Origin: Bifidobacterium catenulatum subsp. kashiwanohense JCM 15439 = DSM 21854
Lineage (GTDB): Bacteria > Actinomycetota > Actinomycetes > Actinomycetales > Bifidobacteriaceae
Assembly: GCF_001042615.1 (NCBI RefSeq)
Contig: NZ_AP012327.1
Span: forward strand, 744,001 to 808,000
DNA: 64,000 bases
Reading direction: 5' to 3'
Of the stretch, positions 1 through 64,000 are shown one piece after another. A program made the translations under genes and the position numbers. The notes under the pieces were generated by a model, which made no database searches, had not been told where the DNA came from, and was given only the letters and a program-made list of their open reading frames with translations. Each line of letters opens with the position of its first letter. Position 1 is the stretch's first letter.

Positions 1-223
1 TGGGGTAAGGGTCCTGTCCCACGATAAGCACCTTGATGCTGTCGAACGGAATGGTGAACGCGCGTAGAATATTCGCGCTGGCCGGAAGATATCGGCGTCC
101 GGCTGCGATCTCCCCTCGGAGAAAATCGCCCATGTGGTGCACCTGTGGCTCGACTTCGGCGAGGGCGTTCGCCCATCCGGGCTCCACGAGGTCTTTCAAT
201 GGTTTGATGTGCGCTTGTGTCAT
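1..223 (-). CDS. ung: Uracil-DNA glycosylase, N-terminal part (runs off the left edge)
   Basis: Excises uracil from DNA as the first step of base-excision repair. The reverse strand reads from an ATG at 223 and gives about 74 residues before the window ends. They finish in [10 protein letters not shown], the family-1 uracil-DNA glycosylase signature that carries the catalytic Asp and the water-activating loop. The preceding stretch ([22 protein letters not shown]) fits the region that normally leads into this motif. No other gene overlaps on the other strand. The remaining two thirds of the protein, including the HPSPLS-type motif, lie outside the window. Confidence 0.9.
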
Positions 224-325
224 GAACCTTACTGTACGACGTGTTGCGGTCCTGACGATGGGCGTGGTCTGGTTTTCACGGGATGGTTTCACGGGCGTGC
301 AGAATAGGGTGGGAATGCGGCTCGA

Positions 326-355
326 TTGCGTCCTGACTGAGGTGGTCGGTACACT
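326..355 (+). promoter_or_regulatory. Candidate promoter for the LytR_C protein gene
   Basis: TTGCGT at 326-331 and TACACT at 350-355 are separated by 18 bases. This places a start of transcription near 362, about 29 bases before the ATG at 391. Called from the hexamers only. Confidence 0.4.
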
Positions 356-390
356 TGGCAGGTAAGTGTGTGAGAAACGAGGTTTGCAAT

Positions 391-1077
391 ATGGCTAAGC
401 AGGACAAGGAGACCTACGATTCCTACGAGAAGGATGTGTACGACAATCCTCCGGCGGGGCCCATGGGTGTTCATCGTGGTGCGCGTTCTGCAGCGTCCCG
501 TGCCATGCCGTACGTCATTGTCATCATTGTGGCGCTGCTTGCGGGTCTGCTGTTCTGGGGCGTTTACTCGGGTGAGATCAACAATCTGAAGATGCCGTGG
601 TCGTCGCAGGAGAGTCCGACCACTTCGAGTGCCGAAAAGAGCAAGAATAGCGGGAGCAAGTCCAAGTCCCAATCCGACTCCGCTTCCGGCAATAAGACGG
701 ACACATCCAATACCGATTCGCCGGCCGACTCGCAGCAAAACGACCAGAACGCCGACCAGAACGCCGACCAGAACGCCGACCAGACGGATAACACCACTGC
801 GCAGCAGGTCGTGAACACGGGCACCGAGGTGCGCGTGGTGAACGCGACGAATATCACCGGTTATGCGCAGAGCAAGGTCGATGTGCTGGCCCAAGCCGGG
901 TACACCAGCGTTTCCGCCAGTAATCCGACAGGAAATGTTCCCTCGCAGACCGTGGTTTGGTACCAGAACGAAACCGATAAGGCCACCGCCGAGAATGTCG
1001 CCCAGACCTTGGGGATTTCGAATGTGCAGCAGAGCGATGGGCTTGTCACGCCGATCGTCGTGGTGTTGCTGGACTGA
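391..1077 (+). CDS. Membrane-anchored LytR_C-domain protein
   Basis: A 228-residue protein of unknown exact role. A basic/acidic cytoplasmic N-terminus is followed by one membrane segment (about 40-59, [16 protein letters not shown]), then a long Ser/Asp/Asn/Gln-rich linker with the tetrapeptide NADQ repeated three times, and a C-terminal LytR_C-type domain (about 145-226, starting [14 protein letters not shown]). In Actinobacteria this domain occurs in cell-envelope proteins, either with the LytR-CpsA-Psr ligase domain or alone as here. I chose the ATG at 391 because it follows AACGAGG and begins MAKQDKE. A TTG 36 bases upstream keeps the frame but lacks a ribosome site. A role at the envelope is inferred. 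The protein lies just upstream of groEL but is separated from it by the CIRCE region. Confidence 0.8.
748..783 (+). repeat. 12-bp tandem repeat (3 perfect copies) inside the linker
   Basis: The unit AACGCCGACCAG occurs three times without change (748-759, 760-771, 772-783). A 9-base partial copy, AACGACCAG, lies directly before it. It encodes NADQ repeats in the extracellular linker of the LytR_C protein. Copy number may vary between strains by slippage; that part is inference. Confidence 0.85.
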
Positions 1078-1212
1078 AAAACGCCGTGGCAAACATGTGA
1101 AGCCTTGTTCTCCTCGTGGGGGCAGGGCTTTTGTTTCCTTGAAATTCCAATAATTATGGCGTTTTGTATGAGGTTTGGTTTCTTGCTTACAGCGCAACAG
1201 TCGACATTGAGT

Positions 1213-1239
1213 TTGGCACTCTCGGCCTGAGAGTGCTAA
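1213..1239 (+). promoter_or_regulatory. CIRCE operator 1 (HrcA site)
   Basis: TTGGCACTC-N9-GAGTGCTAA matches the CIRCE consensus TTAGCACTC-N9-GAGTGCTAA at 17 of 18 arm positions (A to G at position 3). HrcA binding represses chaperonin genes at normal temperature. Confidence 0.92.
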
Positions 1240-1242
1240 TCT
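1213..1242 (+). promoter_or_regulatory. groEL promoter embedded in the first CIRCE
   Basis: TTGGCA at 1213-1218 and TAATCT at 1237-1242, 18 bases apart, form a plausible -35/-10 pair. The -35 lies inside the left arm of the first CIRCE and the -10 overlaps its right arm, so bound repressor would cover the promoter. Confidence 0.5.
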
Positions 1243-1247
1243 GCCAA

Positions 1248-1274
1248 TTAGCACTCGAGGAGTGAGAGTGATAA
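1248..1274 (+). promoter_or_regulatory. CIRCE operator 2 (HrcA site)
   Basis: TTAGCACTC-N9-GAGTGATAA has a perfect left arm and one change in the right arm. It starts 8 bases after operator 1 ends. The right arm of operator 1 and the left arm of operator 2 are themselves perfect inverted repeats with an 8-base spacer. It would lie in the start of the groEL transcript. Confidence 0.88.
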
Positions 1275-1321
1275 CTGGCAGCTGACGGCTGGTGCATTCT
1301 TCGCTTCGAAAGTGGGAATAA

Positions 1322-2965
<1,644 letters not shown>

Positions 2966-3008
2966 TCCAAGGGTTCGGTAAAGCCTAACGGCATAAGCGA
3001 AAAGATAT

Positions 3009-3052
3009 AAGCGGAGCCTGCTTCCCAAGATGGAGGCGGGCTCCGCTTTTCT
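3009..3052 (+). terminator. groEL terminator
   Basis: AAGCGGAGCC pairs with GGCTCCGCTT around a short loop, followed by a T-rich run (TTTTCTTTG). Ideally placed 44 bases after the groEL stop. Confidence 0.85.
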
Positions 3053-3094
3053 TTGTGACTGCTACTGCTTTGGCCGCATCGGAAGCATCTGCCG

Positions 3095-3385
3095 CTACTG
3101 TGCGAACAGACGCGACGCCTGCATTTCGGTTTCCGAATAGAGCATGGACGCTTGCGAAAGCGCATGTTGAATCGATTCGAGCGACTGCTCCATCTGCTGC
3201 TGGGCTGCCCGCCATTGTTCCGCCACCGCATTGAATTGCGTGGCGGCTCCGCCGCGCCAAACGCTTTGCAGATTATTGAGATTGGCGTACATGCCTTGCA
3301 CCGATTGGCGAATCGCTTGGATTGAGGCGTTCACTGCCGCGCTTGAGGATTGAATCTGTTCGCTGTCCACCTGATACTGTGCCAT
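3095..3385 (-). CDS. WXG100 (ESAT-6-like) small secreted protein
   Basis: A 96-residue helical-hairpin protein with the central W43-R44-G45 turn (SVWRGGAA) and the right length for a WXG100 protein. Members are normally exported as dimers by the type VII (ESX/Yuk) machinery. No FtsK/EccC ATPase or other ESX component is visible in the window. The ATG at 3385 follows AAAGGATC. It is divergent from the TPM-domain gene with 83 bases between the starts, so the two could share regulation. Identity rests on the motif and fold pattern. Secretion is inferred from the family. Confidence 0.88.
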   Translation of the reverse strand: MAQYQVDSEQIQSSSAAVNASIQAIRQSVQGMYANLNNLQSVWRGGAATQFNAVAEQWRAAQQQMEQSLESIQHALSQASMLYSETEMQASRLFAQ

Positions 3386-3468
3386 AATGATCCTTTCGTT
3401 GCCGCATTTTGTATGGCTGGTTTTTCCGTTCTTCACGCTTGACGCATCCGAACGGTAATGTGGACTGT

Positions 3469-4362
3469 ATGGCAAGAGTGAACGCGATGAACGAAAAAAC
3501 CAGGGTTGTGGTCGGAGGATGGCCGAATTCGTGCCCTACCGGCGTGTCGCACCAGGGGCAAAACTCCAAAAAATGTTGGAACGAAGCGCTTTGTGCGCTT
3601 CTTGCCATGATATTGTGCTGTATTGCGATGATGTGGATAACTCCCGTCGGCAATGCGGATGAAGGTACCGGCACCGGAATCACGGCCACTGAAAACATCA
3701 CCGACACCGAGAATCTGCTCGGATCGAACGTCGCTGAAATTACGGACGCCATCAGCAAAACGAAGCAGGAAACCGGGGTTACCGTGCGTCTGCTGTATCT
3801 GGCGAGCTTCAACAGCGACGAAAAACCTGCGAAATGGGCGAGCGCATTGTTGGAATCGCTTGATCCGAAGCCGAATACGGTGTTGTTGGCGGTCGCTTCG
3901 AATGACGGCAATCTAGTGGTTGCCGTGTCGTCGAATTCCGACGAATGGCTGAAAAGAAAGTCGACCGTCGACGCGCTTTCTGATGCCGCGCAGAAACCTC
4001 TGATGGAAAGCACCCCGAATTGGTCGAAGTCCGCGACCGATATGATGGATCAGATCGTAGTGCAGAAGAAAACCTCGACGTCGTCGCAGACGGTGCTGTT
4101 GGGCGTTGGTGGCATGATCGCCGTATTGGTACTGCTGATTGTGATTATGGTGGTGTTCCATATTCTGCGCAAACGTGGCGTCATCAAGCGTAAGGTTCGT
4201 AAGCATGCGGGGAAGCATGCCGAGGTTGCCGTGCGTTCCGAGCCGGTGAAGGAGTGGAGCGTTGATGACGAGCTGTCCGCTGATGCGCCTGATAAGGAAC
4301 CAATGCCAAAGGAAGATTCAGAATCCGTTCAGGAAACATCCAGTGAAAAGAGTGATGCTTAA
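3469..4362 (+). CDS. TPM-domain membrane protein (TLP18.3/Psb32/MOLO-1 type)
   Basis: A 297-residue protein with an N-terminal hydrophobic segment (about 38-60) that looks like a signal anchor, then a TPM-like domain (about 75-200), one membrane segment (about 208-232) and a basic then acidic cytoplasmic tail rich in Glu and Asp. TPM domains are found in envelope proteins; some were described as phosphatases, but their function in bacteria is mostly unknown. The stop is 3 bases before the response-regulator ATG, so it is the first gene of a three-gene operon with the sensor system and may influence the signal. An ATG at 3487 is an alternative start. Family assignment is moderately firm; function is open. 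Confidence 0.65.
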   Translation: MARVNAMNEKTRVVVGGWPNSCPTGVSHQGQNSKKCWNEALCALLAMILCCIAMMWITPVGNADEGTGTGITATENITDTENLLGSNVAEITDAISKTKQETGVTVRLLYLASFNSDEKPAKWASALLESLDPKPNTVLLAVASNDGNLVVAVSSNSDEWLKRKSTVDALSDAAQKPLMESTPNWSKSATDMMDQIVVQKKTSTSSQTVLLGVGGMIAVLVLLIVIMVVFHILRKRGVIKRKVRKHAGKHAEVAVRSEPVKEWSVDDELSADAPDKEPMPKEDSESVQETSSEKSDA

Positions 4363-4365
4363 GGC

Positions 4366-5097
4366 ATGAGCAAGCCTATTGAAGCATCCATTGTCGTTGT
4401 TGATGACGAACCGTCCATCCGCGAACTGCTGGTGGCGTCCCTGCATTTCGCCGGTTTTGAAGTGAATACCGCGGCTTCGGGATCCGAGGCCATCGAGGTT
4501 ATCGAAAAAATACAGCCTGATTTGATTGTGCTTGACGTGATGCTCCCGGATATCGACGGTTTTACGGTGACTCGTCGCATCCGCCAGGAGGGCATCACCA
4601 CGCCGGTGCTGTATCTGACGGCTCGTGATGATACGCAAGATAAAGTCATGGGCCTGACCGTGGGCGGCGATGATTACGTGACTAAGCCGTTCAGCCTTGA
4701 GGAGGTTGTCGCGAGAATCCGAGCCATCCTACGTCGTACCCAGGAACAGGTTGAAGACGATCCGATCATTCGCGTCGCCGATCTGGAAATCAACGAGGAC
4801 TCGCATGACGTGTCCCGCGCCGGCCAGCCGATCGACTTAAGCCCCACCGAATACAAGCTGCTCCGTTATTTGATGGATAACGAGGGACGTGTGCTTTCGA
4901 AGGCGCAGATTCTGGATCACGTGTGGCAGTACGATTGGGGTGGAGACGCTGCGATCGTTGAATCGTATATTTCTTACCTGCGTAAGAAGGTCGATGGCCT
5001 CACGGTTGAGGATGAGAACGGCGAGAAGCGCAAGGTGGCCCCACTCATCGAAACGAAGCGTGGCATCGGCTACATGATTCGCGCGCCGAAGAACTAA
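4366..5097 (+). CDS. OmpR/PhoB-family response regulator
   Basis: A 243-residue DNA-binding regulator. The receiver domain (about 5-120) has the phosphorylated Asp at position 57 (VLDVMLPDIDG), the conserved Thr in YLTARDD and the Lys in VTKPF. The winged-helix output domain (about 140-240) ends in the ESYISYLRKKVD and RGIGYMIR signatures. It is translated 3 bases after the TPM protein and followed 13 bases later by its kinase. The pair resembles actinobacterial MprAB/TcrXY-like systems that respond to envelope stress; the signal here is not known. Confidence 0.93.
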   Translation: MSKPIEASIVVVDDEPSIRELLVASLHFAGFEVNTAASGSEAIEVIEKIQPDLIVLDVMLPDIDGFTVTRRIRQEGITTPVLYLTARDDTQDKVMGLTVGGDDYVTKPFSLEEVVARIRAILRRTQEQVEDDPIIRVADLEINEDSHDVSRAGQPIDLSPTEYKLLRYLMDNEGRVLSKAQILDHVWQYDWGGDAAIVESYISYLRKKVDGLTVEDENGEKRKVAPLIETKRGIGYMIRAPKN

Positions 5098-5110
5098 ACG
5101 GTTCCCCACG

Positions 5111-6940
5111 ATGAGTCAGGATATCCGTCAGCCGTCGGCTGACCCGCAGAACACGCAGAAGAACGCCACCCAGCCGTGCCCGCAACGTGTGCCCTTGCAT
5201 CAGCGGATTGGCAGGAAGGTGCAGTCCATTCCACTGAGCACCAAGCTGGTCGCCTGCATCATTGTGCTGCTCACCATTGGCACCATTGGTATTTCCTTCT
5301 CCATTCGCACGCTTGTAGGCAATTATTTGCTGCAGAAAACCGACAACCAGTTGGTGAATCAGGCGCAGATGATTTTCAATAGCATGGATTCGCTGGACAG
5401 CACCACAAGCGAGGATGGCAGGAGCCTGGTGAACACGTACTATGTCGAGGTACGTGACAGCGAATACAAGCGTACGGGAGCGGGATCGGTGCCCATGCTT
5501 CGGGAGGGCGTGGTATCCGAGCCGAGCCTACCTTCTGATGGCAGTATCAATGGGGTTACGCTAGGAGAGCCGTTCACCACGCAGGCGGTGGTGCATGTCA
5601 CCACCAGTCGGGTGCCGGATCATGCCATCATGCAGGCCGCGCAGTCGCCCTGGCGTGTGGTAGCGTTGCCTTGGAGCGAGAAAAGCAAAATCGGTGAAGT
5701 CAAAAACAGTGGCGTCGTGTTCATCGGATTGTCGCTCAGCGACCAGATTGACACTGCGAACACGTTGACGCGGTTCTGCGCCATGGTTGGCATCGCAGTG
5801 GTACTGATCGGCGTCATCCTCGGCACCATCGTTGTGCAAAGCACGCTTGCTCCGCTGAAACGCATCGAAAAGACCGCGGCGAAGATCGCGGCAGGGGATT
5901 TGAGCCAGCGCGTTCCCGACTTGCCGGAGAACACGGAGGTCGGTTCGCTGTCCATGTCGTTGAACACCATGCTGACGCGCATTGAGGAAAGCTTCCACGC
6001 GCAGGAGGAAACGACTGAGAAGATGAAGCGGTTCGTTTCCGACGCCAGTCATGAATTGCGCACCCCGCTTGCTGCGATTCATGGTTACGCGGAACTCTAC
6101 AAAATGCAGCGTGACATGCCGGGGGCGTTGGAGCGTGCCGACGAGTCCATCGCGCATATCGAGGCGTCCAGTGCACGCATGACGGTGTTGGTGGAGGATC
6201 TGCTTTCTTTGGCGCGTCTTGACGAAGGTCGTGGCATCGATATCACCCAGCAGGTGAAGCTCACTTCTGTGGTGAAGGACGCTGCCGACGATTTGCATGC
6301 GCTTGATCCGGATCGTGGCATCGCCTGCGGTCAGGTGGTGCTGCAGCCGGGGCAAGATATGAACAATCCTGCGAGGTTGACGTTCCAGCCGGGGCAGATG
6401 CCGGATATTACGCTGACAGGTGATGCTTCAAGATTGCGTCAGGTGGTGACCAATATCGTTGGCAATATCCACCGCTATACGCCGGCCGATTCGCCAGTGG
6501 AGGTTTCGATGGGCGTGCTGACGGCTTCCGTCAGCCCGGAGTCGTTGTCTCGCATGCCGTCGAACGAGCAGTCGCTGCGTCACTTGGTCGAAGCCATCGA
6601 AGTCGGGCAGTCGATGCAGGTGGGTATGAACTATGCGATCGTTCGCTTCAGTGATCACGGTCCCGGCGTTCCGGCTGAGGCGCGTTCAAAGATTTTCGAA
6701 CGTTTCTATACGGCTGACCCGTCCCGAGCTCGGCAGAAAGGCGGCACCGGCCTTGGCATGGCGATCGCGCAATCCGTGGTCAAGGCGCATCACGGTTTCA
6801 TCTGTGCTTCCGGCAGCGAGGGAACCGGCTTGACATTGACGGTGGTGCTTCCGGTGGCTCCGGTGGAGCCGCGTCCGTTGGCACAGACCAGTGACGAACG
6901 CAGGGGTGACAAGCGGGGTCGCAGGCCGAAAAAACAGTGA
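5111..6940 (+). CDS. Membrane sensor histidine kinase (HAMP, HisKA, HATPase)
   Basis: A 609-residue partner of the preceding regulator. A 44-residue cytoplasmic start leads to TM1 (about 45-66), an extracellular sensor region of about 150 residues, TM2 (about 218-240), a HAMP linker, a dimerisation domain with the phospho-accepting His at about 314 (SDASHELRTPL), and an ATP-binding domain with the N box (NIVGNIHRYT), G1 (DHGPGVP) and G2 (GTGLGMAIA). The C-terminal tail is basic (RRGDKRGRRPKKQ). All catalytic motifs are present. Confidence 0.93.
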   Translation: MSQDIRQPSADPQNTQKNATQPCPQRVPLHQRIGRKVQSIPLSTKLVACIIVLLTIGTIGISFSIRTLVGNYLLQKTDNQLVNQAQMIFNSMDSLDSTTSEDGRSLVNTYYVEVRDSEYKRTGAGSVPMLREGVVSEPSLPSDGSINGVTLGEPFTTQAVVHVTTSRVPDHAIMQAAQSPWRVVALPWSEKSKIGEVKNSGVVFIGLSLSDQIDTANTLTRFCAMVGIAVVLIGVILGTIVVQSTLAPLKRIEKTAAKIAAGDLSQRVPDLPENTEVGSLSMSLNTMLTRIEESFHAQEETTEKMKRFVSDASHELRTPLAAIHGYAELYKMQRDMPGALERADESIAHIEASSARMTVLVEDLLSLARLDEGRGIDITQQVKLTSVVKDAADDLHALDPDRGIACGQVVLQPGQDMNNPARLTFQPGQMPDITLTGDASRLRQVVTNIVGNIHRYTPADSPVEVSMGVLTASVSPESLSRMPSNEQSLRHLVEAIEVGQSMQVGMNYAIVRFSDHGPGVPAEARSKIFERFYTADPSRARQKGGTGLGMAIAQSVVKAHHGFICASGSEGTGLTLTVVLPVAPVEPRPLAQTSDERRGDKRGRRPKKQ

Positions 6941-6977
6941 TGCAAACGCCTGAAAAGGCCAGATTTGACGCTTATTG

Positions 6978-7011
6978 GCGCAAGAGATGGTATATATCCC
7001 ACCTCTTGCGC
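6978..7011. repeat. Inverted repeat between the kinase and cold-shock genes
   Basis: GCGCAAGAG (6978-6986) is the exact reverse complement of CTCTTGCGC (7003-7011), with further partial pairing inside. There is no T run after it, so it may be a Rho-independent-like end of the kinase transcript or an operator for the cold-shock gene that starts 86 bases later. Confidence 0.55.
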
Positions 7012-7096
7012 TAAACTGTATCTTTGATTTGTAATCGGCGGGCGGTTTTCTTTCGCTTGCCTGAAGGTATGTGGATTACGTAAGAGTGAGGTGACA

Positions 7097-7486
7097 ATGC
7101 CTAGCGGACGCGTTCGTTGGTTCGATGCGAACAAAGGCTATGGTTTTATTCAGAACGAGCAGGGCGCCGATGTGTTCTTGCCTGCAGCTGCCCTGCCGGA
7201 GGGCGTGAAGACATTGCGCAAAGGCGTGAAGGTCGAGTATTCCGTGGTGGAAGGCCGCCGTGGCCCGCAGGCGATGGGTCTTACGCTCGTCGCGTCCGCC
7301 CCGTCTCTGGTCAAGGCGACGCGACCGAAGCCGGATGATATGGCCGCCATCGTGGAGGATCTCATCAAGCTGCTGGATTCCGCCGGAAACCAGCTGCGCC
7401 GCCATCATTATCCGTCGCCGGCCGAAAGCAAGAAACTGGCCACGCTGATGCGTGCCGTGGCCGACAACTTCGACGTACAGGAATAA
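7097..7486 (+). CDS. Cold-shock-domain protein with a C-terminal extension
   Basis: A 129-residue RNA/ssDNA-binding protein. The cold-shock domain occupies roughly residues 1-68 and has the RNP1-type KGYGFIQ and RNP2-type VFLPAAAL stretches, the first being the strand that normally stacks bases. The remaining 60 residues (KPDDMAAIVEDLIKLLDSAG...) are absent from the short CspA type and match the longer actinobacterial form. The ATG at 7097 is preceded by GAGGTGAC. An overlapping GTG at 7091 is less likely. The stop is 3 bases before the DUF3027 gene, with which it forms an operon. Confidence 0.93.
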   Translation: MPSGRVRWFDANKGYGFIQNEQGADVFLPAAALPEGVKTLRKGVKVEYSVVEGRRGPQAMGLTLVASAPSLVKATRPKPDDMAAIVEDLIKLLDSAGNQLRRHHYPSPAESKKLATLMRAVADNFDVQE

Positions 7487-7489
7487 TTC

Positions 7490-8614
7490 ATGTCCGATAC
7501 CACAATGGATCCCAAGGCGATCGCTCAAGCGGTGGCCATCGAAGTCGCCGATGAGGATAGTCAGGTCGGCGATTTCGTTGAAGCCATCGATTTGGGGGAC
7601 AACGTCACTGATTTTCGTTTCGAAACCCGCGTGCGCGGGTATGAGGGATGGCAGTGGTCGGTGACGTTGTATCACGATGTCGAGTTGGATCATTGGACGG
7701 TCAATGAGTCGTCGTTGGTGCCTACCGATAAGGCGTTGCGTCCACCGGAATGGATTCCGTGGAAGGATCGTCTCGAACCAACCGACTTGGCGGTGACCGA
7801 TTCGATCGGCACCGATCCCGACGATCCGCGTATGGAGAAGGGGTTCCGTAAGGTGGAACCTGCTGAGCAAGGCGAAAACGTTTCTTCCGATGCGGAGTCT
7901 GTCGAAACGACGGATGCCGGCGATAATGCCGAGACGGACGCTGATGGGGTTGGCGGTTCACAAGACGAGAGCGCTGCAGCATCGGTGACTTCCGAAGAGG
8001 ATATCGACGAGGCGGTTGAGGAATTCGACCTGTCCCGCCGGCATGTGCTTACGCCTTTGGGACGCTCCCAGACCGCGAAACGTTGGTATGAGGGGCCACG
8101 TGGGCCGAAGTCGTTGTCCACCAAAACGTCGGATGGCAATCCATGCTCGACGTGCGGATTCTTCATTCCCCTGAAGGGCGAGCTGAACCTCCTGTTTGGC
8201 GTGTGCGCCAACAAGTGGAGTCCTGATGACGGTCGCGTCGTCTCCATCGACCATGGCTGTGGCGAGCATTCCGAGATCGAGCCTCCGGAACCGTCGCATC
8301 TGTGGGTGCAGTCGAAGCCGGCTTTCGACGACCTTCATATCGACATCATCGCGCAGGCTCCGCGTGACGAGCGCAGTTCCGTCGAACTGATCGAACAGTT
8401 GTCAGTGGACGAAGACGGCAATCCAAACGATGAGGAGGAAGCCTCCGAAGCCGATATCGAAGCCAATACCGTGGATGATGGTGCGAATCAGGAGGAAGTG
8501 CTCGAACATACGGCTCCGCAGGATGAGCCTGAAGTGGAAGCCACCGTTGAACTAGGCGATGACGAGGATTCGGAAGTCGAAGAAGTGTCTGAAAACGATA
8601 CGGAAGCCGAATAA
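7490..8614 (+). CDS. DUF3027 protein with Cys/His cluster
   Basis: A 374-residue protein of unknown function conserved next to cold-shock genes in Actinobacteria. The N-terminal half (about 1-125) and the segment from RWYEGPRGPKS to about residue 265 are the conserved parts. They hold C219-x2-C222, C239, H255-x-C257 and H260, which look like a metal-binding knuckle. Highly acidic linkers separate them (about 125-180), and there is a strongly acidic C-terminal tail of about 100 residues. Co-translation with the cold-shock gene suggests an RNA-related or stress role, but that is inference. Confidence 0.85.
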   Translation: MSDTTMDPKAIAQAVAIEVADEDSQVGDFVEAIDLGDNVTDFRFETRVRGYEGWQWSVTLYHDVELDHWTVNESSLVPTDKALRPPEWIPWKDRLEPTDLAVTDSIGTDPDDPRMEKGFRKVEPAEQGENVSSDAESVETTDAGDNAETDADGVGGSQDESAAASVTSEEDIDEAVEEFDLSRRHVLTPLGRSQTAKRWYEGPRGPKSLSTKTSDGNPCSTCGFFIPLKGELNLLFGVCANKWSPDDGRVVSIDHGCGEHSEIEPPEPSHLWVQSKPAFDDLHIDIIAQAPRDERSSVELIEQLSVDEDGNPNDEEEASEADIEANTVDDGANQEEVLEHTAPQDEPEVEATVELGDDEDSEVEEVSENDTEAE

Positions 8615-8630
8615 TCCGGTTTTGCTGCAA

Positions 8631-8681
8631 ATATGAGAGCAGCCCGCATTCCCAACTTAGGGAAGCGGGCTGCTCTCATAT
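8631..8681. terminator. Strong bidirectional terminator (DUF3027 / universal stress protein)
   Basis: The 17-base arm 8631-8647 pairs perfectly with 8665-8681. The loop pairs further (TTCCC with GGGAA), giving more than 20 base pairs. It lies between two converging genes and serves both. Confidence 0.9.
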
Positions 8682-8700
8682 CTGCAAACGTTGCGAATGT

Positions 8701-9717
8701 TTAGTGCACGACGGTGACGGTGCAATCGGCGAAATTGACGATCTGCTTGGAGACGGAACCGAGGAAATGCGCATCCAATCCAGACAGTCCGCGGGAACCG
8801 ACCACCAAATGGCGTGCGTAACGGGAAGCTGCGATCAGTCCCTTCGCCGCGGAGATATGGAAGGCGTGCGATTCGATCTGGAAATCGTCGGGAATGCCGG
8901 CCGCGGGAATCTCTACCGAATCGAGAAGCTCGTCAAGAATGCGTTCTGCACGCTCCTGACCTACGGCGATTGGCGCGATGGCGTTCTCATACCCTTCGAT
9001 GACACCGAGATCTTTCAGCTGCCAGCAGAACATCACCTGCAGGGGAGCGTGATGCAGCGCAGCCAGATCGATGGCGAACCGCAGGGCGTGTCGCGATGTT
9101 TCCGATCCGTCGACGCCGACCACAATCGGACGCTGGCTTCTTGGCAGCGGGGAACCCGGCAGGTCGTATGTCACGGTGTTCTCCGAGGGCGTAAGTGCAT
9201 TGGCGATGGCATCCTGCACGCTGGACTCCTCGTCGTCGAGAATGCGCACCACGGTGACAGGAACTTCCGCAGCCTCGGCGAGCGAAGCCGAAAGAGATCC
9301 GAGGAACCAGCGCGCCACACGGCCAAGGGAACGGCGCCCTACCACAATCTGCTGCGCGTCCCTGCCTATCTCCAGCAACGCGGCTGTTCCCGTGGCCTTG
9401 ACCGATGTTAGTTTGACATGATCCTCATTGAGGGTCATGCCTTGCGAAGCCTCAGAAACCCAGTCACGAAGCCTCTGCGCGATATCGTGACGGACTTCAG
9501 CCCATTGTTCTTCGTCTTCCGGCTCTGATCCCATATCCCAGGAATGGGACCAGGCGAACACCGCATTGACCTGCTGGCCTGTAAGCGATGCCTCGTTCAG
9601 CGCCCAGCGTAATGCGGCGAAGGATTCGTCGGAACCGTCAACGCCGACGACGATGTCATGGAGACGGGTGTCTGCGATCGATCCGGAGCCGGTCGCATTT
9701 AGGGTGGTGTCGCTCAT
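8701..9717 (-). CDS. Universal stress protein, two UspA domains in tandem
   Basis: A 338-residue cytoplasmic protein made of two UspA folds (about 18-160 and 190-338). Each starts with the V-V-G-V-D-G-S-x-x-S strand and ends with a G-2x-G-9x-G-[ST] nucleotide motif: VVGRRSLGRVARWFLGS and VVGSRGLSGLDAHFLGS. Both look able to bind ATP, as in the mycobacterial tandem Usp proteins. The ATG has an excellent ribosome site (AAGGAGGTCACC). It is divergent from clpC with 140 bases between starts, which suits shared stress control. Confidence 0.95.
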   Translation of the reverse strand: MSDTTLNATGSGSIADTRLHDIVVGVDGSDESFAALRWALNEASLTGQQVNAVFAWSHSWDMGSEPEDEEQWAEVRHDIAQRLRDWVSEASQGMTLNEDHVKLTSVKATGTAALLEIGRDAQQIVVGRRSLGRVARWFLGSLSASLAEAAEVPVTVVRILDDEESSVQDAIANALTPSENTVTYDLPGSPLPRSQRPIVVGVDGSETSRHALRFAIDLAALHHAPLQVMFCWQLKDLGVIEGYENAIAPIAVGQERAERILDELLDSVEIPAAGIPDDFQIESHAFHISAAKGLIAASRYARHLVVGSRGLSGLDAHFLGSVSKQIVNFADCTVTVVH

Positions 9718-9765
9718 CTTGGTGACCTCCTTGGTTGTTGCTATATGTCAAGCATATCTGTTTGG

Positions 9766-9782
9766 TTGCGTTGAGAGCGCAA
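9766..9782. promoter_or_regulatory. ClgR-like operator upstream of clpC
   Basis: TTGCG-N7-CGCAA is an inverted repeat whose core CGTTGAGAGCG differs by one base from the CGCYNANRGCG form I recall for actinobacterial ClgR sites. It lies 76 bases before the clpC ATG, between the divergent universal stress protein and clpC. Binding is a prediction. Confidence 0.45.
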
Positions 9783-9857
9783 TTTACGCGCGGATGAAAC
9801 AAACGTCACCGTGAATCGGTAGAGTGTTGAAGGACTAACAAGAGTGGAAGGACAAGC

Positions 9858-12443
9858 ATGTTCGAACGGTTTACCGACCGTGCGCGGCGCGTGATCGTGC
9901 TGGCGCAGGAAGAAGCTCGTACCCTCCAGCACAACTACATCGGTACCGAGCATCTGCTGCTTGGCCTGATTCGCGAGGGTGACGGCGTTGCAGCCAAGGC
10001 GCTGGCCTCAAAGGGTGTGACCTTGGATGACACCCGCAAACAGGTCGAAGAGATGATCGGTAAGGGGAATGCCACGCCGAACGGCCACATTCCCTTCACC
10101 CCGCATGCCAGGCAGGTGTTGGAGCTGTCGCTGCGTGAGGCGTTGCAGCTGGGGCACAGCTATATCGGCACCGAGCATATCCTGCTCGGTCTGATTCATG
10201 AAGGCGAAGGCGTAGGCACTCAAGTGCTGATCAAGATGGATGTCAATCTTGGTGAACTGCGCAGCGCCACTATCGACTTGATTCGTGGCAATTCCGGTGA
10301 TGGCAAGGGTGATGGCAAGGGCGATTTGGCCAACGCCGGTGGCGTACAGGATCGTCGCAACCAGACCGGTTCCGCGATTCTTGACCAGTTTGGCCGCAAT
10401 TTGACCGCCGAAGCTGCCGCCGGCAAGCTTGATCCGGTGATTGGTCGCTCGAGTGAGATCGAGCGTGTGATGGTGGTGCTGAGCCGCCGCACCAAGAACA
10501 ATCCGGTGCTGATCGGCGAGCCGGGTGTCGGCAAAACCGCCGTGGTCGAAGGTTTGGCGCAGAAGATCAACGCCGGTGACGTTCCGGAGACCCTGAAGGG
10601 CAAGCAGGTCTATTCGTTGGATCTGGGATCCATGGTGGCTGGTTCGCGCTATCGTGGCGATTTCGAGGAACGCCTGAAGAAGGTGCTCAAGGAGATCAAG
10701 ACCCGCGGCGACATCGTGCTGTTCATTGATGAGATCCACACCATTGTGGGCGCTGGCTCCGCAGACGGTGCTCTTGGCGCTTCCGACATGCTGAAGCCTA
10801 TGCTGGCCCGTGGCGAGCTGCAGACCATCGGCGCCACTACTACCGACGAGTACCGTAAGTACATCGAGAAGGATGCGGCTCTGGAACGTCGTTTCCAGCC
10901 GATCCAGGTGCATGAGCCGAGCATTGCCGAAACCATCGAGATCCTTAAGGGCTTGCGTTCCCGTTACGAGAACCACCACCATGTGACGATCACCGATGGT
11001 GCGTTGCAGGCCGCGGCCGAACTGTCGAGCCGTTACATTCAGGACCGTCACCTGCCTGACAAGGCCATCGATCTGATCGATGAGGCTGGCGCGCGCTTGC
11101 GCATCCGTCGACTGACCGCTCCGCCGGAACTCAAGGAACTCGACACGAAGATTGCCAAGCTTGCCGAGGAGAAGGACCAGTCCATCAAAGACCAGGACTT
11201 CGAAAAGGCAGCTGAGCTGCGTGATAAGCAGGAGAAGCTGGAAGCCGAACGCAAGCAGAAGGAATCTTCATGGCGTGAAGGCGAATCCGACGTGAAGATG
11301 GTCGTGGATGAGGATGTCATCGCCGAAGTGATTTCCCAGACCACCGGCATTCCGGTGTTCAAGCTCACTCAGGCCGAGTCCAAGAAGCTCATGACCATGG
11401 AAAGCGAGCTGCATAAGCGCATCATCGGCCAGGATGAGGCCGTGTCCGCATTGAGTCGCTCCATCCGCCGCGCACGTGTCGGCTTGAAGGATCCGAAGCG
11501 TCCGTCCGGTTCGTTTATCTTCGCTGGCCCCACCGGTGTTGGTAAGACCGAGCTGGCCAAGACGCTCGCCGAATTCCTGTTTGACGACGAGGACGCGCTG
11601 ATTCGTGTCGATATGTCCGAATTCTCCGAGAAATATGCGGCTTCACGCCTGTTTGGTGCTCCTCCGGGATACGTCGGCTATGAAGAGGGCGGCGAACTCA
11701 CCGAGAAAGTGCGTCGCAAGCCGTTCTCCGTGGTGCTGTTCGATGAGATCGAAAAGGCCCATCCGGATATCTTCAACACGCTGCTGCAGGTGTTGGATGA
11801 TGGTCATCTGACCGATGGCCAGGGCCGCAGGGTGGACTTCAAGAACACCATCATCATTCTGACCACCAATCTTGGTACTCGTGACATCGCCAAGGCCGCC
11901 AACACCGGCTTCAACTTGGGTGCCAACACCGAGTCGAGCTACCAGCGCATGAAGGATCAGGTCTCTGCGGAGCTGAAGCAGCAGTTCCGTCCGGAATTCC
12001 TGAACCGTCTGGACGACATCATCGTGTTCAAGCAGCTCACTGAGCCGCAGGTGCGTCAGATCGTCGATCTTGACGTCAAGCAGCTCAATGATCGCTTGTT
12101 CGATCGCCACATGTCGCTCGAGCTTACTGACGCTGCCAAGGATCTGCTCGCGCAGAAGGGCTTCGACCCGCTGCTGGGCGCGCGTCCGTTACGTCGTGTG
12201 ATTCAGCGTGACGTCGAAGACGCCATTTCGGAGAAGATTCTGATGGGCGAACTTGAAGATGGCCAGCGCGTGAAGGTCGATGCGGAAGGTGAAGGCATTC
12301 TGGGTGAGTTCACCTTCACCGGTGAGGCGTTCGAAGAGCCGAACACGGAGCCTGCCGATACCGAGTCTGCTGAAACTGAAGCTGCACCGGCTGAAGCTGA
12401 GGTGCCTGCCGAATCGATGGAATCCGCAGAATCCACCGAATAA
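9858..12443 (+). CDS. clpC: ATP-dependent Clp protease ATP-binding subunit ClpC
   Basis: An 861-residue unfoldase that feeds proteins to ClpP. The N-terminal domain has two Clp_N repeats (each with [11 protein letters not shown]). The first AAA module has Walker [11 protein letters not shown] near 219 and sensor/DEIH (LFIDEIHT). A UVR-type coiled middle segment ([17 protein letters not shown], about 450) follows. The second AAA module has [13 protein letters not shown] near 556 and the pore loop GYVGYEEGG. The last 40 residues form an Ala/Glu/Pro-rich tail beyond the usual end. The protein is a full-length ClpC, not ClpB. Confidence 0.98.
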
Positions 12444-12472
12444 GCAATCGGTACGCAAATAACGCAATAAAC

Positions 12473-12513
12473 AAGAGGCCTTGAAATCATGTGCAATGAT
12501 TTCAAGGCTTCTT
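12473..12513 (+). terminator. clpC terminator
   Basis: GCCTTGAAATCAT (12478-12490) pairs perfectly with ATGATTTCAAGGC (12496-12508), flanked by AAGA/TTCTT, then TTTG. It ends clpC and faces the 3' end of the deaminase gene. Confidence 0.88.
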
Positions 12514-12556
12514 TGTATGTCTTTCGCATACCGGAAATAATTCAGAATCCAATGAG

Positions 12557-13882
12557 TTACAACGTCAGCAAATCAAGATCAGTATCGATCGACGTGTTGC
12601 GGGTAAACAGCGTACGCCCCTCGCGTACCGAACGAAGCACTTCGCAACGCTCATATACGGCATCAAACACGCTGGAAGCATCAAGCACAATGAAGCTTGC
12701 CGGCTTGCCCTCCTCAAGACCATACGAATCTCGCATGCCGAGCGTGGTCGCACCATTGACCGTCAGGAACTTCAACGCATCATCGATCTCCTCAAAACTC
12801 ATCATCTGCGCCAAATGCAGCACATAATCGAGAATCAGCATCATATTGCCGTTACCGACCGGATACCAGGGATCTTGCATGGAATCCTGACCAAGCGACA
12901 CATTCATCCCAGCTTCGGTGAGCTCCTTGACTCGCGTGATGCCACGACGCTTCGGGAACGTGTCTTGACGCCCCTGCAGATACAGATTTTCCGTAGGCGC
13001 GCAGGCGAAATTGATATGTGCGGCCTTCAACAGCTTGCTCAGATGGAAGAAATAGGCATTGTCGGCCGATCCCAAGGAGCAAGTGTGGCTTGCCGTGGTC
13101 TTCGAACCAATACCGGCGCGATAGGCGAGTGCGGACAGCAATTCAAGATAACGTGAGTTTGGATCGTCGGTTTCGTCGCAATGCACGTCGATGAGTTTGT
13201 TGTACTTCGAAGCCAGTTCGACCACGGTGTGCATGGAACGTTCGCCGAACTCACGGCACTGCTCGAAATGCGGAATGCCACCGACGCAATCAGCACCCAT
13301 TTTCAGGCCTTCCTCAACCAAATCCGCTCCGGATTCGCCATGAGGACCTTCATAGGAGTACATGCCCTCCTGCGGGAAGGAGACGATCTGCAGCGTGACC
13401 GTATCTTTCAGTTCCTCCTTAAGCTCCAGCAGGGCTTTGAGCGAGGTAAGATTCGGATCGGTCACATCGGCGTGCGAACGGATGAATTGCACGCCGTGAC
13501 GCATTTCCTTTGCTATGCCGATTTTCGCCCGTTCCTTGACCTCGTCAACGGTAAGATCGGATTTGGTCTCGCTCCAGCGCTGAATGCCTTCGAACAGGGT
13601 GCCTGACTCGTTCACCGCGCCGGGCTTGCGTGCGGTAAAGACGTAATCAAGATGCAGATGGGTGTCGCAGAATGGTGGACAGACCAGCTTTCCGCCCAAA
13701 TTGATGACTTCCACGCTCGCCATATCTTTGCCTTGTGCTTCGAGTGTTGCTTTGAGATTGGGTGCAATGCTGATGAACTTGCCGTCTTCGACGAGAATAT
13801 CTTGGATTGCCGCTGTTTCGGCTGCGGTGCTGCTTGGCATGCCGGTGGCGATGTGTGCGTTGGTGAACAGTTGCGTGCTCAT
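12557..13882 (-). CDS. codA: Cytosine/creatinine deaminase-family amidohydrolase
   Basis: A 441-residue metal-dependent hydrolase of the cytosine deaminase type. Seen: H75-L-H77 (CDTHLHLDY), Q171 in FPQEGM, H234-C-D-E237, H266 in ASHT and D333 in GQDSMQDPWYP. These align with E. coli CodA residues H61/H63, Q156, H214/E217, H246 and D313. The residue after the metal Asp, D314 in E. coli and a known specificity position, is S334 here. Members of this family also include creatinine iminohydrolases, which release ammonia from creatinine. The ATG at 13882 follows GGAAGGAGCG. It is divergent from a PucR regulator and next to a transporter and a creatininase, so the substrate may not be cytosine. 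Confidence 0.88.
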   Translation of the reverse strand: MSTQLFTNAHIATGMPSSTAAETAAIQDILVEDGKFISIAPNLKATLEAQGKDMASVEVINLGGKLVCPPFCDTHLHLDYVFTARKPGAVNESGTLFEGIQRWSETKSDLTVDEVKERAKIGIAKEMRHGVQFIRSHADVTDPNLTSLKALLELKEELKDTVTLQIVSFPQEGMYSYEGPHGESGADLVEEGLKMGADCVGGIPHFEQCREFGERSMHTVVELASKYNKLIDVHCDETDDPNSRYLELLSALAYRAGIGSKTTASHTCSLGSADNAYFFHLSKLLKAAHINFACAPTENLYLQGRQDTFPKRRGITRVKELTEAGMNVSLGQDSMQDPWYPVGNGNMMLILDYVLHLAQMMSFEEIDDALKFLTVNGATTLGMRDSYGLEEGKPASFIVLDASSVFDAVYERCEVLRSVREGRTLFTRNTSIDTDLDLLTL

Positions 13883-14065
13883 AATCGCTCCTTCCAATAC
13901 GAGTTTTCATGCGAGTTTTCGGGTTCCGGCAGACGTTTTGTCATATGTCCATTGGGTTACGGAAGGGAACCTTTGACGTAATCGTTGATGGTTATTGTCG
14001 GCGTATTGCTTTGCGGTCACGTTACTTGATGTGACATGTGTATTACTTCGGATTGGACGGTTTGT
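13883..14065. promoter_or_regulatory. Divergent control region, deaminase / pucR
   Basis: 183 bases between two divergent starts. It contains GTCAC-N10-GTGAC (14016-14035), an inverted repeat that is a candidate regulator site, and a direct repeat of CGAGTTTTC (13900-13908 and 13912-13920) near the deaminase start. No terminator. Operator function is inferred from position. Confidence 0.4.
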
Positions 14066-15604
14066 ATGGCTGTTACGGTGAGGGAAGTGCTCGATGATGC
14101 CTTGGTTGCGACGGCGGAACCACAGGTTGAAGTTGCTGGCGATAGCTTGGATAATCCGGTGCGTTGGGTGTTCACCAACGAACGCGAGGACGTCGCCTCA
14201 TTTCTGGCGGGAGGTGAGCTTCTGGTGGTGGAGGGGCGATCTTTAGTTGCGGACGGTCGTGAAAAACGTGCGGACGAATATGTGAAAAGCCTCGTGAATG
14301 CTGATATTGCGGCATTGATGGTCGAATTGGTTGAAGAAGTCACCCAACTGCCGAAAGTGTTGGTGAAGGCAGCCAAGCATGAAGGACTTACGATTATTGG
14401 ATTGCGCCGTCGCATTCCTTTCGTCGATATCTGCCAGAGCGTCAATACCATGATTGTGCGTGGTCAGATGCGTATGCAGATGCAAGTGGACGTTATGTCA
14501 ACTTCGTTGCGTTCTGAGCTTGCTCAGGTGTCCAATCCCAAAGCCGTTGCCGATAGCATTGCGAACCTGTTCGGTGAGGATGTGGTCATATTCGACGTGG
14601 ACGGTCTTGAAGTTGCCCGAGCTGGACAGAACATCCATACCGCTACAGATTGCGGCATTGTGCTTGCATTGGAGGAACAGAAACGGCCTTTGGGTGCTTT
14701 GGAGATCAGTCAGCGCAATACGGTGTTCGATGAAGCGATGTGCAGAAGGATCGAACAGATTGCCGCTCCGGTTTTGGCACTGTACCTCGATGGAGGAGCG
14801 CGCGTCGGCATGGTGGCGCATCTGATTGCGGGGCCGGAAGATGGCGTGCATGTTTCGTCGATGGAGGCGCGTGAGGGCCATGCCATGCTTGATGCGTTGG
14901 GATTCGCCGCTTCGGGCGTGTATATGCCATTTGCCATGAAACTCAAGTCGGTGTCCAACGCCATGCCGGCAATCGTGTCGATGATCGACGATTTCGAATC
15001 CAACGGCGGTTGCGAATCGATCTGTTTGTTGGAAGGCGATCTAATGATCGGTTTTCTCGCGGCGCAAGATAGCGGCGGCGATGTGTCGGTATTTTCAGAT
15101 CGGTGTTTGCATGCGTTGACGCAAGTCGCTGCAAACGAATACGTATATACCGTGCATGGCCGCGCAGCGTTGGACACGATTTCATTGATGGACGCGTTCG
15201 GTGCGTTGCGCAGTGTGATCCGAACATGCATTTCGAACGATGCGGAATGCCCGTATGGAACCCTCGAATGTGTGGATTCCTCTTTGCTGGAACGCATGTT
15301 GGGAATGGAACGTACCGATGAGGCCGTGCGCATGGTGATCACGCAGACGGTGGGGTATGAGCTTATGCATAACGCCATGCTGATCGACACGTTGTGCGCC
15401 TGCTTCGACAATCTCGACAACAAGACCGGCGCATGCGAGCAATTAGGTATCCAACGGCAGACGTTGTACAACCGATTGGACAAAGTGACACAGATCGTGG
15501 GCATATCGCCTACCGATAAAATCAGCTGGTCAATGCTGCTTTTAGGCGCGAAAATAGCGAAATCGCAACATAATCACACCATATCTTCCACTTCGACGCT
15601 GTAA
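14066..15604 (+). CDS. PucR-family transcriptional regulator
   Basis: A 512-residue regulator. The N-terminal PucR domain (about 1-130; VREVLDDALVA... and GGELLVVEGRSL) is the form found in regulators of purine and other nitrogen-compound catabolism. A GAF-like middle (about 150-250) follows. The C-terminal PucR helix-turn-helix (about 440-500) has the QTLYNRLDKV recognition helix. The ATG at 14066 is preferred over upstream non-ATG codons. It is divergent from the deaminase and upstream of the transporter and creatininase, so it most likely controls this locus in response to the substrate. Confidence 0.88.
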   Translation: MAVTVREVLDDALVATAEPQVEVAGDSLDNPVRWVFTNEREDVASFLAGGELLVVEGRSLVADGREKRADEYVKSLVNADIAALMVELVEEVTQLPKVLVKAAKHEGLTIIGLRRRIPFVDICQSVNTMIVRGQMRMQMQVDVMSTSLRSELAQVSNPKAVADSIANLFGEDVVIFDVDGLEVARAGQNIHTATDCGIVLALEEQKRPLGALEISQRNTVFDEAMCRRIEQIAAPVLALYLDGGARVGMVAHLIAGPEDGVHVSSMEAREGHAMLDALGFAASGVYMPFAMKLKSVSNAMPAIVSMIDDFESNGGCESICLLEGDLMIGFLAAQDSGGDVSVFSDRCLHALTQVAANEYVYTVHGRAALDTISLMDAFGALRSVIRTCISNDAECPYGTLECVDSSLLERMLGMERTDEAVRMVITQTVGYELMHNAMLIDTLCACFDNLDNKTGACEQLGIQRQTLYNRLDKVTQIVGISPTDKISWSMLLLGAKIAKSQHNHTISSTSTL

Positions 15605-15764
15605 GCAAGGGGAACTTGGCAAAACGTCCAAAACAGATGGTTGCGGTTTAACAATCAGTTCACTTTGGCGCAAATACTTCGGGCGATAGTCAGAGTCACA
15701 ACGTTCGCCGGGTATGAAGAAAATGCGAACGTACAGACAGATTCAGCAGAAGAAAGCAGGTGAC

Positions 15765-17126
15765 ATGATGAGTGCCAGTGCAACAATCGCAACCGCCAAC
15801 AGGGCTTCCGTGTCTGAACAGTCCGAAGAGCAGAAGATGGTCAAGAAAGTGGCCGTCTCGTCTTTCCTCGGCAATTTCATTGAATGGTTCGACTACGCTT
15901 CCTATTCCTACTTCGCGGCCACCATCGCTCTGGTGTTTTTCCCGTCCGGCAATCACACGGTCGCCATGCTGCAGACGTTCGGCGTGTTTGCACTGTCATT
16001 CGTACTTCGTCCGATCGGTGCACTGTTTTGGGGCAATTGCGGCGATAAGAAGGGACGCAAGGGCGCTCTTGCGATTTCCATCATGTTCATGTCGGGTGCA
16101 TCATTCCTGATTGGCTGCCTGCCGTCATATGATGTGATCGGCATTTTCGCTCCGGCACTGTTGCTGCTGCTTCGTATGGTGCAGGGCTTCTCCGCTTCCG
16201 GTGAATATGCCGGCGCCGCAACCTTCCTTGGCGAATACGCGCCGACCAAGAAGCGTGGCATCTACTGCTCGTTGATTCCGGCATCCACCGCCATCGGTCT
16301 GCTCGTAGGCTCCACGCTCGCCACCGTGATGACCGCTTCGCTGAGTTCTGATGCACTGACCTCTTGGGGATGGCGTATTCCGTTCCTCATGGCCGGCCCG
16401 CTTGGTCTGATCGTGCATTTCATCCGTACCAAGCTCGCTGATTCGCCGGTGTATGCTTCCATGACCGAAGCTTTGGACGACAAGCAGCAGTTCGCTTCCA
16501 CCACCAAGAGCGTCTCCCCACTGCGCGAGCTGTTCCAGAACCATTCCAAGACTCTGGTCATCAGCTTCGGCGCCTGCGTGCTCAACGCGGTCGGCTTCTA
16601 CACGGTGCTCACCTACCTGCCGACCTATCTGAGCGACACGGTTGGCATGGCTGCCGCACAGTCGTCCACCATCACCACCATCTGCCTGGTACTGTATGTG
16701 GCTTTGGTGTTTGGCATGGGTCACATCTCCGACACGTTCGGACGCAAGAAGGTGCTGATTGGTGCATGCGTGGCCTTCATCGTGCTCACTGTTCCGGCCT
16801 TCATGGCGCTGAGCACCGCACAGTTCTGGCCGGTGCTGATCGTTGAGCTCGCCATGTGCGCCACCCTGACCGCCAATGACGGTACGCTTTCGAGCTACCT
16901 GACTGAGACCTTCTCGACATCGGTTCGTTTCACCGGCTTCGCATTCAGCTTCAACCTTGCCAACGCCATCTTCGGTGGAACTGCACCGTTCATCGCAACC
17001 TGGCTGATCTACACCACTGGTTCGAGCATCGCTCCGGCCTGGTACATGGTGGCGGTGTCCGCCGTGGCACTGGTCGCCATGATCCTCTCTCACGAAAACA
17101 CGGATAAGGATCTGAGCCGCATCTGA
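15765..17126 (+). CDS. MHS-family (major facilitator) metabolite:H+ symporter
   Basis: A 453-residue, 12-helix inner-membrane transporter. The metabolite:H+ symporter subfamily is indicated by the start FLGNFIEWFDYASYSYFA, the inter-helix motif GDKKGRKGAL, LRMVQGFSASGEYAGAATFLGEYAP and the repeat of the loop as GHISDTFGRKK in the second half. Relatives carry organic acids, betaines, proline or dicarboxylates. I chose ATG 15765, close to AGCAGGTGAC; an upstream ATG at 15714 would add 17 residues. It is followed by the creatininase gene and is the likely importer of that pathway's substrate; the substrate itself is unproven. Confidence 0.9.
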   Translation: MMSASATIATANRASVSEQSEEQKMVKKVAVSSFLGNFIEWFDYASYSYFAATIALVFFPSGNHTVAMLQTFGVFALSFVLRPIGALFWGNCGDKKGRKGALAISIMFMSGASFLIGCLPSYDVIGIFAPALLLLLRMVQGFSASGEYAGAATFLGEYAPTKKRGIYCSLIPASTAIGLLVGSTLATVMTASLSSDALTSWGWRIPFLMAGPLGLIVHFIRTKLADSPVYASMTEALDDKQQFASTTKSVSPLRELFQNHSKTLVISFGACVLNAVGFYTVLTYLPTYLSDTVGMAAAQSSTITTICLVLYVALVFGMGHISDTFGRKKVLIGACVAFIVLTVPAFMALSTAQFWPVLIVELAMCATLTANDGTLSSYLTETFSTSVRFTGFAFSFNLANAIFGGTAPFIATWLIYTTGSSIAPAWYMVAVSAVALVAMILSHENTDKDLSRI

Positions 17127-17143
17127 GAAGAAACGGTTTTACG

Positions 17144-17238
17144 CAACAATTCCTCGAAACAATAAACGCCGTCCCTGAAACATCGATTGCAACATCGATT
17201 CGCGGGGACGGCATCATCGCAATCATTATCAATTGTTG
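17144..17238. repeat. Nested inverted repeats between transporter and creatininase
   Basis: The outer pair CAACAATT (17144-17151) / AATTGTTG (17231-17238) and the inner pair GCCGTCCC (17168-17175) / GGGACGGC (17205-17212) are exact. The inner loop holds a direct repeat of ACATCGATT (17180-17188, 17192-17200). The whole lies 38 bases before the creatininase ATG, in what would be its leader. Confidence 0.7.
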
Positions 17239-17275
17239 AAACGCAAACCAACAACAGCACATAAAAGGAGCAATC

Positions 17276-18034
17276 ATGAGCAGCAGCCGTCGGATGGACC
17301 ATATGACCTGGCCGGAAATTGAAGCATCGAAATCAAAGCCGGTTATTGTGCCAATCGGCTCCACCGAACAGCATAGCCAGCATCTTCCCCTTGGTGTGGA
17401 CGCCATGATCGCCAGCCATGTGTCTGAAGACCTCGCCGAACGCATCGACGGCATCGTGGCACCGACCATGAACTACGGGTACAAGTCGAAGCCGCTTTCC
17501 GGGGGCGGCCCATTGTTCCCCGGCACCATCGACATGAACGGTGTGACGGTGATCAATCAAATGCATGATGTGCTTGGCGAGCTGATCGCGGACGGTTTCA
17601 CCAAAATCGTGGTGATGAACGCGCATTTCGAAAACGAGGCGTTCATTATCGAGGCAATCGATCTGATCACCCGCGAAACCGGGGGAGTGGCCACCATCGT
17701 CGAAACCAACTGGTGGGATCCGCTGCCGGAGAACGTGGTCGAGCAGGTGTTCGACGGACTCGTGTTCCCCGGTTGGGCGTTGGAACATGCCGCAGTGACG
17801 GAAACCTCATTGATGATGCATTATGAGCCGGAATTGGTGCATATGGACCGTGTGATCGACGAAGGCAATGTTATACCGAAGGCTTACGTGCGCTATCCGG
17901 TGCGCAAGGGCGACGTTCCGGATTACGGCGGACTGGCCACTCCTGCAGGTTCCAGCGCCGAACGAGGCAAGCTCATCGTCAATGCCTGCATTGATGCGGT
18001 GGCCGATATTTGTGCTGCCGAATTCGGCGCATGA
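17276..18034 (+). CDS. Creatininase (creatinine amidohydrolase) family enzyme
   Basis: A 252-residue metal enzyme. Creatininase opens creatinine to creatine reversibly. The residues that bind the two metals in the Pseudomonas enzyme are all here: E31 and H33 (GSTEQHSQHLP), D42, H117 and E119 (NAHFENEAFII). Features that set true creatininases apart from relatives such as MftE or FAPy deformylases also match: YGYKS...SGGG..FPGT (68-84), the Trp of the mobile lid (NWWDPL, 145-150), and GW..EH...TETSLM with W167 and H171. The Tyr next to the metal His is Phe here. It has a good ribosome site (AAAAGGAGCAATC). It is last in the transporter-creatininase unit; no creatinase follows. Confidence 0.9.
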   Translation: MSSSRRMDHMTWPEIEASKSKPVIVPIGSTEQHSQHLPLGVDAMIASHVSEDLAERIDGIVAPTMNYGYKSKPLSGGGPLFPGTIDMNGVTVINQMHDVLGELIADGFTKIVVMNAHFENEAFIIEAIDLITRETGGVATIVETNWWDPLPENVVEQVFDGLVFPGWALEHAAVTETSLMMHYEPELVHMDRVIDEGNVIPKAYVRYPVRKGDVPDYGGLATPAGSSAERGKLIVNACIDAVADICAAEFGA

Positions 18035-18060
18035 TAGTTGAATATTCTGTATGGTGATTG

Positions 18061-18133
18061 CGCATGTGAGAACACATGCGATCATACGAAGAAGGCTGGT
18101 ATGTAACGGATTTTGTCACGTACCAGCCTTCTT
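18061..18133. terminator. Double hairpin between converging creatininase and DUF349 genes
   Basis: The first hairpin, CGCATGTG-AGAA-CACATGCG (18061-18080), has a perfect 8-bp stem and 4-base loop. The second pairs AAGAAGGCTGGTATGT (18089-18104) with ACGTACCAGCCTTCTT (18118-18133). It probably terminates both genes. Confidence 0.85.
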
Positions 18134-18207
18134 GATTATGCCTGAGTGAAGTCCAACTGATATTTGACCGCATCTCTGTGGCGCAACCAGATATCAGGAT
18201 TTGCGAC

Positions 18208-19644
18208 TTACTTGATGGCGTTCAGCCACTGCTCCTTGGTGGCCTTCTCGGATTCAAGCTTGGCCTTCTTCTTCGGATCGGATTCGGCTGCGATCTTTGC
18301 GTCAAGCTCGGCGAGCTGCGCGTTGAGCTGCTCCTCGAAGGAGGATTTGCGGGCGTCGGCTTCCGGATCGGACTGCTTCCACGCGGCATCCTCTACAGCC
18401 TTGATCTGCTTGTCGACGGCGTCGAGGCGACCCTCGATGCGGCGTACTTCGTCGCGTGGCACATAGCCGATCTGATCCCACTCCTCCTGAATGGAGGCGA
18501 GAGCCTGACGAGCCTGCTTGGCGCTTTCCTCATCCTTAACAGGAACAAGCGCCTCGGCCTTGACCAGCAGAGCTTCCTTCTTGGCGAGATTCTCCTTCTC
18601 AGAGGAGCTGATCTGATCACGATCGGCCTGACGCGCGTTGAAGAATGCGTCTGCGGCGGCGCGGAAACGCTCCCACATGGCGTCATCATCACGACGACCG
18701 GCGCGACCGGCCTTCTTCCAACGATCCATCAGCTCGGTAAACTTGCGGGAAGTCTCAACCCAAGCGGTGGAATCCTGAAGTGCCTCGGCCTCCGCGATGA
18801 TGGCTTCCTTGGTCGCCTTGGCGGAATTACGTTCTTCGTCACGGCTCTGCACCCACTTGCGGCGGGCGAAATTAAACTTGGTGCGAGCCGCGGAGAAACG
18901 GGACCACAGGGCGTCTGCGTCTTCCTTGTCGATACGGATGTTGTTGCGCTGGTGCTCCTGCCACTGCTGGAAAAGTGAACGGAACTTGTCGGCAGTGGAA
19001 CGCCAGTTGGTGTTTTCGTCAAGGGAATCAGCCAATGCCTCGGCCTTCTCCACAATGGTGGTACGCTCCTCAAGAGCCTTGGCGATGGCAGCCTTGCGTG
19101 CCTCGGTCAACGCGGTTTTCTTGGCCGCGCCTTCCTCCTTCAGTGCCTCGAACTGGGCCTTGAGAGCGGCCAGATCGCCCACCACTGCCGGCTGTTCGGT
19201 TTCCGCGGACAACGCCTTGATGGTTTCGTCGATTTCGCGGGACTTCACATTATTGGCCTTGAGCTTGTTGGCGAACAGGTCCAGCTTGGCCTTCAGATCA
19301 AGGTAACGGCGGGCATACAGGGCCAGCGCTTCTTCCTTGGAGGCGTCAGGGAACTGGCCGACCTCACGTTCTCCTTCGCCGTCCTTGACGAACACGGTGC
19401 CATCATCGGCGACATGGCCGAACGCTTCGGCGGCCTTCACATCAGCATCGGAGAATCCGGTGGACGCTGCAGCCGGGGCGGCGTGCTGCGGAGCCTTCTT
19501 GGCGAAGGCCGCAGGGCTCGGAGCGTGCGGCTTCATTGAAGCAGGGCTCGGAACGGCCGGTTTGCTGGCCTTGACTGCGGGCGTCGTCGCCTGCTCGGTG
19601 GTTTCATTAATGTTCTCGGACGCGGTGACATTCTCGTCGGCCAT
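18208..19644 (-). CDS. DUF349-domain coiled-coil protein
   Basis: A 478-residue, very Ala/Glu/Lys-rich protein of unknown function. After an acidic start and an Ala/Pro-rich linker (about 20-75) it has several DUF349-type helical repeats. They are recognisable by recurring W-x5-F-R-x-L-F-x-x-W and KF-x-x-L-x-x-R-W-K-K patterns (for example FRSLFQQWQEHQR, FTELMDRWKKAGR and the WDQIG segment). Long coiled coils are likely. The ATG at 19644 follows AAAGGAGCTGG. It is divergent from hisS, with 116 bases between starts. Confidence 0.85.
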   Translation of the reverse strand: MADENVTASENINETTEQATTPAVKASKPAVPSPASMKPHAPSPAAFAKKAPQHAAPAAASTGFSDADVKAAEAFGHVADDGTVFVKDGEGEREVGQFPDASKEEALALYARRYLDLKAKLDLFANKLKANNVKSREIDETIKALSAETEQPAVVGDLAALKAQFEALKEEGAAKKTALTEARKAAIAKALEERTTIVEKAEALADSLDENTNWRSTADKFRSLFQQWQEHQRNNIRIDKEDADALWSRFSAARTKFNFARRKWVQSRDEERNSAKATKEAIIAEAEALQDSTAWVETSRKFTELMDRWKKAGRAGRRDDDAMWERFRAAADAFFNARQADRDQISSSEKENLAKKEALLVKAEALVPVKDEESAKQARQALASIQEEWDQIGYVPRDEVRRIEGRLDAVDKQIKAVEDAAWKQSDPEADARKSSFEEQLNAQLAELDAKIAAESDPKKKAKLESEKATKEQWLNAIK

Positions 19645-19760
19645 GGCCAGCTCCTTTAAGTAAGCTTCATGTAGTGCAGGGGATGCGGATCGTACGAACG
19701 TGCTTCCAAAGCCTGAAAAGCGCGATGCATTTTCCGCAACCTCATTTATTATAGGGAATC

Positions 19761-21152
19761 GTGGCAAAAGGCGCATCTATTTCAGGATTTCCAGAGTGGC
19801 TCCCCTCTGAACGTGTTGTGGAGCAGCGTGTTATCGACACGCTCCGTGAAGTTTTCGAGCTCAATGGCTTCATAGGCATTGAAACTCGTGCGGTTGAGCA
19901 GGGTTCGAGCCTGCTCAAAAAAGGCGAAACCAGCAAGGAGATTTACTTGCTGAGCCGTCTTCAGGAGGTCGGTCATGAGTCCGACACTCCGATTGAAGAT
20001 CGTCTTGGTCTGCATTTTGATTTGACTGTTCCGCTGAGCCGTTATGTCGTTGAGCATTCGGGTGATTTGGCGTTCCCGTTTAAGCGTTGGCAGATTCAGA
20101 AGGTCTGGCGTGGCGAACGTCCTCAGGAAGGTCGTTTCCGCGAGTTCGTGCAGGCCGATATCGATGTGATCGGCAATGGTGATCTACCGGATCATTATGA
20201 GGTTGAGTTGCCGCTGGTCATGGTATCGGCTTTGGAACGTCTGCGCGAGTTCGGTCTGCCGAAGGCCACCGTGCATGCGAACAACCGCAAGCTCTCCGAA
20301 GGTTTCTACCGTGGTTTGGGCCTGAATGACATCGAAGGCGTGCTTCGTGAGATCGACAAGCTCGACAAAATCGGTGCCGACGAAGTAGCCAAGCTGCTGG
20401 TGGAAGGTTGCGGAGCCGACGAGAATCAGGCTCGCGCGTGCCTTGAGCTCGCGGAGCTTACCGCCGCCGATGGTGCGGAACTGTCCAGCAAGTTCGACGC
20501 GTTGTGCGAGAAGCACGACATCGCCAATGATTCCGAGGCGTATGCGCTCGCACGTCAGGGTCTTGACACGTTGGCGATGATTGTTGACGAGGCCGCTCGT
20601 ATTCGCCCGGGCTCCGTGATTGCGGATCTGAAGATCGCCCGCGGCTTGGATTACTACACCGGTTCCGTGTATGAGACGTTCCTTGACGGTGCGGCTTCGC
20701 TCGGATCCATCTGCTCCGGAGGCCGTTACGACAACCTCGCATCGCAGGGCAGCAAGAAGTACCCGGGTGTGGGCCTGTCCATCGGCCTGTCTCGCTTGGT
20801 TTCGTACATGCTGCACACCGCCGGCGCCCACGCGAATCGTGTGTCCCCGGCCTCCGTGCTCGTGGCCGTGTGGAACGAGGGGGACCGTTCCGCGTCCAAC
20901 CTGATCGCCAACCAGCTGCGCGCCCGTGGCATCGCCGCTGACGTGGCTCCGACCGCGGCTAAGCTCGGCAAGCAGATCAAGTATGCCGACAAGCTCGGCA
21001 TTCCGTACGTGTGGTTCCCGGCAGACGAGTCCGCGCAAGACGCTTCGGACGAAGTCAAGAACATTGTCACAGGCGATCAGCAGCCGGCCGACGCACAGTC
21101 TTGGGAGCCGGATACTGTGTATGCCCAGCAAACCGTTACCGTAGAAGCCTGA
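19761..21152 (+). CDS. hisS: Histidyl-tRNA synthetase
   Basis: A class II synthetase of 463 residues that charges tRNA-His. Motif 1 lies around GIETRAVEQ, motif 2 around VWRGERPQEGRFREFVQAD, the histidine motif is LKIARGLDYYTGSVYE, and motif 3 is PGVGLSIGLSRL. The C-terminal anticodon-binding domain starts near residue 360 (SPASVLVAVWNEGDR). Translation starts at GTG 19761 after a short AGGGAATC. A TATTAT box lies only 9 bases before the GTG, so the leader may be extremely short. AspS follows after 42 bases, in an operon. Confidence 0.97.
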   Translation: MAKGASISGFPEWLPSERVVEQRVIDTLREVFELNGFIGIETRAVEQGSSLLKKGETSKEIYLLSRLQEVGHESDTPIEDRLGLHFDLTVPLSRYVVEHSGDLAFPFKRWQIQKVWRGERPQEGRFREFVQADIDVIGNGDLPDHYEVELPLVMVSALERLREFGLPKATVHANNRKLSEGFYRGLGLNDIEGVLREIDKLDKIGADEVAKLLVEGCGADENQARACLELAELTAADGAELSSKFDALCEKHDIANDSEAYALARQGLDTLAMIVDEAARIRPGSVIADLKIARGLDYYTGSVYETFLDGAASLGSICSGGRYDNLASQGSKKYPGVGLSIGLSRLVSYMLHTAGAHANRVSPASVLVAVWNEGDRSASNLIANQLRARGIAADVAPTAAKLGKQIKYADKLGIPYVWFPADESAQDASDEVKNIVTGDQQPADAQSWEPDTVYAQQTVTVEA

Positions 21153-21194
21153 AATCGCAAGACTTCAATCAAGAGAATAAGGAATAGGGGAAGC

Positions 21195-22994
21195 ATGAGC
21201 CAGACGGCTTATAGAACACATCATGCAACCGAAGTGACCGAGGAACTCGTCGGTCAGAAGGTGACGCTCTCCGGTTGGGTTGATCGTCGTCGCGACCACG
21301 GCGGCGTGGCCTTCATCGATCTTCGCGACAACACCGGTTTGGTGCAGGTTGTCATTTATGACGAGGACATGGCGCGTCCGCTGCGTTCCGAGTTTGTGAT
21401 TCAGGTTGTAGGCGAGGTTCGCCTGCGTCCGGACGGCAATGAGAACGATCATCTGGCCACCGGCAAGATCGAGGTCGTTGCTGAAAGCATCGAGGTGCTT
21501 GCCAAGTCCGATGCGCTGCCATTCCAGGTGTCCACCGCTTTGGAGAACGAGTCTGAGAACAAGCTGCCGGGTGAGGAGGTTCGTCTCAAGTACCGTTATC
21601 TTGATCTGCGTCGTCCGTCCATGCAGCGCAATCTGAAGTTGCGTTCCCAGATGTCGAAGGCCGCACGCCACGCTCTGGAGGAGATGGGCTTCGAAGAGGT
21701 CGAAACTCCGACCATGATCAAGTCCACTCCGGAAGGTGCCCGTGATTTCGTGGTGCCGGCCCGTTTGGTGCCGGGTTCCTGGTATGCGTTGCCGCAGTCC
21801 CCGCAGTTGCTTAAGCAGCTGCTCATGGTCTCCGGCGTGGAACGTTACTACCAGCTGGCACGTTGCTACCGTGATGAGGACTTCCGCGCCGACCGCCAGC
21901 CGGAGTTCACCCAGCTTGATATGGAAATGGCATTTGTGGATCAGGAAGATGTGATGGCCATGGCTGAAAAGGTCATCGCCGCCATCTGGAAGTCCGCAGG
22001 CTATGAGATTCAGCTGCCGATCCAGCGCATCACTTGGCAGGAAGCCATGGATAAGTACGGCTCCGACAAGCCGGATCTGCGTTTCGGTAATCCGCTGATC
22101 GAGCTGACTGACTACTTCAAGAACACTCCGTTCCGCGTGTTCCAGGCTCCGTACGTCGGCGCGGTGCTCTTCAAGGGTGGTGCAGCCACGCCTCGCCGCC
22201 AGTTCGACGCTTGGCAGGATTGGGCCAAGCAGCGCGGTGCCAAGGGCCTTGCCTACGTGGTGTTTGCTGAGAACGGCGAGCTCAAGGGACCTGTTGCCAA
22301 GAACCTGTCTGAAGAGGAACGCGCTGGCCTGAAGGAAGCCGTTGGCGCGGAAGACGGCGATGCTGTGTTCTTCGCCGCAGGCCGCCGCACCTCCGCTCAG
22401 GAGCTGCTTGGTGCCGTGCGCGTGGAATTGGCTGATCGTGCCGGTCTGCTCAAGCCCGACGATTTCGCGTTCACCTGGGTTGTGGACTTCCCGCTGTTCA
22501 AGGCCGCCGACGATCCGGATGATGACGATGTGGCGGTTGGCCACTCCAAGTGGACTTCCATGCACCACCCGTTCACCATGCCGTCCAAGGATTGGATTGA
22601 CACCTTCGACAAGGATCCGGAACACGCCATGTCCGATTCCTACGACATCGTGTGCAACGGTAACGAAATGGGCGGCGGTTCCGTTCGTATCCACCGCGAT
22701 GACATTCAGGATCGTGTGCTCGATGTGCTCGGCATCACTCCTGAAGAGGCTGCCGACAAGTTCGGCTTCCTGCTTGAAGCCTTCAAGTACGGCGCTCCGC
22801 CGCATGCTGGCATCGCTCTCGGTTGGGATCGTACCGCCGCCATCCTGGCTGGCGCCGACTCCATCCGCGACGTCATCGCCTTCCCGAAGGCTGGCGGCGG
22901 TCGTGATCCGCTGACCGGCGCTCCGGCTCCGATTTCCGACGAACAGCGTGCGGAAACCGGCGTTGATTATGATCCGGAAGAAGACGAAGACTGA
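21195..22994 (+). CDS. aspS: Aspartyl-tRNA synthetase, bacterial long form
   Basis: A 599-residue class II synthetase. An N-terminal OB anticodon-binding fold ([22 protein letters not shown]) is followed by motif 1, motif 2 ([26 protein letters not shown]), the large GAD insertion of the bacterial type (about 280-430) and motif 3 ([13 protein letters not shown]). The long form in bacteria lacking gatCAB-independent Asn charging can be non-discriminating; the sequence alone does not settle this. It has a good ribosome site (AGGGGAAGC). Confidence 0.98.
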
Positions 22995-23014
22995 TAGTGT
23001 TTTCGCTTTGAGAT

Positions 23015-23062
23015 AACAGGCTGTCTTTGCATGAGAGACCGTGCGAGGACAGCCTGTTTTTA
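23015..23062 (+). terminator. hisS-aspS operon terminator
   Basis: AACAGGCTGTC (23015-23025) pairs with GACAGCCTGTT (23048-23058), then TTTATTG. Confidence 0.87.
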
Positions 23063-23152
23063 TTGTATATGCTGTCTATTTTCTCTTGCTACCGGTATGG
23101 TGGAGCAAAGATGAGTATTTGAAATATTATGAGAAAGAGCTGAATCTGTAGT

Positions 23153-24706
23153 ATGAGTTTGAAACAATCGTTGGAAGAACATGATTTTCATGGTGTCTGG
23201 ATGCGGCTTCTCGCGTTGGCGATGACACTGATTGTGGCAGTGAGCGCACTCGTCGCATCCCCAGTCAATGCTCACGCCGCCGAAGTCGGAGATCCCTCCG
23301 CAGTCAAGGGCAAAACCTACGCGGTTGGTACTGATACCACGTTCGCACCGTTCGAATATCGGGAGAACGGCAAGATGACCGGTATCGATATGGAACTGAT
23401 TCGTGCCATCGCCCAAGAAGAAGGATTCGAAGTCACCATCCAATCATTGGGTTTCAATGCGGCATTGCAGGCTTTGAGCTCCAATCAGGTGGATGTGGTG
23501 ATCGCAGGCATGTCAATCACTGACGAACGCAAGGCGACCTACGATTTTTCCAATCCTTACTTCCAGTCCGGCATTCAAATGGCCATCGCTGAAAACAACG
23601 ATAGTATTACCAGCTACAAGGATCTTGATGGTAAAACCGTTGTTGCGAAAACCGGTTCGGAAGGTGAATCCTACGCCAAGCAGCATGCGAGCGAGTATGG
23701 CTACACCGTGACTTCTGTGGACCAGTCGTCAACCATGTACGAGATGGTCAAATCCGGCAATGCGGACGCGGTATTCGACGACTATCCGGTGCTTGCCTAC
23801 GGTGTTTCCCAAAATAACGGTTTGAAGATCGTGACACCGAAGGTGCCGCACGGCGAATATGGCATGGCCGTGAATAAAGGCAAGAACGCCGATCTGCTGG
23901 CCGCCATCGACGATGGTTTGAACAAGCTCATCGCTTCGGGTGAATATGAGACGATCGTCGCGCAGTATCTGGGCGAAGCCGGCGCGAAGGAACAGGTCAA
24001 GGCGATTTCCGGCAAGGTCACCGACAATGGTGCCGACGATGCGGCTCAGAAGAAAGTCGGTTTTTTGGGGCTTGCCAAACAGTCGATGCCGGCTTTGCTG
24101 ACCGGTCTGAAGAACACGTTGCTGATTACCTTGCTGTCATTTGCGATCGCGCTGGTTCTGGGTGTCGCTTTTGGTTTGATGAAGGTGTCTGAAAACAAGA
24201 TTCTGGAAGGCATAGCCAAGGTCTACATTGCAGTGTTTCGTGGTACGCCTATTCTGGTATGGGCGTTCTTCTTCTATTTTGGTGTGCCGCAGCTGATCGG
24301 ACACAGTGTGAACATTTGGGCTGCGGGCGCGTTGACGCTGTCGCTCAATTCCGGCGCATATCTGGCGGAGATCGTGCGTGGCGCCGTGCAGTCCGTTGAC
24401 TCTGGTCAGATGGAGGGCGCACGCTCGCTTGGCCTCAACCATCATCAGGCTATGGCGCGCGTGATCATGCCTCAGGCCGCTGCGATCGCCATGCCGTCGA
24501 TCATCAACCAGCTGGTCATTATGATCAAGGATTCCTCGCTGCTGCTGGCCATCGGCTTCGGTGAATTGCTGTATCAGGCGCAGCAATTGTATGCGGCGAA
24601 CTTCCGCGTCACTGAAACGTTGCTGATCGTCGGTGTGATGTACTTCGTGGCCATCACCATCCTCACATGGCTGGCCAATATCGTTGACAGGAAGGTGAAT
24701 CGATGA
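23153..24706 (+). CDS. Amino-acid ABC transporter: binding protein fused to permease
   Basis: A 517-residue single protein doing two jobs. The signal sequence (about 15-43) ends at NAHAA. A family-3 amino-acid binding domain (about 52-280) has FAPFEY, the GMSITDER motif and the lobe-2 [10 protein letters not shown]. The permease domain (about 305-517) has the HisM/GlnP-type membrane segments and the EAA loop [19 protein letters not shown]. Such fusions anchor the receptor at the membrane, as in lactobacillal GlnPQ. The ATG overlaps nothing upstream, but the downstream ATPase overlaps its stop by 4 bases. The substrate is probably a polar amino acid such as glutamine. Confidence 0.93.
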
Positions 24707-25467
24707 GCGAGAACGGCAATCACGGCAACAATGATGGCGAAGTGATCATCGGCGTCAAGAATCTGCATAAAAATTATGGCCATACGGAAGTCATCAAAGG
24801 CGTCGATCTTACGGTACGCAAGGGCGAGGTGATTTGCATCATCGGACCGTCCGGTGCCGGTAAATCCACCATATTACGTTGCCTGAATGGACTTGAAAAA
24901 GCCTCCAGCGGCCAGATTGTGGTCAACGGCCATGATTTGGGCGATCCGCACGTGAACATCGACCAGGTGCGTGAGCAGGTTGGCATGGTGTTCCAGCATT
25001 TCAACCTGTTCAACAACATGAGCGTGATCGACAACATCACTCTCGCGCCGAAACTGGTGCACAAGAAAACCGACGAGCAGGCACGAGAACATGCGATGGC
25101 ATTGCTGAAAACCGTGGGATTGGCCGAAAAGGCCGATGTTATGCCGAAATCGTTGTCAGGCGGTCAAAAGCAGCGTGTGGCCATCGCGCGCTCCTTGGCC
25201 ATGCGCCCAAAAGTCATGCTGTTCGACGAGGCCACATCGGCGCTCGACCCGGAAATGGTCGGAGATGTGCTCGAAGTCATTCGTGAACTGGCCGAAGAGG
25301 GAATGACCATGGTGCTGGTGACCCATGAGATGGGTTTCGCCCGCGAAGTGTCCACCCGTGTGATCTTTACGGATGCGGGCGTGATTGAAGAGGAAGGCAC
25401 TCCGGATGAGATTTTCAACCATCCGAAGAGCGAACGTCTGAAGACATTCCTTTCCAAAGTGCTCTGA
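24703..25467 (+). CDS. Amino-acid ABC transporter ATPase (GlnQ type)
   Basis: A 254-residue ATPase that powers the preceding fused receptor/permease. Walker [11 protein letters not shown]-loop (VFQHFNLF), signature LSGGQKQR, Walker [15 protein letters not shown] and switch H ([11 protein letters not shown]) are all present. It overlaps the preceding gene at ATGA, so the two are translationally coupled. In Walker B the residue after DE is Ala (DEAT); many relatives have Pro. Confidence 0.95.
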
Positions 25468-25553
25468 CGGTTTTGGCAGGGTGGCATGTGGATTACGGTG
25501 GTAATGTGATGGTCGCGCCATCGTAGAGGTTTGCATACAAATCTGCATGTAAA

Positions 25554-25600
25554 AGACAGGCGAATGTAGGATGAAATTCATCTTGCGTTCGCCTGTTTTG
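25554..25600 (+). terminator. Terminator after the first amino-acid ABC operon
   Basis: ACAGGCGAA (25556-25564) pairs with TTCGCCTGT (25588-25596). Additional pairing of GGATGAA with TTCATCT lies inside, followed by TTTTG. Confidence 0.8.
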
Positions 25601-25637
25601 CTCTTTCTCGTTGCCTGGTGTTCCTACGTTGGAATAC

Positions 25638-25772
25638 ATGAGTATTGGTGATATGCGTCGCCGTGTTATGGACGGTTTCAAATCCAAGGTTTCTGAACGG
25701 GTAGTGTTCGGTGCGGTGGTTGTATTGTTCATAATAGCCGTGCTGGCTATCGAATTACCGCGATTGTGGTAG
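25638..25772 (+). CDS. Possible 44-residue single-span membrane protein
   Basis: A short reading frame from ATG 25638 to TAG 25770-25772. It gives a basic amphipathic start (MSIGDMRRRVMDGFKSKV), a strongly hydrophobic helix (VVFGAVVVLFIIAVLAIEL) and the end PRLW. This is the pattern of a small inner-membrane protein. The ribosome site (TTGGAATAC) is weak. It sits alone between a terminator and the gluA promoter in a 465-base stretch otherwise without genes. No family recognised. Confidence 0.35.
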   Translation: MSIGDMRRRVMDGFKSKVSERVVFGAVVVLFIIAVLAIELPRLW

Positions 25773-25789
25773 CTGCCATCATGGTGCGT

Positions 25790-25824
25790 GAGATATGAGA
25801 TATCAGATATCAGATATCAGTATT
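25790..25824. repeat. 7-bp tandem repeat upstream of gluA
   Basis: Five units of seven bases, GAGATAT, GAGATAT, CAGATAT, CAGATAT, CAGTATT. The GATATC joins make the array partly palindromic. It lies 109 bases before the gluA start. Confidence 0.75.
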
Positions 25825-25920
25825 GCGGTCGGTAACGCGCTATGATGCATTTTGAGACAACGCTGTCTCATATTTCGAGCACGTCAGGGGACGGTAACAG
25901 CCGCGGAAACATGGCTTCCA

Positions 25921-25926
25921 TATACT
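25921..25926 (+). promoter_or_regulatory. Candidate -10 box directly before gluA
   Basis: TATACT ends 6 bases before the gluA ATG. If used, the transcript would begin at or next to the start codon. No recognisable -35 hexamer 16-18 bases upstream. Confidence 0.35.
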
Positions 25927-25932
25927 ATCCGT

Positions 25933-26730
25933 ATGACAGATATCAAAGAAACGCAAGAGACGCGCCCGATTATGCCGGGCACGGAAGACAGCGACCGACC
26001 GCTGGTCGAATTGACCCACGTTGAAAAGCACTACGGTGACTTGCATGTACTCAAGGATATCAACCTCACCGTCAAGAAGGGCGAAGTGCTGGTCATCGTC
26101 GGTCCATCCGGTTCCGGCAAGTCTACGATGTGCCGCACCATCAACCGTTTGGAAACCATTGATTCCGGTGATATTCGCATTGATGGGAAACCGTTGCCTC
26201 AGGAAGGCAAGGAGCTCGCCAGCCTGCGTGCTGAGGTTGGCATGGTATTCCAGTCGTTCAACCTGTTCGCCAACAAGACAATTCTTGAGAATGTGACGCT
26301 CGCACCGATCAAGGTGCGACACATGGATAAGAAGGCGGCCGAGGATCTTGCCATGGATCTGCTCTCCCGAGTGGGCGTGGCTTCGCAGGCTTCCAAGATG
26401 CCATCGCAGCTCTCCGGCGGTCAGCAGCAGCGTGTCGCCATCGCCCGCGCGCTTGCCATGCAGCCGAAGGTCATGTTGTTCGATGAGCCGACGTCCGCAC
26501 TTGATCCGGAAATGGTCAATGAAGTGCTTGACGTCATGGTGGAGCTGGCTCACGAAGGCATGACCATGCTGTGCGTGACCCACGAAATGGGCTTCGCACG
26601 CAAGGTGGCCGACAAGGTCGTGTTCATGTCCGACGGCCAGATTCTTGAGCAGAGCACGCCGGAGGACTTCTTTGAAAATCCGAAGACCGATCGTGCCAAG
26701 GACTTCCTGTCGAAGATTCTCACCCATTGA
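25933..26730 (+). CDS. gluA: Glutamate-type ABC transporter ATPase GluA
   Basis: A 265-residue ATPase of the polar amino-acid uptake group. Walker [11 protein letters not shown]-loop VFQSFNLF, signature LSGGQQQR, Walker [15 protein letters not shown] and switch [11 protein letters not shown] are intact. It is first of four genes ordered ATPase, receptor, permease, permease, the order of corynebacterial gluABCD. No Shine-Dalgarno sequence precedes the ATG. The only other in-frame start is a TTG 81 bases upstream, so this start may be leaderless. Confidence 0.94.
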
Positions 26731-26769
26731 AATGACTGACGGGAATAAGACAGAAGAAGGATTTTCGAT

Positions 26770-27609
26770 ATGAAACTTTCTATGAGGGCGAAGCGTATGC
26801 TACGCAGGGTTATAGCGACCTTCTGCGCATGCGCATGCGTGTTCGCAGTGTCCGCCTGTGGCGCGGACGACGCCGATGGCAAGATTCGCGTCGGTATCAA
26901 GTTCGACCAGCCTGGTTTGGGATTCAAGAAGTCCGGCACCTATGTCGGCTTCGATGTGGATGTGGCCAAGTACATTGCGAAGAAACTCGGCTATTCCGAA
27001 GACCAGATCGTATGGAAGGAGGCACCGTCGAAGCAGCGTGAGGCCATGCTGCAGAATGGCGATGTCGATTTCATCGTTGCAACGTATTCCATCACTGACG
27101 AACGTAAGAAGGTGGTCTCCTTCGCGGGACCGTACTTCGTTGCGGGTCAGGATCTGCTCGTGCGTAAGGATGAAACCTCCATCAATGGTCCGGAGGATCT
27201 TAATGGCAAGCGTCTGTGCTCCGTAACCGGTTCCACTTCCGCGGTTACCGTCAAGGAGAAGTTCGCCAACGAAGTGCAGCTCATGGAGCAGCCGGGTTAC
27301 GCGGAATGCGCTACCGCACTGTTCTCGGGCATCGTTGATGCGGTGACCACCGACGATATTATTCTGGCGGGTCTTGCCTCCGCTTCGCGTGGCCGTCTGC
27401 GTGTGGTCGGCAAGCCGTTCACCCAGGAGTATTACGGCGTCGGCATCAAGAAGGGCGATACGAAGCTGGCCACCCAGATCAACAACGCCATCGCCGATAT
27501 GATTCAGGATGGTTCCTGGCAGCGTGCCATTTCCGACAACACGAAGGGCACTGCATACACGCCGAACGCGAAGTATAATCCGCCGGAGCCGACTGAGGGG
27601 GAGAAGTGA
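26770..27609 (+). CDS. gluB: Glutamate-binding lipoprotein GluB
   Basis: A 279-residue receptor. The signal peptide ends in a lipobox FAVSAC with the lipid-carrying Cys at 30. A family-3 solute-binding fold follows, with YVGFDVDVAKYIAKKLG, the FIVATYSITDERK hinge motif and VTTDDIILAG. It captures glutamate or a similar amino acid outside the membrane for the GluC/GluD channel. Ribosome site AGAAGGATT precedes the ATG. Next gene overlaps by 4 bases. Confidence 0.95.
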   Translation: MKLSMRAKRMLRRVIATFCACACVFAVSACGADDADGKIRVGIKFDQPGLGFKKSGTYVGFDVDVAKYIAKKLGYSEDQIVWKEAPSKQREAMLQNGDVDFIVATYSITDERKKVVSFAGPYFVAGQDLLVRKDETSINGPEDLNGKRLCSVTGSTSAVTVKEKFANEVQLMEQPGYAECATALFSGIVDAVTTDDIILAGLASASRGRLRVVGKPFTQEYYGVGIKKGDTKLATQINNAIADMIQDGSWQRAISDNTKGTAYTPNAKYNPPEPTEGEK

Positions 27610-28286
27610 TGGAATCGTTCATCTCATTGTTCAGCCAGTACAATGTGCCGGCTGCGTTTTTGGTGAACATCGAACTGACCTTGTGGTCTGCGTTGTTCTC
27701 CACGATTCTTGGTGTCATTCTCGTAATGATGCGCATCTCTCCGGTCGCGTCGCTGCGCATAGTGTCGGGTGCTTATGTCGAATTGTTTAAGAACCTGCCG
27801 TTGACCATCATCATGGTGTTCATGGTGTTGGGCGCCTATGCGCAGCTGAAGCTCAGCTTCTCCGACATGTTCGCCACGAACTTCTTCTGGCTGGCCGTCA
27901 CCGGCTTGAGCCTGTATACGGCGGCGTTCGTATGCGAATCATTGCGATCCGGCATCAACACGGTGCCTCTCGGCCAGGCTGAAGCCTGCCGCGCATTGGG
28001 ATTGAACTTCATGCAGTCCGCCACCCAGATCATTCTGCCTCAGGCATTCCGCGGCTCCGTGGCGCCGTTGGGCAATACGCTCATCGCATTGCTGAAGAAC
28101 TCCACGGTTGCGGCCGCGGCATCCGTCGCCACCGAAACCTCGTCGTTGATGAGCGAAATGATCGAATACCGTTCCGACGTGATTATTCCGATCTTCCTTA
28201 TCTTCGCGTTCGGTTATGTGATTCTGATCATTCCGATCGGCATGCTGACCACGTATCTGTCCAACAAGCTCGCGGTGAGGAGGTGA
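27606..28286 (+). CDS. gluC: Glutamate ABC transporter permease GluC
   Basis: A 226-residue inner-membrane subunit with about five helices and the EAA loop SGINTVPLGQAEACRALGLNF that contacts GluA. The ATG overlaps the gluB stop (ATGA), so the two are translationally coupled. It pairs with GluD to form the channel. Confidence 0.95.
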   Translation: MMESFISLFSQYNVPAAFLVNIELTLWSALFSTILGVILVMMRISPVASLRIVSGAYVELFKNLPLTIIMVFMVLGAYAQLKLSFSDMFATNFFWLAVTGLSLYTAAFVCESLRSGINTVPLGQAEACRALGLNFMQSATQIILPQAFRGSVAPLGNTLIALLKNSTVAAAASVATETSSLMSEMIEYRSDVIIPIFLIFAFGYVILIIPIGMLTTYLSNKLAVRR

Positions 28287-28292
28287 CGCACC

Positions 28293-29435
28293 ATGGCAAG
28301 CAATGAAAGCGCGGTGCTGTTCGACCAGCCCGGTCCTAAGAGCCGCAAAACCATTCGTATCGTCAATTGGATCGCAGGCATCGCCTTCGCGATCGTGGTT
28401 GTGTTGATTCTCATGAGGCTTCACAATCCGCCGGATGGCGAGAACCAGCTGAGCTGGGAACTGTGGAAGCCGGCTCTTGATGCCGAAGCGTGGACCGACT
28501 TCTATTTGCCGGGATTGTGGGCTACTATTCGCGCCTCCGTGCTGGCAGTGATTGGCGCGGTCCTGTTCGGTTTACTGTTTGGTATTGGCCGTCTGCTTCC
28601 GAACATCGTGATTCGTGCGATTTCCGGCGCCGTCGTTGAGTTCGCCCGCGCGGTCCCTGTGCTGTTGCTCATGATCTTCTTCTGGCGTTGGTTCGCTTTT
28701 GCCGGCCTGGCAAGCCCGGCATATTGGGCTGTTGTGCTCGCATTGGTGATCTATAACGGTTCCGTGGTGGCTGAGCTTGTTCGTTCCGGCGTCGGCAACC
28801 TGCCGAACGGCCAGCGTGAGGCGTCGCTCGCCTTGGGCCTGACTCGCACGCAGTCGCTGATGGAAGTCGAAGTGCCGCAGGCCATTTACGCCATGCTTCC
28901 TGCCGCTGTGACGCAGTTGGTGGTGGTGCTGAAGGATACCGCCCTCGGCTCGATCATCATGTATACCGATTTGTTGCAGGAATCACGCCGACTCGGTTCG
29001 ATGTACTTCAATATTCTGCAGACGCTAGTTGTTGCCGCCGTCATCTACTTCATCGCATGCTGGCTGTTGAGCCGACTTGCGGAATGGTTGCCGGAACGCA
29101 TGCAGAAGCACACCGCGGCACCTGCCGAACCGGAACCAGTTGCGCCGATCGCCATTATGGATCCGTCGAATGTGAACCAGATCGCTGTGGCCAAGGAAGG
29201 CGTGCCGCTTGGTGGCGCCCAACGCCTGTACCATGTGCATCATCGTGGTTCCAACGCGTCGATCCGCCATTGGCGTCAGACCCGCTACGTTCAGGGATTC
29301 GACGAGACGCATCCGGAAAGCCAGGTTGAGTTCGACAAGAACGGCAGGCCGATCAAAGATACGGCCAAGCAGGACAAGCTAAGATTCGATAAGCCGAAGT
29401 CCGACAAATCAACGGGCGATAAGCCCAAGCAGTGA
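28293..29435 (+). CDS. gluD: Glutamate ABC transporter permease GluD with long tail
   Basis: A 380-residue second permease. The membrane domain (about 25-265) has the EAA loop SGVGNLPNGQREASLALGL. A hydrophilic tail of about 110 residues follows, ending in repeated Lys/Asp/Pro units (DKPKSDKSTGDKPK). The tail is unusual for this family and of unknown role. It starts 6 bases after gluC with ribosome site GAGGAGGTG. Confidence 0.94.
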   Translation: MASNESAVLFDQPGPKSRKTIRIVNWIAGIAFAIVVVLILMRLHNPPDGENQLSWELWKPALDAEAWTDFYLPGLWATIRASVLAVIGAVLFGLLFGIGRLLPNIVIRAISGAVVEFARAVPVLLLMIFFWRWFAFAGLASPAYWAVVLALVIYNGSVVAELVRSGVGNLPNGQREASLALGLTRTQSLMEVEVPQAIYAMLPAAVTQLVVVLKDTALGSIIMYTDLLQESRRLGSMYFNILQTLVVAAVIYFIACWLLSRLAEWLPERMQKHTAAPAEPEPVAPIAIMDPSNVNQIAVAKEGVPLGGAQRLYHVHHRGSNASIRHWRQTRYVQGFDETHPESQVEFDKNGRPIKDTAKQDKLRFDKPKSDKSTGDKPKQ

Positions 29436-29458
29436 CGTCATTTGATCTGCGAAGACCA

Positions 29459-29503
29459 TAGGGCGCTGATTTCTTGCAGAGAGCGAGGAATCAGCGCCCT
29501 ATT
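29459..29503 (+). terminator. gluABCD terminator
   Basis: ATAGGGCGCTGATTTCT (29459-29475) pairs with AGGAATCAGCGCCCTAT (29487-29503) with one mismatch. Short T content after it. Confidence 0.8.
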
Positions 29504-29539
29504 GCATGAAAGAAGTCAGACAAAACGTAAGAAAAGCAG

Positions 29540-29585
29540 TATGCGGCGATTGGGTGTGGCGATGCCACGTTTCAATCGCCGCATA
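29540..29585. repeat. 46-base hairpin in the PPK2 leader
   Basis: TATGCGGCGATTG (29540-29552) and CAATCGCCGCATA (29573-29585) are exact reverse complements. Inside them GTGGC (29555-29559) pairs with GCCAC (29563-29567). GCTTAT/ATAAGC just after it forms another small stem before the ribosome site. Could be a terminator remnant, attenuator or binding site. Confidence 0.75.
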
Positions 29586-29619
29586 GCTTATTATCAGGGG
29601 ATAAGCAAGGAGGCTTGTC

Positions 29620-30606
29620 ATGCCAGACAAAGACAAGGATGCGAAGATATCGTCCATTGCGAAGACGTTGAACAAGGTTGAGGACAGACTTGAGAAGGGG
29701 AAGAACTGCAGTTCCGTTGCCGAAGGACTTGCGAATGTTGCCAAGGCAAGCGAGTTGCTCAGTTCCGTATGGACGCTTCCGCCCAGTCAGTTGCTGCGAT
29801 TCCACCACGATACGAGGGTTGCCGAAATCGACGGCGATTCCACGCCGGGTTTTGATGGCAACAAGGATGATGCGGAACGGTTCATCTCGATTAGTTCTTC
29901 TGAAATCGCACGATATCAGCGGCTGATGTATGCCAATGGTGTGAAAGGGTCTCGCCGTCGTCTGCTGATTATTCTGCAAGGCATGGATGCTTCCGGCAAG
30001 GGCGGCATCGTACGTCACGTATTCAGCCAAGGCGATCCTATGGGTATGCATTATCACGGTTTCGGTGCACCCAAAGGTGAGGAAAAGGACCACGATTATT
30101 TGTGGCGCATCAAACGCGAACTGCCGAAGAATGGCTGGATTTCCATTTTCGATAGATCGCAATATGAAGATATTGTCATGCCGCGTATTTACAAAACATA
30201 TCCGGAGGAAGTATGGCAGGCGCGATATGACGAAATTAACCGATTCGAATCGCAATTGGTTGCGGACGGATGCTCCATCATCAAAATATTCCTTGTGGTG
30301 AGCAAAGAAGAGCAGAAGGAGCATTTCCTTAGCAGGCTGGAAGATCCGACCAAATATTGGAAGTTCGACCCGAGCGACCTTGAAGCTCGCGCCCGCTGGG
30401 ACGACTACATGGCAGCATGGCAGGACGTGTTCGCGCGTACGAGCACCGAGCAGGCGCCCTGGTACTTGGTGCCTGCCGACAATCGTTGGTATTCAAGGGC
30501 GGTCGTGTCTGAACTTCTTCGCAACACGTTGAAGAACATGAATATGATCTGGCCGCCCTTGGAGGTCGATGCCGATGAAATGCGGCGTCAGTTGGAAACG
30601 CTGTAG
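29620..30606 (+). CDS. ppk2: PPK2-family polyphosphate:nucleotide phosphotransferase
   Basis: A 328-residue cytoplasmic kinase that moves phosphate between polyphosphate and nucleotides. Walker A is GMDASGKG (121-128), the lid motif GDPMGMHYHGF comes next, and the Walker B-type strand is IFDRSQYED. KYWKFDPSDLEARARWDDY and APWYLVPADNRWYSR are typical C-terminal family blocks. The first 60 residues are an extension with a helical, charged segment. It has a strong ribosome site (AAGGAGG). The 3' end overlaps the converging helicase gene by 19 bases. Confidence 0.94.
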   Translation: MPDKDKDAKISSIAKTLNKVEDRLEKGKNCSSVAEGLANVAKASELLSSVWTLPPSQLLRFHHDTRVAEIDGDSTPGFDGNKDDAERFISISSSEIARYQRLMYANGVKGSRRRLLIILQGMDASGKGGIVRHVFSQGDPMGMHYHGFGAPKGEEKDHDYLWRIKRELPKNGWISIFDRSQYEDIVMPRIYKTYPEEVWQARYDEINRFESQLVADGCSIIKIFLVVSKEEQKEHFLSRLEDPTKYWKFDPSDLEARARWDDYMAAWQDVFARTSTEQAPWYLVPADNRWYSRAVVSELLRNTLKNMNMIWPPLEVDADEMRRQLETL

Positions 30607-33146
30607 TCGAAGAACACGACTTCGCCGCTCGACTGTGTGGTATCAAGATCGATGGTTCCGGTAATGGCCCAATCATGGTCGCCATCGGAATCGTCGATGA
30701 TCTGGCGCACTTTCCAGCTGTGTTCGCTGTTCTCCTTGGAATCGTCGAGGATAAACAGCTCGCCGCTACGGGCTTTCGCATCCGTGTTGACGTATTCGTG
30801 CTCATCGTAGAAGTCATCGAGCGCGTCCTCCCACTCGTGCACGCCATAACCCCAGTCTTTGTCAAGCGCACCGAGCTCATCGGGCTTGTCGAGATCCATA
30901 AGCTGCACACGGCGGAACATGGCATTGCGTATGAGCACGGTGAGGCCTCGACGATCCTCCACCACGGCCTGCTTCGCGCCGGGCGCGGCCAGATTCGCGG
31001 CGGCTTCGGAATCGTCGGTGCCGGCTCCTGCGTTCTCCCACTCATCGACCAGCGAGGAGTCGATGGAACGAACCACCACACGAAGCCAAGAGATGATGTC
31101 CCGTAACTGTTCGTTGCGCTTCTCCAAAGGAACGGTACGCGCCAGCGTGCGATATGCGTCAGACAGATAGCGCAGCAGCGTGCCTTCGGAGCGGGCGATA
31201 TTATAGCGCGCGATGTAACCGGTGAAATCGGAGGCTGTTTCGACCATGTCCCGGATCACCGATTTCGGGCTCAACCAATAATCGTTGGCCCAAGGCACAT
31301 CATGGCGGTACTCGTCGAACGCCGTCTGAAGCATGTCTTCCAGCGGTTTCGGATAGGTGATTTCTTGCAAGCGGTCCATGCGCTCGTCATAGTCGAGGCC
31401 ATCTTCCTTCATGCGGATCATCGCCGCATCGCGGGCTTGACGTTCCTGTGCGCGCAACACCTGCTTCGGATCTTCCAACGTGGCTTCCACCATGGAAATC
31501 ACGTCAAGCGCGTAACTTTCCGATTCCGGATCAAGCAGTTCCAACGCGGCCAGCAGGAACGGGCTTAATGGCTGGTCAAGCGCGAAATCATCCGGCATGT
31601 CGACGGTCATGAAATAGTCCTTGCCGCCATCATCTCGGTCTTCCGTTTCGATCACATTCGTGTCGAACAGCGTTTGGAAGATCTCGTCGGCACGATCATG
31701 AAGATGCTCCTTCTGTTCCGGATTTTGCGCTGAATCGTCGATTAGGCGATCGATACGGTAGCGTGCGTCGCCGCCCTGCGCCACTTCGTTCAACACCATG
31801 GAATGCGTGACCTTCATATGTGGTACCAAAGTTTCAGGGGCCGCGTCGATCAGCTTGTCGAACGTGTTCTCATTCCATGTGACAAAACCTTCTGGCGCCT
31901 TCTTGCGCTTGACTTTCTTGAGCTTCTTGGGATCATTGCCTGCCTTGGCGAGGGCTTTGGCGTTCTCGATTTCGAATTCCGGCCCTTCGGCGATGACCAA
32001 GCCTTCCGTGTCGAAGCCCATACGTCCCGCACGTCCCGCGATCTGATGGAATTCGCGGGCACGCAGTTTGCGCATTTTCGTGCCGTCAAACTTGGTCAAT
32101 GCGGTCAACACCACGGAATGGATGGGTACGTTGATGCCGACGCCCAACGTGTCGGTGCCGCAGATCACCGGCAACAAGCCATGCTGTGCGAGCTGCTCGA
32201 CCAAACGACGATAGCGAGGGAGCATGCCCGCATGGTGAATGCCGACTCCGGTGCGCAACAGACGTTGCAAAATCTTGCCGAATGCAGTGGTGAACTTCGT
32301 ACCCTTGATCGCCTCCGCAATGGCGGCACGTTGTTCCTTGCTGGACACACCTGTGCTTGCCAGGGCATTCGCCGTCTCCAATGCGGCGTCTTGAGAGAAA
32401 TGCACCACATAAATCGGCGTTTCGCCTCTGCCGAACGCCAGTTCGACGGTCTTCTCCAACGGGTCAAGCGTGTACTCGTACGTCAACGGCACCGGGCGTG
32501 GCGCATCGGCGATGATGTCGACGTCCGTGTCCGTCATGTCCTCCAATTTGTCGGCGATCGCATCGACGTTGCCCAATGTGGCGCTCATCAGCAAAAACTG
32601 CGTGTTCGGCAATGTCAGCAGTGGAACCTGCCAGGCCCAACCGCGCTCCGAATCGCCATAATAATGGAATTCATCCATCGCTACACAGCCGACATCGGCA
32701 TGACGGCCCTCACGCAATGCCTGGTTCGCGAGAATCTCCGCAGTGCAGCAGATGATCGGCGCATCGGCGTTGATGTGCGTGTCTCCGGTGATCATGCCGA
32801 CGTTCTCACGACCGAACACCTCCACCAGATCAAAGAACTTCTCAGACACCAACGCCTTGATCGGAGCCGTGTAATATGAGCGACGGCCCGTGCACAGCGC
32901 CGCGAAATGCATGCCCAACGCCACCAGTGATTTGCCGGAGCCGGTGGGCGTGTTCAAAATGACATGGTCGCCCGCGAGCAGGTCCATGATGGCCTCTTCC
33001 TGATGGGGCCACGGCTCAACACCCTTGATGTCCGCCACCCACTCGAAAAATCGCTCGTAGATCTCGTCCGTGTCGATGTTGCGCTCGCCATCGCTCCAAT
33101 TCGGCGCCAACGCGCCCAGAGAACCGTAATTCGTATCGTCAGCCAT
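30588..33146 (-). CDS. Ski2/HelY-like DEAH-box RNA helicase
   Basis: An 852-residue superfamily-2 helicase. Motif I is NTPTGSGKS (65-73), motif II is D158EFH, motif III is LMSATLGN, and motif VI is HQIAGRAGRMGFD. The C-terminal half resembles the Ski2/Mtr4-type domains of actinobacterial HelY. Such enzymes unwind RNA in turnover, but the bacterial branch is little studied. I chose ATG 33146; an in-frame ATG lies 24 bases upstream. It is divergent from rarA. Confidence 0.88.
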   Translation of the reverse strand: MADDTNYGSLGALAPNWSDGERNIDTDEIYERFFEWVADIKGVEPWPHQEEAIMDLLAGDHVILNTPTGSGKSLVALGMHFAALCTGRRSYYTAPIKALVSEKFFDLVEVFGRENVGMITGDTHINADAPIICCTAEILANQALREGRHADVGCVAMDEFHYYGDSERGWAWQVPLLTLPNTQFLLMSATLGNVDAIADKLEDMTDTDVDIIADAPRPVPLTYEYTLDPLEKTVELAFGRGETPIYVVHFSQDAALETANALASTGVSSKEQRAAIAEAIKGTKFTTAFGKILQRLLRTGVGIHHAGMLPRYRRLVEQLAQHGLLPVICGTDTLGVGINVPIHSVVLTALTKFDGTKMRKLRAREFHQIAGRAGRMGFDTEGLVIAEGPEFEIENAKALAKAGNDPKKLKKVKRKKAPEGFVTWNENTFDKLIDAAPETLVPHMKVTHSMVLNEVAQGGDARYRIDRLIDDSAQNPEQKEHLHDRADEIFQTLFDTNVIETEDRDDGGKDYFMTVDMPDDFALDQPLSPFLLAALELLDPESESYALDVISMVEATLEDPKQVLRAQERQARDAAMIRMKEDGLDYDERMDRLQEITYPKPLEDMLQTAFDEYRHDVPWANDYWLSPKSVIRDMVETASDFTGYIARYNIARSEGTLLRYLSDAYRTLARTVPLEKRNEQLRDIISWLRVVVRSIDSSLVDEWENAGAGTDDSEAAANLAAPGAKQAVVEDRRGLTVLIRNAMFRRVQLMDLDKPDELGALDKDWGYGVHEWEDALDDFYDEHEYVNTDAKARSGELFILDDSKENSEHSWKVRQIIDDSDGDHDWAITGTIDLDTTQSSGEVVFFDYSVSN

Positions 33147-33229
33147 GATTGCCAGTCTAGCGGTTGGCATGAACTCGAATGTCGAACGTGTGTTCGAATT
33201 ATTGCGTATGTTGCGGTACAGTAGAAGTT

Positions 33230-34624
33230 ATGACTGAGGATTTATTTGGTGCGATGGACGCTCCCGAAGATATGACACGCCCGCTGGCCGTGCGCATGCG
33301 TCCGTCGAGCGTGGACGAAGTGGTGGGCCAGTCGCGGGTGCTAGGGCAAGGCTCTCCTCTGCGCAGGCTCGCCAATCCGGCGTCCAAAGGCTCGCTTACG
33401 GCACCGAGCTCCATTATTCTGTTCGGGCCTCCCGGGGTCGGCAAAACCACGCTCGCCTATATTGTGGCCAAACAGTCCGGTCGAGTCTTCGAAGAGCTTT
33501 CCGCAGTCACCTCCGGCGTCAAGGACGTGCGGGATGTACTCAGACGCGCCCATGATCGTCTTGTTGCGGAAGGCAAGGAAACAGTACTGTTCATCGACGA
33601 GGTGCACCGATTCTCCAAATCGCAACAGGACGCATTGCTGCCAAGCGTGGAAAACCGTGACGTCACCTTCATTGCAGCCACCACGGAAAATCCAAGCTTC
33701 TCGGTCATCAAACCGTTGTTGAGCCGATCCGTGGTCGTCAAACTCGAATCGCTGGAACCCGACGACCTGAAAACGCTCATCAACAGAGCCATCGAAAGCG
33801 AGCGTGGACTTAAAAACGAAGTCAAAATCAACGACGAAGCCATCGACGAAATCGTGCGCATGGCCGGAGGCGACGCGCGAAAAACACTGACAATCCTTGA
33901 AGCCGCCGCAGGGGCGCTCACCGGAGACAAGGCACGCAAAAAAGGCGCGAAACGGCCTATCATCACGCCCGGCGTGGTGTCGCAGGTCATGGACGTGGCC
34001 ACCGTGCGCTACGACAAAGACGGCGACGACCATTACGATGTGATCTCCGCATTCATCAAATCCATGCGTGGATCCGACCCGGACGCCACCATGCACTACT
34101 TGGCACGCATGCTGCGCGCCGGTGAGGATCCGCGGTTCATTGCCAGACGCATTATGATCGCAGCTTCCGAGGAAGTTGGCATGGCGGCTCCGCAAATACT
34201 GCAGGTAACCGTAGCGGCGGCGCAGGCCGTAGCCATGATCGGCATGCCCGAAGCGCGTATTATTCTCGCGGAAGCGGCGCTCGCCGTCGCCACCGCGCCA
34301 AAATCGAACGCCGGCTACAACGCCATCAACAGTGCGCTCGCCGATGTGGATGCGGGATTGATCGGCCAGGTGCCCTTGCATTTAAGGAACGCGCCGACCG
34401 CCCTGATGAAGAGTTGGGGCAATCATGAGGGGTATCGCTATGCCCATGATTGGCCGGGAGCCGTAGCTCCGCAGCAATATTTGCCCGATGAACTGCAAGG
34501 GCGGGAATATTACCATCCGAACGATCGCGGCTACGAGCATGAGGTCAAACCGAGATTGGAGAAAATTCGGAAGATTCTGCATGAGAAGGATGGTGGTCAA
34601 ACCGGCAACTCTGATCGAGCCTAG
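33230..34624 (+). CDS. rarA: Replication-associated recombination protein RarA (MgsA)
   Basis: A 464-residue AAA ATPase acting at stalled replication forks. Walker A is GPPGVGKTTLAYI, Walker B LFIDEVHRFSK, sensor 1 AATTENPSF, and the C-terminal tetramerisation region holds FIKSMRGSDPDATMHYLARM and YLPDELQGREYY. ATG 33230 chosen from the MTEDLFG start typical of the family; the ribosome site is weak. Confidence 0.95.
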   Translation: MTEDLFGAMDAPEDMTRPLAVRMRPSSVDEVVGQSRVLGQGSPLRRLANPASKGSLTAPSSIILFGPPGVGKTTLAYIVAKQSGRVFEELSAVTSGVKDVRDVLRRAHDRLVAEGKETVLFIDEVHRFSKSQQDALLPSVENRDVTFIAATTENPSFSVIKPLLSRSVVVKLESLEPDDLKTLINRAIESERGLKNEVKINDEAIDEIVRMAGGDARKTLTILEAAAGALTGDKARKKGAKRPIITPGVVSQVMDVATVRYDKDGDDHYDVISAFIKSMRGSDPDATMHYLARMLRAGEDPRFIARRIMIAASEEVGMAAPQILQVTVAAAQAVAMIGMPEARIILAEAALAVATAPKSNAGYNAINSALADVDAGLIGQVPLHLRNAPTALMKSWGNHEGYRYAHDWPGAVAPQQYLPDELQGREYYHPNDRGYEHEVKPRLEKIRKILHEKDGGQTGNSDRA

Positions 34625-34648
34625 TGTGATGTCAGTTCTCATTCTTCG

Positions 34649-34677
34649 TTGCCGTTGGACTAGGGGTCCGCTAAAAT
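34649..34677 (+). promoter_or_regulatory. Candidate promoter for the DHA2 transporter
   Basis: TTGCCG (34649-34654), a 17-base spacer, TAAAAT (34672-34677). Confidence 0.45.
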
Positions 34678-34774
34678 TCCTCGTTGGGGTTGATGCCTGC
34701 TTGCTATGAGCAAGGCCCATGCATCAATCGCGGCGTCGCACATGGCCGCAGGAAAAAGTGCGCGGAAAGTGATT

Positions 34775-36286
34775 ATGCAAGAACGGAATACAACGCTCGA
34801 AACCACCAGCCATATCAGTCGAAACAGTAGCGAAAACGTCAGAAAAATGCCGGACGAACGCATCCCTGGCAAGCTCATTGGAGCCATCGTGGCGGTCGGA
34901 TCCCTCGCCTTCATCGGCATTCTCACCGAAACCGTGATGACGGTGCTCTTCCCGCAACTCATGCGGGAATTCAACGTCGACACCGCAACCGTGCAATGGA
35001 TCACCACCGTCTACCTGCTGGTGGTCGCGGCCACCATGCCGTTGTCGTCGTACCTCAACCGTCGGTTCAAGCATCGCACGCTGTTCCTTGCCGCGGTGTC
35101 GCTTGCGGTGCTCGGTTCGTTGATCATGATCGTCGGCCATGCGTTCCCGGTCATTCTCACTGCCCGCGTGATTCAAGGCATGGGTTCCGGTGTGGCCACG
35201 CCGTTGATGATCAACATCATTCTTGAACAGTCGCCAAAGAGTAAAGTCGGTCGTTTGATGGGCGTCGGCTCGCTGGTCATCACCGTCGCTCCGGCAATTG
35301 GCCCGACCGTCGGTGGCGCGGTGTCGAGCATTCTGCCATGGCGTGCGATTTTCGTGATCGTCATTCCGATCATTCTGCTGGTCTCGTTGCCGGTCGGTTT
35401 AAAATGCGTCGAACAGCATCGCCCGACGGAAGAGGCACGTCTCAATTCGTTGCAGTTCGTGTCGATTGTGCTTGCGTTGTGCGGATTGGTGATGTTCCTG
35501 AATCAAGCTGGAGTGGCCGTCAGCGCCGCGGTTTCCGGCGGCAGCGACACGGTGTCGGCAGTGTTCGCCGTGGTGAGTCTGGTCGTTGGATTGGGATCAT
35601 TGCTGTTTTTCGGCTGGTCGTCGAAGCGTTCGTTCTCACCGTTGATCCGTTTGGGCTGGCTGCGTGACCCGATGGTGTTGCTGCATTTGATCGCCTATAT
35701 GCTGCTGCCGATCGTCGGCATCGGTTTTGGTTATGTGATCACCAATGTGGCGCAGCTTTCGTTAGGAACCAGCGCGTTCCTGTCCGGTGCGTTGGTACTG
35801 CCGGGTGCGTTGATCGGCGCGTTTTTCGCACCGGTTGGAGGTATGCTGTACGACCGTTTCGGACCGGTGCGTCCGATTCTCGGCGCGTTTTTTGCCGCGA
35901 TTTGCGGACCGATTCTGCTGCTGGTATTTTCCATGCGACTGACACCCGTCACGCTTGCTGGTTTCTACTTCATTTTCGGACTTGGCTATTCGCTTGGCTT
36001 TTCCAATATCATGACCAATGCGTTACGCAATATTGCGCCTCAGTTCATGCCGGACGGCAATGCGGTGTTCAATACCTGCCTGCAGTTTGGCGGTGCCGCC
36101 GGTACAGCGCTCTTTTCCACGATTCTGTCGGTAGCCCAGGCCGGTTCGGGCGAAGAGGGCAGTGATGCGTTCCGTCATGCCACAGCTATCGGCGGAAGTT
36201 GGACGTTCGCCATGATGATTGCCATCGTCTCCATAGCCATCTGCTGCCTGATTGCGGCGTTCCGAATCGGTGCAAACCGTAAATAA
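34775..36286 (+). CDS. DHA2-type (EmrB/QacA) MFS efflux transporter
   Basis: A 503-residue, 14-helix drug:H+ antiporter. Family motifs seen: the TM1 region LTETVMTVLFPQLMREF, WITTVYLLVVAATMPLSSYLNRRF (motif A loop), RVIQGMGSGVATPL (motif C area) and the motif APAIGPTVGGAV. The ATG at 34775 has GGAAAG at good spacing; an upstream ATG at 34706 would add 23 residues but lacks a ribosome site. Substrate unknown; export of a toxic compound is the family role. Confidence 0.88.
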   Translation: MQERNTTLETTSHISRNSSENVRKMPDERIPGKLIGAIVAVGSLAFIGILTETVMTVLFPQLMREFNVDTATVQWITTVYLLVVAATMPLSSYLNRRFKHRTLFLAAVSLAVLGSLIMIVGHAFPVILTARVIQGMGSGVATPLMINIILEQSPKSKVGRLMGVGSLVITVAPAIGPTVGGAVSSILPWRAIFVIVIPIILLVSLPVGLKCVEQHRPTEEARLNSLQFVSIVLALCGLVMFLNQAGVAVSAAVSGGSDTVSAVFAVVSLVVGLGSLLFFGWSSKRSFSPLIRLGWLRDPMVLLHLIAYMLLPIVGIGFGYVITNVAQLSLGTSAFLSGALVLPGALIGAFFAPVGGMLYDRFGPVRPILGAFFAAICGPILLLVFSMRLTPVTLAGFYFIFGLGYSLGFSNIMTNALRNIAPQFMPDGNAVFNTCLQFGGAAGTALFSTILSVAQAGSGEEGSDAFRHATAIGGSWTFAMMIAIVSIAICCLIAAFRIGANRK

Positions 36287-36385
36287 CTGGCTATAGAAAA
36301 AGCCTGTAGCGTAATGTGAGGAAAGCACTTCGTCGGGAAATACCGACTTGCTATGCTGTCTCTACCATTGATCGAGAGGACAGCA

Positions 36386-38044
36386 ATGAACAACCAACGC
36401 CTGCATAGCAGCATTACCACCAGCCTGCTCAAGCCAATCACGGCAGTGCTTTCCATCGTCTCGCTGCTTGCGGGCTGCGGATCCGTGGAAGCGAAAGATA
36501 CCGTAACCGGAGTCGCCGGTGCCGATAAGGTGGTCAGCGTCAACGTTACGGAACCGTCGAATGGTCTGCTGCCAAGCGACACCAGCGACATGTCCGGCTG
36601 GAAGATCGTCAGCCAATTGTACGACGGTCTGGTCACATTCGATGCGGAAGGCAATGAAACACTGGTCGAAGCCGAATCGATCACGCCGAATGATGATGCT
36701 TCCGAATACACCATCGTGCTCAAGCCGAATTTGACCTTCTCCAATGGTGAGAAGATCACCGCCGACACGTATGCGAAAAGCTGGTCGTTCGCGGCCAACG
36801 CGGCCAACGGGCAGGTTGGAGCCTCCATTTTCGAAGACATTCGGGGCTACGATGATTTGCAGGATGCCGAAGGCTCCAAAAACGCGCAGCTATCCGGCCT
36901 TACCGTGGTCGACGACACCACGCTGAAGGTCAGTCTCAAAGCGTCGAACTCGGCGTTTCTGTACAAAATCGGAGATATCGCCTTCTTGCCAATGCCGTCC
37001 GAAGTCATCAAAAACCCCAAGGAATACGGGCAAAAACCGATCGGTAACGGACCGTACAAGCTGAAGGCGTACAAGAGCGGCGAAGAAATCATTCTTGAAA
37101 AAGACGACTCCTACAAGGGGCCGCGCAAAGTCAAGAACGCAGGCATCGATTTTAAGGTGTATCAAAGCCTTGACGCAGCCTATTCGGATCTGCTGGCAGG
37201 CAATCTTGACGTGCTCGATTCCATTCCTACCTCCGCGCTGAAAACCTATCAGAACGAAAAGAACATCACGGCCGTCAGCAAGCCCGGTCCGTCGTTCTCG
37301 GCATTTACGATTTCGCAGAATCTCAAGCATTTCCAGGGTGAGGAAGGCAGGTATCGCCGTCAGGCCATCGCGCATGCCATCGATCGTGAGAACATCGCCG
37401 ACGCGATTTTCGGCGGTACCGTGACGCCCGCCACCGATTTCCTCGCTCCCGTAATCAAGGGATACGATACCGATCTCGACGCTGATGACGTGCTTACGTA
37501 CGATGAGGCGAAAGCCAAGGAATTGTGGGCGAAGGCGGATGCTGTTTCGCCATGGAGCGGAACGTTCCGCATCGCATACAGCGCCGATGGCACCGACAAG
37601 GAATGGGTGGAGGCTGCGGCCCATTCCATTCGCAACGCTCTTGGTATCGATGCTGAGAGTTACCCATTCGCCACGTTCAAAGAGCTGAGGAGCGCCATTC
37701 AGGAGCGTACCATCGATGCGGCGTTCAAGTCGGGCATGCAATCCGATTACCCGCATCCGGAAGGCTATCTGGTGCAGTCGTATGATTCCTCTGCGGCGGA
37801 CGGCAAGGGCTTGAACAACGGTGATTACAAGAGCGATGAATTCGATGCGCTGATTGATCAGGCTGCGGCCGAAACCGATCTGGACAAGGCCGTGAGCCTG
37901 TATCAGCAGAGCGAACGTGTGTTGCTGAAGGATATGCCGGTGATTCCTTTGTGGTATACCAACGTGACCGCGGCATCGGCCAAAGGCGTGGAAGTGAACT
38001 ACAACTATATGGGCGTTCCCGAATACAACACCATCGTCAAATAG
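36386..38044 (+). CDS. Oligopeptide-binding lipoprotein (SBP family 5)
   Basis: A 552-residue extracytoplasmic receptor. The signal peptide has lipobox LAGC with Cys at 31. The family-5 fold is clear from [50 protein letters not shown] and the C-terminal [20 protein letters not shown]. It binds peptides or nickel-like ligands in relatives. No permease or ATPase gene is adjacent, so it may serve a transporter elsewhere. Ribosome site GAGAGGAC precedes the ATG. Confidence 0.93.
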
Positions 38045-38120
38045 GTTCGTTAAGCAGTCCCTCAAAGACGCATGTCGAGGTGCGCGAAGACTCCACTGTC
38101 AGCGCAATTTCGTTCCCAGT

Positions 38121-38132
38121 CGCTTCGAAGCG
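38121..38132. promoter_or_regulatory. ClgR-like palindrome upstream of clpP1
   Basis: CGCTTCGAAGCG is a perfect 12-base palindrome, 43 bases before the clpP1 start. It fits the CGCY-N4-RGCG spacing I recall for Streptomyces ClgR. The similar element before clpC has an 11-base core. Confidence 0.45.
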
Positions 38133-38174
38133 GTAGGCTGTGAAGCTATAGAGAACATAGGAAAAGGAGACAAG

Positions 38175-38795
38175 GTGAGCAACTTCAGTGCACCTCTGCC
38201 CGTTATGGCCGGCGAAGACATGCCGGCAGGGCCCGCCGATCCGATTTTCAACCGTCTGCTGAAAGACCGCATCATCTGGATGGGCGAGGAAGTCAAAGAT
38301 GAGATGGCCAACCGCATTTGCGCGCAGATGCTGATGCTGGCCGCTGAAGATCCGAAGAAGGATATTTGGCTGTACATCAATTCTCCGGGAGGATCCATTA
38401 CCGCAGGTATGGCCATTTACGACACCATGCAGCTCATCGAGCCTGACGTGGCGACCGTTGGCTTGGGTATGTGCGCATCCATGGGCCAGTTCCTGCTGAG
38501 CTCCGGCACTAAGGGCAAGAGGTTCCTGACATCCCACGCCCGCGTGCTCATGCACCAGCCTTCCGGTGGCATCGGCGGTACCGCAACCGACGTGCGTATC
38601 AACGCCGAGCTGATCATGGACATGAAGAAGACCATGAGCGAGCTGACGGCTGAGCAGACCGGCCACACGGTTGAGGAAATCTACCGTGACAACGAGTACG
38701 ACCACTGGTTCACCGCGCAGGAAGCGTTGGAATACGGCTTTGTAGACAAGCTCGTTTCCACGCACGACACGATGAACGCCACCAAGGGAGAGTGA
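38175..38795 (+). CDS. clpP1: ATP-dependent Clp protease proteolytic subunit ClpP1
   Basis: A 206-residue serine peptidase forming half of the mixed ClpP1P2 barrel. Catalytic Ser 102 is in GMCASMGQF, the His in VLMHQPSGG, and the Asp region is [18 protein letters not shown]. The processing region starts [16 protein letters not shown] start with a strong ribosome site (AAAAGGAGACAAG). ClpP2 follows after 2 bases, so they are coupled. Confidence 0.97.
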
Positions 38796-38797
38796 AC

Positions 38798-39499
38798 ATG
38801 GCAAGCGAAGAATCCCAGTTCGTAGCCCGCGCAGAGCGACTTGCAGGTCCGGCCGGAGTGGTCGGATTCCAGTCGGCGGCCGCTCGCGAAGCCGCTTTCG
38901 CACCGCAGAACCGCTACGTTTTGCCGCAGTTCGAAGAAAAGACCCCGTACGGTTTCAAAAGGCAGGATCCGTACACCCGTCTGTTTGAAGACCGCATCAT
39001 CTTCATGGGCGTGCAGGTCGATGACACTTCCGCCGATGACATCATGGCCCAGCTGCTGGTGCTCGAGAGCCAGGATCCGAATCGCGATGTGATGATGTAC
39101 ATCAATTCCCCAGGCGGATCCATGACGGCCATGACCGCCATCTATGACACCATGCAGTACATCAAGCCGGATGTGCAGACCGTGTGCCTCGGTCAGGCTG
39201 CTTCTGCGGCCGCCATCCTGTTGGCAGCCGGTGCCAAGGGCAAGCGTCTGATGTTGCCAAATGCCCGCGTGCTCATCCACCAGCCAGCCATCGACCAGGG
39301 TTTTGGCAAGGCCACGGAAATCGAAATCCAGGCCAAGGAAATGCTGCGTATGCGCGAATGGCTTGAAAATACACTGGCCAAGCATACTGGCCGTGATGTG
39401 GAGAAGATTCGCAAGGATATCGAGGTCGACACCTTCCTGACCGCTCCGGAGGCCAAGGAATACGGTATCGTCGACGAGGTGCTGGAACACCGCGGCTGA
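38798..39499 (+). CDS. clpP2: ATP-dependent Clp protease proteolytic subunit ClpP2
   Basis: A 233-residue second subunit. Catalytic Ser 136 is in LGQAASAAAILL, His in VLIHQPA, and Asp in VDTFLTAPEAKEYG. The N-terminal about 45 residues are longer than in ClpP1 and may be removed on maturation. In Actinobacteria the two subunits assemble as a mixed tetradecamer. Confidence 0.97.
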   Translation: MASEESQFVARAERLAGPAGVVGFQSAAAREAAFAPQNRYVLPQFEEKTPYGFKRQDPYTRLFEDRIIFMGVQVDDTSADDIMAQLLVLESQDPNRDVMMYINSPGGSMTAMTAIYDTMQYIKPDVQTVCLGQAASAAAILLAAGAKGKRLMLPNARVLIHQPAIDQGFGKATEIEIQAKEMLRMREWLENTLAKHTGRDVEKIRKDIEVDTFLTAPEAKEYGIVDEVLEHRG

Positions 39500-39551
39500 G
39501 CGGTCGTTGTGGCAATCTTGGCCGAAGGTCGAGTCGCGCATCTTCACAAAT

Positions 39552-39590
39552 CAATACCCCTGCCAGGCGTCGGCAGGGGTATTGTGTTTT
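39552..39590 (+). terminator. clpP1P2 terminator
   Basis: CAATACCCCTGCC (39552-39564) pairs perfectly with GGCAGGGGTATTG (39572-39584), then TGTTTT. It sits between clpP2 and clpX, so clpX probably has its own promoter or depends on read-through. Confidence 0.92.
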
Positions 39591-39650
39591 CAATGACGAT
39601 TGCATGGCGTCAGTTGTTCAATGGCAGGTACGAAAAACAAAGGGGTGCGA

Positions 39651-40964
39651 ATGGGACGAGTGGTCAGCTACAACGACGAAGCGTCACGATGCACGTTCTG
39701 CGGCAAAACGGAAAATCAGGTACGCAAGCTCGTTACCGGGTCGGGCGCGGCCATTTGCGACGAATGCATCGAGCTATGCGTCGACATCATTTCTGAAGAA
39801 CGTGTCAAGGATGCCCGGCTGAATACGTTGCAGTTGCCGAAACCGGCCCAGATCAGCGCCTATCTCGACAACTATGTGGTTGGGCAGGAGTCAGCCAAAC
39901 GTACGCTTTCCGTGGCCGTATACAACCATTACAAGCGCGTCAACATGGAAATGCGCGAATCCACGGAATTAAGCGATCGTGCAACCCGCGAAAACGACGA
40001 TCCGTTGGCTGGCGTGCAGGTGGCCAAATCGAATATTCTGCTGCTGGGACCTACCGGCGTGGGCAAGACGTATCTTGCGCAGACGCTGGCGAAAGTCATG
40101 AACGTGCCGTTCGTGATCGCCGACGCCACCACGCTCACCGAAGCCGGCTATGTGGGCGACGATGTGGAAACCGTGCTGCAACGCCTTATCCAAGCTGCTG
40201 ACGGCGATGTGGCGCGTGCGCAGCAGGGCATCATCTACATTGACGAAATCGACAAGATAGCGCGCAAAAGCGGCGAGAACACGTCTATTACACGCGATGT
40301 GTCAGGTGAGGGCGTGCAGCAGGCCCTGCTGAAGATTTTGGAAGGCACTGTGGCTTCCGTGCCTGTGGAAGGTTCACGCAAGCATCGAGAAATGGGAACG
40401 GTGCAGATCGACACCCGCGACATTCTGTTCATTTGCGGTGGTGCTTTCGTTGGACTCGCCGATATTGTGGCACAGCGACTGGGTGCTCGCGAAAGCGGAT
40501 TTGGTGCGGCCTGGCATGAGCGTGAGGTGCCGAAGCGTGAGCTGCTTGCCCAGGCTTCGGCCGACGATCTTGCCGATTTCGGTTTATTGCCTGAATTCAT
40601 CGGCAGATTGCCGGTGGTGAGCGTACTTGAGGAGCTTACGGAGAATGATTTGGCGCGTATTCTGGTCGAACCGGAAAATGCGCTGGTCAAGCAGTATCAG
40701 AAGCTGTTTGCGATCGATGGGGTGACGTTGACGTTCACCGAGGATGCGGTGCGGCAGATTGCAGCCACGTCGATTCGCAGGGGCACGGGAGCGCGCGGCT
40801 TGCGGTCGATTATTGAGAAGACCTTGGAAGATACGATGTTCCAGCTGCCAAGTATGACCGGCGTGTCGGAAGTGGTGGTGGATGAGGCTTCCGTCAATGG
40901 ATCTGGCACCCCGAAACTGCTGAAGGTTTCGACGGAGGAGATTCCTCGTAGACGCACCGCATAG
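39651..40964 (+). CDS. clpX: ATP-dependent Clp protease ATP-binding subunit ClpX
   Basis: A 437-residue unfoldase. The N-terminal zinc-binding domain has CTFC and CDEC pairs (about 15-42). The AAA module has Walker [15 protein letters not shown], the pore loop GYVGDD and Walker [29 protein letters not shown] is a family block. The ATG has AAAGGGGTGCGA at ideal spacing. Follows clpP2 in the actinobacterial order. Confidence 0.97.
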
Positions 40965-40970
40965 CGTGTG

Positions 40971-41069
40971 CGGCGTGTCGCATACATATTCGTAAGATTT
41001 CAGATTTCGTAGGGTTTTACGCAATTGCAATCCATATCTGAAATCCGCGGAAACAAGTGCGACACGCCG
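40971..41069. repeat. Long nested inverted repeat between clpX and the tRNAs
   Basis: Outer arms CGGCGTGTCGCA (40971-40982) and TGCGACACGCCG (41058-41069), inner arms GATTTCAGAT (40996-41005) and ATCTGAAATC (41036-41045), all exact. Begins 6 bases after the clpX stop. GATTTTG follows the outer arm. May be a terminator of unusual size or an RNA-processing signal. Confidence 0.75.
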
Positions 41070-41074
41070 AGATT

Positions 41075-41102
41075 TTGCTGCGCGGCCATTTGGGTGTATC
41101 TT
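41075..41102 (+). promoter_or_regulatory. Candidate tRNA promoter
   Basis: TTGCTG (41075-41080), 16 bases, TATCTT (41097-41102), placing the start about 22 bases before the first tRNA. Confidence 0.45.
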
Positions 41103-41130
41103 ATTCGAGTTGCCGAAAACAAGCAACGTT

Positions 41131-41204
41131 GCGCGAGTAGCCCAGCGGATTAGAGCAGCTGACTACGGATCAGCAGGTCGCAGGTTCGAATCCTGTCTCG
41201 CGCA
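41131..41204 (+). tRNA. tRNA-Arg (anticodon ACG), copy 1
   Basis: 74 bases that fold as a cloverleaf. Acceptor GCGCGAG pairs with CTCGCGC and discriminator A. The anticodon stem is GCTGA/TCAGC with loop CTACGGA, so the anticodon is ACG, read as ICG for CGU, CGC and CGA. The T loop is TTCGAAT. CCA is not encoded. Confidence 0.97.
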
Positions 41205-41245
41205 CTGACCACCAGTCATCAGGTGGTATAAAATGAGATGACGTT

Positions 41246-41319
41246 GCGCGAGTAGCCCAGCGGATTAGAGCAGCTGACTACGGATCAGCAGGTCGCAGGT
41301 TCGAATCCTGTCTCGCGCA
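41246..41319 (+). tRNA. tRNA-Arg (anticodon ACG), copy 2
   Basis: Identical to the first copy over all 74 bases. The identity extends to ACGTT before and C after, an 80-base direct repeat (41126-41205 and 41241-41320) with a 35-base spacer. Confidence 0.97.
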
Positions 41320-41323
41320 CATG

Positions 41324-41361
41324 AACCTCCCTCGCGAAATGCGGGGGAGGCTTTCTTTTTC
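41324..41361 (+). terminator. tRNA-Arg terminator
   Basis: AACCTCCCTCGC pairs with GCGGGGGAGGCT around GAAAT, then TTCTTTTTC. Confidence 0.85.
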
Positions 41362-41556
41362 TTACGGGTCTATGGTCTCGTCGAATTTATCAAAAGCTCC
41401 TATGTTGTATGCCATTTCGTATTAGGCATAGACGCTATGCGTTTACAAAGAACGCCAAGACCTTTCGGTACACTGGATAGGGCGTTTTCATGCATGTTTT
41501 CTCATGCGTCGTTTACCATGTGGCTGAACGATATCGGCCGCAAGACAAGGAGCATA

Positions 41557-42927
41557 ATGACCGCATCGAAGAGGGGAACCTGGGCAACTATTCGGCGTAT
41601 CGCCGCTTCCGATCGCATATCGGGTTTGATTATGCTCGGTTTCGCACTCGCCGGTCTGCTGCTTGCGAACCTGCCATTCACGGCACATGAGTTCGAAGAG
41701 CTGGAGAACTTCCGCATCGCCATTCCTTACACCAATATCGACATGGGATTGGGCCACTGGGTGCAGGATGGTTTGCTGACGGTGTTCTTCCTGACCGTTG
41801 GGCTAGAGCTGAAGCAGGAACTTACTACTGGCTCGCTGTCGAATCCCAAGGCGGCTGCGGTGCCGATGCTGTGTGCGGTCGGTGGCATGATGGCCCCGCC
41901 GGTGCTATTCCTATTAACGCTGTTCCTGTTCTCTGGTTTCGGTTCTGATCCGCTAGTCATCGCTTCCGGAACGAGCTTTACATTTGGCGAGATGTCCCAC
42001 GGTTGGGCGGTTCCTACAGCTACGGATATCGCGTTCTCGCTGGCTGTGCTCGCCTTGTTCGCCAAGGCGTTGCCAGGCTCCATTCGCGCGTTCCTGATGA
42101 CATTGGCTACGGTGGACGATCTGCTTGCCATCATTTTGATCGCGGTGTTCTTCTCTTCGGTGAACGCATGGTACTGGTTCGTCGGCATCGCCGTGTGCGC
42201 GGTCGTATGGTATTTCCTCGTGCGTATGCGCAAAGTGCCATGGTTTGCCGTGGCCATCGTCGGTATTTTGGCTTGGGTGATGATGTTTGAAGCTGGTGTG
42301 CATCCCACTCTGGCTGGCGTGTTGGTAGGTCTGCTTACTCCCGCGCATGAATGCTACGGCGAAAAGACTCCACGCGCCGAACGCTATGCGGACAAGCTGC
42401 AACCGTTTTCCGCGTTGTTGGCCTTGCCGATTTTCGCGCTGTTCGCCACAGGCGTGCATTTTGAATCGTTGACTTTGGCGCTGTTCGTTTCGCCAGTCGT
42501 TGTCGCCGTCATGGTGGCGTTGGTGATCGGCAAGCCTTTAGGCATCATGATCACGGCCTGGCTTTCCACGCATGTGGCTGGATTGAAGATGGCCAAGGGT
42601 CTGCGTGTGCGTGACATGTTCCCCGCAGCTTGCGCTTGCGGCATTGGTTTCACCGTGTCGTTCCTGATCTCCTCGCTCGCATATAAGGATGCCGAATTGT
42701 CTGCGGAGGCACGCTTTGGCGTGCTTGTTGGCTCCATGGTCGCAGCGGTGATTTCTGGTATTTTGTTGAGCCGTCAATCCAAGAAGTTCGAACTGACCGC
42801 TGCCGCATCGTCGAAACATAAGCATCATACTGCCGACGAGGACGCTGCCGGGGAAGTGGAATCTGTGCTTGAAGATGGCACCGTTGTGGTCAGCCAGATG
42901 ATCAACACACATCCAAAGGTCAAATAA
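41557..42927 (+). CDS. nhaA: Na+/H+ antiporter NhaA
   Basis: A 456-residue antiporter in the cytoplasmic membrane that expels sodium using the proton gradient. The paired Asp of the ion site are D187-D188 (TVDDLLAII). Other family blocks are FFLTVGLELKQELT, WAVPTATDIAFSLAVLAL and MGLGHWVQDGLLTVFF. A hydrophilic C-terminal tail of about 60 residues (KHKHHTADEDAAGE) is added. ATG with strong ribosome site AAGGAGCAT. About 230 bases separate it from the tRNAs. Confidence 0.96.
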   Translation: MTASKRGTWATIRRIAASDRISGLIMLGFALAGLLLANLPFTAHEFEELENFRIAIPYTNIDMGLGHWVQDGLLTVFFLTVGLELKQELTTGSLSNPKAAAVPMLCAVGGMMAPPVLFLLTLFLFSGFGSDPLVIASGTSFTFGEMSHGWAVPTATDIAFSLAVLALFAKALPGSIRAFLMTLATVDDLLAIILIAVFFSSVNAWYWFVGIAVCAVVWYFLVRMRKVPWFAVAIVGILAWVMMFEAGVHPTLAGVLVGLLTPAHECYGEKTPRAERYADKLQPFSALLALPIFALFATGVHFESLTLALFVSPVVVAVMVALVIGKPLGIMITAWLSTHVAGLKMAKGLRVRDMFPAACACGIGFTVSFLISSLAYKDAELSAEARFGVLVGSMVAAVISGILLSRQSKKFELTAAASSKHKHHTADEDAAGEVESVLEDGTVVVSQMINTHPKVK

Positions 42928-42967
42928 CGACGTTCCGGCTATGGCATTCCGCGCCATATGCCAGACA

Positions 42968-43015
42968 CGCAAAAAGCCGACGCTTATCACATATCGTGAG
43001 CGTCGGCTTTTTGCG
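42968..43015. terminator. Bidirectional terminator nhaA / methyltransferase
   Basis: The 17-base arms CGCAAAAAGCCGACGCT (42968-42984) and AGCGTCGGCTTTTTGCG (42999-43015) are exact complements. An A run on one side and T run on the other serve both converging genes. Confidence 0.93.
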
Positions 43016-43048
43016 TAAGGAAACGGTAGGCCGATGGGAACGGCCATA

Positions 43049-43720
43049 CTAGCGTTTGACCGCTACGAGCAGACCTGTACCGGTCGGAGTGAGCGCGGTG
43101 ATGAAACGTTCATCGGATTCCACGGTTTCCAGCAGGGTACGCATGGCAATGGATTTGGCGTCGCGGTTGGCGGGATTCAATACGCCACCTGCGGAAGTCG
43201 CAGCGTCGAAAGCGAGCACATCCGTGAATACGATCACACCATGCTTCTTCAGCAGGCGGGGAGCCTGCTCAAAAGAGGCAGCATAATTTTCGGCATCGCC
43301 GGCAACAACGATCAAATCATATGTTTCGGCGTTCAAACGCGGCAGAAACACGTTGACAGGAGCATTCACCGCACGAAGCGTGGTCTGCGTCTCGTCGGAG
43401 AGACGATTGAACAACGTGCGAATCAGCGCAATGCCTTGGGAAGAGGAATCGACCGCGGTAAGCTGTCCCTTGTTATCCAAACCATTGACAAGCTGCAACG
43501 TTTCCACTACGGAACCGGTGCCGACGGCAATCACTGACGACGCATCCACCATATGCACCAGCATGCGCAACAACTCCGCCTGTGCCGCGGAACCCTGTGG
43601 AATGCCTGCTTCTTCGGCGTGGGTACGAATGGCGTTCAGATTGGTCGACTGACGTGAGAACGCATGATCTTCAACGTATTCCCAAGACTTGGCGAGATTG
43701 GTGTACGACGTTCTATCCAT
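43049..43720 (-). CDS. SAM-dependent O-methyltransferase family protein
   Basis: A 223-residue class I methyltransferase of the catechol O-methyltransferase-like (family 3) type. The SAM-binding motif I is SVIAVGTGSVVETLQL, an acidic residue follows in TAVDSSS, and motif II/III is YDLIVVAGD. VFTDVLAF is the metal-region strand, though the second acidic position is less clear. The third gene of the sdhA-sdhB unit, starting 4 bases after sdhB. Target molecule unknown. Confidence 0.82.
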   Translation of the reverse strand: MDRTSYTNLAKSWEYVEDHAFSRQSTNLNAIRTHAEEAGIPQGSAAQAELLRMLVHMVDASSVIAVGTGSVVETLQLVNGLDNKGQLTAVDSSSQGIALIRTLFNRLSDETQTTLRAVNAPVNVFLPRLNAETYDLIVVAGDAENYAASFEQAPRLLKKHGVIVFTDVLAFDAATSAGGVLNPANRDAKSIAMRTLLETVESDERFITALTPTGTGLLVAVKR

Positions 43721-43724
43721 GGGT

Positions 43725-44663
43725 TCAGCGTTCCTTGACTTGGGCGATCAGTTGCCAGATTTCCTCGCCGACGTCGATGCCACGTGGACATTCGCGGGTG
43801 CAGGCGCGAACCGACTGACATGCTGCGATACCGTCCGCGGAATCAATGGCATCCATACGAGCATTCGCCTGACCATCTCGCGAATCATTGATGAAGCGGG
43901 ACGCGGTAATCAACGCCGCTGGACCGATGAACGCCTCGCCTCCAGCGTACACTGGGCAGCTTCCTTCGCAAGTGCCGCAAGCAATGCAATTGGTGAGCAG
44001 CTCATATTTGGCAAGCTGCTGAGGATTCTGCAGATATTCGAAAGCATTGATTTTTCCGTCTTTGGTGGTGGCTAATTCGTTATTGGCCTGCAAATACGGC
44101 TTAAGCTTCCTGATTTGATCGAGCATCTGATCGATATCAGCAATCAGATCACGCTGCACGGGGAAACCCGGCAGGGGAGCGAGCTCGATCACGCCAAGAT
44201 CGCCTGAAGAAACGGAAACGGCGTCATCTGCAAGCGACGCATCTGCGTTTCCGGTATGGCGGAATCCTTCATTGTCCACTAATACGGTATTCGGCTGCTT
44301 GGCCCAATCCTTGATGGAAGCGGTGCACAGTAGCGTCGGCGTGCCATTGATGGACACCGCGTCGGAGCCACACATGCCATGACCGCAGGAATAGCGGAAC
44401 GCCAAAGTCGGATCGACGGTTCGCTTGATTTTCAACAGGCAATCAAGCACCGTGTCTTCCGGGCGCACATGCAACGTGTAATCCTGCACCCACTGCTTGC
44501 CGCGGGGACGGCGACGCGCCGACGCGCCGGAATCTCCGAACGGAGAGCTTTTCCTGGCGAACGGGGAGCCCCCGCGTTCGCGGTCGCGGGCACGTTCGGG
44601 GCGCGGGGTGAACCTATTGACCCGCAACGTCACCGTGTTCATGCCGTTTTCCATGCCGCTCAT
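43725..44663 (-). CDS. sdhB: Succinate dehydrogenase/fumarate reductase iron-sulfur subunit
   Basis: A 312-residue electron-carrying subunit. The [2Fe-2S] cysteines are in YSCGHGMCGSD and TLLC. The [4Fe-4S] and [3Fe-4S] sites are in CIACGTCEGSCP and CQSVRACTRECPRGID. Residues about 20-57 form an Arg-, Ser- and Gly-rich insertion between the first strand VTLRVNRF and the normal continuation QDYTLHV. Most relatives have only a short loop there. Good ribosome site (AAAGGCGAGTAG). It passes electrons between SdhA and an unknown partner. Confidence 0.95.
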   Translation of the reverse strand: MSGMENGMNTVTLRVNRFTPRPERARDRERGGSPFARKSSPFGDSGASARRRPRGKQWVQDYTLHVRPEDTVLDCLLKIKRTVDPTLAFRYSCGHGMCGSDAVSINGTPTLLCTASIKDWAKQPNTVLVDNEGFRHTGNADASLADDAVSVSSGDLGVIELAPLPGFPVQRDLIADIDQMLDQIRKLKPYLQANNELATTKDGKINAFEYLQNPQQLAKYELLTNCIACGTCEGSCPVYAGGEAFIGPAALITASRFINDSRDGQANARMDAIDSADGIAACQSVRACTRECPRGIDVGEEIWQLIAQVKER

Positions 44664-44722
44664 CTACTCGCCTTTCCAATAAAAACCGACAACAAGTTTG
44701 CCATACACCGTGCCCAGAGGGC

Positions 44723-46585
44723 TCAGTACTCACGGGCCTTTGGCGGCATGTTCACAATATGTACCGGCTGCCAGGAGATTCGTCCGGAAACATCCACCAT
44801 GGAATGCGCAAGGAAGTGTTCGTCATCACGTTCCGGGAAGTCGAGACGTTTCAATGAACCGCGGGACTCATGGCGAGCGTCGGACGCCGTGAGCACGGCC
44901 GAACCAAGCTCAAGCAAATGTTGCACCTCCCAGATGGCGGTGATCTCCTGATTGAACGTGGCGGAATCGGAATGCGCATGCAAAACCTGGGCACGGGCTT
45001 CCAGATCGCTACGCAATACGGATTGCGCCTGCTCGATGCTGTTCGCATCGCAGCGCACGGCGACCGCTTTTTCCATAACGGATCCCAAATCGGCCATAAG
45101 TTGGTATGGATTATCTGAAGCGTGCTCGTCGTCTTCAGGAAGCTGCGTCAGAAGATCTTTCAATTCAGAGGAACGCGCATCGGCGGCCTGCTGCACATTG
45201 TCTGTTTCATCTTCGGCATCTTGATCGGCTTCGGCTATCGGATCATTCACCGGAGCGGCGGCGATACGCTCCGCAAGCGCCTTGCCGGAACGAGTGCCGA
45301 ACAGGCAGGCATCCAGCAGGGAGTTGCCGCCAAGACGGTTCGCGCCGTGCACGGATACGCACGAGCATTCGCCGGCTGCGAACAGGCCGTCAACGATGGC
45401 GCGTTCGCCGTCAATCCAACGGTACACTTCGCCGTTGGTGGTGATCGGAATGCCGCCCATGGTGTAGTGTGCGGTCGGTTTGACCGGCACATAATCCTTG
45501 GTCGGGTCAAGATCGGCGTACTTTTCGATTGTTTCCACCACCTGGGGCAGCACTTCATGCATATGGTCGGCATCAATGCCGGTCATATCGAGCCACACGC
45601 AATCCTTCGGGCCATCTGGATCTTTCGGATCCGCCACGCCACGTCCGGCGTCGATTTCAGCGGTGATGGAGCGGCTGACCACGTCTCGCGCGGCCAGATC
45701 GGCGTGCCCGGGAGCATACTTTTCCATGAAGGCCTCACCATCGGCGTTACGGAGCACGCCACCTTCCGCGCGGGCTGCTTCCGACAGCAGAATGCCGGTA
45801 TGTGCCAAACCGGTCGGGTGGAATTGCACGAATTCGCTGTCTTCCAGCTGCAGTCCGGCATGTAGTGCGAGCGCCATGCCGTCGCCGGTCAGATCCCACG
45901 AATTGGATGTGGTGTGGAACAGGCGGCCTGCGCCTCCGGTGGCCAGAAGCACGTTGCGCGCATGAATGGCGCGCACTTGACCCTTATGGGTGTCGAACGC
46001 CACCACGCCTTCGGCTTTGGTGCCATCCTCGGAGACCACCAGATCGGTCACATACCATTCTTCTGCGAATTCGACGCCTTCTGCCACGCACTGCTGCCAC
46101 AGCGAGAAGAGGATCTGATGGCCGATGCGGTCTGCGGCGTATGCGGCTCGGCGAACCGGTTCCTTGCCGAAATCCTTGGTATGCCCGCCGAAACGACGCT
46201 GTGCGATGTGCCCGTCTTCGGTGCGGGAGAACGCCACGCCGGCATGTTCCAGTTCGATGACCGTTGCCGGAGCCTCTTGCGCGAACAGTTCGGCCGCATC
46301 CTGATCGACCAGCCAATCGCCGCCCTTGACAGTGTCGTAGTAGTGCCAATGCCAATCGTCGTGTTCGACATTGCCGAGGCTGGCCGCGATGCCGCCTTCT
46401 GCGGAACCGGTGTGCGATCGTAACGGCTGGAGTTTGGAAATCACCAGAATATTCGGTTCGATGCCGGTTTCCTTCAGCTCTTGCATCTGTTCGCTTCGCA
46501 ACATTCCTAACGCTGCGGAAAGACCTGCCGCTCCTGCGCCGACGATTACTGCATCATACATATCTTCAACATGCTTCGGACTCAT
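44723..46585 (-). CDS. sdhA: Succinate dehydrogenase/fumarate reductase flavoprotein subunit
   Basis: A 620-residue catalytic subunit that interconverts succinate and fumarate. The FAD-binding [12 protein letters not shown] begins at residue 17, the FAD-linking His is in SHTGSAEGG, the fumarate site is in HPTGL and the R/H-rich ARDVVSRSI, and HYTMGGIPI plus [14 protein letters not shown] close the active site. An acidic insertion (about 535-560) precedes the C-terminal domain. ATG 46585 was chosen; ATG 46561 is also possible. No sdhC/sdhD follows sdhB, so membrane attachment is unclear. Fermentative bifidobacteria would more likely use it as fumarate reductase. Confidence 0.94.
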
Positions 46586-46709
46586 ACCAACGATTTTCGC
46601 ACAAGGTGTGACCTCGCTGCGGTTCGTTGGATGACGGGCATGTTGTCGTATGCGGGTTTTCACATGTTCTTGCGTGTTTGTTCGTCGGTGGCTGTGACGA
46701 TTGGCGGTG

Positions 46710-48077
46710 TCAGTTGCATTGTTGCGCGGTGTTTGCGTTGATGATGGTGATGTTGCCGTGTTGTGTGCTGATGAGCCCGTTGAGTTCCAATACACCGAGT
46801 TCCAATACGATTCGTGAGATCGGATATTCTTCGGGATTGGTCTCTGCCAGTATGGCGAGCAGCCCGTCAGTGGAGACGTGGCCATATTTCGCGTCGCATT
46901 TTCGTATGGCTTTCAATATGGTTCTGGTGGTGTCGTCTGATTCCGGCAGGACGTCGTCGGCTGGTTCTTCCGTCTGTTCGTCGTCTATGACGACTGGTTG
47001 CGGGCGGTGCGAAGCATGACAGAATTCATCGATGTCGGTCAGTGAGCAGATGATGTTTGCTCGTCCTTCTTGAATGAGCCGGTTGCAGCCCGTGTTGTGT
47101 GGCATGGTCACGTCTCCTGGCACCGCGAATACGCGGCGGTTGAGTTCGTCGGCCCATCCCGCGGTGTTAAGCGCGCCTGAACGTGCGCGCGCCTGGGCGA
47201 CGATGAGGCTGGAAGACAAGGCCGCTATCAGACGGTTTCTAATGAGGAATCGTCTGGCTTCCGGAGCGGTTCCTGGGCACAGTTCCGAGATCAGAGCGCC
47301 AGAGTGGCTGATGATGGTTTCAAAAAGACGTTCGTTGCTTTTCGGCCCGATATGGTTGAGGCCTCCGGCGAATACCGCGACGGTGCGGCCTGCGAGGGGA
47401 GCCCCGATTTCGTCCATGGCTTGGATGGCACCCCAGTGGGCTACCGCATCGGTGCCCAAGGCGCCCCCGGATACTATGAGGTGCCCGGCACGGGCTGCCT
47501 GTTTGGCGAGCTCATGTGCACTCTGCCTTCCGTATTCGCTCACTCCGCGTGACCCGACGACGCCGATCGGTTCCGGACATGACACCAATGCTTGCGGGTT
47601 GCCTTGCCCCCAGAGACATAATGGGGCAGCCCAGTCCGTATACATGGTGAGGTCGGCGAGCTGCGAAGGCCAGCAGGGATGGTGTGGTGCGACGATCCAC
47701 TGTGTGCCCCCTACTGTGAACCAGTCCTTGAGCTCATCGGGATCGGTGCTGGGCAGCGTGGTCAAACGATGCTGCCAGGAGACCATCGCACCATGGAATG
47801 AGGCCATACCTCGGGAGTTGATGCTGCGCCCCCAACGCGTGATGCCGTTAATGAACGCCGCATCCAGGGTTTTGCAAGCGGCTGTAGTCACGTTTTCATG
47901 ATTGCCTGGCCCGCTGTCGGCGAGTAGTTGCAAGGTGTGCGTGGCTGATCCGATGCCTTTGATCAGCGCGTACATCATCGCGTCGGCGCTGTCCAGACAG
48001 TAGGTGAGCACCGCACGTGCCAGGGTCTCGTCGTCGATGGCGGTTGTGTTGCCGTTCGTATTCGTATTTTCGTTCAT
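46710..48077 (-). CDS. dprA: DNA-processing protein DprA
   Basis: A 455-residue protein that loads RecA on incoming single-stranded DNA. The Rossmann-like domain has [16 protein letters not shown], the [15 protein letters not shown] phosphate loop and the [11 protein letters not shown] stretch ([23 protein letters not shown]). A C-terminal winged helix follows (about 380-440). The ATG overlaps the comM stop (ATGA), so the two are coupled. Third gene of yraN-comM-dprA. Confidence 0.95.
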
Positions 48078-49603
48078 GTCAACTTCGTTCTCATGGAGAT
48101 TCCCTGCATCATCTCTTCCGGTCCCGGAGAGGTTTTGCCTGATAGGTCGGCCAGAGTCCATGCGAGCCGCATGGCACGGTCAGCCCCTCTGAGGCTGAGC
48201 CGCTCACTGGCCAACGCATGGTTCACCAGTTCGATGGCTTTTGTGGACGTGTTGGCGCGAAGCCATGTTCCGGTGGCCTGCGCATTGCAAACCCACCCGA
48301 ATTCACGAAAACGTTCCTGCGCGGTTTGCCTTGCTACGATGACCCGCAGGCGAATGGCATGGCTGGATTCGCCGGAAGGAGACATTCCCGGATTGATTCG
48401 TTCCACGGGAGGCACTTCGATTTGAATGTCGATGCGGTCGAGGATCGGCCCGGACAGCCGGCTGAAGTATTTGATACGGTCTTTTTCCTTGCATGTGCAG
48501 CGCTCGCCATTGCCATAGGCGTAACCGCAGGGGCAGGGATTGGCCGCCATGATCAGTTGGAATCTCGCTGGATAGTAGGTGGTGCCTTTCGCGCGCGATA
48601 TTGCCACGTACCCGGATTCTAAGGGTTCGCGCAATGTTTGCAGGGTGCGTGCCGAGAATTCGGGTGCCTCGTCCATGAACAGAATGCCTCGGTGCGCTCG
48701 TGTGATCGCGCCTGGCTGCGCCAGCCCTGCGCCACCGCCGACCAGGGATGCGGTGGATGCGGTATGGTGCGGTGCTTCGAATGGTGGAATGTCACTGATG
48801 CCATAGCTGGGCAATGTGCCGCATAAGGAGCGGATCGATGCGACTTCCAGCTGTTCCGATTCGCTTAACGGGCTCATAACGCCGGGAATGCGAGAAGCAA
48901 GCATGGTTTTGCCGGTGCCGGGAGGGCCGGTCATCATCAGATGGTGCCCGCCTGCGGCCGCCACTTCCAACGCCCATTTGGCCGTTTCCTGCCCCATGAC
49001 CTCATTCATGTCTCCCGGAGGAGGGCATGTCGACATGGTGTCGTCGTTGGGGTTCACGTCCCTGATCAGGTCGGCAATCTCGTACTTCGCGGTGCCTCCC
49101 ATCAGTTCGATCAATTCGCCCACATGGCGCACACCGATGGCGTTGACGTCGGGCACGAGGGCGGCTTCGTCCAGATTGGCATGCGGCACGATTACCTTGC
49201 AGACGCCTTGATCGCGTGCATGCAGCAGAATCGGCAGCAGTCCGTTGACGGGAAGCACCGTGCCGTCGAGATTCACTTCCCCGAGCACGACGGTGTCGTT
49301 CAGGCAATCGTGGGGTATCGTTCCGGATGCGCTGAGCACGCTTGCTGCTATCGCCAGATCATGAGAGGAACCGCGTTTGGGCATGGATGCCGGCGAAAGA
49401 TTGACCGTGACCCGTGTCTCCGGCCATTTTGCGCCGCTGGCTTGGCATGCTGATTTGACACGTTCCCTCGCTTCGGAAAGCGAGGTGTCGGGAAGTCCGA
49501 TGATGGAGAAGTAAGGAAGTCCGGGGGAAACGAACGCCTGAATTTGGATGATGAAGGCTTTCAATCCGATCAGTCCCACGGAAAGTGCGCTGCCGATGGC
49601 CAT
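48074..49603 (-). CDS. comM: ComM/YifB-family AAA ATPase (Mg chelatase-like)
   Basis: A 509-residue ring helicase implicated in branch migration during natural transformation. The N-terminal S5-like domain contains PYFSIIGLPDTSLSEARERV. The AAA domain has MTGPPGTGKTMLA and the LFMDEAPEF Walker B. A zinc-like CPCG..GERCTC segment and the C-terminal FSRLSGPILDRIDIQIEV block follow. Both ends overlap neighbours (ATGA with yraN and dprA). Confidence 0.95.
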   Translation of the reverse strand: MAIGSALSVGLIGLKAFIIQIQAFVSPGLPYFSIIGLPDTSLSEARERVKSACQASGAKWPETRVTVNLSPASMPKRGSSHDLAIAASVLSASGTIPHDCLNDTVVLGEVNLDGTVLPVNGLLPILLHARDQGVCKVIVPHANLDEAALVPDVNAIGVRHVGELIELMGGTAKYEIADLIRDVNPNDDTMSTCPPPGDMNEVMGQETAKWALEVAAAGGHHLMMTGPPGTGKTMLASRIPGVMSPLSESEQLEVASIRSLCGTLPSYGISDIPPFEAPHHTASTASLVGGGAGLAQPGAITRAHRGILFMDEAPEFSARTLQTLREPLESGYVAISRAKGTTYYPARFQLIMAANPCPCGYAYGNGERCTCKEKDRIKYFSRLSGPILDRIDIQIEVPPVERINPGMSPSGESSHAIRLRVIVARQTAQERFREFGWVCNAQATGTWLRANTSTKAIELVNHALASERLSLRGADRAMRLAWTLADLSGKTSPGPEEMMQGISMRTKLT

Positions 49604-50055
49604 CAGAACGCTCCTTCAATATGGTGTACAAGCGGCTTGCCGTCACGTACGATGACGGTGATGACGTCGAAGCGTACGCCGTTGTGTGGTGTGCGATGGT
49701 CGCTGTCCGACAGCCACTGCACGGCCGCGTGGCGCAGGTTGATCTGCTTGGATGACGTTACGGCTTCCTGCGGAGTGCCGTAGCGGAGCGTCCGTCTGGT
49801 TTTGACTTCGACGAAGACGATGATTCCCGCATCGTCGCGTGAGACGATGTCAAGTTCGCCATACCGGCAGTGCCAATTGCGGTCGAGCGTCTGCCAGCCT
49901 TGGCTTTCCAGCCATGCGGCCGCATATTGTTCGCCAAGTTCGCCGAGCTGCCGTGCGCACAGACTGCCATCATGCAATCGCTGTGCGATGGAATCAAGAA
50001 GCTGTTCCGAACGCTGCGTTGCGGTCGGAACGTCATGTGTTGTGTTGCCGTTCAT
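49603..50055 (-). CDS. yraN: YraN-family putative endonuclease
   Basis: A 150-residue member of the UPF0102 family. The PD-(D/E)XK-like core is [28 protein letters not shown], and IVFVEVKTR with the E and K of a nuclease site. [13 protein letters not shown] follows. The first 35 residues are variable. It is first in the conserved yraN-comM-dprA operon and may process DNA in recombination or transformation; activity is not proven in most species. Confidence 0.92.
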
Positions 50056-50105
50056 GGTTCAAGTCCAGCAGAAAGAACCGGCGTGAAGCAAGCGTGAACG
50101 GCAAA

Positions 50106-50171
50106 TGTGGATAAAGGATGCGGTTTCGGGCGTGTTTGGGATAGTTGGTGGATAACTTGCCGTTATCCACA
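50106..50171. promoter_or_regulatory. DnaA-box cluster in front of yraN-comM-dprA
   Basis: TGTGGATAA (50106-50114) and TTATCCACA (50163-50171) are perfect DnaA boxes in opposite orientation. GGTGGATAA (50147-50155) differs by one base. The last two also form GTGGATAAC-N5-GTTATCCAC. A larger inverted repeat, CGGTTTCGGGCGT (50121-50133) / ACGCCCGAAACCG (50198-50210), encloses them. All lie in the 171-base gap between the kinase gene and yraN. Confidence 0.6.
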
Positions 50172-50226
50172 TTGCTCCACGGACCAATGGCTATGGAACG
50201 CCCGAAACCGTATGCGATCGGAATGC

Positions 50227-51102
50227 TTAGCGACGGACCAGCTGCGTCAGCTCGTCAAGATTCAGTTCAAAGCTCACGCCACGTTCATCATGATGCGGCT
50301 GATACTGTGTGTTTTCCATGGCATGACGCACGAACTCTCCTGCGATATGCGCCGATTCGGCTAACGGCCTGCCCGCCATCAGCGCACCACAGAGTGCGGA
50401 AGCGAACGCGTCGCCGGTACCATGCGTCATGAACGGCAGCTTGCTGTGCGCAAGCTCCTGCTTGCCGGAAGCCCCCGAAGCAGCTGAGGCAACATAATTG
50501 CGAATCGTACCATCGTCATGATCGATGCCTTTCAAAACCACGTTTTTCGCACCCAAATCAAGCAATGCGTCAATCATGTCATTTACTTCGGCATCGCTCA
50601 GATCGCGCCCTGGATATGTGCGTTTCGTCAATATGGATGCTTCCGTCAAATTCGGCATCAGTACGTCGGCGCCATCCACCAGCGTGCCCATGGCTTCGCA
50701 GAGTTCCGGCGTGTATGTGGCGTAGATTTCGCCTCCATCTCCCATTACCGGATCCACTAAACGCAAGGCATGCGGATATTGCGAATACAGGCGTTTGATG
50801 ATCGCAACCTGTTCGGCGGAGCCAAGGAAACCGGAATACACGCCGTCCAAATCGACGTTCTCCTTACGCCATGCGTCCAGATAGCCGTCCAAAATCTCGG
50901 TCGTATCGTGGAAGGTGAATACGCTGTAGCGCGTGTGTGCCGAAAATAGCGCGGTCGGCACCGGACATACGTCGCATCCGGCCGACGACAGGATCGGAAT
51001 GGCCGCCGTCAGCGAGCAATTGCCGTATCCGCACATGTCATGCACCGCCGCAACGCGCGGAACATAATGCGGATCGCGATCATACAGAATCACGTCATCC
51101 AT
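50227..51102 (-). CDS. pdxY: Pyridoxal/pyridoxamine kinase
   Basis: A 291-residue ribokinase-fold kinase that makes pyridoxal 5'-phosphate from salvaged vitamin B6. The substrate end is VAAVHDMCGYGNCS, the DPVMGDGGEIY motif is typical of PdxK/PdxY, and the anion hole/catalytic stretch is MTHGTGDAFASAL. It lies divergent from metY, a PLP enzyme, and its start is preceded by GAGAGGGT. Confidence 0.92.
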   Translation of the reverse strand: MDDVILYDRDPHYVPRVAAVHDMCGYGNCSLTAAIPILSSAGCDVCPVPTALFSAHTRYSVFTFHDTTEILDGYLDAWRKENVDLDGVYSGFLGSAEQVAIIKRLYSQYPHALRLVDPVMGDGGEIYATYTPELCEAMGTLVDGADVLMPNLTEASILTKRTYPGRDLSDAEVNDMIDALLDLGAKNVVLKGIDHDDGTIRNYVASAASGASGKQELAHSKLPFMTHGTGDAFASALCGALMAGRPLAESAHIAGEFVRHAMENTQYQPHHDERGVSFELNLDELTQLVRR

Positions 51103-51432
51103 GTTGAAACCCTCTCTTGCGATTGTCTGACCACGACTTTAGCCGTCCGTCTGACTTCGGAGCCACGATGCTTCGTACGGCGTATCATCGCAGTGCCGTT
51201 TGCCGGCGTGTCGCAGATTTTCAGACGGTTGTCAGAACGGTTTTATAGAGCATGAATGGCAATGATTCCAACGGTTTATAAAGGGATATAGGCAAGTGCG
51301 ATAACGTTTGGCTTGCATTGCGGAGCGCGGCCGGATTATTGTCGCTACCAACACCTGACCAGCCGCCACACACGGCAAGGCGGGTGGTCAGCAAGACAGG
51401 CAACGAACCATTCCACACAAGGAGCAGAAACC
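51103..51432. other. 330-base intergenic region, pdxY / metY
   Basis: No gene seen. It holds both promoters and a metY leader hairpin: CTGACCA.CCGCC (51355-51367) pairs with GGCGG.TGGTCAG (51379-51391) with one mismatch, 42 bases before the metY ATG. No Shine-Dalgarno masking is evident. I could not match it to a SAM riboswitch. Confidence 0.5.
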
Positions 51433-52746
51433 ATGGCAGATTCCAAGAACTACCGCTTCGAAACCCTGCAGCTTCACGTCGGCCAGGAGCAGGCCGATCC
51501 GGCAACCGATTCCCGCGCGGTGCCGATCTACCAGACCACCAGCTACGTGTTCCATAATTTCGACCACGCCGAGGCCCGTTTCGGGCTGGCGGATCCAGGC
51601 AACATCTACGGCCGCCTGACCAACTCCACCCAAAGCGTGTTCGAAGACCGCATCGCAGCCCTCGAAGGTGGCACCGCAGGTCTGGCCGTCGCATCTGGCG
51701 CAGCCGCGGTCGAATACGCGGTGCGCAACATCACCCAGTCCGGCGATCACATCGTCGCCGCCAAGAACATCTACGGTGGCACCTTCAACCTGCTGCGTCA
51801 CACCCTGCCGCGTGACGGCATCACCACTACCTTCGTCTCCGCCGAGAATCCGCAGGAGTTCGAGGACGCCATCCAGGAGAACACCAAGCTCGTCTACTTC
51901 GAGACCTTCGGTAATCCGAACGCCGACCTGCCGGACTTCGAAGCCATCACCGCCATCGCCCACAAGCATCATCTGCCGGTGATCGTCGACAATACCTTCG
52001 CCACCCCGTACCTGTTCCGCCCGCTGGAGCATGGCGCTGATGTCGTGGTTGAATCCGCAACCAAGTTCATTGGCGGCCACGGCACCACCCTCGGCGGTGT
52101 GATCGTGGAAGGCGGCAACTTCAACTGGGCCGAAGTGCCGGGCAAGTTCCCAACCCTGACCGAGCCGGATCCGTCCTATCACGGATTGAACTTCTACGAG
52201 GCCCTGGGCGGATCCGCGTTCGTGACCCGTATCCGCGCCATCCTGCTGCGCGACACCGGTGCCACCCTGTCTCCGTTCGCCGCATTCCTGCTGCTGCAGG
52301 GCACCGAAACCCTGTCGCTGCGCGTCGAACGCCACGTTGAGAACGCGCTGAAGGTCATCGACTACCTGAAGACCGTTCCGGAAGTCGAGTCCATCTCCCA
52401 CCCGTCCATCGAAGGCCGCAAGGATAACGAGCTGTACAAGAAGTACTTCCCGAATGGCGGCGGCTCCATCTTCACCTTCGACATCAAGGGCGGCAAGGAC
52501 GCGGCACGCGTGTTCATCGACAACCTGCACCTGTTCAGCCTGTTGGCCAACGTGGCCGACGCCAAGAGCCTCGTGATCCACCCGGCCTCCACCACGCACT
52601 CCCAGGAGACAGTGGAGGAGCTCGAGGACCAGGGCATCCACCAAGGCACCATCCGCCTGTCCATCGGCACCGAGAACATCGAAGACATCCTCGACGATCT
52701 CAAGGGTGGTTTCACGGCTCTGCGTGAATCTGGCCTCGCCAAGTGA
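51433..52746 (+). CDS. metY: O-acetylhomoserine sulfhydrylase (MetY type)
   Basis: A 437-residue PLP enzyme making homocysteine from O-acetylhomoserine and sulfide, so methionine can be built from inorganic sulfur. The family blocks are [18 protein letters not shown] and [30 protein letters not shown], with the PLP-bearing Lys at 211. The residues RIYRL.. near the C-terminus and HPASTTHSQ match MetY rather than cystathionine beta-lyases. ATG follows AAGGAGCAGAAACC. Confidence 0.93.
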
Positions 52747-52786
52747 AACGCATAGGATCGGCGAAATAACGCCATCCTAAACAAAT

Positions 52787-52837
52787 GAAACGGTCTGCGA
52801 CGCCGAAAAGAAGGGGCGGTGTCGCAGATCGTTTCGT
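52787..52837 (+). terminator. metY terminator
   Basis: GAAACGGTCTGCGAC (52787-52801) pairs with GTCGCAGATCGTTTC (52821-52835) with one mismatch. T-rich bases follow weakly. Confidence 0.75.
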
Positions 52838-52918
52838 CGTATCTGCAAACGATGTCATCTCAATGTATTACAGCTGGTATAGAATCTGCGATTGTTACGA
52901 AAAGCAATGTCTCAATTC

Positions 52919-52935
52919 TTTTCTTTGAAAGAAAA
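52919..52935. promoter_or_regulatory. AT-rich palindrome upstream of the ECF transporter
   Basis: TTTTCTTT-G-AAAGAAAA is an exact inverted repeat, followed 20 bases later by GTTTCTTTCAAA. The 150 bases around it are markedly AT-rich. Position suggests an operator for the ECF operon. Confidence 0.4.
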
Positions 52936-53006
52936 AAATATTAGTTTCTTTCAAAAATACAAGCATTATTGATGATATTGAGAATAACGTAAAGAGAGAA
53001 GAGATC

Positions 53007-53558
53007 ATGGCCCAAGAAGTCAAGAACGATATCAAAAAGGCGTTGCAGGTCAACACCATTCCGCTGATCGCCATTATGACCGCGGTCACCACGGTGCTGA
53101 CCATGCTCGTGAAGATCCCGACCCCGATCCGTGGCTACCTCAACCTGTCCGACACCATGATCTATTTCAGCGCGTATGCGTTCGGACCATGGGTGGGCGG
53201 CATTATCGGCGGTCTTGGCCCGGCGTTGAGCGATCTGATCTCTGGTTATCCGCAGTGGGCCATCTTCACGTTCGTCATCGATGGTCTGCAGGCCGTGCTC
53301 GTGGGCCTGCTCGTCAAGAAATTCAATCCGGCGAACATCATCATCGGCTCGGTGATCGCAGGCGTATGGAAGGTGTTCGGCTATTTCATCGCAGGCGGAA
53401 TCCTTTCCGGATTCGGCCCGGCGTTGGGCGAGATCGCGGGCAACTCCTTCCAGATGGCGGTGGGCCTGATTGTGGGCTTTGCGCTGTTCACCGCCGTTCG
53501 TCAGGCCTATCCGCCGCTGGTACGTTTGGGTAACCTCGGTATTAAGGCGGGGGAGTGA
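53007..53558 (+). CDS. ECF transporter substrate-binding (S) component
   Basis: A 183-residue membrane protein with about six helices. The start (IPLIAIMTAVTTVLTMLV), GYLNLSDTMIYFSAYAFGPWVGGIIGGLGPALSDLISGY and the second-half pattern FKVFGYFI identify it as an S component of energy-coupling factor uptake systems. It captures a vitamin-like compound; the amino-acid motifs do not pin the ligand. The A-A' ATPase and T component follow, so it is a complete dedicated system. Ribosome site GAGAGAAGAG. Confidence 0.88.
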   Translation: MAQEVKNDIKKALQVNTIPLIAIMTAVTTVLTMLVKIPTPIRGYLNLSDTMIYFSAYAFGPWVGGIIGGLGPALSDLISGYPQWAIFTFVIDGLQAVLVGLLVKKFNPANIIIGSVIAGVWKVFGYFIAGGILSGFGPALGEIAGNSFQMAVGLIVGFALFTAVRQAYPPLVRLGNLGIKAGE

Positions 53559-53580
53559 TACATTAATATCATGTGAAGGC

Positions 53581-53625
53581 AGGCCCGTGGATTTGCCGAT
53601 GAAAGGCGATTCCACGGGTTTTATT
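53581..53625 (+). terminator. Possible internal terminator in the ECF operon
   Basis: CCCGTGGA (53584-53591) pairs with TCCACGGG (53611-53618), then TTTTATT. Between the S gene and the ATPase it could lower expression of the downstream genes. Confidence 0.6.
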
Positions 53626-53680
53626 GTGAAATGCGGTTGCCGGCTGCGGAAAAAATGCGTGAAAGCACGGGGTGGGCGTC

Positions 53681-55288
53681 ATGATTACGGTTCGCGACTT
53701 AGGATGGAAGTATGCGCCACTGACCGACGGGGGCAAGCCGGTGGAAAGCCTCAGGCACGTCAGCTTCGACATCCGGTCCGGATCCTTCGTCGGCATCATC
53801 GGACCGACCGGAGCGGGCAAATCCACGCTATGCATGGCATTGGCCGGTATCATTCCGAACCTGGCCGACGGCACCATGAGCGGTGTCGTGGAAGTCAACG
53901 GCATGAATACGAGCAGGCACTCCGTCTCGGCACTGTCGGAGCGTGTCGGTTATGTGCAACAGGATCCGGAGGCGCAGCTGTTCTGCTCGAGTGTCGAGGA
54001 TGAGATCGCTTTCCCGCTGGAAAACCGCGGAGTAGCCCCGAACGTCATCGACAAGCAGATTGACATCATGCTCGACTTGGTCGGCATGGCCGGATACCGC
54101 AAACGTGTGCCGACCAGCCTGTCGGGAGGCCAGATGCAGCGCGTGGCCATCGCCGCCGCGCTCGCGGCGGAACCCGATGTGCTTATTCTTGACGAACCCA
54201 CCGCGGCCCTCGACCCCGAAGGCAAGCAGGAAGTGTTCGACGCGCTCGAACGTATTCGCCAAACCCGTTCCATGACGGTGATCATGGCCGGGCAGGACAC
54301 CGAACACATTGCCTACTGGGCCGATCAGGTGCTGTTCATGGTCAACGGTGAAGTGGTGCGCAATGGAGACGCCAGCCTATTTACCCGAGAACGTAGACTG
54401 TTGGAATCCTCCGGCGTGCAGGTGAGTGACGGACCGTCCCCCGTCATCAAGGCGTTGCCGGTAATGAACGACGGCAAGCCGAAGCATGCGATCATCAGTC
54501 TGGACCATGTGACGCACCGCTATGGACAGGGCGGCAATGCGTCTCCCGCATTGGATGATGTCAGCCTGGATATCGAACAGGGCGCCTTCGTAGGACTTAT
54601 CGGGCGCAACGGGTCAGGCAAGACCACGCTTGCCAAGCATCTGAACGGGCTGATTCAACCCACGCAAGGAATCGTGAAGGTGGATGGGCTCGACGTATCG
54701 AAGCATAGCGTGGGCGAAATGGCCGCGCACGTCGGATTCGTATTCCAAAATCCCGACCATCAGATCTTCTGCTCCAGCACCAAAGAGGAGATCGCGTTCG
54801 GTCCGACCGCGCTCGGACTTGATGCGGCCACCGTGTTCAAATGTGTTGACGAAATGATGACATTGTTCGACCTGCACCGGTATGAGGACGTTTCGCCGGC
54901 CACGCTCGGTTACGGCGAACGACGTGCGGTGGCATTGTCTTCGGTGATCGCCATGCGCACGCCAATACTCGTGCTCGACGAACCTACGGCGGGTCTTGAC
55001 CATCGTCTCGCATCACGATTCCTTGGAACCGTGGAAAAACTCAACCAGCGTGGCGTCACCGTCATCATGATCAGCCATGACATGCGTGCCGTATATCGGT
55101 ATTGCACGCACGTGCTCGAATTGGAAGACGGTCATGTCGTGCAATATGGGCCGATCGACAAATCGCAGGAAGCACAACAATCGTCCGTGCGACAGGCGCG
55201 GCAGCCACACAAGGCGCGCGGTCCGATATCAGCGACCCACGTATTGTTGAAAATCGCCAAGGATGAACGTGACAAGGAGGAACGCTGA
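53681..55288 (+). CDS. ECF transporter ATPase, two A domains fused
   Basis: A 535-residue protein holding both ATPase domains in one chain. The first (about 1-235) has GPTGAGKST, LSGGQMQR and VLILDEPTAALDPE. The second (about 270-520) has GRNGSGKTT, LVLDEPTAGLDH and the signature LGYGERRAV in place of LSGGQ. This asymmetry may make one composite site weaker. ATG 53681 is preferred over GTG 53672. The stop overlaps the EcfT ATG by one base. Confidence 0.93.
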   Translation: MITVRDLGWKYAPLTDGGKPVESLRHVSFDIRSGSFVGIIGPTGAGKSTLCMALAGIIPNLADGTMSGVVEVNGMNTSRHSVSALSERVGYVQQDPEAQLFCSSVEDEIAFPLENRGVAPNVIDKQIDIMLDLVGMAGYRKRVPTSLSGGQMQRVAIAAALAAEPDVLILDEPTAALDPEGKQEVFDALERIRQTRSMTVIMAGQDTEHIAYWADQVLFMVNGEVVRNGDASLFTRERRLLESSGVQVSDGPSPVIKALPVMNDGKPKHAIISLDHVTHRYGQGGNASPALDDVSLDIEQGAFVGLIGRNGSGKTTLAKHLNGLIQPTQGIVKVDGLDVSKHSVGEMAAHVGFVFQNPDHQIFCSSTKEEIAFGPTALGLDAATVFKCVDEMMTLFDLHRYEDVSPATLGYGERRAVALSSVIAMRTPILVLDEPTAGLDHRLASRFLGTVEKLNQRGVTVIMISHDMRAVYRYCTHVLELEDGHVVQYGPIDKSQEAQQSSVRQARQPHKARGPISATHVLLKIAKDERDKEER

Positions 55289-56106
55289 TGGATGCCGACC
55301 TGTATGTACCAGTCGACGGATGGTTGCATCGCACCGATCCGCGCGTCAAATTCCTCATCTCCATCGTCATGCTGGTCCTTTGCCTCGTATGGCGTAACCG
55401 GGCGTTCATCCTCGGCATCCTCATTCTCGAACATGTGATGCTCGCCACCGACCATGTGCCCGCCGAGCGCATTGGATGGGTGTGGAAGATCCTCGCCGTG
55501 CTTATCGTGTTTATCGTGGTGCTTTGGCCGGTCTTCGACCAGAGTGGAACGCACGTGCTCTGGCAGTGGGGATGGCTGCGTCTCACGCAGGAGAATCTGC
55601 TCATGGCGGCGGTGATAGGTCTGCGCATTCCAGCGCTCGGCTTTGCATGCTTCATCACGCTGTTCACCACCAGCCAGACCAAACTGGTTCGTGGCTTTAC
55701 CTCGCTCGGCATGCCCTACAAGGCCGGGCTCACCTTGGCAACCGCATTACGGTATATTCCCGTGTTCTTCTCCATCTTCCAATCCGTGTCCGACGCGCAG
55801 CGTGCGCGAGGGCTTGATCTGAGCGGCAAAGTCAATGCGGCAGGTAAAAAACGCAACATATTCGTACGTCTCGTAGACCGGTTCAAATCGTATCTGCCGA
55901 TCATCATCGCCGTATTGATCCGCGCCTACAAAATGAGCCAAAGCGTGGGCTGGGCCATGGAATCGCGTGGACTCAACCTGAATCGGAACGGCGTGAAACG
56001 CACATATCGGGTCAACCTTACGATGAGAATTGCCGACTGGATTATTCTCGTGATTACCATTGCCGCCACCGCAGGCAGCGTGTGGTTGATGACATGGCTG
56101 TCATAG
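55288..56106 (+). CDS. ecfT: ECF transporter transmembrane component EcfT
   Basis: A 272-residue inner-membrane scaffold linking the S component to the ATPases. Two short coupling motifs with Arg-Gly are seen: SDAQRARGLDL and WAMESRGLN. About five membrane helices. Its overlap with the preceding ATPase and the 8-base gap to the next gene place it inside the operon. Confidence 0.93.
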   Translation: MDADLYVPVDGWLHRTDPRVKFLISIVMLVLCLVWRNRAFILGILILEHVMLATDHVPAERIGWVWKILAVLIVFIVVLWPVFDQSGTHVLWQWGWLRLTQENLLMAAVIGLRIPALGFACFITLFTTSQTKLVRGFTSLGMPYKAGLTLATALRYIPVFFSIFQSVSDAQRARGLDLSGKVNAAGKKRNIFVRLVDRFKSYLPIIIAVLIRAYKMSQSVGWAMESRGLNLNRNGVKRTYRVNLTMRIADWIILVITIAATAGSVWLMTWLS

Positions 56107-56114
56107 GGGGTGTG

Positions 56115-57134
56115 ATGACGCAGGATGAGGAGCGTACTACAATCACCGCACGTGATTTGAAGGTGGTATCGGCGCTGCAATGCAACGGACGTATGACCAT
56201 GCAGGCGCTTGCCGATAAAATCGGCATTTCCGTATATGCGGCGACGGAAAGCTACAAACGGCTCACCGAAGCGGGCATCATGACCATTGTGCCCGTATGC
56301 AATCCGTTGAGTCTCGGAAATTACAGTCAGGTGCTTGTGGGACTGCGCATCAACGGCAATCGCAACGAGGCGCTCGCCATGCTCAAAGCCATGCCTCAGG
56401 TCACCTATGTGGTCTGCGCGTTGGGCGATGCCGACATCATCGCCGAAGCCGTGGTGTATTCATCCGAAGGTATGGACCATTTCCTGAAGTACGATTTGCG
56501 CGCACTGCCCGGATTGACCCGTCTGCAAGTGTTCTCCTGCGGTCGATTGGTGCTTGACGACCATAATGTCAGCGTGGTCAACCGTCTGCTGGCCGAACGC
56601 GGCGAAACTGGATTCATGACCAAACGTGAGGCCAGCGTCGGCACCGATATTCCCGTGCATCGGTTGGACTCGCGATTCGTGCACACGTTCAACGAATTAC
56701 AGAAAGACGGCAGGGCAAGCTACGCCACGCTAGGGGAGCATCTTGGCGTGACGCACACCGCGATTCGTGGGCGCGTCAAAAAACTGGAGGATTCCGGTGT
56801 GATGCGCATTATGGCCACGGTCAGCCCCATGCGTTTAGGCGGATTCCGCCAAGCATTTCTCGGCATCGGTGTGAAGCCGCCGTATCGGCTTGATGCCGAA
56901 CAACTGCTGGAAATCGATGAAGTGACGTACGCGATGAGCGGCGTCGGATTGAACGGAGCCGACTACCTCATCGAAATCATCGCCGGAGATGACGGGGATC
57001 TGTGGCGTGTGGTAGACGAATCCATTCGCTCGTTGCCAGGCGTGGAACAGACCTGGTGGGCATCCACCGTCAGCGTGGAAAAAGAGTCGTATTGGCTTGA
57101 GCCTCCCCGCGACGGCGTGCTTCTCGACGATTGA
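56115..57134 (+). CDS. Double Lrp/AsnC-type transcriptional regulator
   Basis: A 339-residue regulator built from two Lrp/AsnC units in tandem. The first has the helix-turn-helix at about 12-60 (ALQCNGRMTMQALADKIG) and ligand domain at about 75-155. The second has the helix-turn-helix at about 190-235 (ELQKDGRASYATLGEHLG) and domain at about 240-325. It follows ecfT by 8 bases, which suggests it regulates this operon. Lrp-type ligands are usually amino acids or related compounds. Confidence 0.9.
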   Translation: MTQDEERTTITARDLKVVSALQCNGRMTMQALADKIGISVYAATESYKRLTEAGIMTIVPVCNPLSLGNYSQVLVGLRINGNRNEALAMLKAMPQVTYVVCALGDADIIAEAVVYSSEGMDHFLKYDLRALPGLTRLQVFSCGRLVLDDHNVSVVNRLLAERGETGFMTKREASVGTDIPVHRLDSRFVHTFNELQKDGRASYATLGEHLGVTHTAIRGRVKKLEDSGVMRIMATVSPMRLGGFRQAFLGIGVKPPYRLDAEQLLEIDEVTYAMSGVGLNGADYLIEIIAGDDGDLWRVVDESIRSLPGVEQTWWASTVSVEKESYWLEPPRDGVLLDD

Positions 57135-57266
57135 TGGATCAATGGTATTATGCGCCCCGTCTTTGCTCATTCTCAAGGATGAGATGATAATTCAGACCAA
57201 CGCATGATATTCGAATCAGCTGTTTTTCCGTAATTTTGGAGGTAATCCAAGGAAAGGAATGACAGC

Positions 57267-58058
57267 ATGGATATCAGGGACACCATCAAAGCTACCAATA
57301 CGGCCATTGCAGCCGTGGATCTTGTGAAGGACTACGGTTCCGGGAATAACACGGTGCATGCGTTGCGTGGCGTCAACGTCGCTTTTGAAAAAGGAAAATT
57401 CACGGCGATTATGGGACCGTCCGGTTCCGGCAAATCCACGTTGATGCACACGTTGGCAGGACTGGATTGCGCAACCGGCGGGCACATCATATTCAATGGC
57501 GACGATCTGACGCGCATGAACGACAACCAGCTTACGTTGCTGCGCCGCCGTGACATCGGATTCATCTTCCAAAGCTTCAACCTGCTGCCGATGTTCACCG
57601 CCGAACAGAACATTCTCATGCCATTGACATTGGCTGGAGCGAAACCCGACCGACAGTGGTTGCGTCTGCTGGTGGAAACGCTTGGCCTTAAGGAACGTCT
57701 CAACCATCGTCCGAACGAACTATCGGGAGGTCAACAGCAGCGGGTGGCCATCGCACGAGCATTGATCACCAAACCGAAACTAGTATTCGCAGACGAGCCC
57801 ACCGGCAATCTTGACTCCGTATCAAGCGCCGAAGTGCTGAGCTTCCTGAAACGTTCCGTCAACGAACTTGGCCAAACCATCATCATGGTCACGCATGATG
57901 CGGTCGCCGCGTCTTACGCCGACCGTGCGCTCGTGTTCGCCGACGGCCAGATCGCGGCGGACGTGAACAAGCCGACAGCAGACCAGATGAGTGAACTGCT
58001 GATGAAGGAACGCGAAGCCGCCACAATGAATGCGGCTTCCGCGAGGCATTCCCACTAA
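57267..58058 (+). CDS. MacB/LolD-type ABC exporter ATPase
   Basis: A 263-residue ATPase. Walker [11 protein letters not shown]-loop IFQSFNLLP, signature LSGGQQQR, Walker B VFADEPTGNLDS and switch H MVTHDAVAA match the MacB/LolD class. It works with the following FtsX-like permease, which starts 41 bases later. Typically exports lipoproteins, peptides or antibiotics. Confidence 0.94.
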   Translation: MDIRDTIKATNTAIAAVDLVKDYGSGNNTVHALRGVNVAFEKGKFTAIMGPSGSGKSTLMHTLAGLDCATGGHIIFNGDDLTRMNDNQLTLLRRRDIGFIFQSFNLLPMFTAEQNILMPLTLAGAKPDRQWLRLLVETLGLKERLNHRPNELSGGQQQRVAIARALITKPKLVFADEPTGNLDSVSSAEVLSFLKRSVNELGQTIIMVTHDAVAASYADRALVFADGQIAADVNKPTADQMSELLMKEREAATMNAASARHSH

Positions 58059-58099
58059 ACGCACTGTAGAAGCATTCGAAGAAGGGAACAGAATTCACC

Positions 58100-60742
58100 A
58101 TGTGGTCCATCACTTTGAAACTCATGCGAAAAACCAAGCGCATGCTCATACCCGCAGGCATCGCCATCATGATCGGCACGGCGTTCATCGCCTGCACCTT
58201 CCTGTTCGGCAATGCCATGAACGACTCCCTGACACGGCAGCTGACCGCCATGTTCGGAAACGCCAACTATGCGGTGACCGTCAACAGCTCCGACCTGAGC
58301 GATAAGGAACTCAACGAGGCGTATTCCAGCACTGTCGGCGACTTTCATCTCGACCAGATCGCCGGCATCGAAGGGGTTGGCGGCGTCCGTGCCTCGGTGG
58401 AAACCGGCGTCAGCGTTTCCAAGGGAGACAGCACCGTCAGCGGCGAGATCATTTCCACCGCGGCACAGAAGAACATGCTCCCCGTGAATATTACGGAAGG
58501 GGACCAGCCGAAGGATTCCAACGAAGTCGCACTGCCGGAAGACATGGCGAAACAGCTGAACGTCGGCATTGGCGACACTGTAAGCCTGACCTCCCGATAT
58601 GCGGTAGGCGACGATGGCAAAGCCAAGGCGGACAACGTGCGCGTGGTAGGACTCACATCCGATCCGAACGGCGCCTACTCATACTATGGTGGTGCGATCG
58701 TAGGATCCAACAATCTGCTTGCCGCAATGCAGGGAGTGGACGATTTCAACGCCACCGGAACAAGAATGGTGTATCTCGACCTTGCCTTGGATGGAAACAG
58801 CGTATCCGCAAAAACCATCAACGGTGTGAAAGCGTTGCTGCCAAAGCATTTCGATCTGATGTCACGACAGCAAATCAGTGACGAAAGCATCAAATCCTTA
58901 AGCGGCAACCAAACCAACATCGCCACCACATTCCTTATGTGCTTCGGCGTGCTTGCCATGTTCGTGGCGGCTCTGGTGATCGCCAACACGTTCCAAGTGC
59001 TCGTGGCGCAACGCCGCCGCACACTCGCCTTGCTACGCACTATCGGCGCGAAAAAAGGCCAACTGTATGGTTCCGTGCTGTTCGAAGCGGCAGTGCTTGG
59101 CTTCGTCGCATCCGTGCTTGGCGTGGTGCTTGGAAGCCTGCTCATGTGGGGCATGTGCGTCAGCGACATCATGCAGGCGGGTATGCGGTTCAACTTCTCC
59201 TGGCAAGCCGCCGTCGTACCCATTCTCTTCGGCATTGTGGTGACGGTGCTTGCATCCATGGGATCCGCACGTTCCGCCACCGCGGTAACGCCATTGGAGG
59301 CATTGCGCCCGATTGAACTGACCGACAACCGTCGTTCTAGCCTCACGCGAGCCATAATCGGTATTCTGATGGTGGTGGTCGGTATCGCCATGGCAGTATT
59401 TTCCATCTGGCAGGTACAAGCCACCAATGGCGGCGAGGAAGCGACCCGCGATCAATTCACGATGATTCTGCTCATGGCCATCGCCGGCGCTGCACTGGTG
59501 TTCCTCGGCATGGTGGTCACCGCGGTGTTCTGGATGCCGACCCTCATGAAGGGCGTTGGAGCGTTGGCCTCACTGACAGGACCTTCCGCAACAGTTGCAC
59601 ACGCCAACATTCAGAAGAATCCGCGACGCATCGCAGCAACCGGTGCTGCTCTGCTTATCGGCGTCACCTTGGTTTCCACCATCGCAACCGGTGCCGCTAG
59701 CGCCAAAGAGACTATGAATGGTGCGCTCGCCACCCGTTATAGCGTCGACATCGTGGCCATGGGCGATGACATCAGCCAGCAAATGGCCAAGGATGTAGCC
59801 GACATCAACGGCGTGTCCGACACGTTGTATGCGCCGGCGGTTTCCGTGACCTTGGAGAAAGCGGATGGAACCCGCCCTACGTCCGCATTGCTGGTCGGTG
59901 TGAAGAACATCGATCAGGTCAAGCAGGTCATGCGTGTCAACTTGGGTAACGCCTCCATCGACAGTGATAGTGTTCTCATACCAACATACAATGCGCAAAC
60001 CGGCAAGGAGCTGCAGTTCGCCAATGGCACGGCTGATTTCTCCACCGAATGGAACCAGGACGGCGACGCTACGCGTTCGCTGACATTGCAAGCAGAGCAA
60101 GCCGATTACCGTCGCGTATCCGCACAGTATGGAGCTGTCGGATTCGTGGATGAAAGCCATTTCACCAATGGTGACCTTGACGCCGCCACCCATGTGTTGC
60201 TGGTCAAGGCAGATACTGACAAATCGGGAGTTTCCGTTGACGGCATCTACAACGACATGCAGGCCGCATTGGAGAAGAGCACTGATGCGACAGTGACCGG
60301 ACCGATTGCCGAACGCAGCGAATGGGCGAAGATGATCGACTCCATGATGATGCTTCTGGTGGGATTGATCGCCGTGGCCGTGCTCATCGCACTTGTCGGC
60401 GTGGTCAACACGCTGTCGCTGTCAGTGATCGAACGCACCCGAGAATCCGCCACATTGCGCGCCATCGGCATGACCCGAGGCCAGCTGCGACGCTCTCTTG
60501 CGGTGGAAGCCCTGCTCATCTCGCTGGTATCCGGCATCGCGGGCGTACTACTTGGCACCCTGTTCGGCTGGCTGGGCGCATACGTGGTGTTCAGTATGTA
60601 CGGCAAAGTGGTGTTCCCGTTCGAATGGGGCATTAACGGCATCGTACTCGCCGTGGCAGCCGTGGCAGCATTGCTCGCCAGCGTCTTCCCCGCACGCAGG
60701 GCAGTGAGCACGCCTCCTGTTGAGGCGCTCGCCGAAGCCTAA
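58100..60742 (+). CDS. FtsX-like permease of the MacB-type exporter
   Basis: An 880-residue membrane protein with the two-core layout. TM1 (about 14-37) is followed by a large extracytoplasmic domain, then three helices near 270-390 (first FtsX core: TFLMCFGVLAMFVAALVIAN). A further helix pair at about 415-480 and a second extracellular domain precede the C-terminal FtsX core (about 750-875: MLLVGLIAVAVLIALVGVVNTLSLSVIERTRE). Forms the exporter with the ATPase. Cargo unknown. Confidence 0.92.
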   Translation: MWSITLKLMRKTKRMLIPAGIAIMIGTAFIACTFLFGNAMNDSLTRQLTAMFGNANYAVTVNSSDLSDKELNEAYSSTVGDFHLDQIAGIEGVGGVRASVETGVSVSKGDSTVSGEIISTAAQKNMLPVNITEGDQPKDSNEVALPEDMAKQLNVGIGDTVSLTSRYAVGDDGKAKADNVRVVGLTSDPNGAYSYYGGAIVGSNNLLAAMQGVDDFNATGTRMVYLDLALDGNSVSAKTINGVKALLPKHFDLMSRQQISDESIKSLSGNQTNIATTFLMCFGVLAMFVAALVIANTFQVLVAQRRRTLALLRTIGAKKGQLYGSVLFEAAVLGFVASVLGVVLGSLLMWGMCVSDIMQAGMRFNFSWQAAVVPILFGIVVTVLASMGSARSATAVTPLEALRPIELTDNRRSSLTRAIIGILMVVVGIAMAVFSIWQVQATNGGEEATRDQFTMILLMAIAGAALVFLGMVVTAVFWMPTLMKGVGALASLTGPSATVAHANIQKNPRRIAATGAALLIGVTLVSTIATGAASAKETMNGALATRYSVDIVAMGDDISQQMAKDVADINGVSDTLYAPAVSVTLEKADGTRPTSALLVGVKNIDQVKQVMRVNLGNASIDSDSVLIPTYNAQTGKELQFANGTADFSTEWNQDGDATRSLTLQAEQADYRRVSAQYGAVGFVDESHFTNGDLDAATHVLLVKADTDKSGVSVDGIYNDMQAALEKSTDATVTGPIAERSEWAKMIDSMMMLLVGLIAVAVLIALVGVVNTLSLSVIERTRESATLRAIGMTRGQLRRSLAVEALLISLVSGIAGVLLGTLFGWLGAYVVFSMYGKVVFPFEWGINGIVLAVAAVAALLASVFPARRAVSTPPVEALAEA

Positions 60743-60762
60743 GCTTCATAGCAAACACAACG

Positions 60763-60800
60763 AAAAGGACTCCTGCCACAAACATGGTAGGAGTCCTTTT
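60763..60800. terminator. Bidirectional terminator between exporter and regulator
   Basis: AAAAGGACTCCTGCC (60763-60777) pairs with GGTAGGAGTCCTTTT (60786-60800) with one mismatch. A second small palindrome, TGCGTAT-CATGC-ATACGCA (60801-60819), follows. Confidence 0.88.
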
Positions 60801-60833
60801 TGCGTATCATGCATACGCAAAACAACAAATCAA

Positions 60834-61580
60834 TCAGACCAAATGGTTTTCGTAAGCGAACACCACCGCCTGCACACGGTCACGCGCATTGATCTTCGCC
60901 AGAATATGCGCCACATGCGTTTTCACCGTCGGCAGGCTGATGAAAAGCTTGTCGGCAATCTCCTGATTCGACAATCCATGCGCGATCTCAATAAGCACTT
61001 CGCGCTCGCGATCAGTCAGTTCATCTAATTCCGGATCGGTGTACGTCGAATCAGAAGTGGAAGAAGCAGTGGAATTTCCATGTGCGCCAACATTCGCAGC
61101 CATGAAATCGCCTTCCATCATTTTCTCGATAAGACGTTTCGTGGCGGACGGTGCGATAATCGCATTACCCTGAAAAACCGTGCGAATCGAATTCAACAAC
61201 GTTTCCGGTTCCGTATCTTTCAGCAGAAAACCGGAAGCTCCAGCAGTGATCGCAGCCATAACATATTCATCCAAATCGAATGTCGTCAGAATGATCACTT
61301 TGGTATGAGTGACTTCTGATTGCGTTCCATCGGCAGCAAAGCGATGCTGCAACGCACTGATTTGCCGAGTCGCCTCGATACCATCCATGCCGGGCATACG
61401 CACATCCATCAACACCACGTCAGGATGCAGTGTTTCCGCCAACGCCACAGCCTCTGCACCATCGCGAGCCTGCGCCGTAACCGCCATATCAGGTTGGGAC
61501 CCGATCACCATGGCGAAACCGGCACGTACCAATTCCTGATCATCGGCAATGACCACACGAATCTTCTGTTCTTCACTCAT
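60834..61580 (-). CDS. NarL/LuxR-family response regulator
   Basis: A 248-residue regulator. Receiver domain (about 7-130) has the phosphorylated Asp in VVLMDVRMPGMDG, Thr in ILTTFD and Lys in FLLKDTEPE. The LuxR-type DNA-binding domain (about 185-245) reads LTDREREVLIEIAHGLSNQEIADKLF. ATG 61580 follows AAGGTGGAGAG. Pairs with the upstream kinase. Confidence 0.95.
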   Translation of the reverse strand: MSEEQKIRVVIADDQELVRAGFAMVIGSQPDMAVTAQARDGAEAVALAETLHPDVVLMDVRMPGMDGIEATRQISALQHRFAADGTQSEVTHTKVIILTTFDLDEYVMAAITAGASGFLLKDTEPETLLNSIRTVFQGNAIIAPSATKRLIEKMMEGDFMAANVGAHGNSTASSTSDSTYTDPELDELTDREREVLIEIAHGLSNQEIADKLFISLPTVKTHVAHILAKINARDRVQAVVFAYENHLV

Positions 61581-61655
61581 ACTCTCCACCTTATCGGCAT
61601 TGTTCCGCTCACAGCGCGAAACAAACCCTTAAATCTCCCTGAAAACTTGAATCGG

Positions 61656-64000
61656 CTATTGAGATGCGCGCTGCAGCTGCTCCTCCAACGGTGCTGCGGG
61701 CCTCAACTGCAGTTCGTTCGCGCTACCGGCATGAGCGTCATCGCTGAAACCAGTCTCACGAAGCACGCCAAGCAGTTCGCGCATACGTTTAAGCGCGGCG
61801 CGCCCCTGTTCGCCAATGGCTTTGAACGCTGTGGAAATCTCGTCGGCGGTAGGCTCTTTGCCTTGTGCTTCGGCGCGATCCAGCATGCGGATACCATCGA
61901 CGGCTTGACTAATCACGCTGTTCAACGTGGCAGTGACCTCAGCCTGAATGCTGGCACTGATACGGTCACGTTCCATATTCGCCGCGAGAATGCGCTGCTT
62001 CTCCTGCTCGGCCACCAGCGCTTCCTCTCGCGCCTGCAACACCAGTGCGTTTGAATCACTGGAACGAGCCCAACGTGCCCACGCCATAATGCCGGCGCAC
62101 AGCATCAGCACTGCAACCGTATACATAGCGCCGGTAAAGAACGCCGCCGTATTACTTGAAGTGACTGAAACCGGTTTCGTCAAGCCTGCAAAAGCGGCGA
62201 TGGTGCCGAACAAGGTAGTGTATCCGTGTTGATAAGCCGCGATTTTCAAGCCCATCAGCACCGAACAGGTAGCGGCGGCAAGACCGGCCCAACGCCATGC
62301 GTGTTCACGCCCATACAATACGGCTGAATACAGCGCACACAGCGACGCTACGATATGTCCAACCTCAATCGACTCCAAAAACACCAATTGCACAACCGAC
62401 AATACGAACACAATAAGCGCGCAAGTCTCGGGGAAACTGCGTCGAAGAGCCAGCGCCAGCAAGCAGCATGCGGCGATCGCATGAGAGAGCTGCACATGAG
62501 GTGAACTATCAAAAAAGAACGTAATCGACATGCGATTCAGCAGCATGACCAATGCCACGGCATCAACGGAATCCATGAGCGCATAATGGTGCTGCGTCCA
62601 CGCGGAAACACGTTCCACCCAATTCAGTCCTCGTGAATTGGATGTATTTGCAAGTTCTACGGATTTCAGTTTCAACGATTTGAGCAAATCATGCAGATTG
62701 GGTGCGGTGATGCGCAAATGTTGCAGGGCATTCGAACGATGATCGCGACCGGTCGGTTGGTTGGTTTCCTGCGTCTGCTCCGATGGTTGATCTGGGATTC
62801 GCGCCGATATGTTGACGACTGTGTGAGGTGCGATTGCTTCGTCGGAGAATTTCGCTTTGTTGGATACGGCAGTTGTGTTGCACGATTCGGACTGTTCCGA
62901 TGCATACTGTTCGCCGGTTTCGTCTGTCACCTGTTCTTTGCCGCCGTAAGGCAGGGTGGCCATGACTTCGAAGCCTCCGCCGAGTTGAGGGCCAGCCTGC
63001 AACGAGCCTCCGGCCGATTCGATGCGTTCTTTCATGCCCAGCAGGCCGTAACCTGGCGTATGCCCGTCGATATTGGCTGCCGCGCCATGACCATTGTCGG
63101 TGATGGTCAAAGTGAGCAAACCGTTGTTCCATGACTCTTTAATGTGCACATCGACGTGTGGCCCCGCATACTTGCGGATATTCGTCAGCGCCTCCTGCAC
63201 TACATGGTAGGAAGCTATCGAGGCTTGTTCGCCGAGTTGTTCCGGGCTGGCGGTGCCGGTGATATTCCGTCGGATTCGAATGTCGGGGGAGACATTTTGC
63301 GCTTGTTCCACAAGATTGCCGATATCGTTATAATCGGCGTGCGGTGAACCTCCGAATACTCCCAGAAGACGTTGCATGTCATGCAGTGCGCGTTCCGATT
63401 CGTGTCGAATCGTCTCCATGGTGTTTCTGGCCACCGCGGGATCATGCGTGCCTGCATAGCGACCGCCATCAGACTGCACGATGATGATTGACAGGGTGTG
63501 CGCCACCACATCGTGCATGTCACGTGCGATGCGTGCGCGTTCCGCCAACGCGGCGATATCGCGTTCATCCTGGTCTCGCGCGGCGATTGCCTCATTGCGT
63601 TCCCGCATCATGCGAATGGTTGCCAGACGGGCACGCTGCCAGAACGCTACAATGACGGTGGAAATGATACATACTTCGAAAATCGGCGTCATCACCAGCA
63701 TGGAATGCGCCACCATGTCGGCGACTTCCGATATGGATGTTCCTGTGTAGATGGAACCGAGAGTGTCTTCCGTGACCATAACGACATTTGGATTTGAGTC
63801 ATTCCAGCTGCTCCATGTATGCACTTTGCCTCCGGTGAGCAGTGGTCCATTGGTCATGGTCCATGCCGCCAGCGCCGCAGCCAGAAGACCGATGGTCAAC
63901 GCCAGAATAATGAAGGCTTTCGTGTTTTTGGGATTGCCGTAGACGATCACTGAATACAGCATGAACAATGCCAGAATATCGGTGCCCAACAGGCAGGGGC
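61656..64000 (-). CDS. NarL-type sensor kinase fused to a second, degenerate kinase (start off window)
   Basis: An open frame of at least 780 residues whose N-terminus lies past the right edge. The first module has helices, then the dimerisation box RIARDMHDVVAHTLSII with its His, and a full ATPase domain (QEALTNIRKYA, DNGHGA, GYGLLGMKERI). After a hydrophilic linker of about 110 residues comes a second membrane region (about six helices). The second dimerisation-like segment has RISASIQAEVTATLNSV, where the His position is Gln. No ATPase domain follows it. The RR gene lies 75 bases downstream. The first half is the active partner; the second looks like a sensor or regulator. Confidence 0.9.
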   Translation of the reverse strand, partial: PCLLGTDILALFMLYSVIVYGNPKNTKAFIILALTIGLLAAALAAWTMTNGPLLTGGKVHTWSSWNDSNPNVVMVTEDTLGSIYTGTSISEVADMVAHSMLVMTPIFEVCIISTVIVAFWQRARLATIRMMRERNEAIAARDQDERDIAALAERARIARDMHDVVAHTLSIIIVQSDGGRYAGTHDPAVARNTMETIRHESERALHDMQRLLGVFGGSPHADYNDIGNLVEQAQNVSPDIRIRRNITGTASPEQLGEQASIASYHVVQEALTNIRKYAGPHVDVHIKESWNNGLLTLTITDNGHGAAANIDGHTPGYGLLGMKERIESAGGSLQAGPQLGGGFEVMATLPYGGKEQVTDETGEQYASEQSESCNTTAVSNKAKFSDEAIAPHTVVNISARIPDQPSEQTQETNQPTGRDHRSNALQHLRITAPNLHDLLKSLKLKSVELANTSNSRGLNWVERVSAWTQHHYALMDSVDAVALVMLLNRMSITFFFDSSPHVQLSHAIAACCLLALALRRSFPETCALIVFVLSVVQLVFLESIEVGHIVASLCALYSAVLYGREHAWRWAGLAAATCSVLMGLKIAAYQHGYTTLFGTIAAFAGLTKPVSVTSSNTAAFFTGAMYTVAVLMLCAGIMAWARWARSSDSNALVLQAREEALVAEQEKQRILAANMERDRISASIQAEVTATLNSVISQAVDGIRMLDRAEAQGKEPTADEISTAFKAIGEQGRAALKRMRELLGVLRETGFSDDAHAGSANELQLRPAAPLEEQLQRASQ

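Follow-up and report, generated by a model that had tools for sequence, protein, structure and literature searches.

A probable creatine and creatinine nitrogen-scavenging cassette in Bifidobacterium catenulatum subsp. kashiwanohense

Creatine and creatinine are waste products of human muscle, and their breakdown in the gut has long been known. The closest known system to the locus described here is creT-crnA plus crnT-codA of Corynebacterium glutamicum. In that organism CreT, CrnA and CodA serve the use of creatine and creatinine as nitrogen sources, with N-methylhydantoin as a dead end, and strain ATCC 14067, which carries creT-crnA, uses creatine as a nitrogen source (PMC8864220). Among gut bacteria, colonisation by E. 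lenta reduces colonic creatine in mice (PMC11149096). We found no description of the bifidobacterial cassette among open-licence PMC papers.

The window is a stretch of 64,000 nucleotides from B. catenulatum subsp. kashiwanohense JCM 15439 (NZ_AP012327.1, positions 744,001 to 808,000). The initial annotation described a row of four genes, with a deaminase divergent from a PucR regulator that is followed by an MHS importer and a creatininase, and all four open reading frames were recovered at those positions. The first, codA1 (12557..13882, minus strand), is conserved beside creatininase and encodes a CodA-like amidohydrolase without Asp314, a probable creatinine deaminase. Its reading frame as listed reaches 13897 (TTG), and the ATG at 13882, preceded by an AAGGAG ribosome site, is the better start. 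On the plus strand lie the regulator (14036..15604, likely start 14066), an MHS-family MFS symporter (15714..17126, likely start 15765) and the creatininase (17276..18034). The regulator contains both the PucR ligand domain (PF07905, 80.5 bits, cut-off 33.5) and HTH_30 (PF13556, 41.3 bits, cut-off 27) and thus belongs to the PucR regulators; the symporter falls in the TIGR00883 family (metabolite:H+ symporter) at 368 bits, under the 443 cut-off. An operator-like element, GCAAA-N10-SAYART, precedes both deaminase and importer, one copy facing the deaminase (13994..14014, minus strand) and the second facing the importer (15670..15690, plus strand); both are putative PucR binding sites. A promoter and terminator consensus scan gave counts close to shuffled expectation, and no evidence was drawn from it. 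The protein folds are known from homologues of solved structure.

The initial annotation had raised the question of whether this order is kept in other bifidobacteria. All four genes were present, with identical order and orientation, in 16/16 Bifidobacteriaceae genomes that have this creatininase; the arrangement is therefore far beyond chance. In a genome of the same species the site is empty, with clpC adjoining DUF349/hisS, and in a close relative an alternative cassette occupies the same site. Partners are swapped in such alternative cassettes: the same deaminase is there accompanied by a canonical CodA and by an NCS1 permease, and this permease resembles creatininase-linked permeases (46-54% identity) and not CodB. 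Of 10 alternative cassettes, 8 also carry the operator-like element ahead of the NCS1 gene. A natural control is at hand, since at an identical site the cassette is present in some strains of one species and absent from others.

The creatininase matched its Pfam family at 1.8e-55 and the TIGR04448 creatininase equivalog at 328.2 bits (cut-off 235). Scores for MftE-like function (106 bits, cut-off 172) and IolN-like function (75 bits, cut-off 245) led us to reject both. Every residue named in the initial annotation (E31, H33, D42, H117, E119 and the GW..EH blocks) was found in the alignment, and its assignment of the protein to true creatininases rather than MftE-like relatives was borne out by these profiles and by the retained lid tryptophans. 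In Pseudomonas putida numbering, the metal ligands E34, H36, D45, H120 and E122 are identical, and lid residues W154 and W174 are retained together with catalytic H178. Overall identity to the P. putida enzyme is only about 37-40%, and no homologue above 41% identity was found outside Bifidobacteriaceae among 396 sampled Actinomycetota. Two pocket positions, Y121 and D175, which are not defining for the creatininase family as a whole, are F and A in the window protein. The D175A change, and likewise the G119A change of the window protein, also occurs in creatininases at three loci (L206, L211, L217) that have an M24 creatinase homologue 0.5-2 kb away, and Y121F also occurs in a Shinella creatininase adjoining an M24 gene (L145). 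Because creatininases linked to creatinase or M24 genes carry the same changes, Y121F and D175A do not exclude membership in the family.

The absence of creatinase and N-methylhydantoinase genes from the window, noted earlier, extends at profile cut-offs to the complete 2.34 Mb genome: there was no match to Creatinase_N or HyuB, HyuA reached 21 bits (below the cut-off of 25) and D-hydantoinase 90 against a cut-off of 393. With no hydantoinase above cut-off and an altered pocket, the two enzymes might act in the reverse series, codA1 making N-methylhydantoin and the creatininase homologue then opening the ring at the same lactam bond, with identical bond chemistry, to give N-carbamoylsarcosine. 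We consider this very improbable: creatininases close to creatinase homologues share D175A, indicating that such a pocket fits creatinine, and the cassette includes no N-carbamoylsarcosine amidase that would benefit.

The deaminase scored 470.6 bits against the cytosine deaminase profile NF006685, below its cut-off of 483; a second bifidobacterial CodA passed at 603.9 bits. Where E. coli CodA has D313-D314, the deaminase reads QDS. Position 314 is Ser in every aligned codA1 row and Asp in all aligned codA2 rows except L077 (Ala). With the profile cut-off missed and Asp314 lost, a canonical cytosine deaminase identity was rejected for codA1. Full-length matches in the 396 sampled Actinomycetota outside Bifidobacteriaceae reached 51% identity, and one broken-up match (G446) reached 53-63%. 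Further afield, among the loci listed by a scan of named genomes covering the best 80 matches, a deaminase, 49-65% identical, lies near the creatininase at 39 of 70 non-bifidobacterial ones. These belong to gut Clostridia, Phascolarctobacterium, Desulfovibrio, Fusobacteriaceae and Succinivibrio; their transporters vary and a PucR gene is often present. The two genes are also adjacent in the haloarchaeon Halobellus limi. The deaminase was missing from 20 of 42 non-bifidobacterial creatininase loci with long flanks.

These features bear on whether the substrate of codA1 is instead a pyrimidine, for example 5-methylcytosine or isocytosine, the proximity of codA1 to creatininase then reflecting a single regulator's control over two distinct nitrogen sources. 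Like codA1, the Klebsiella enzyme Kpn00632 (4r7w), a member of the Asp314-less subclass described as a 5-methylcytosine deaminase, has Ser in place of Asp314 and a P-T-E motif, and in the alternative cassettes the deaminase adjoins canonical CodA as well as the NCS1 permease. That permease, however, is unlike CodB, and the pairing with creatininase recurs across several phyla with different transporters. In the tree, moreover, the bifidobacterial and creatininase-linked deaminases formed one 63-row group (100/100, drawn open) with the Klebsiella enzyme outside, a placement that carries a long-branch warning. A pyrimidine substrate thus appears improbable, and codA1 probably deaminates creatinine to N-methylhydantoin, as judged from its context.

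The direction of flow is suggested by the importer. Its top plasmid relatives, among those examined, are 49-52% identical and lie beside M24/aminopeptidase-P-family genes matching creatinase, one of which matches 1chm at 6e-194. Such creatinase-adjoining relatives occur in Acinetobacter, Caballeronia, Arthrobacter and Paracoccus, at loci with no creatininase. In other Actinomycetota, relatives stand alongside creatinase, NCS1 permease and creatininase, or alongside creatininase. Altogether a creatinase or creatininase adjoins MHS relatives in at least nine loci of diverse bacteria, which is the context expected of a CreT-type creatine importer. Because these plasmid relatives adjoin creatinases, the symporter is probably a creatine importer.

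The initial annotation had creatinine taken up, deaminated and interconverted with creatine, which would be a dead end. Taken as a rival scheme, this makes creatinine the sole substrate, imported and mostly deaminated, while the creatininase only brings a part into balance with creatine, which would act as a buffer or lead nowhere. Both enzymes do act on creatinine in that scheme, the genome is without creatinase, and the pairing of deaminase with a creatininase-linked-like permease in the NCS1-type cassettes of relatives would fit direct creatinine uptake. A dead-end creatininase would, however, hardly be kept in all 16 loci, and importer relatives that adjoin creatinase alone point to creatine as cargo; we regard the scheme as unlikely, if somewhat less so than a pyrimidine substrate. 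Apart from creatininase, the genome yielded no enzyme that consumes creatine. Since importer relatives adjoin creatinases and no other such enzyme was found, creatine more probably enters the cell as a substrate than arises as a product, and the apparent dead end probably stems from reading the flow backwards. The earlier proposal of creatinine and creatine use under one PucR regulator is well supported by the residues, gene order, cross-phylum pairing, importer relatives and promoter motif, and is revised in its pathway direction.

We therefore favour, with a probability of roughly 0.7, a PucR-controlled nitrogen-scavenging unit for both creatine and creatinine, operating via creatine to creatinine to N-methylhydantoin and ammonia. 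The MHS symporter would take up creatine and perhaps creatinine. The creatininase reaction is reversible, and here it would run mainly from creatine to creatinine and water; the Asp314-less CodA-like enzyme would pull the equilibrium by converting creatinine to N-methylhydantoin and ammonia. Ammonia would be assimilated, and N-methylhydantoin, the predicted excreted product, would leave the cell as waste. Creatine or creatinine is probably the signal sensed by PucR, which would probably switch on both the divergent promoter of the deaminase and that of the importer by way of GCAAA-N10-SAYART.

Related enzyme pairs in many gut anaerobes supply candidate genes for gut creatine and creatinine breakdown, which could be deleted in bifidobacteria, Clostridia, Phascolarctobacterium and Desulfovibrio. 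More tentatively, and at somewhat less than even odds, the same route may be a widespread, undescribed anaerobic one, built from the creatininase-deaminase pair, a PucR regulator and interchangeable transporters, and a main genetic basis of this breakdown by gut bacteria, bifidobacteria included.

Several known systems share parts of the cassette. The Klebsiella 5-methylcytosine deaminase (4r7w, 4r85, 4r88) belongs to the CodA fold family and, as in codA1, has Ser replacing Asp314; in contrast to codA1, a close homologue of the Klebsiella enzyme adjoins codB and a PucR-domain gene rather than creatininase. Eggerthella-type loci (L241-L245, of which L243 is presumably E. lenta) combine creatininase with an MHS transporter, in some cases also BCCT. 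Their MHS protein is 52-54% identical and lies within about 2 kb of the creatininase, but that creatininase is a P. putida-type enzyme with an identity of just 33-36%, and among the matches listed these genomes gave no full-length deaminase match except G254. Aerobic creatinine clusters, such as that on the Azoarcus KH32C plasmid (L232), contain creatininase, M24 creatinase and transporters; like the cassette they join creatininase to a transporter of the MHS family (48-51% identical), and they include an NCS1 permease as well. Creatinase in those clusters turns creatine into sarcosine and urea, whereas the bifidobacterial genome has the deaminase instead. The C. glutamicum system likewise comprises an MFS importer, a creatininase and a CodA-type creatinine deaminase, a likeness of gene content; ATCC 14067 additionally encodes N-carbamoylsarcosine amidase as well as HyuB, the latter lacking from the bifidobacterial genome (PMC8864220). 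The C. glutamicum genes lie in separate AmtR-repressed operons (PMC8864220), whereas the bifidobacterial genes form one cassette with its own PucR, an arrangement that is a new variant relative to the C. glutamicum system.

The creatininase scores 328 bits against the creatininase equivalog, far above the curated cut-off of 235, and its closest solved structures are those of P. putida creatininase; identities as MftE or IolN were rejected, with scores under both cut-offs. The initial annotation's claim of an intact metal site and lid Trp is borne out, as all metal ligands, Trp154, Trp174 and His178 are present (P. putida numbering). Three residues differ from the P. putida enzyme (Asp175 to Ala, Tyr121 to Phe and Gly119 to Ala). 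Because the same changes are seen in creatininases near a creatinase homologue or M24 gene, namely Ala175 with Ala119 in Bacillaceae (loci L206, L211 and L217, homologue 0.5–2 kb away) and Phe121 in Shinella (L145, adjoining an M24 gene), they do not exclude true creatininase activity.

The divergent deaminase is CodA-like (solved relatives 4r7w and 1k6w) and misses the cytosine deaminase cut-off (470.6 versus 483), which codA2, the second bifidobacterial CodA, passes with 604. At E. coli positions D313–D314 it reads D-S, keeping the metal Asp, with Ser for Asp314. Ser is found at 314 in every copy of this deaminase type (codA1) aligned, while codA2 rows keep Asp with one exception; E. coli is represented among these rows by a solved mutant, 1r9z (D314S), and its wild type has Asp there. 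We take loss of Asp314 to mark the subclass to which C. glutamicum CodA belongs together with Kpn00632, a 5-methylcytosine deaminase.

All four ORFs previously described in a row were found in the window, which covers positions 744001–808000 of a complete 2.34 Mb bifidobacterial genome. They encode amidohydrolase, PucR plus HTH_30, sugar-transporter/MFS (metabolite:H+ symporter kind) and creatininase domains. Read from the sequence, the deaminase gene (12557–13882, minus strand) starts at an ATG at 13882 with AAGGAG upstream, and the PucR and MHS importer genes probably start at 14066 and 15765; the creatininase gene spans 17276–18034 (plus strand). The clpC and deaminase genes converge, and an 18-pair hairpin, terminator-like by score on both strands, lies in the space separating them (12473–12513). 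Another without a T run, GCCGTCCC...GGGACGGC, lies in the MHS–creatininase gap (17168–17212) and is kept only in the two nearest relatives.

Among the best 80 matches listed, a scan of named genomes with a creatininase alignment gave 70 non-bifidobacterial loci, and 39 of these 70 carry a codA1-like deaminase (49–65% identical). Where at least 6 kb was available on both sides, the deaminase was present in 22 listed loci and absent from 20; being drawn from the best 80 matches, these fractions describe relatives of the window creatininase, not creatininases at large. Hosts among the matches listed include Clostridium, Romboutsia, Anaerotruncus, Phascolarctobacterium faecium, Desulfovibrio, Fusobacteriaceae and Succinivibrio. 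Of the listed non-bifidobacterial loci, 28 have a gene of the PucR family, and the transporter varies (EamA, sodium:solute symporter or spermidine/putrescine-type ABC system). In the haloarchaeon Halobellus limi, a deaminase, also with Ser at 314, immediately precedes a 42–43% identical creatininase. That the pairing recurs while transporters change argues strongly for both enzymes acting in one pathway.

Other neighbourhoods were also observed. In clostridial genomes with neither deaminase nor M24 creatinase, creatininase genes adjoin an arginase-family ureohydrolase (L192, L202, L204, L207, L212, L215, L222), usually alongside an amino-acid permease; this ureohydrolase, from a different enzyme family, is a candidate for hydrolysing creatine or guanidino compounds. 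In Tissierella creatinophila (L220), named for its growth on creatinine, two amidinotransferase/arginine-deiminase-like ORFs (by eye) precede the creatininase, an NCS1-family permease follows, and M24 creatinase is absent from the stretch examined. At creatininase loci L175, L177, L196, L199, L218 and L221, an ABC uptake system is found together with a gene of the ADP-ribosylglycohydrolase family. Citrobacter and Enterococcus plasmids (L141, L143) carry deaminases 52–60% identical to codA1 near insertion sequences, one preceded by an MFS gene.

Within Bifidobacteriaceae, 17 of 189 genomes have a creatininase match, one a distant 26% relative, and the divergent deaminase followed by PucR, MHS and creatininase recurs in all 16 other genomes with creatininase. 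Ten further loci hold an alternative cassette: the same deaminase (77–93%) with a different PucR (28–34%) and an NCS1 permease. codA2 (45–49%) is present in nine of the ten, and three (L069, L070, L074) have an extra ATZ/TRZ-like amidohydrolase between deaminase and PucR. Deaminases of the two cassette types interleave in the tree; partners were therefore swapped while the deaminase was retained. The NCS1 permease is 46–54% identical to creatininase-adjacent permeases of Azoarcus and two actinobacterial loci and barely resembles CodB (26% over 19% of its length). In either cassette type, then, the deaminase is accompanied by a transporter otherwise seen in creatine/creatinine clusters. The cassette is accessory: the four genes occupy the gap between clpC and the DUF349–hisS pair, which is an empty 245 bp in a same-species genome (G032) and holds the alternative cassette in G053 (HisS 99% identical). 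One genome (G130) has both types at two places (L060, L064), with nearly identical deaminases.

Comparison of intergenic regions yielded an operator-like element, GCAAA-N10-SAYART, with two matches in the 64 kb window (about 0.3 expected), at 13994–14014 pointing to the deaminase and 15670–15690 pointing to the importer. Genome-wide there are six matches, and none for a backward-read control. It also precedes the NCS1 gene in eight of the ten alternative cassettes, none used for its derivation, though several are close kin. We infer that PucR binds this element.

Among those examined, the best plasmid relatives of the MHS protein (49–52%; Acinetobacter, Caballeronia, Arthrobacter and Paracoccus) adjoin creatinase-matching M24 or aminopeptidase-P-family genes, the Acinetobacter neighbour matching creatine amidinohydrolase 1chm at 6e-194. 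Within the flanks viewed, creatinase only, and no creatininase, was seen beside them; creatine is therefore the likely cargo. At actinobacterial loci L233–L235 an MHS relative is joined by both creatinase and creatininase as well as a cytosine/purine-type permease; at L241, L242, L243, L244 and L245 it occurs with creatininase.

The MHS protein would thus bring creatine in, creatininase would convert it to creatinine, and the deaminase would release N-methylhydantoin and ammonia. The initial annotation had read creatine as a dead-end product. In a search of the rest of the genome, which it had proposed, neither a creatinase nor a hydantoinase gene scored above cut-off, so creatinine-derived creatine would indeed have no further use, but imported creatine would be usable through creatininase.

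Creatininase without creatinase also occurs in E. lenta, which lowers colonic creatine in mice (PMC11149096). The proposed route parallels creatine and creatinine use in C. glutamicum, where growth on creatine requires creT, and CodA frees ammonia from creatinine, leaving N-methylhydantoin as a dead end (PMC8864220). We propose that the cassette encodes a route of this type, packed into a single PucR-containing unit in gut bifidobacteria, its enzyme pair recurring in gut anaerobes.
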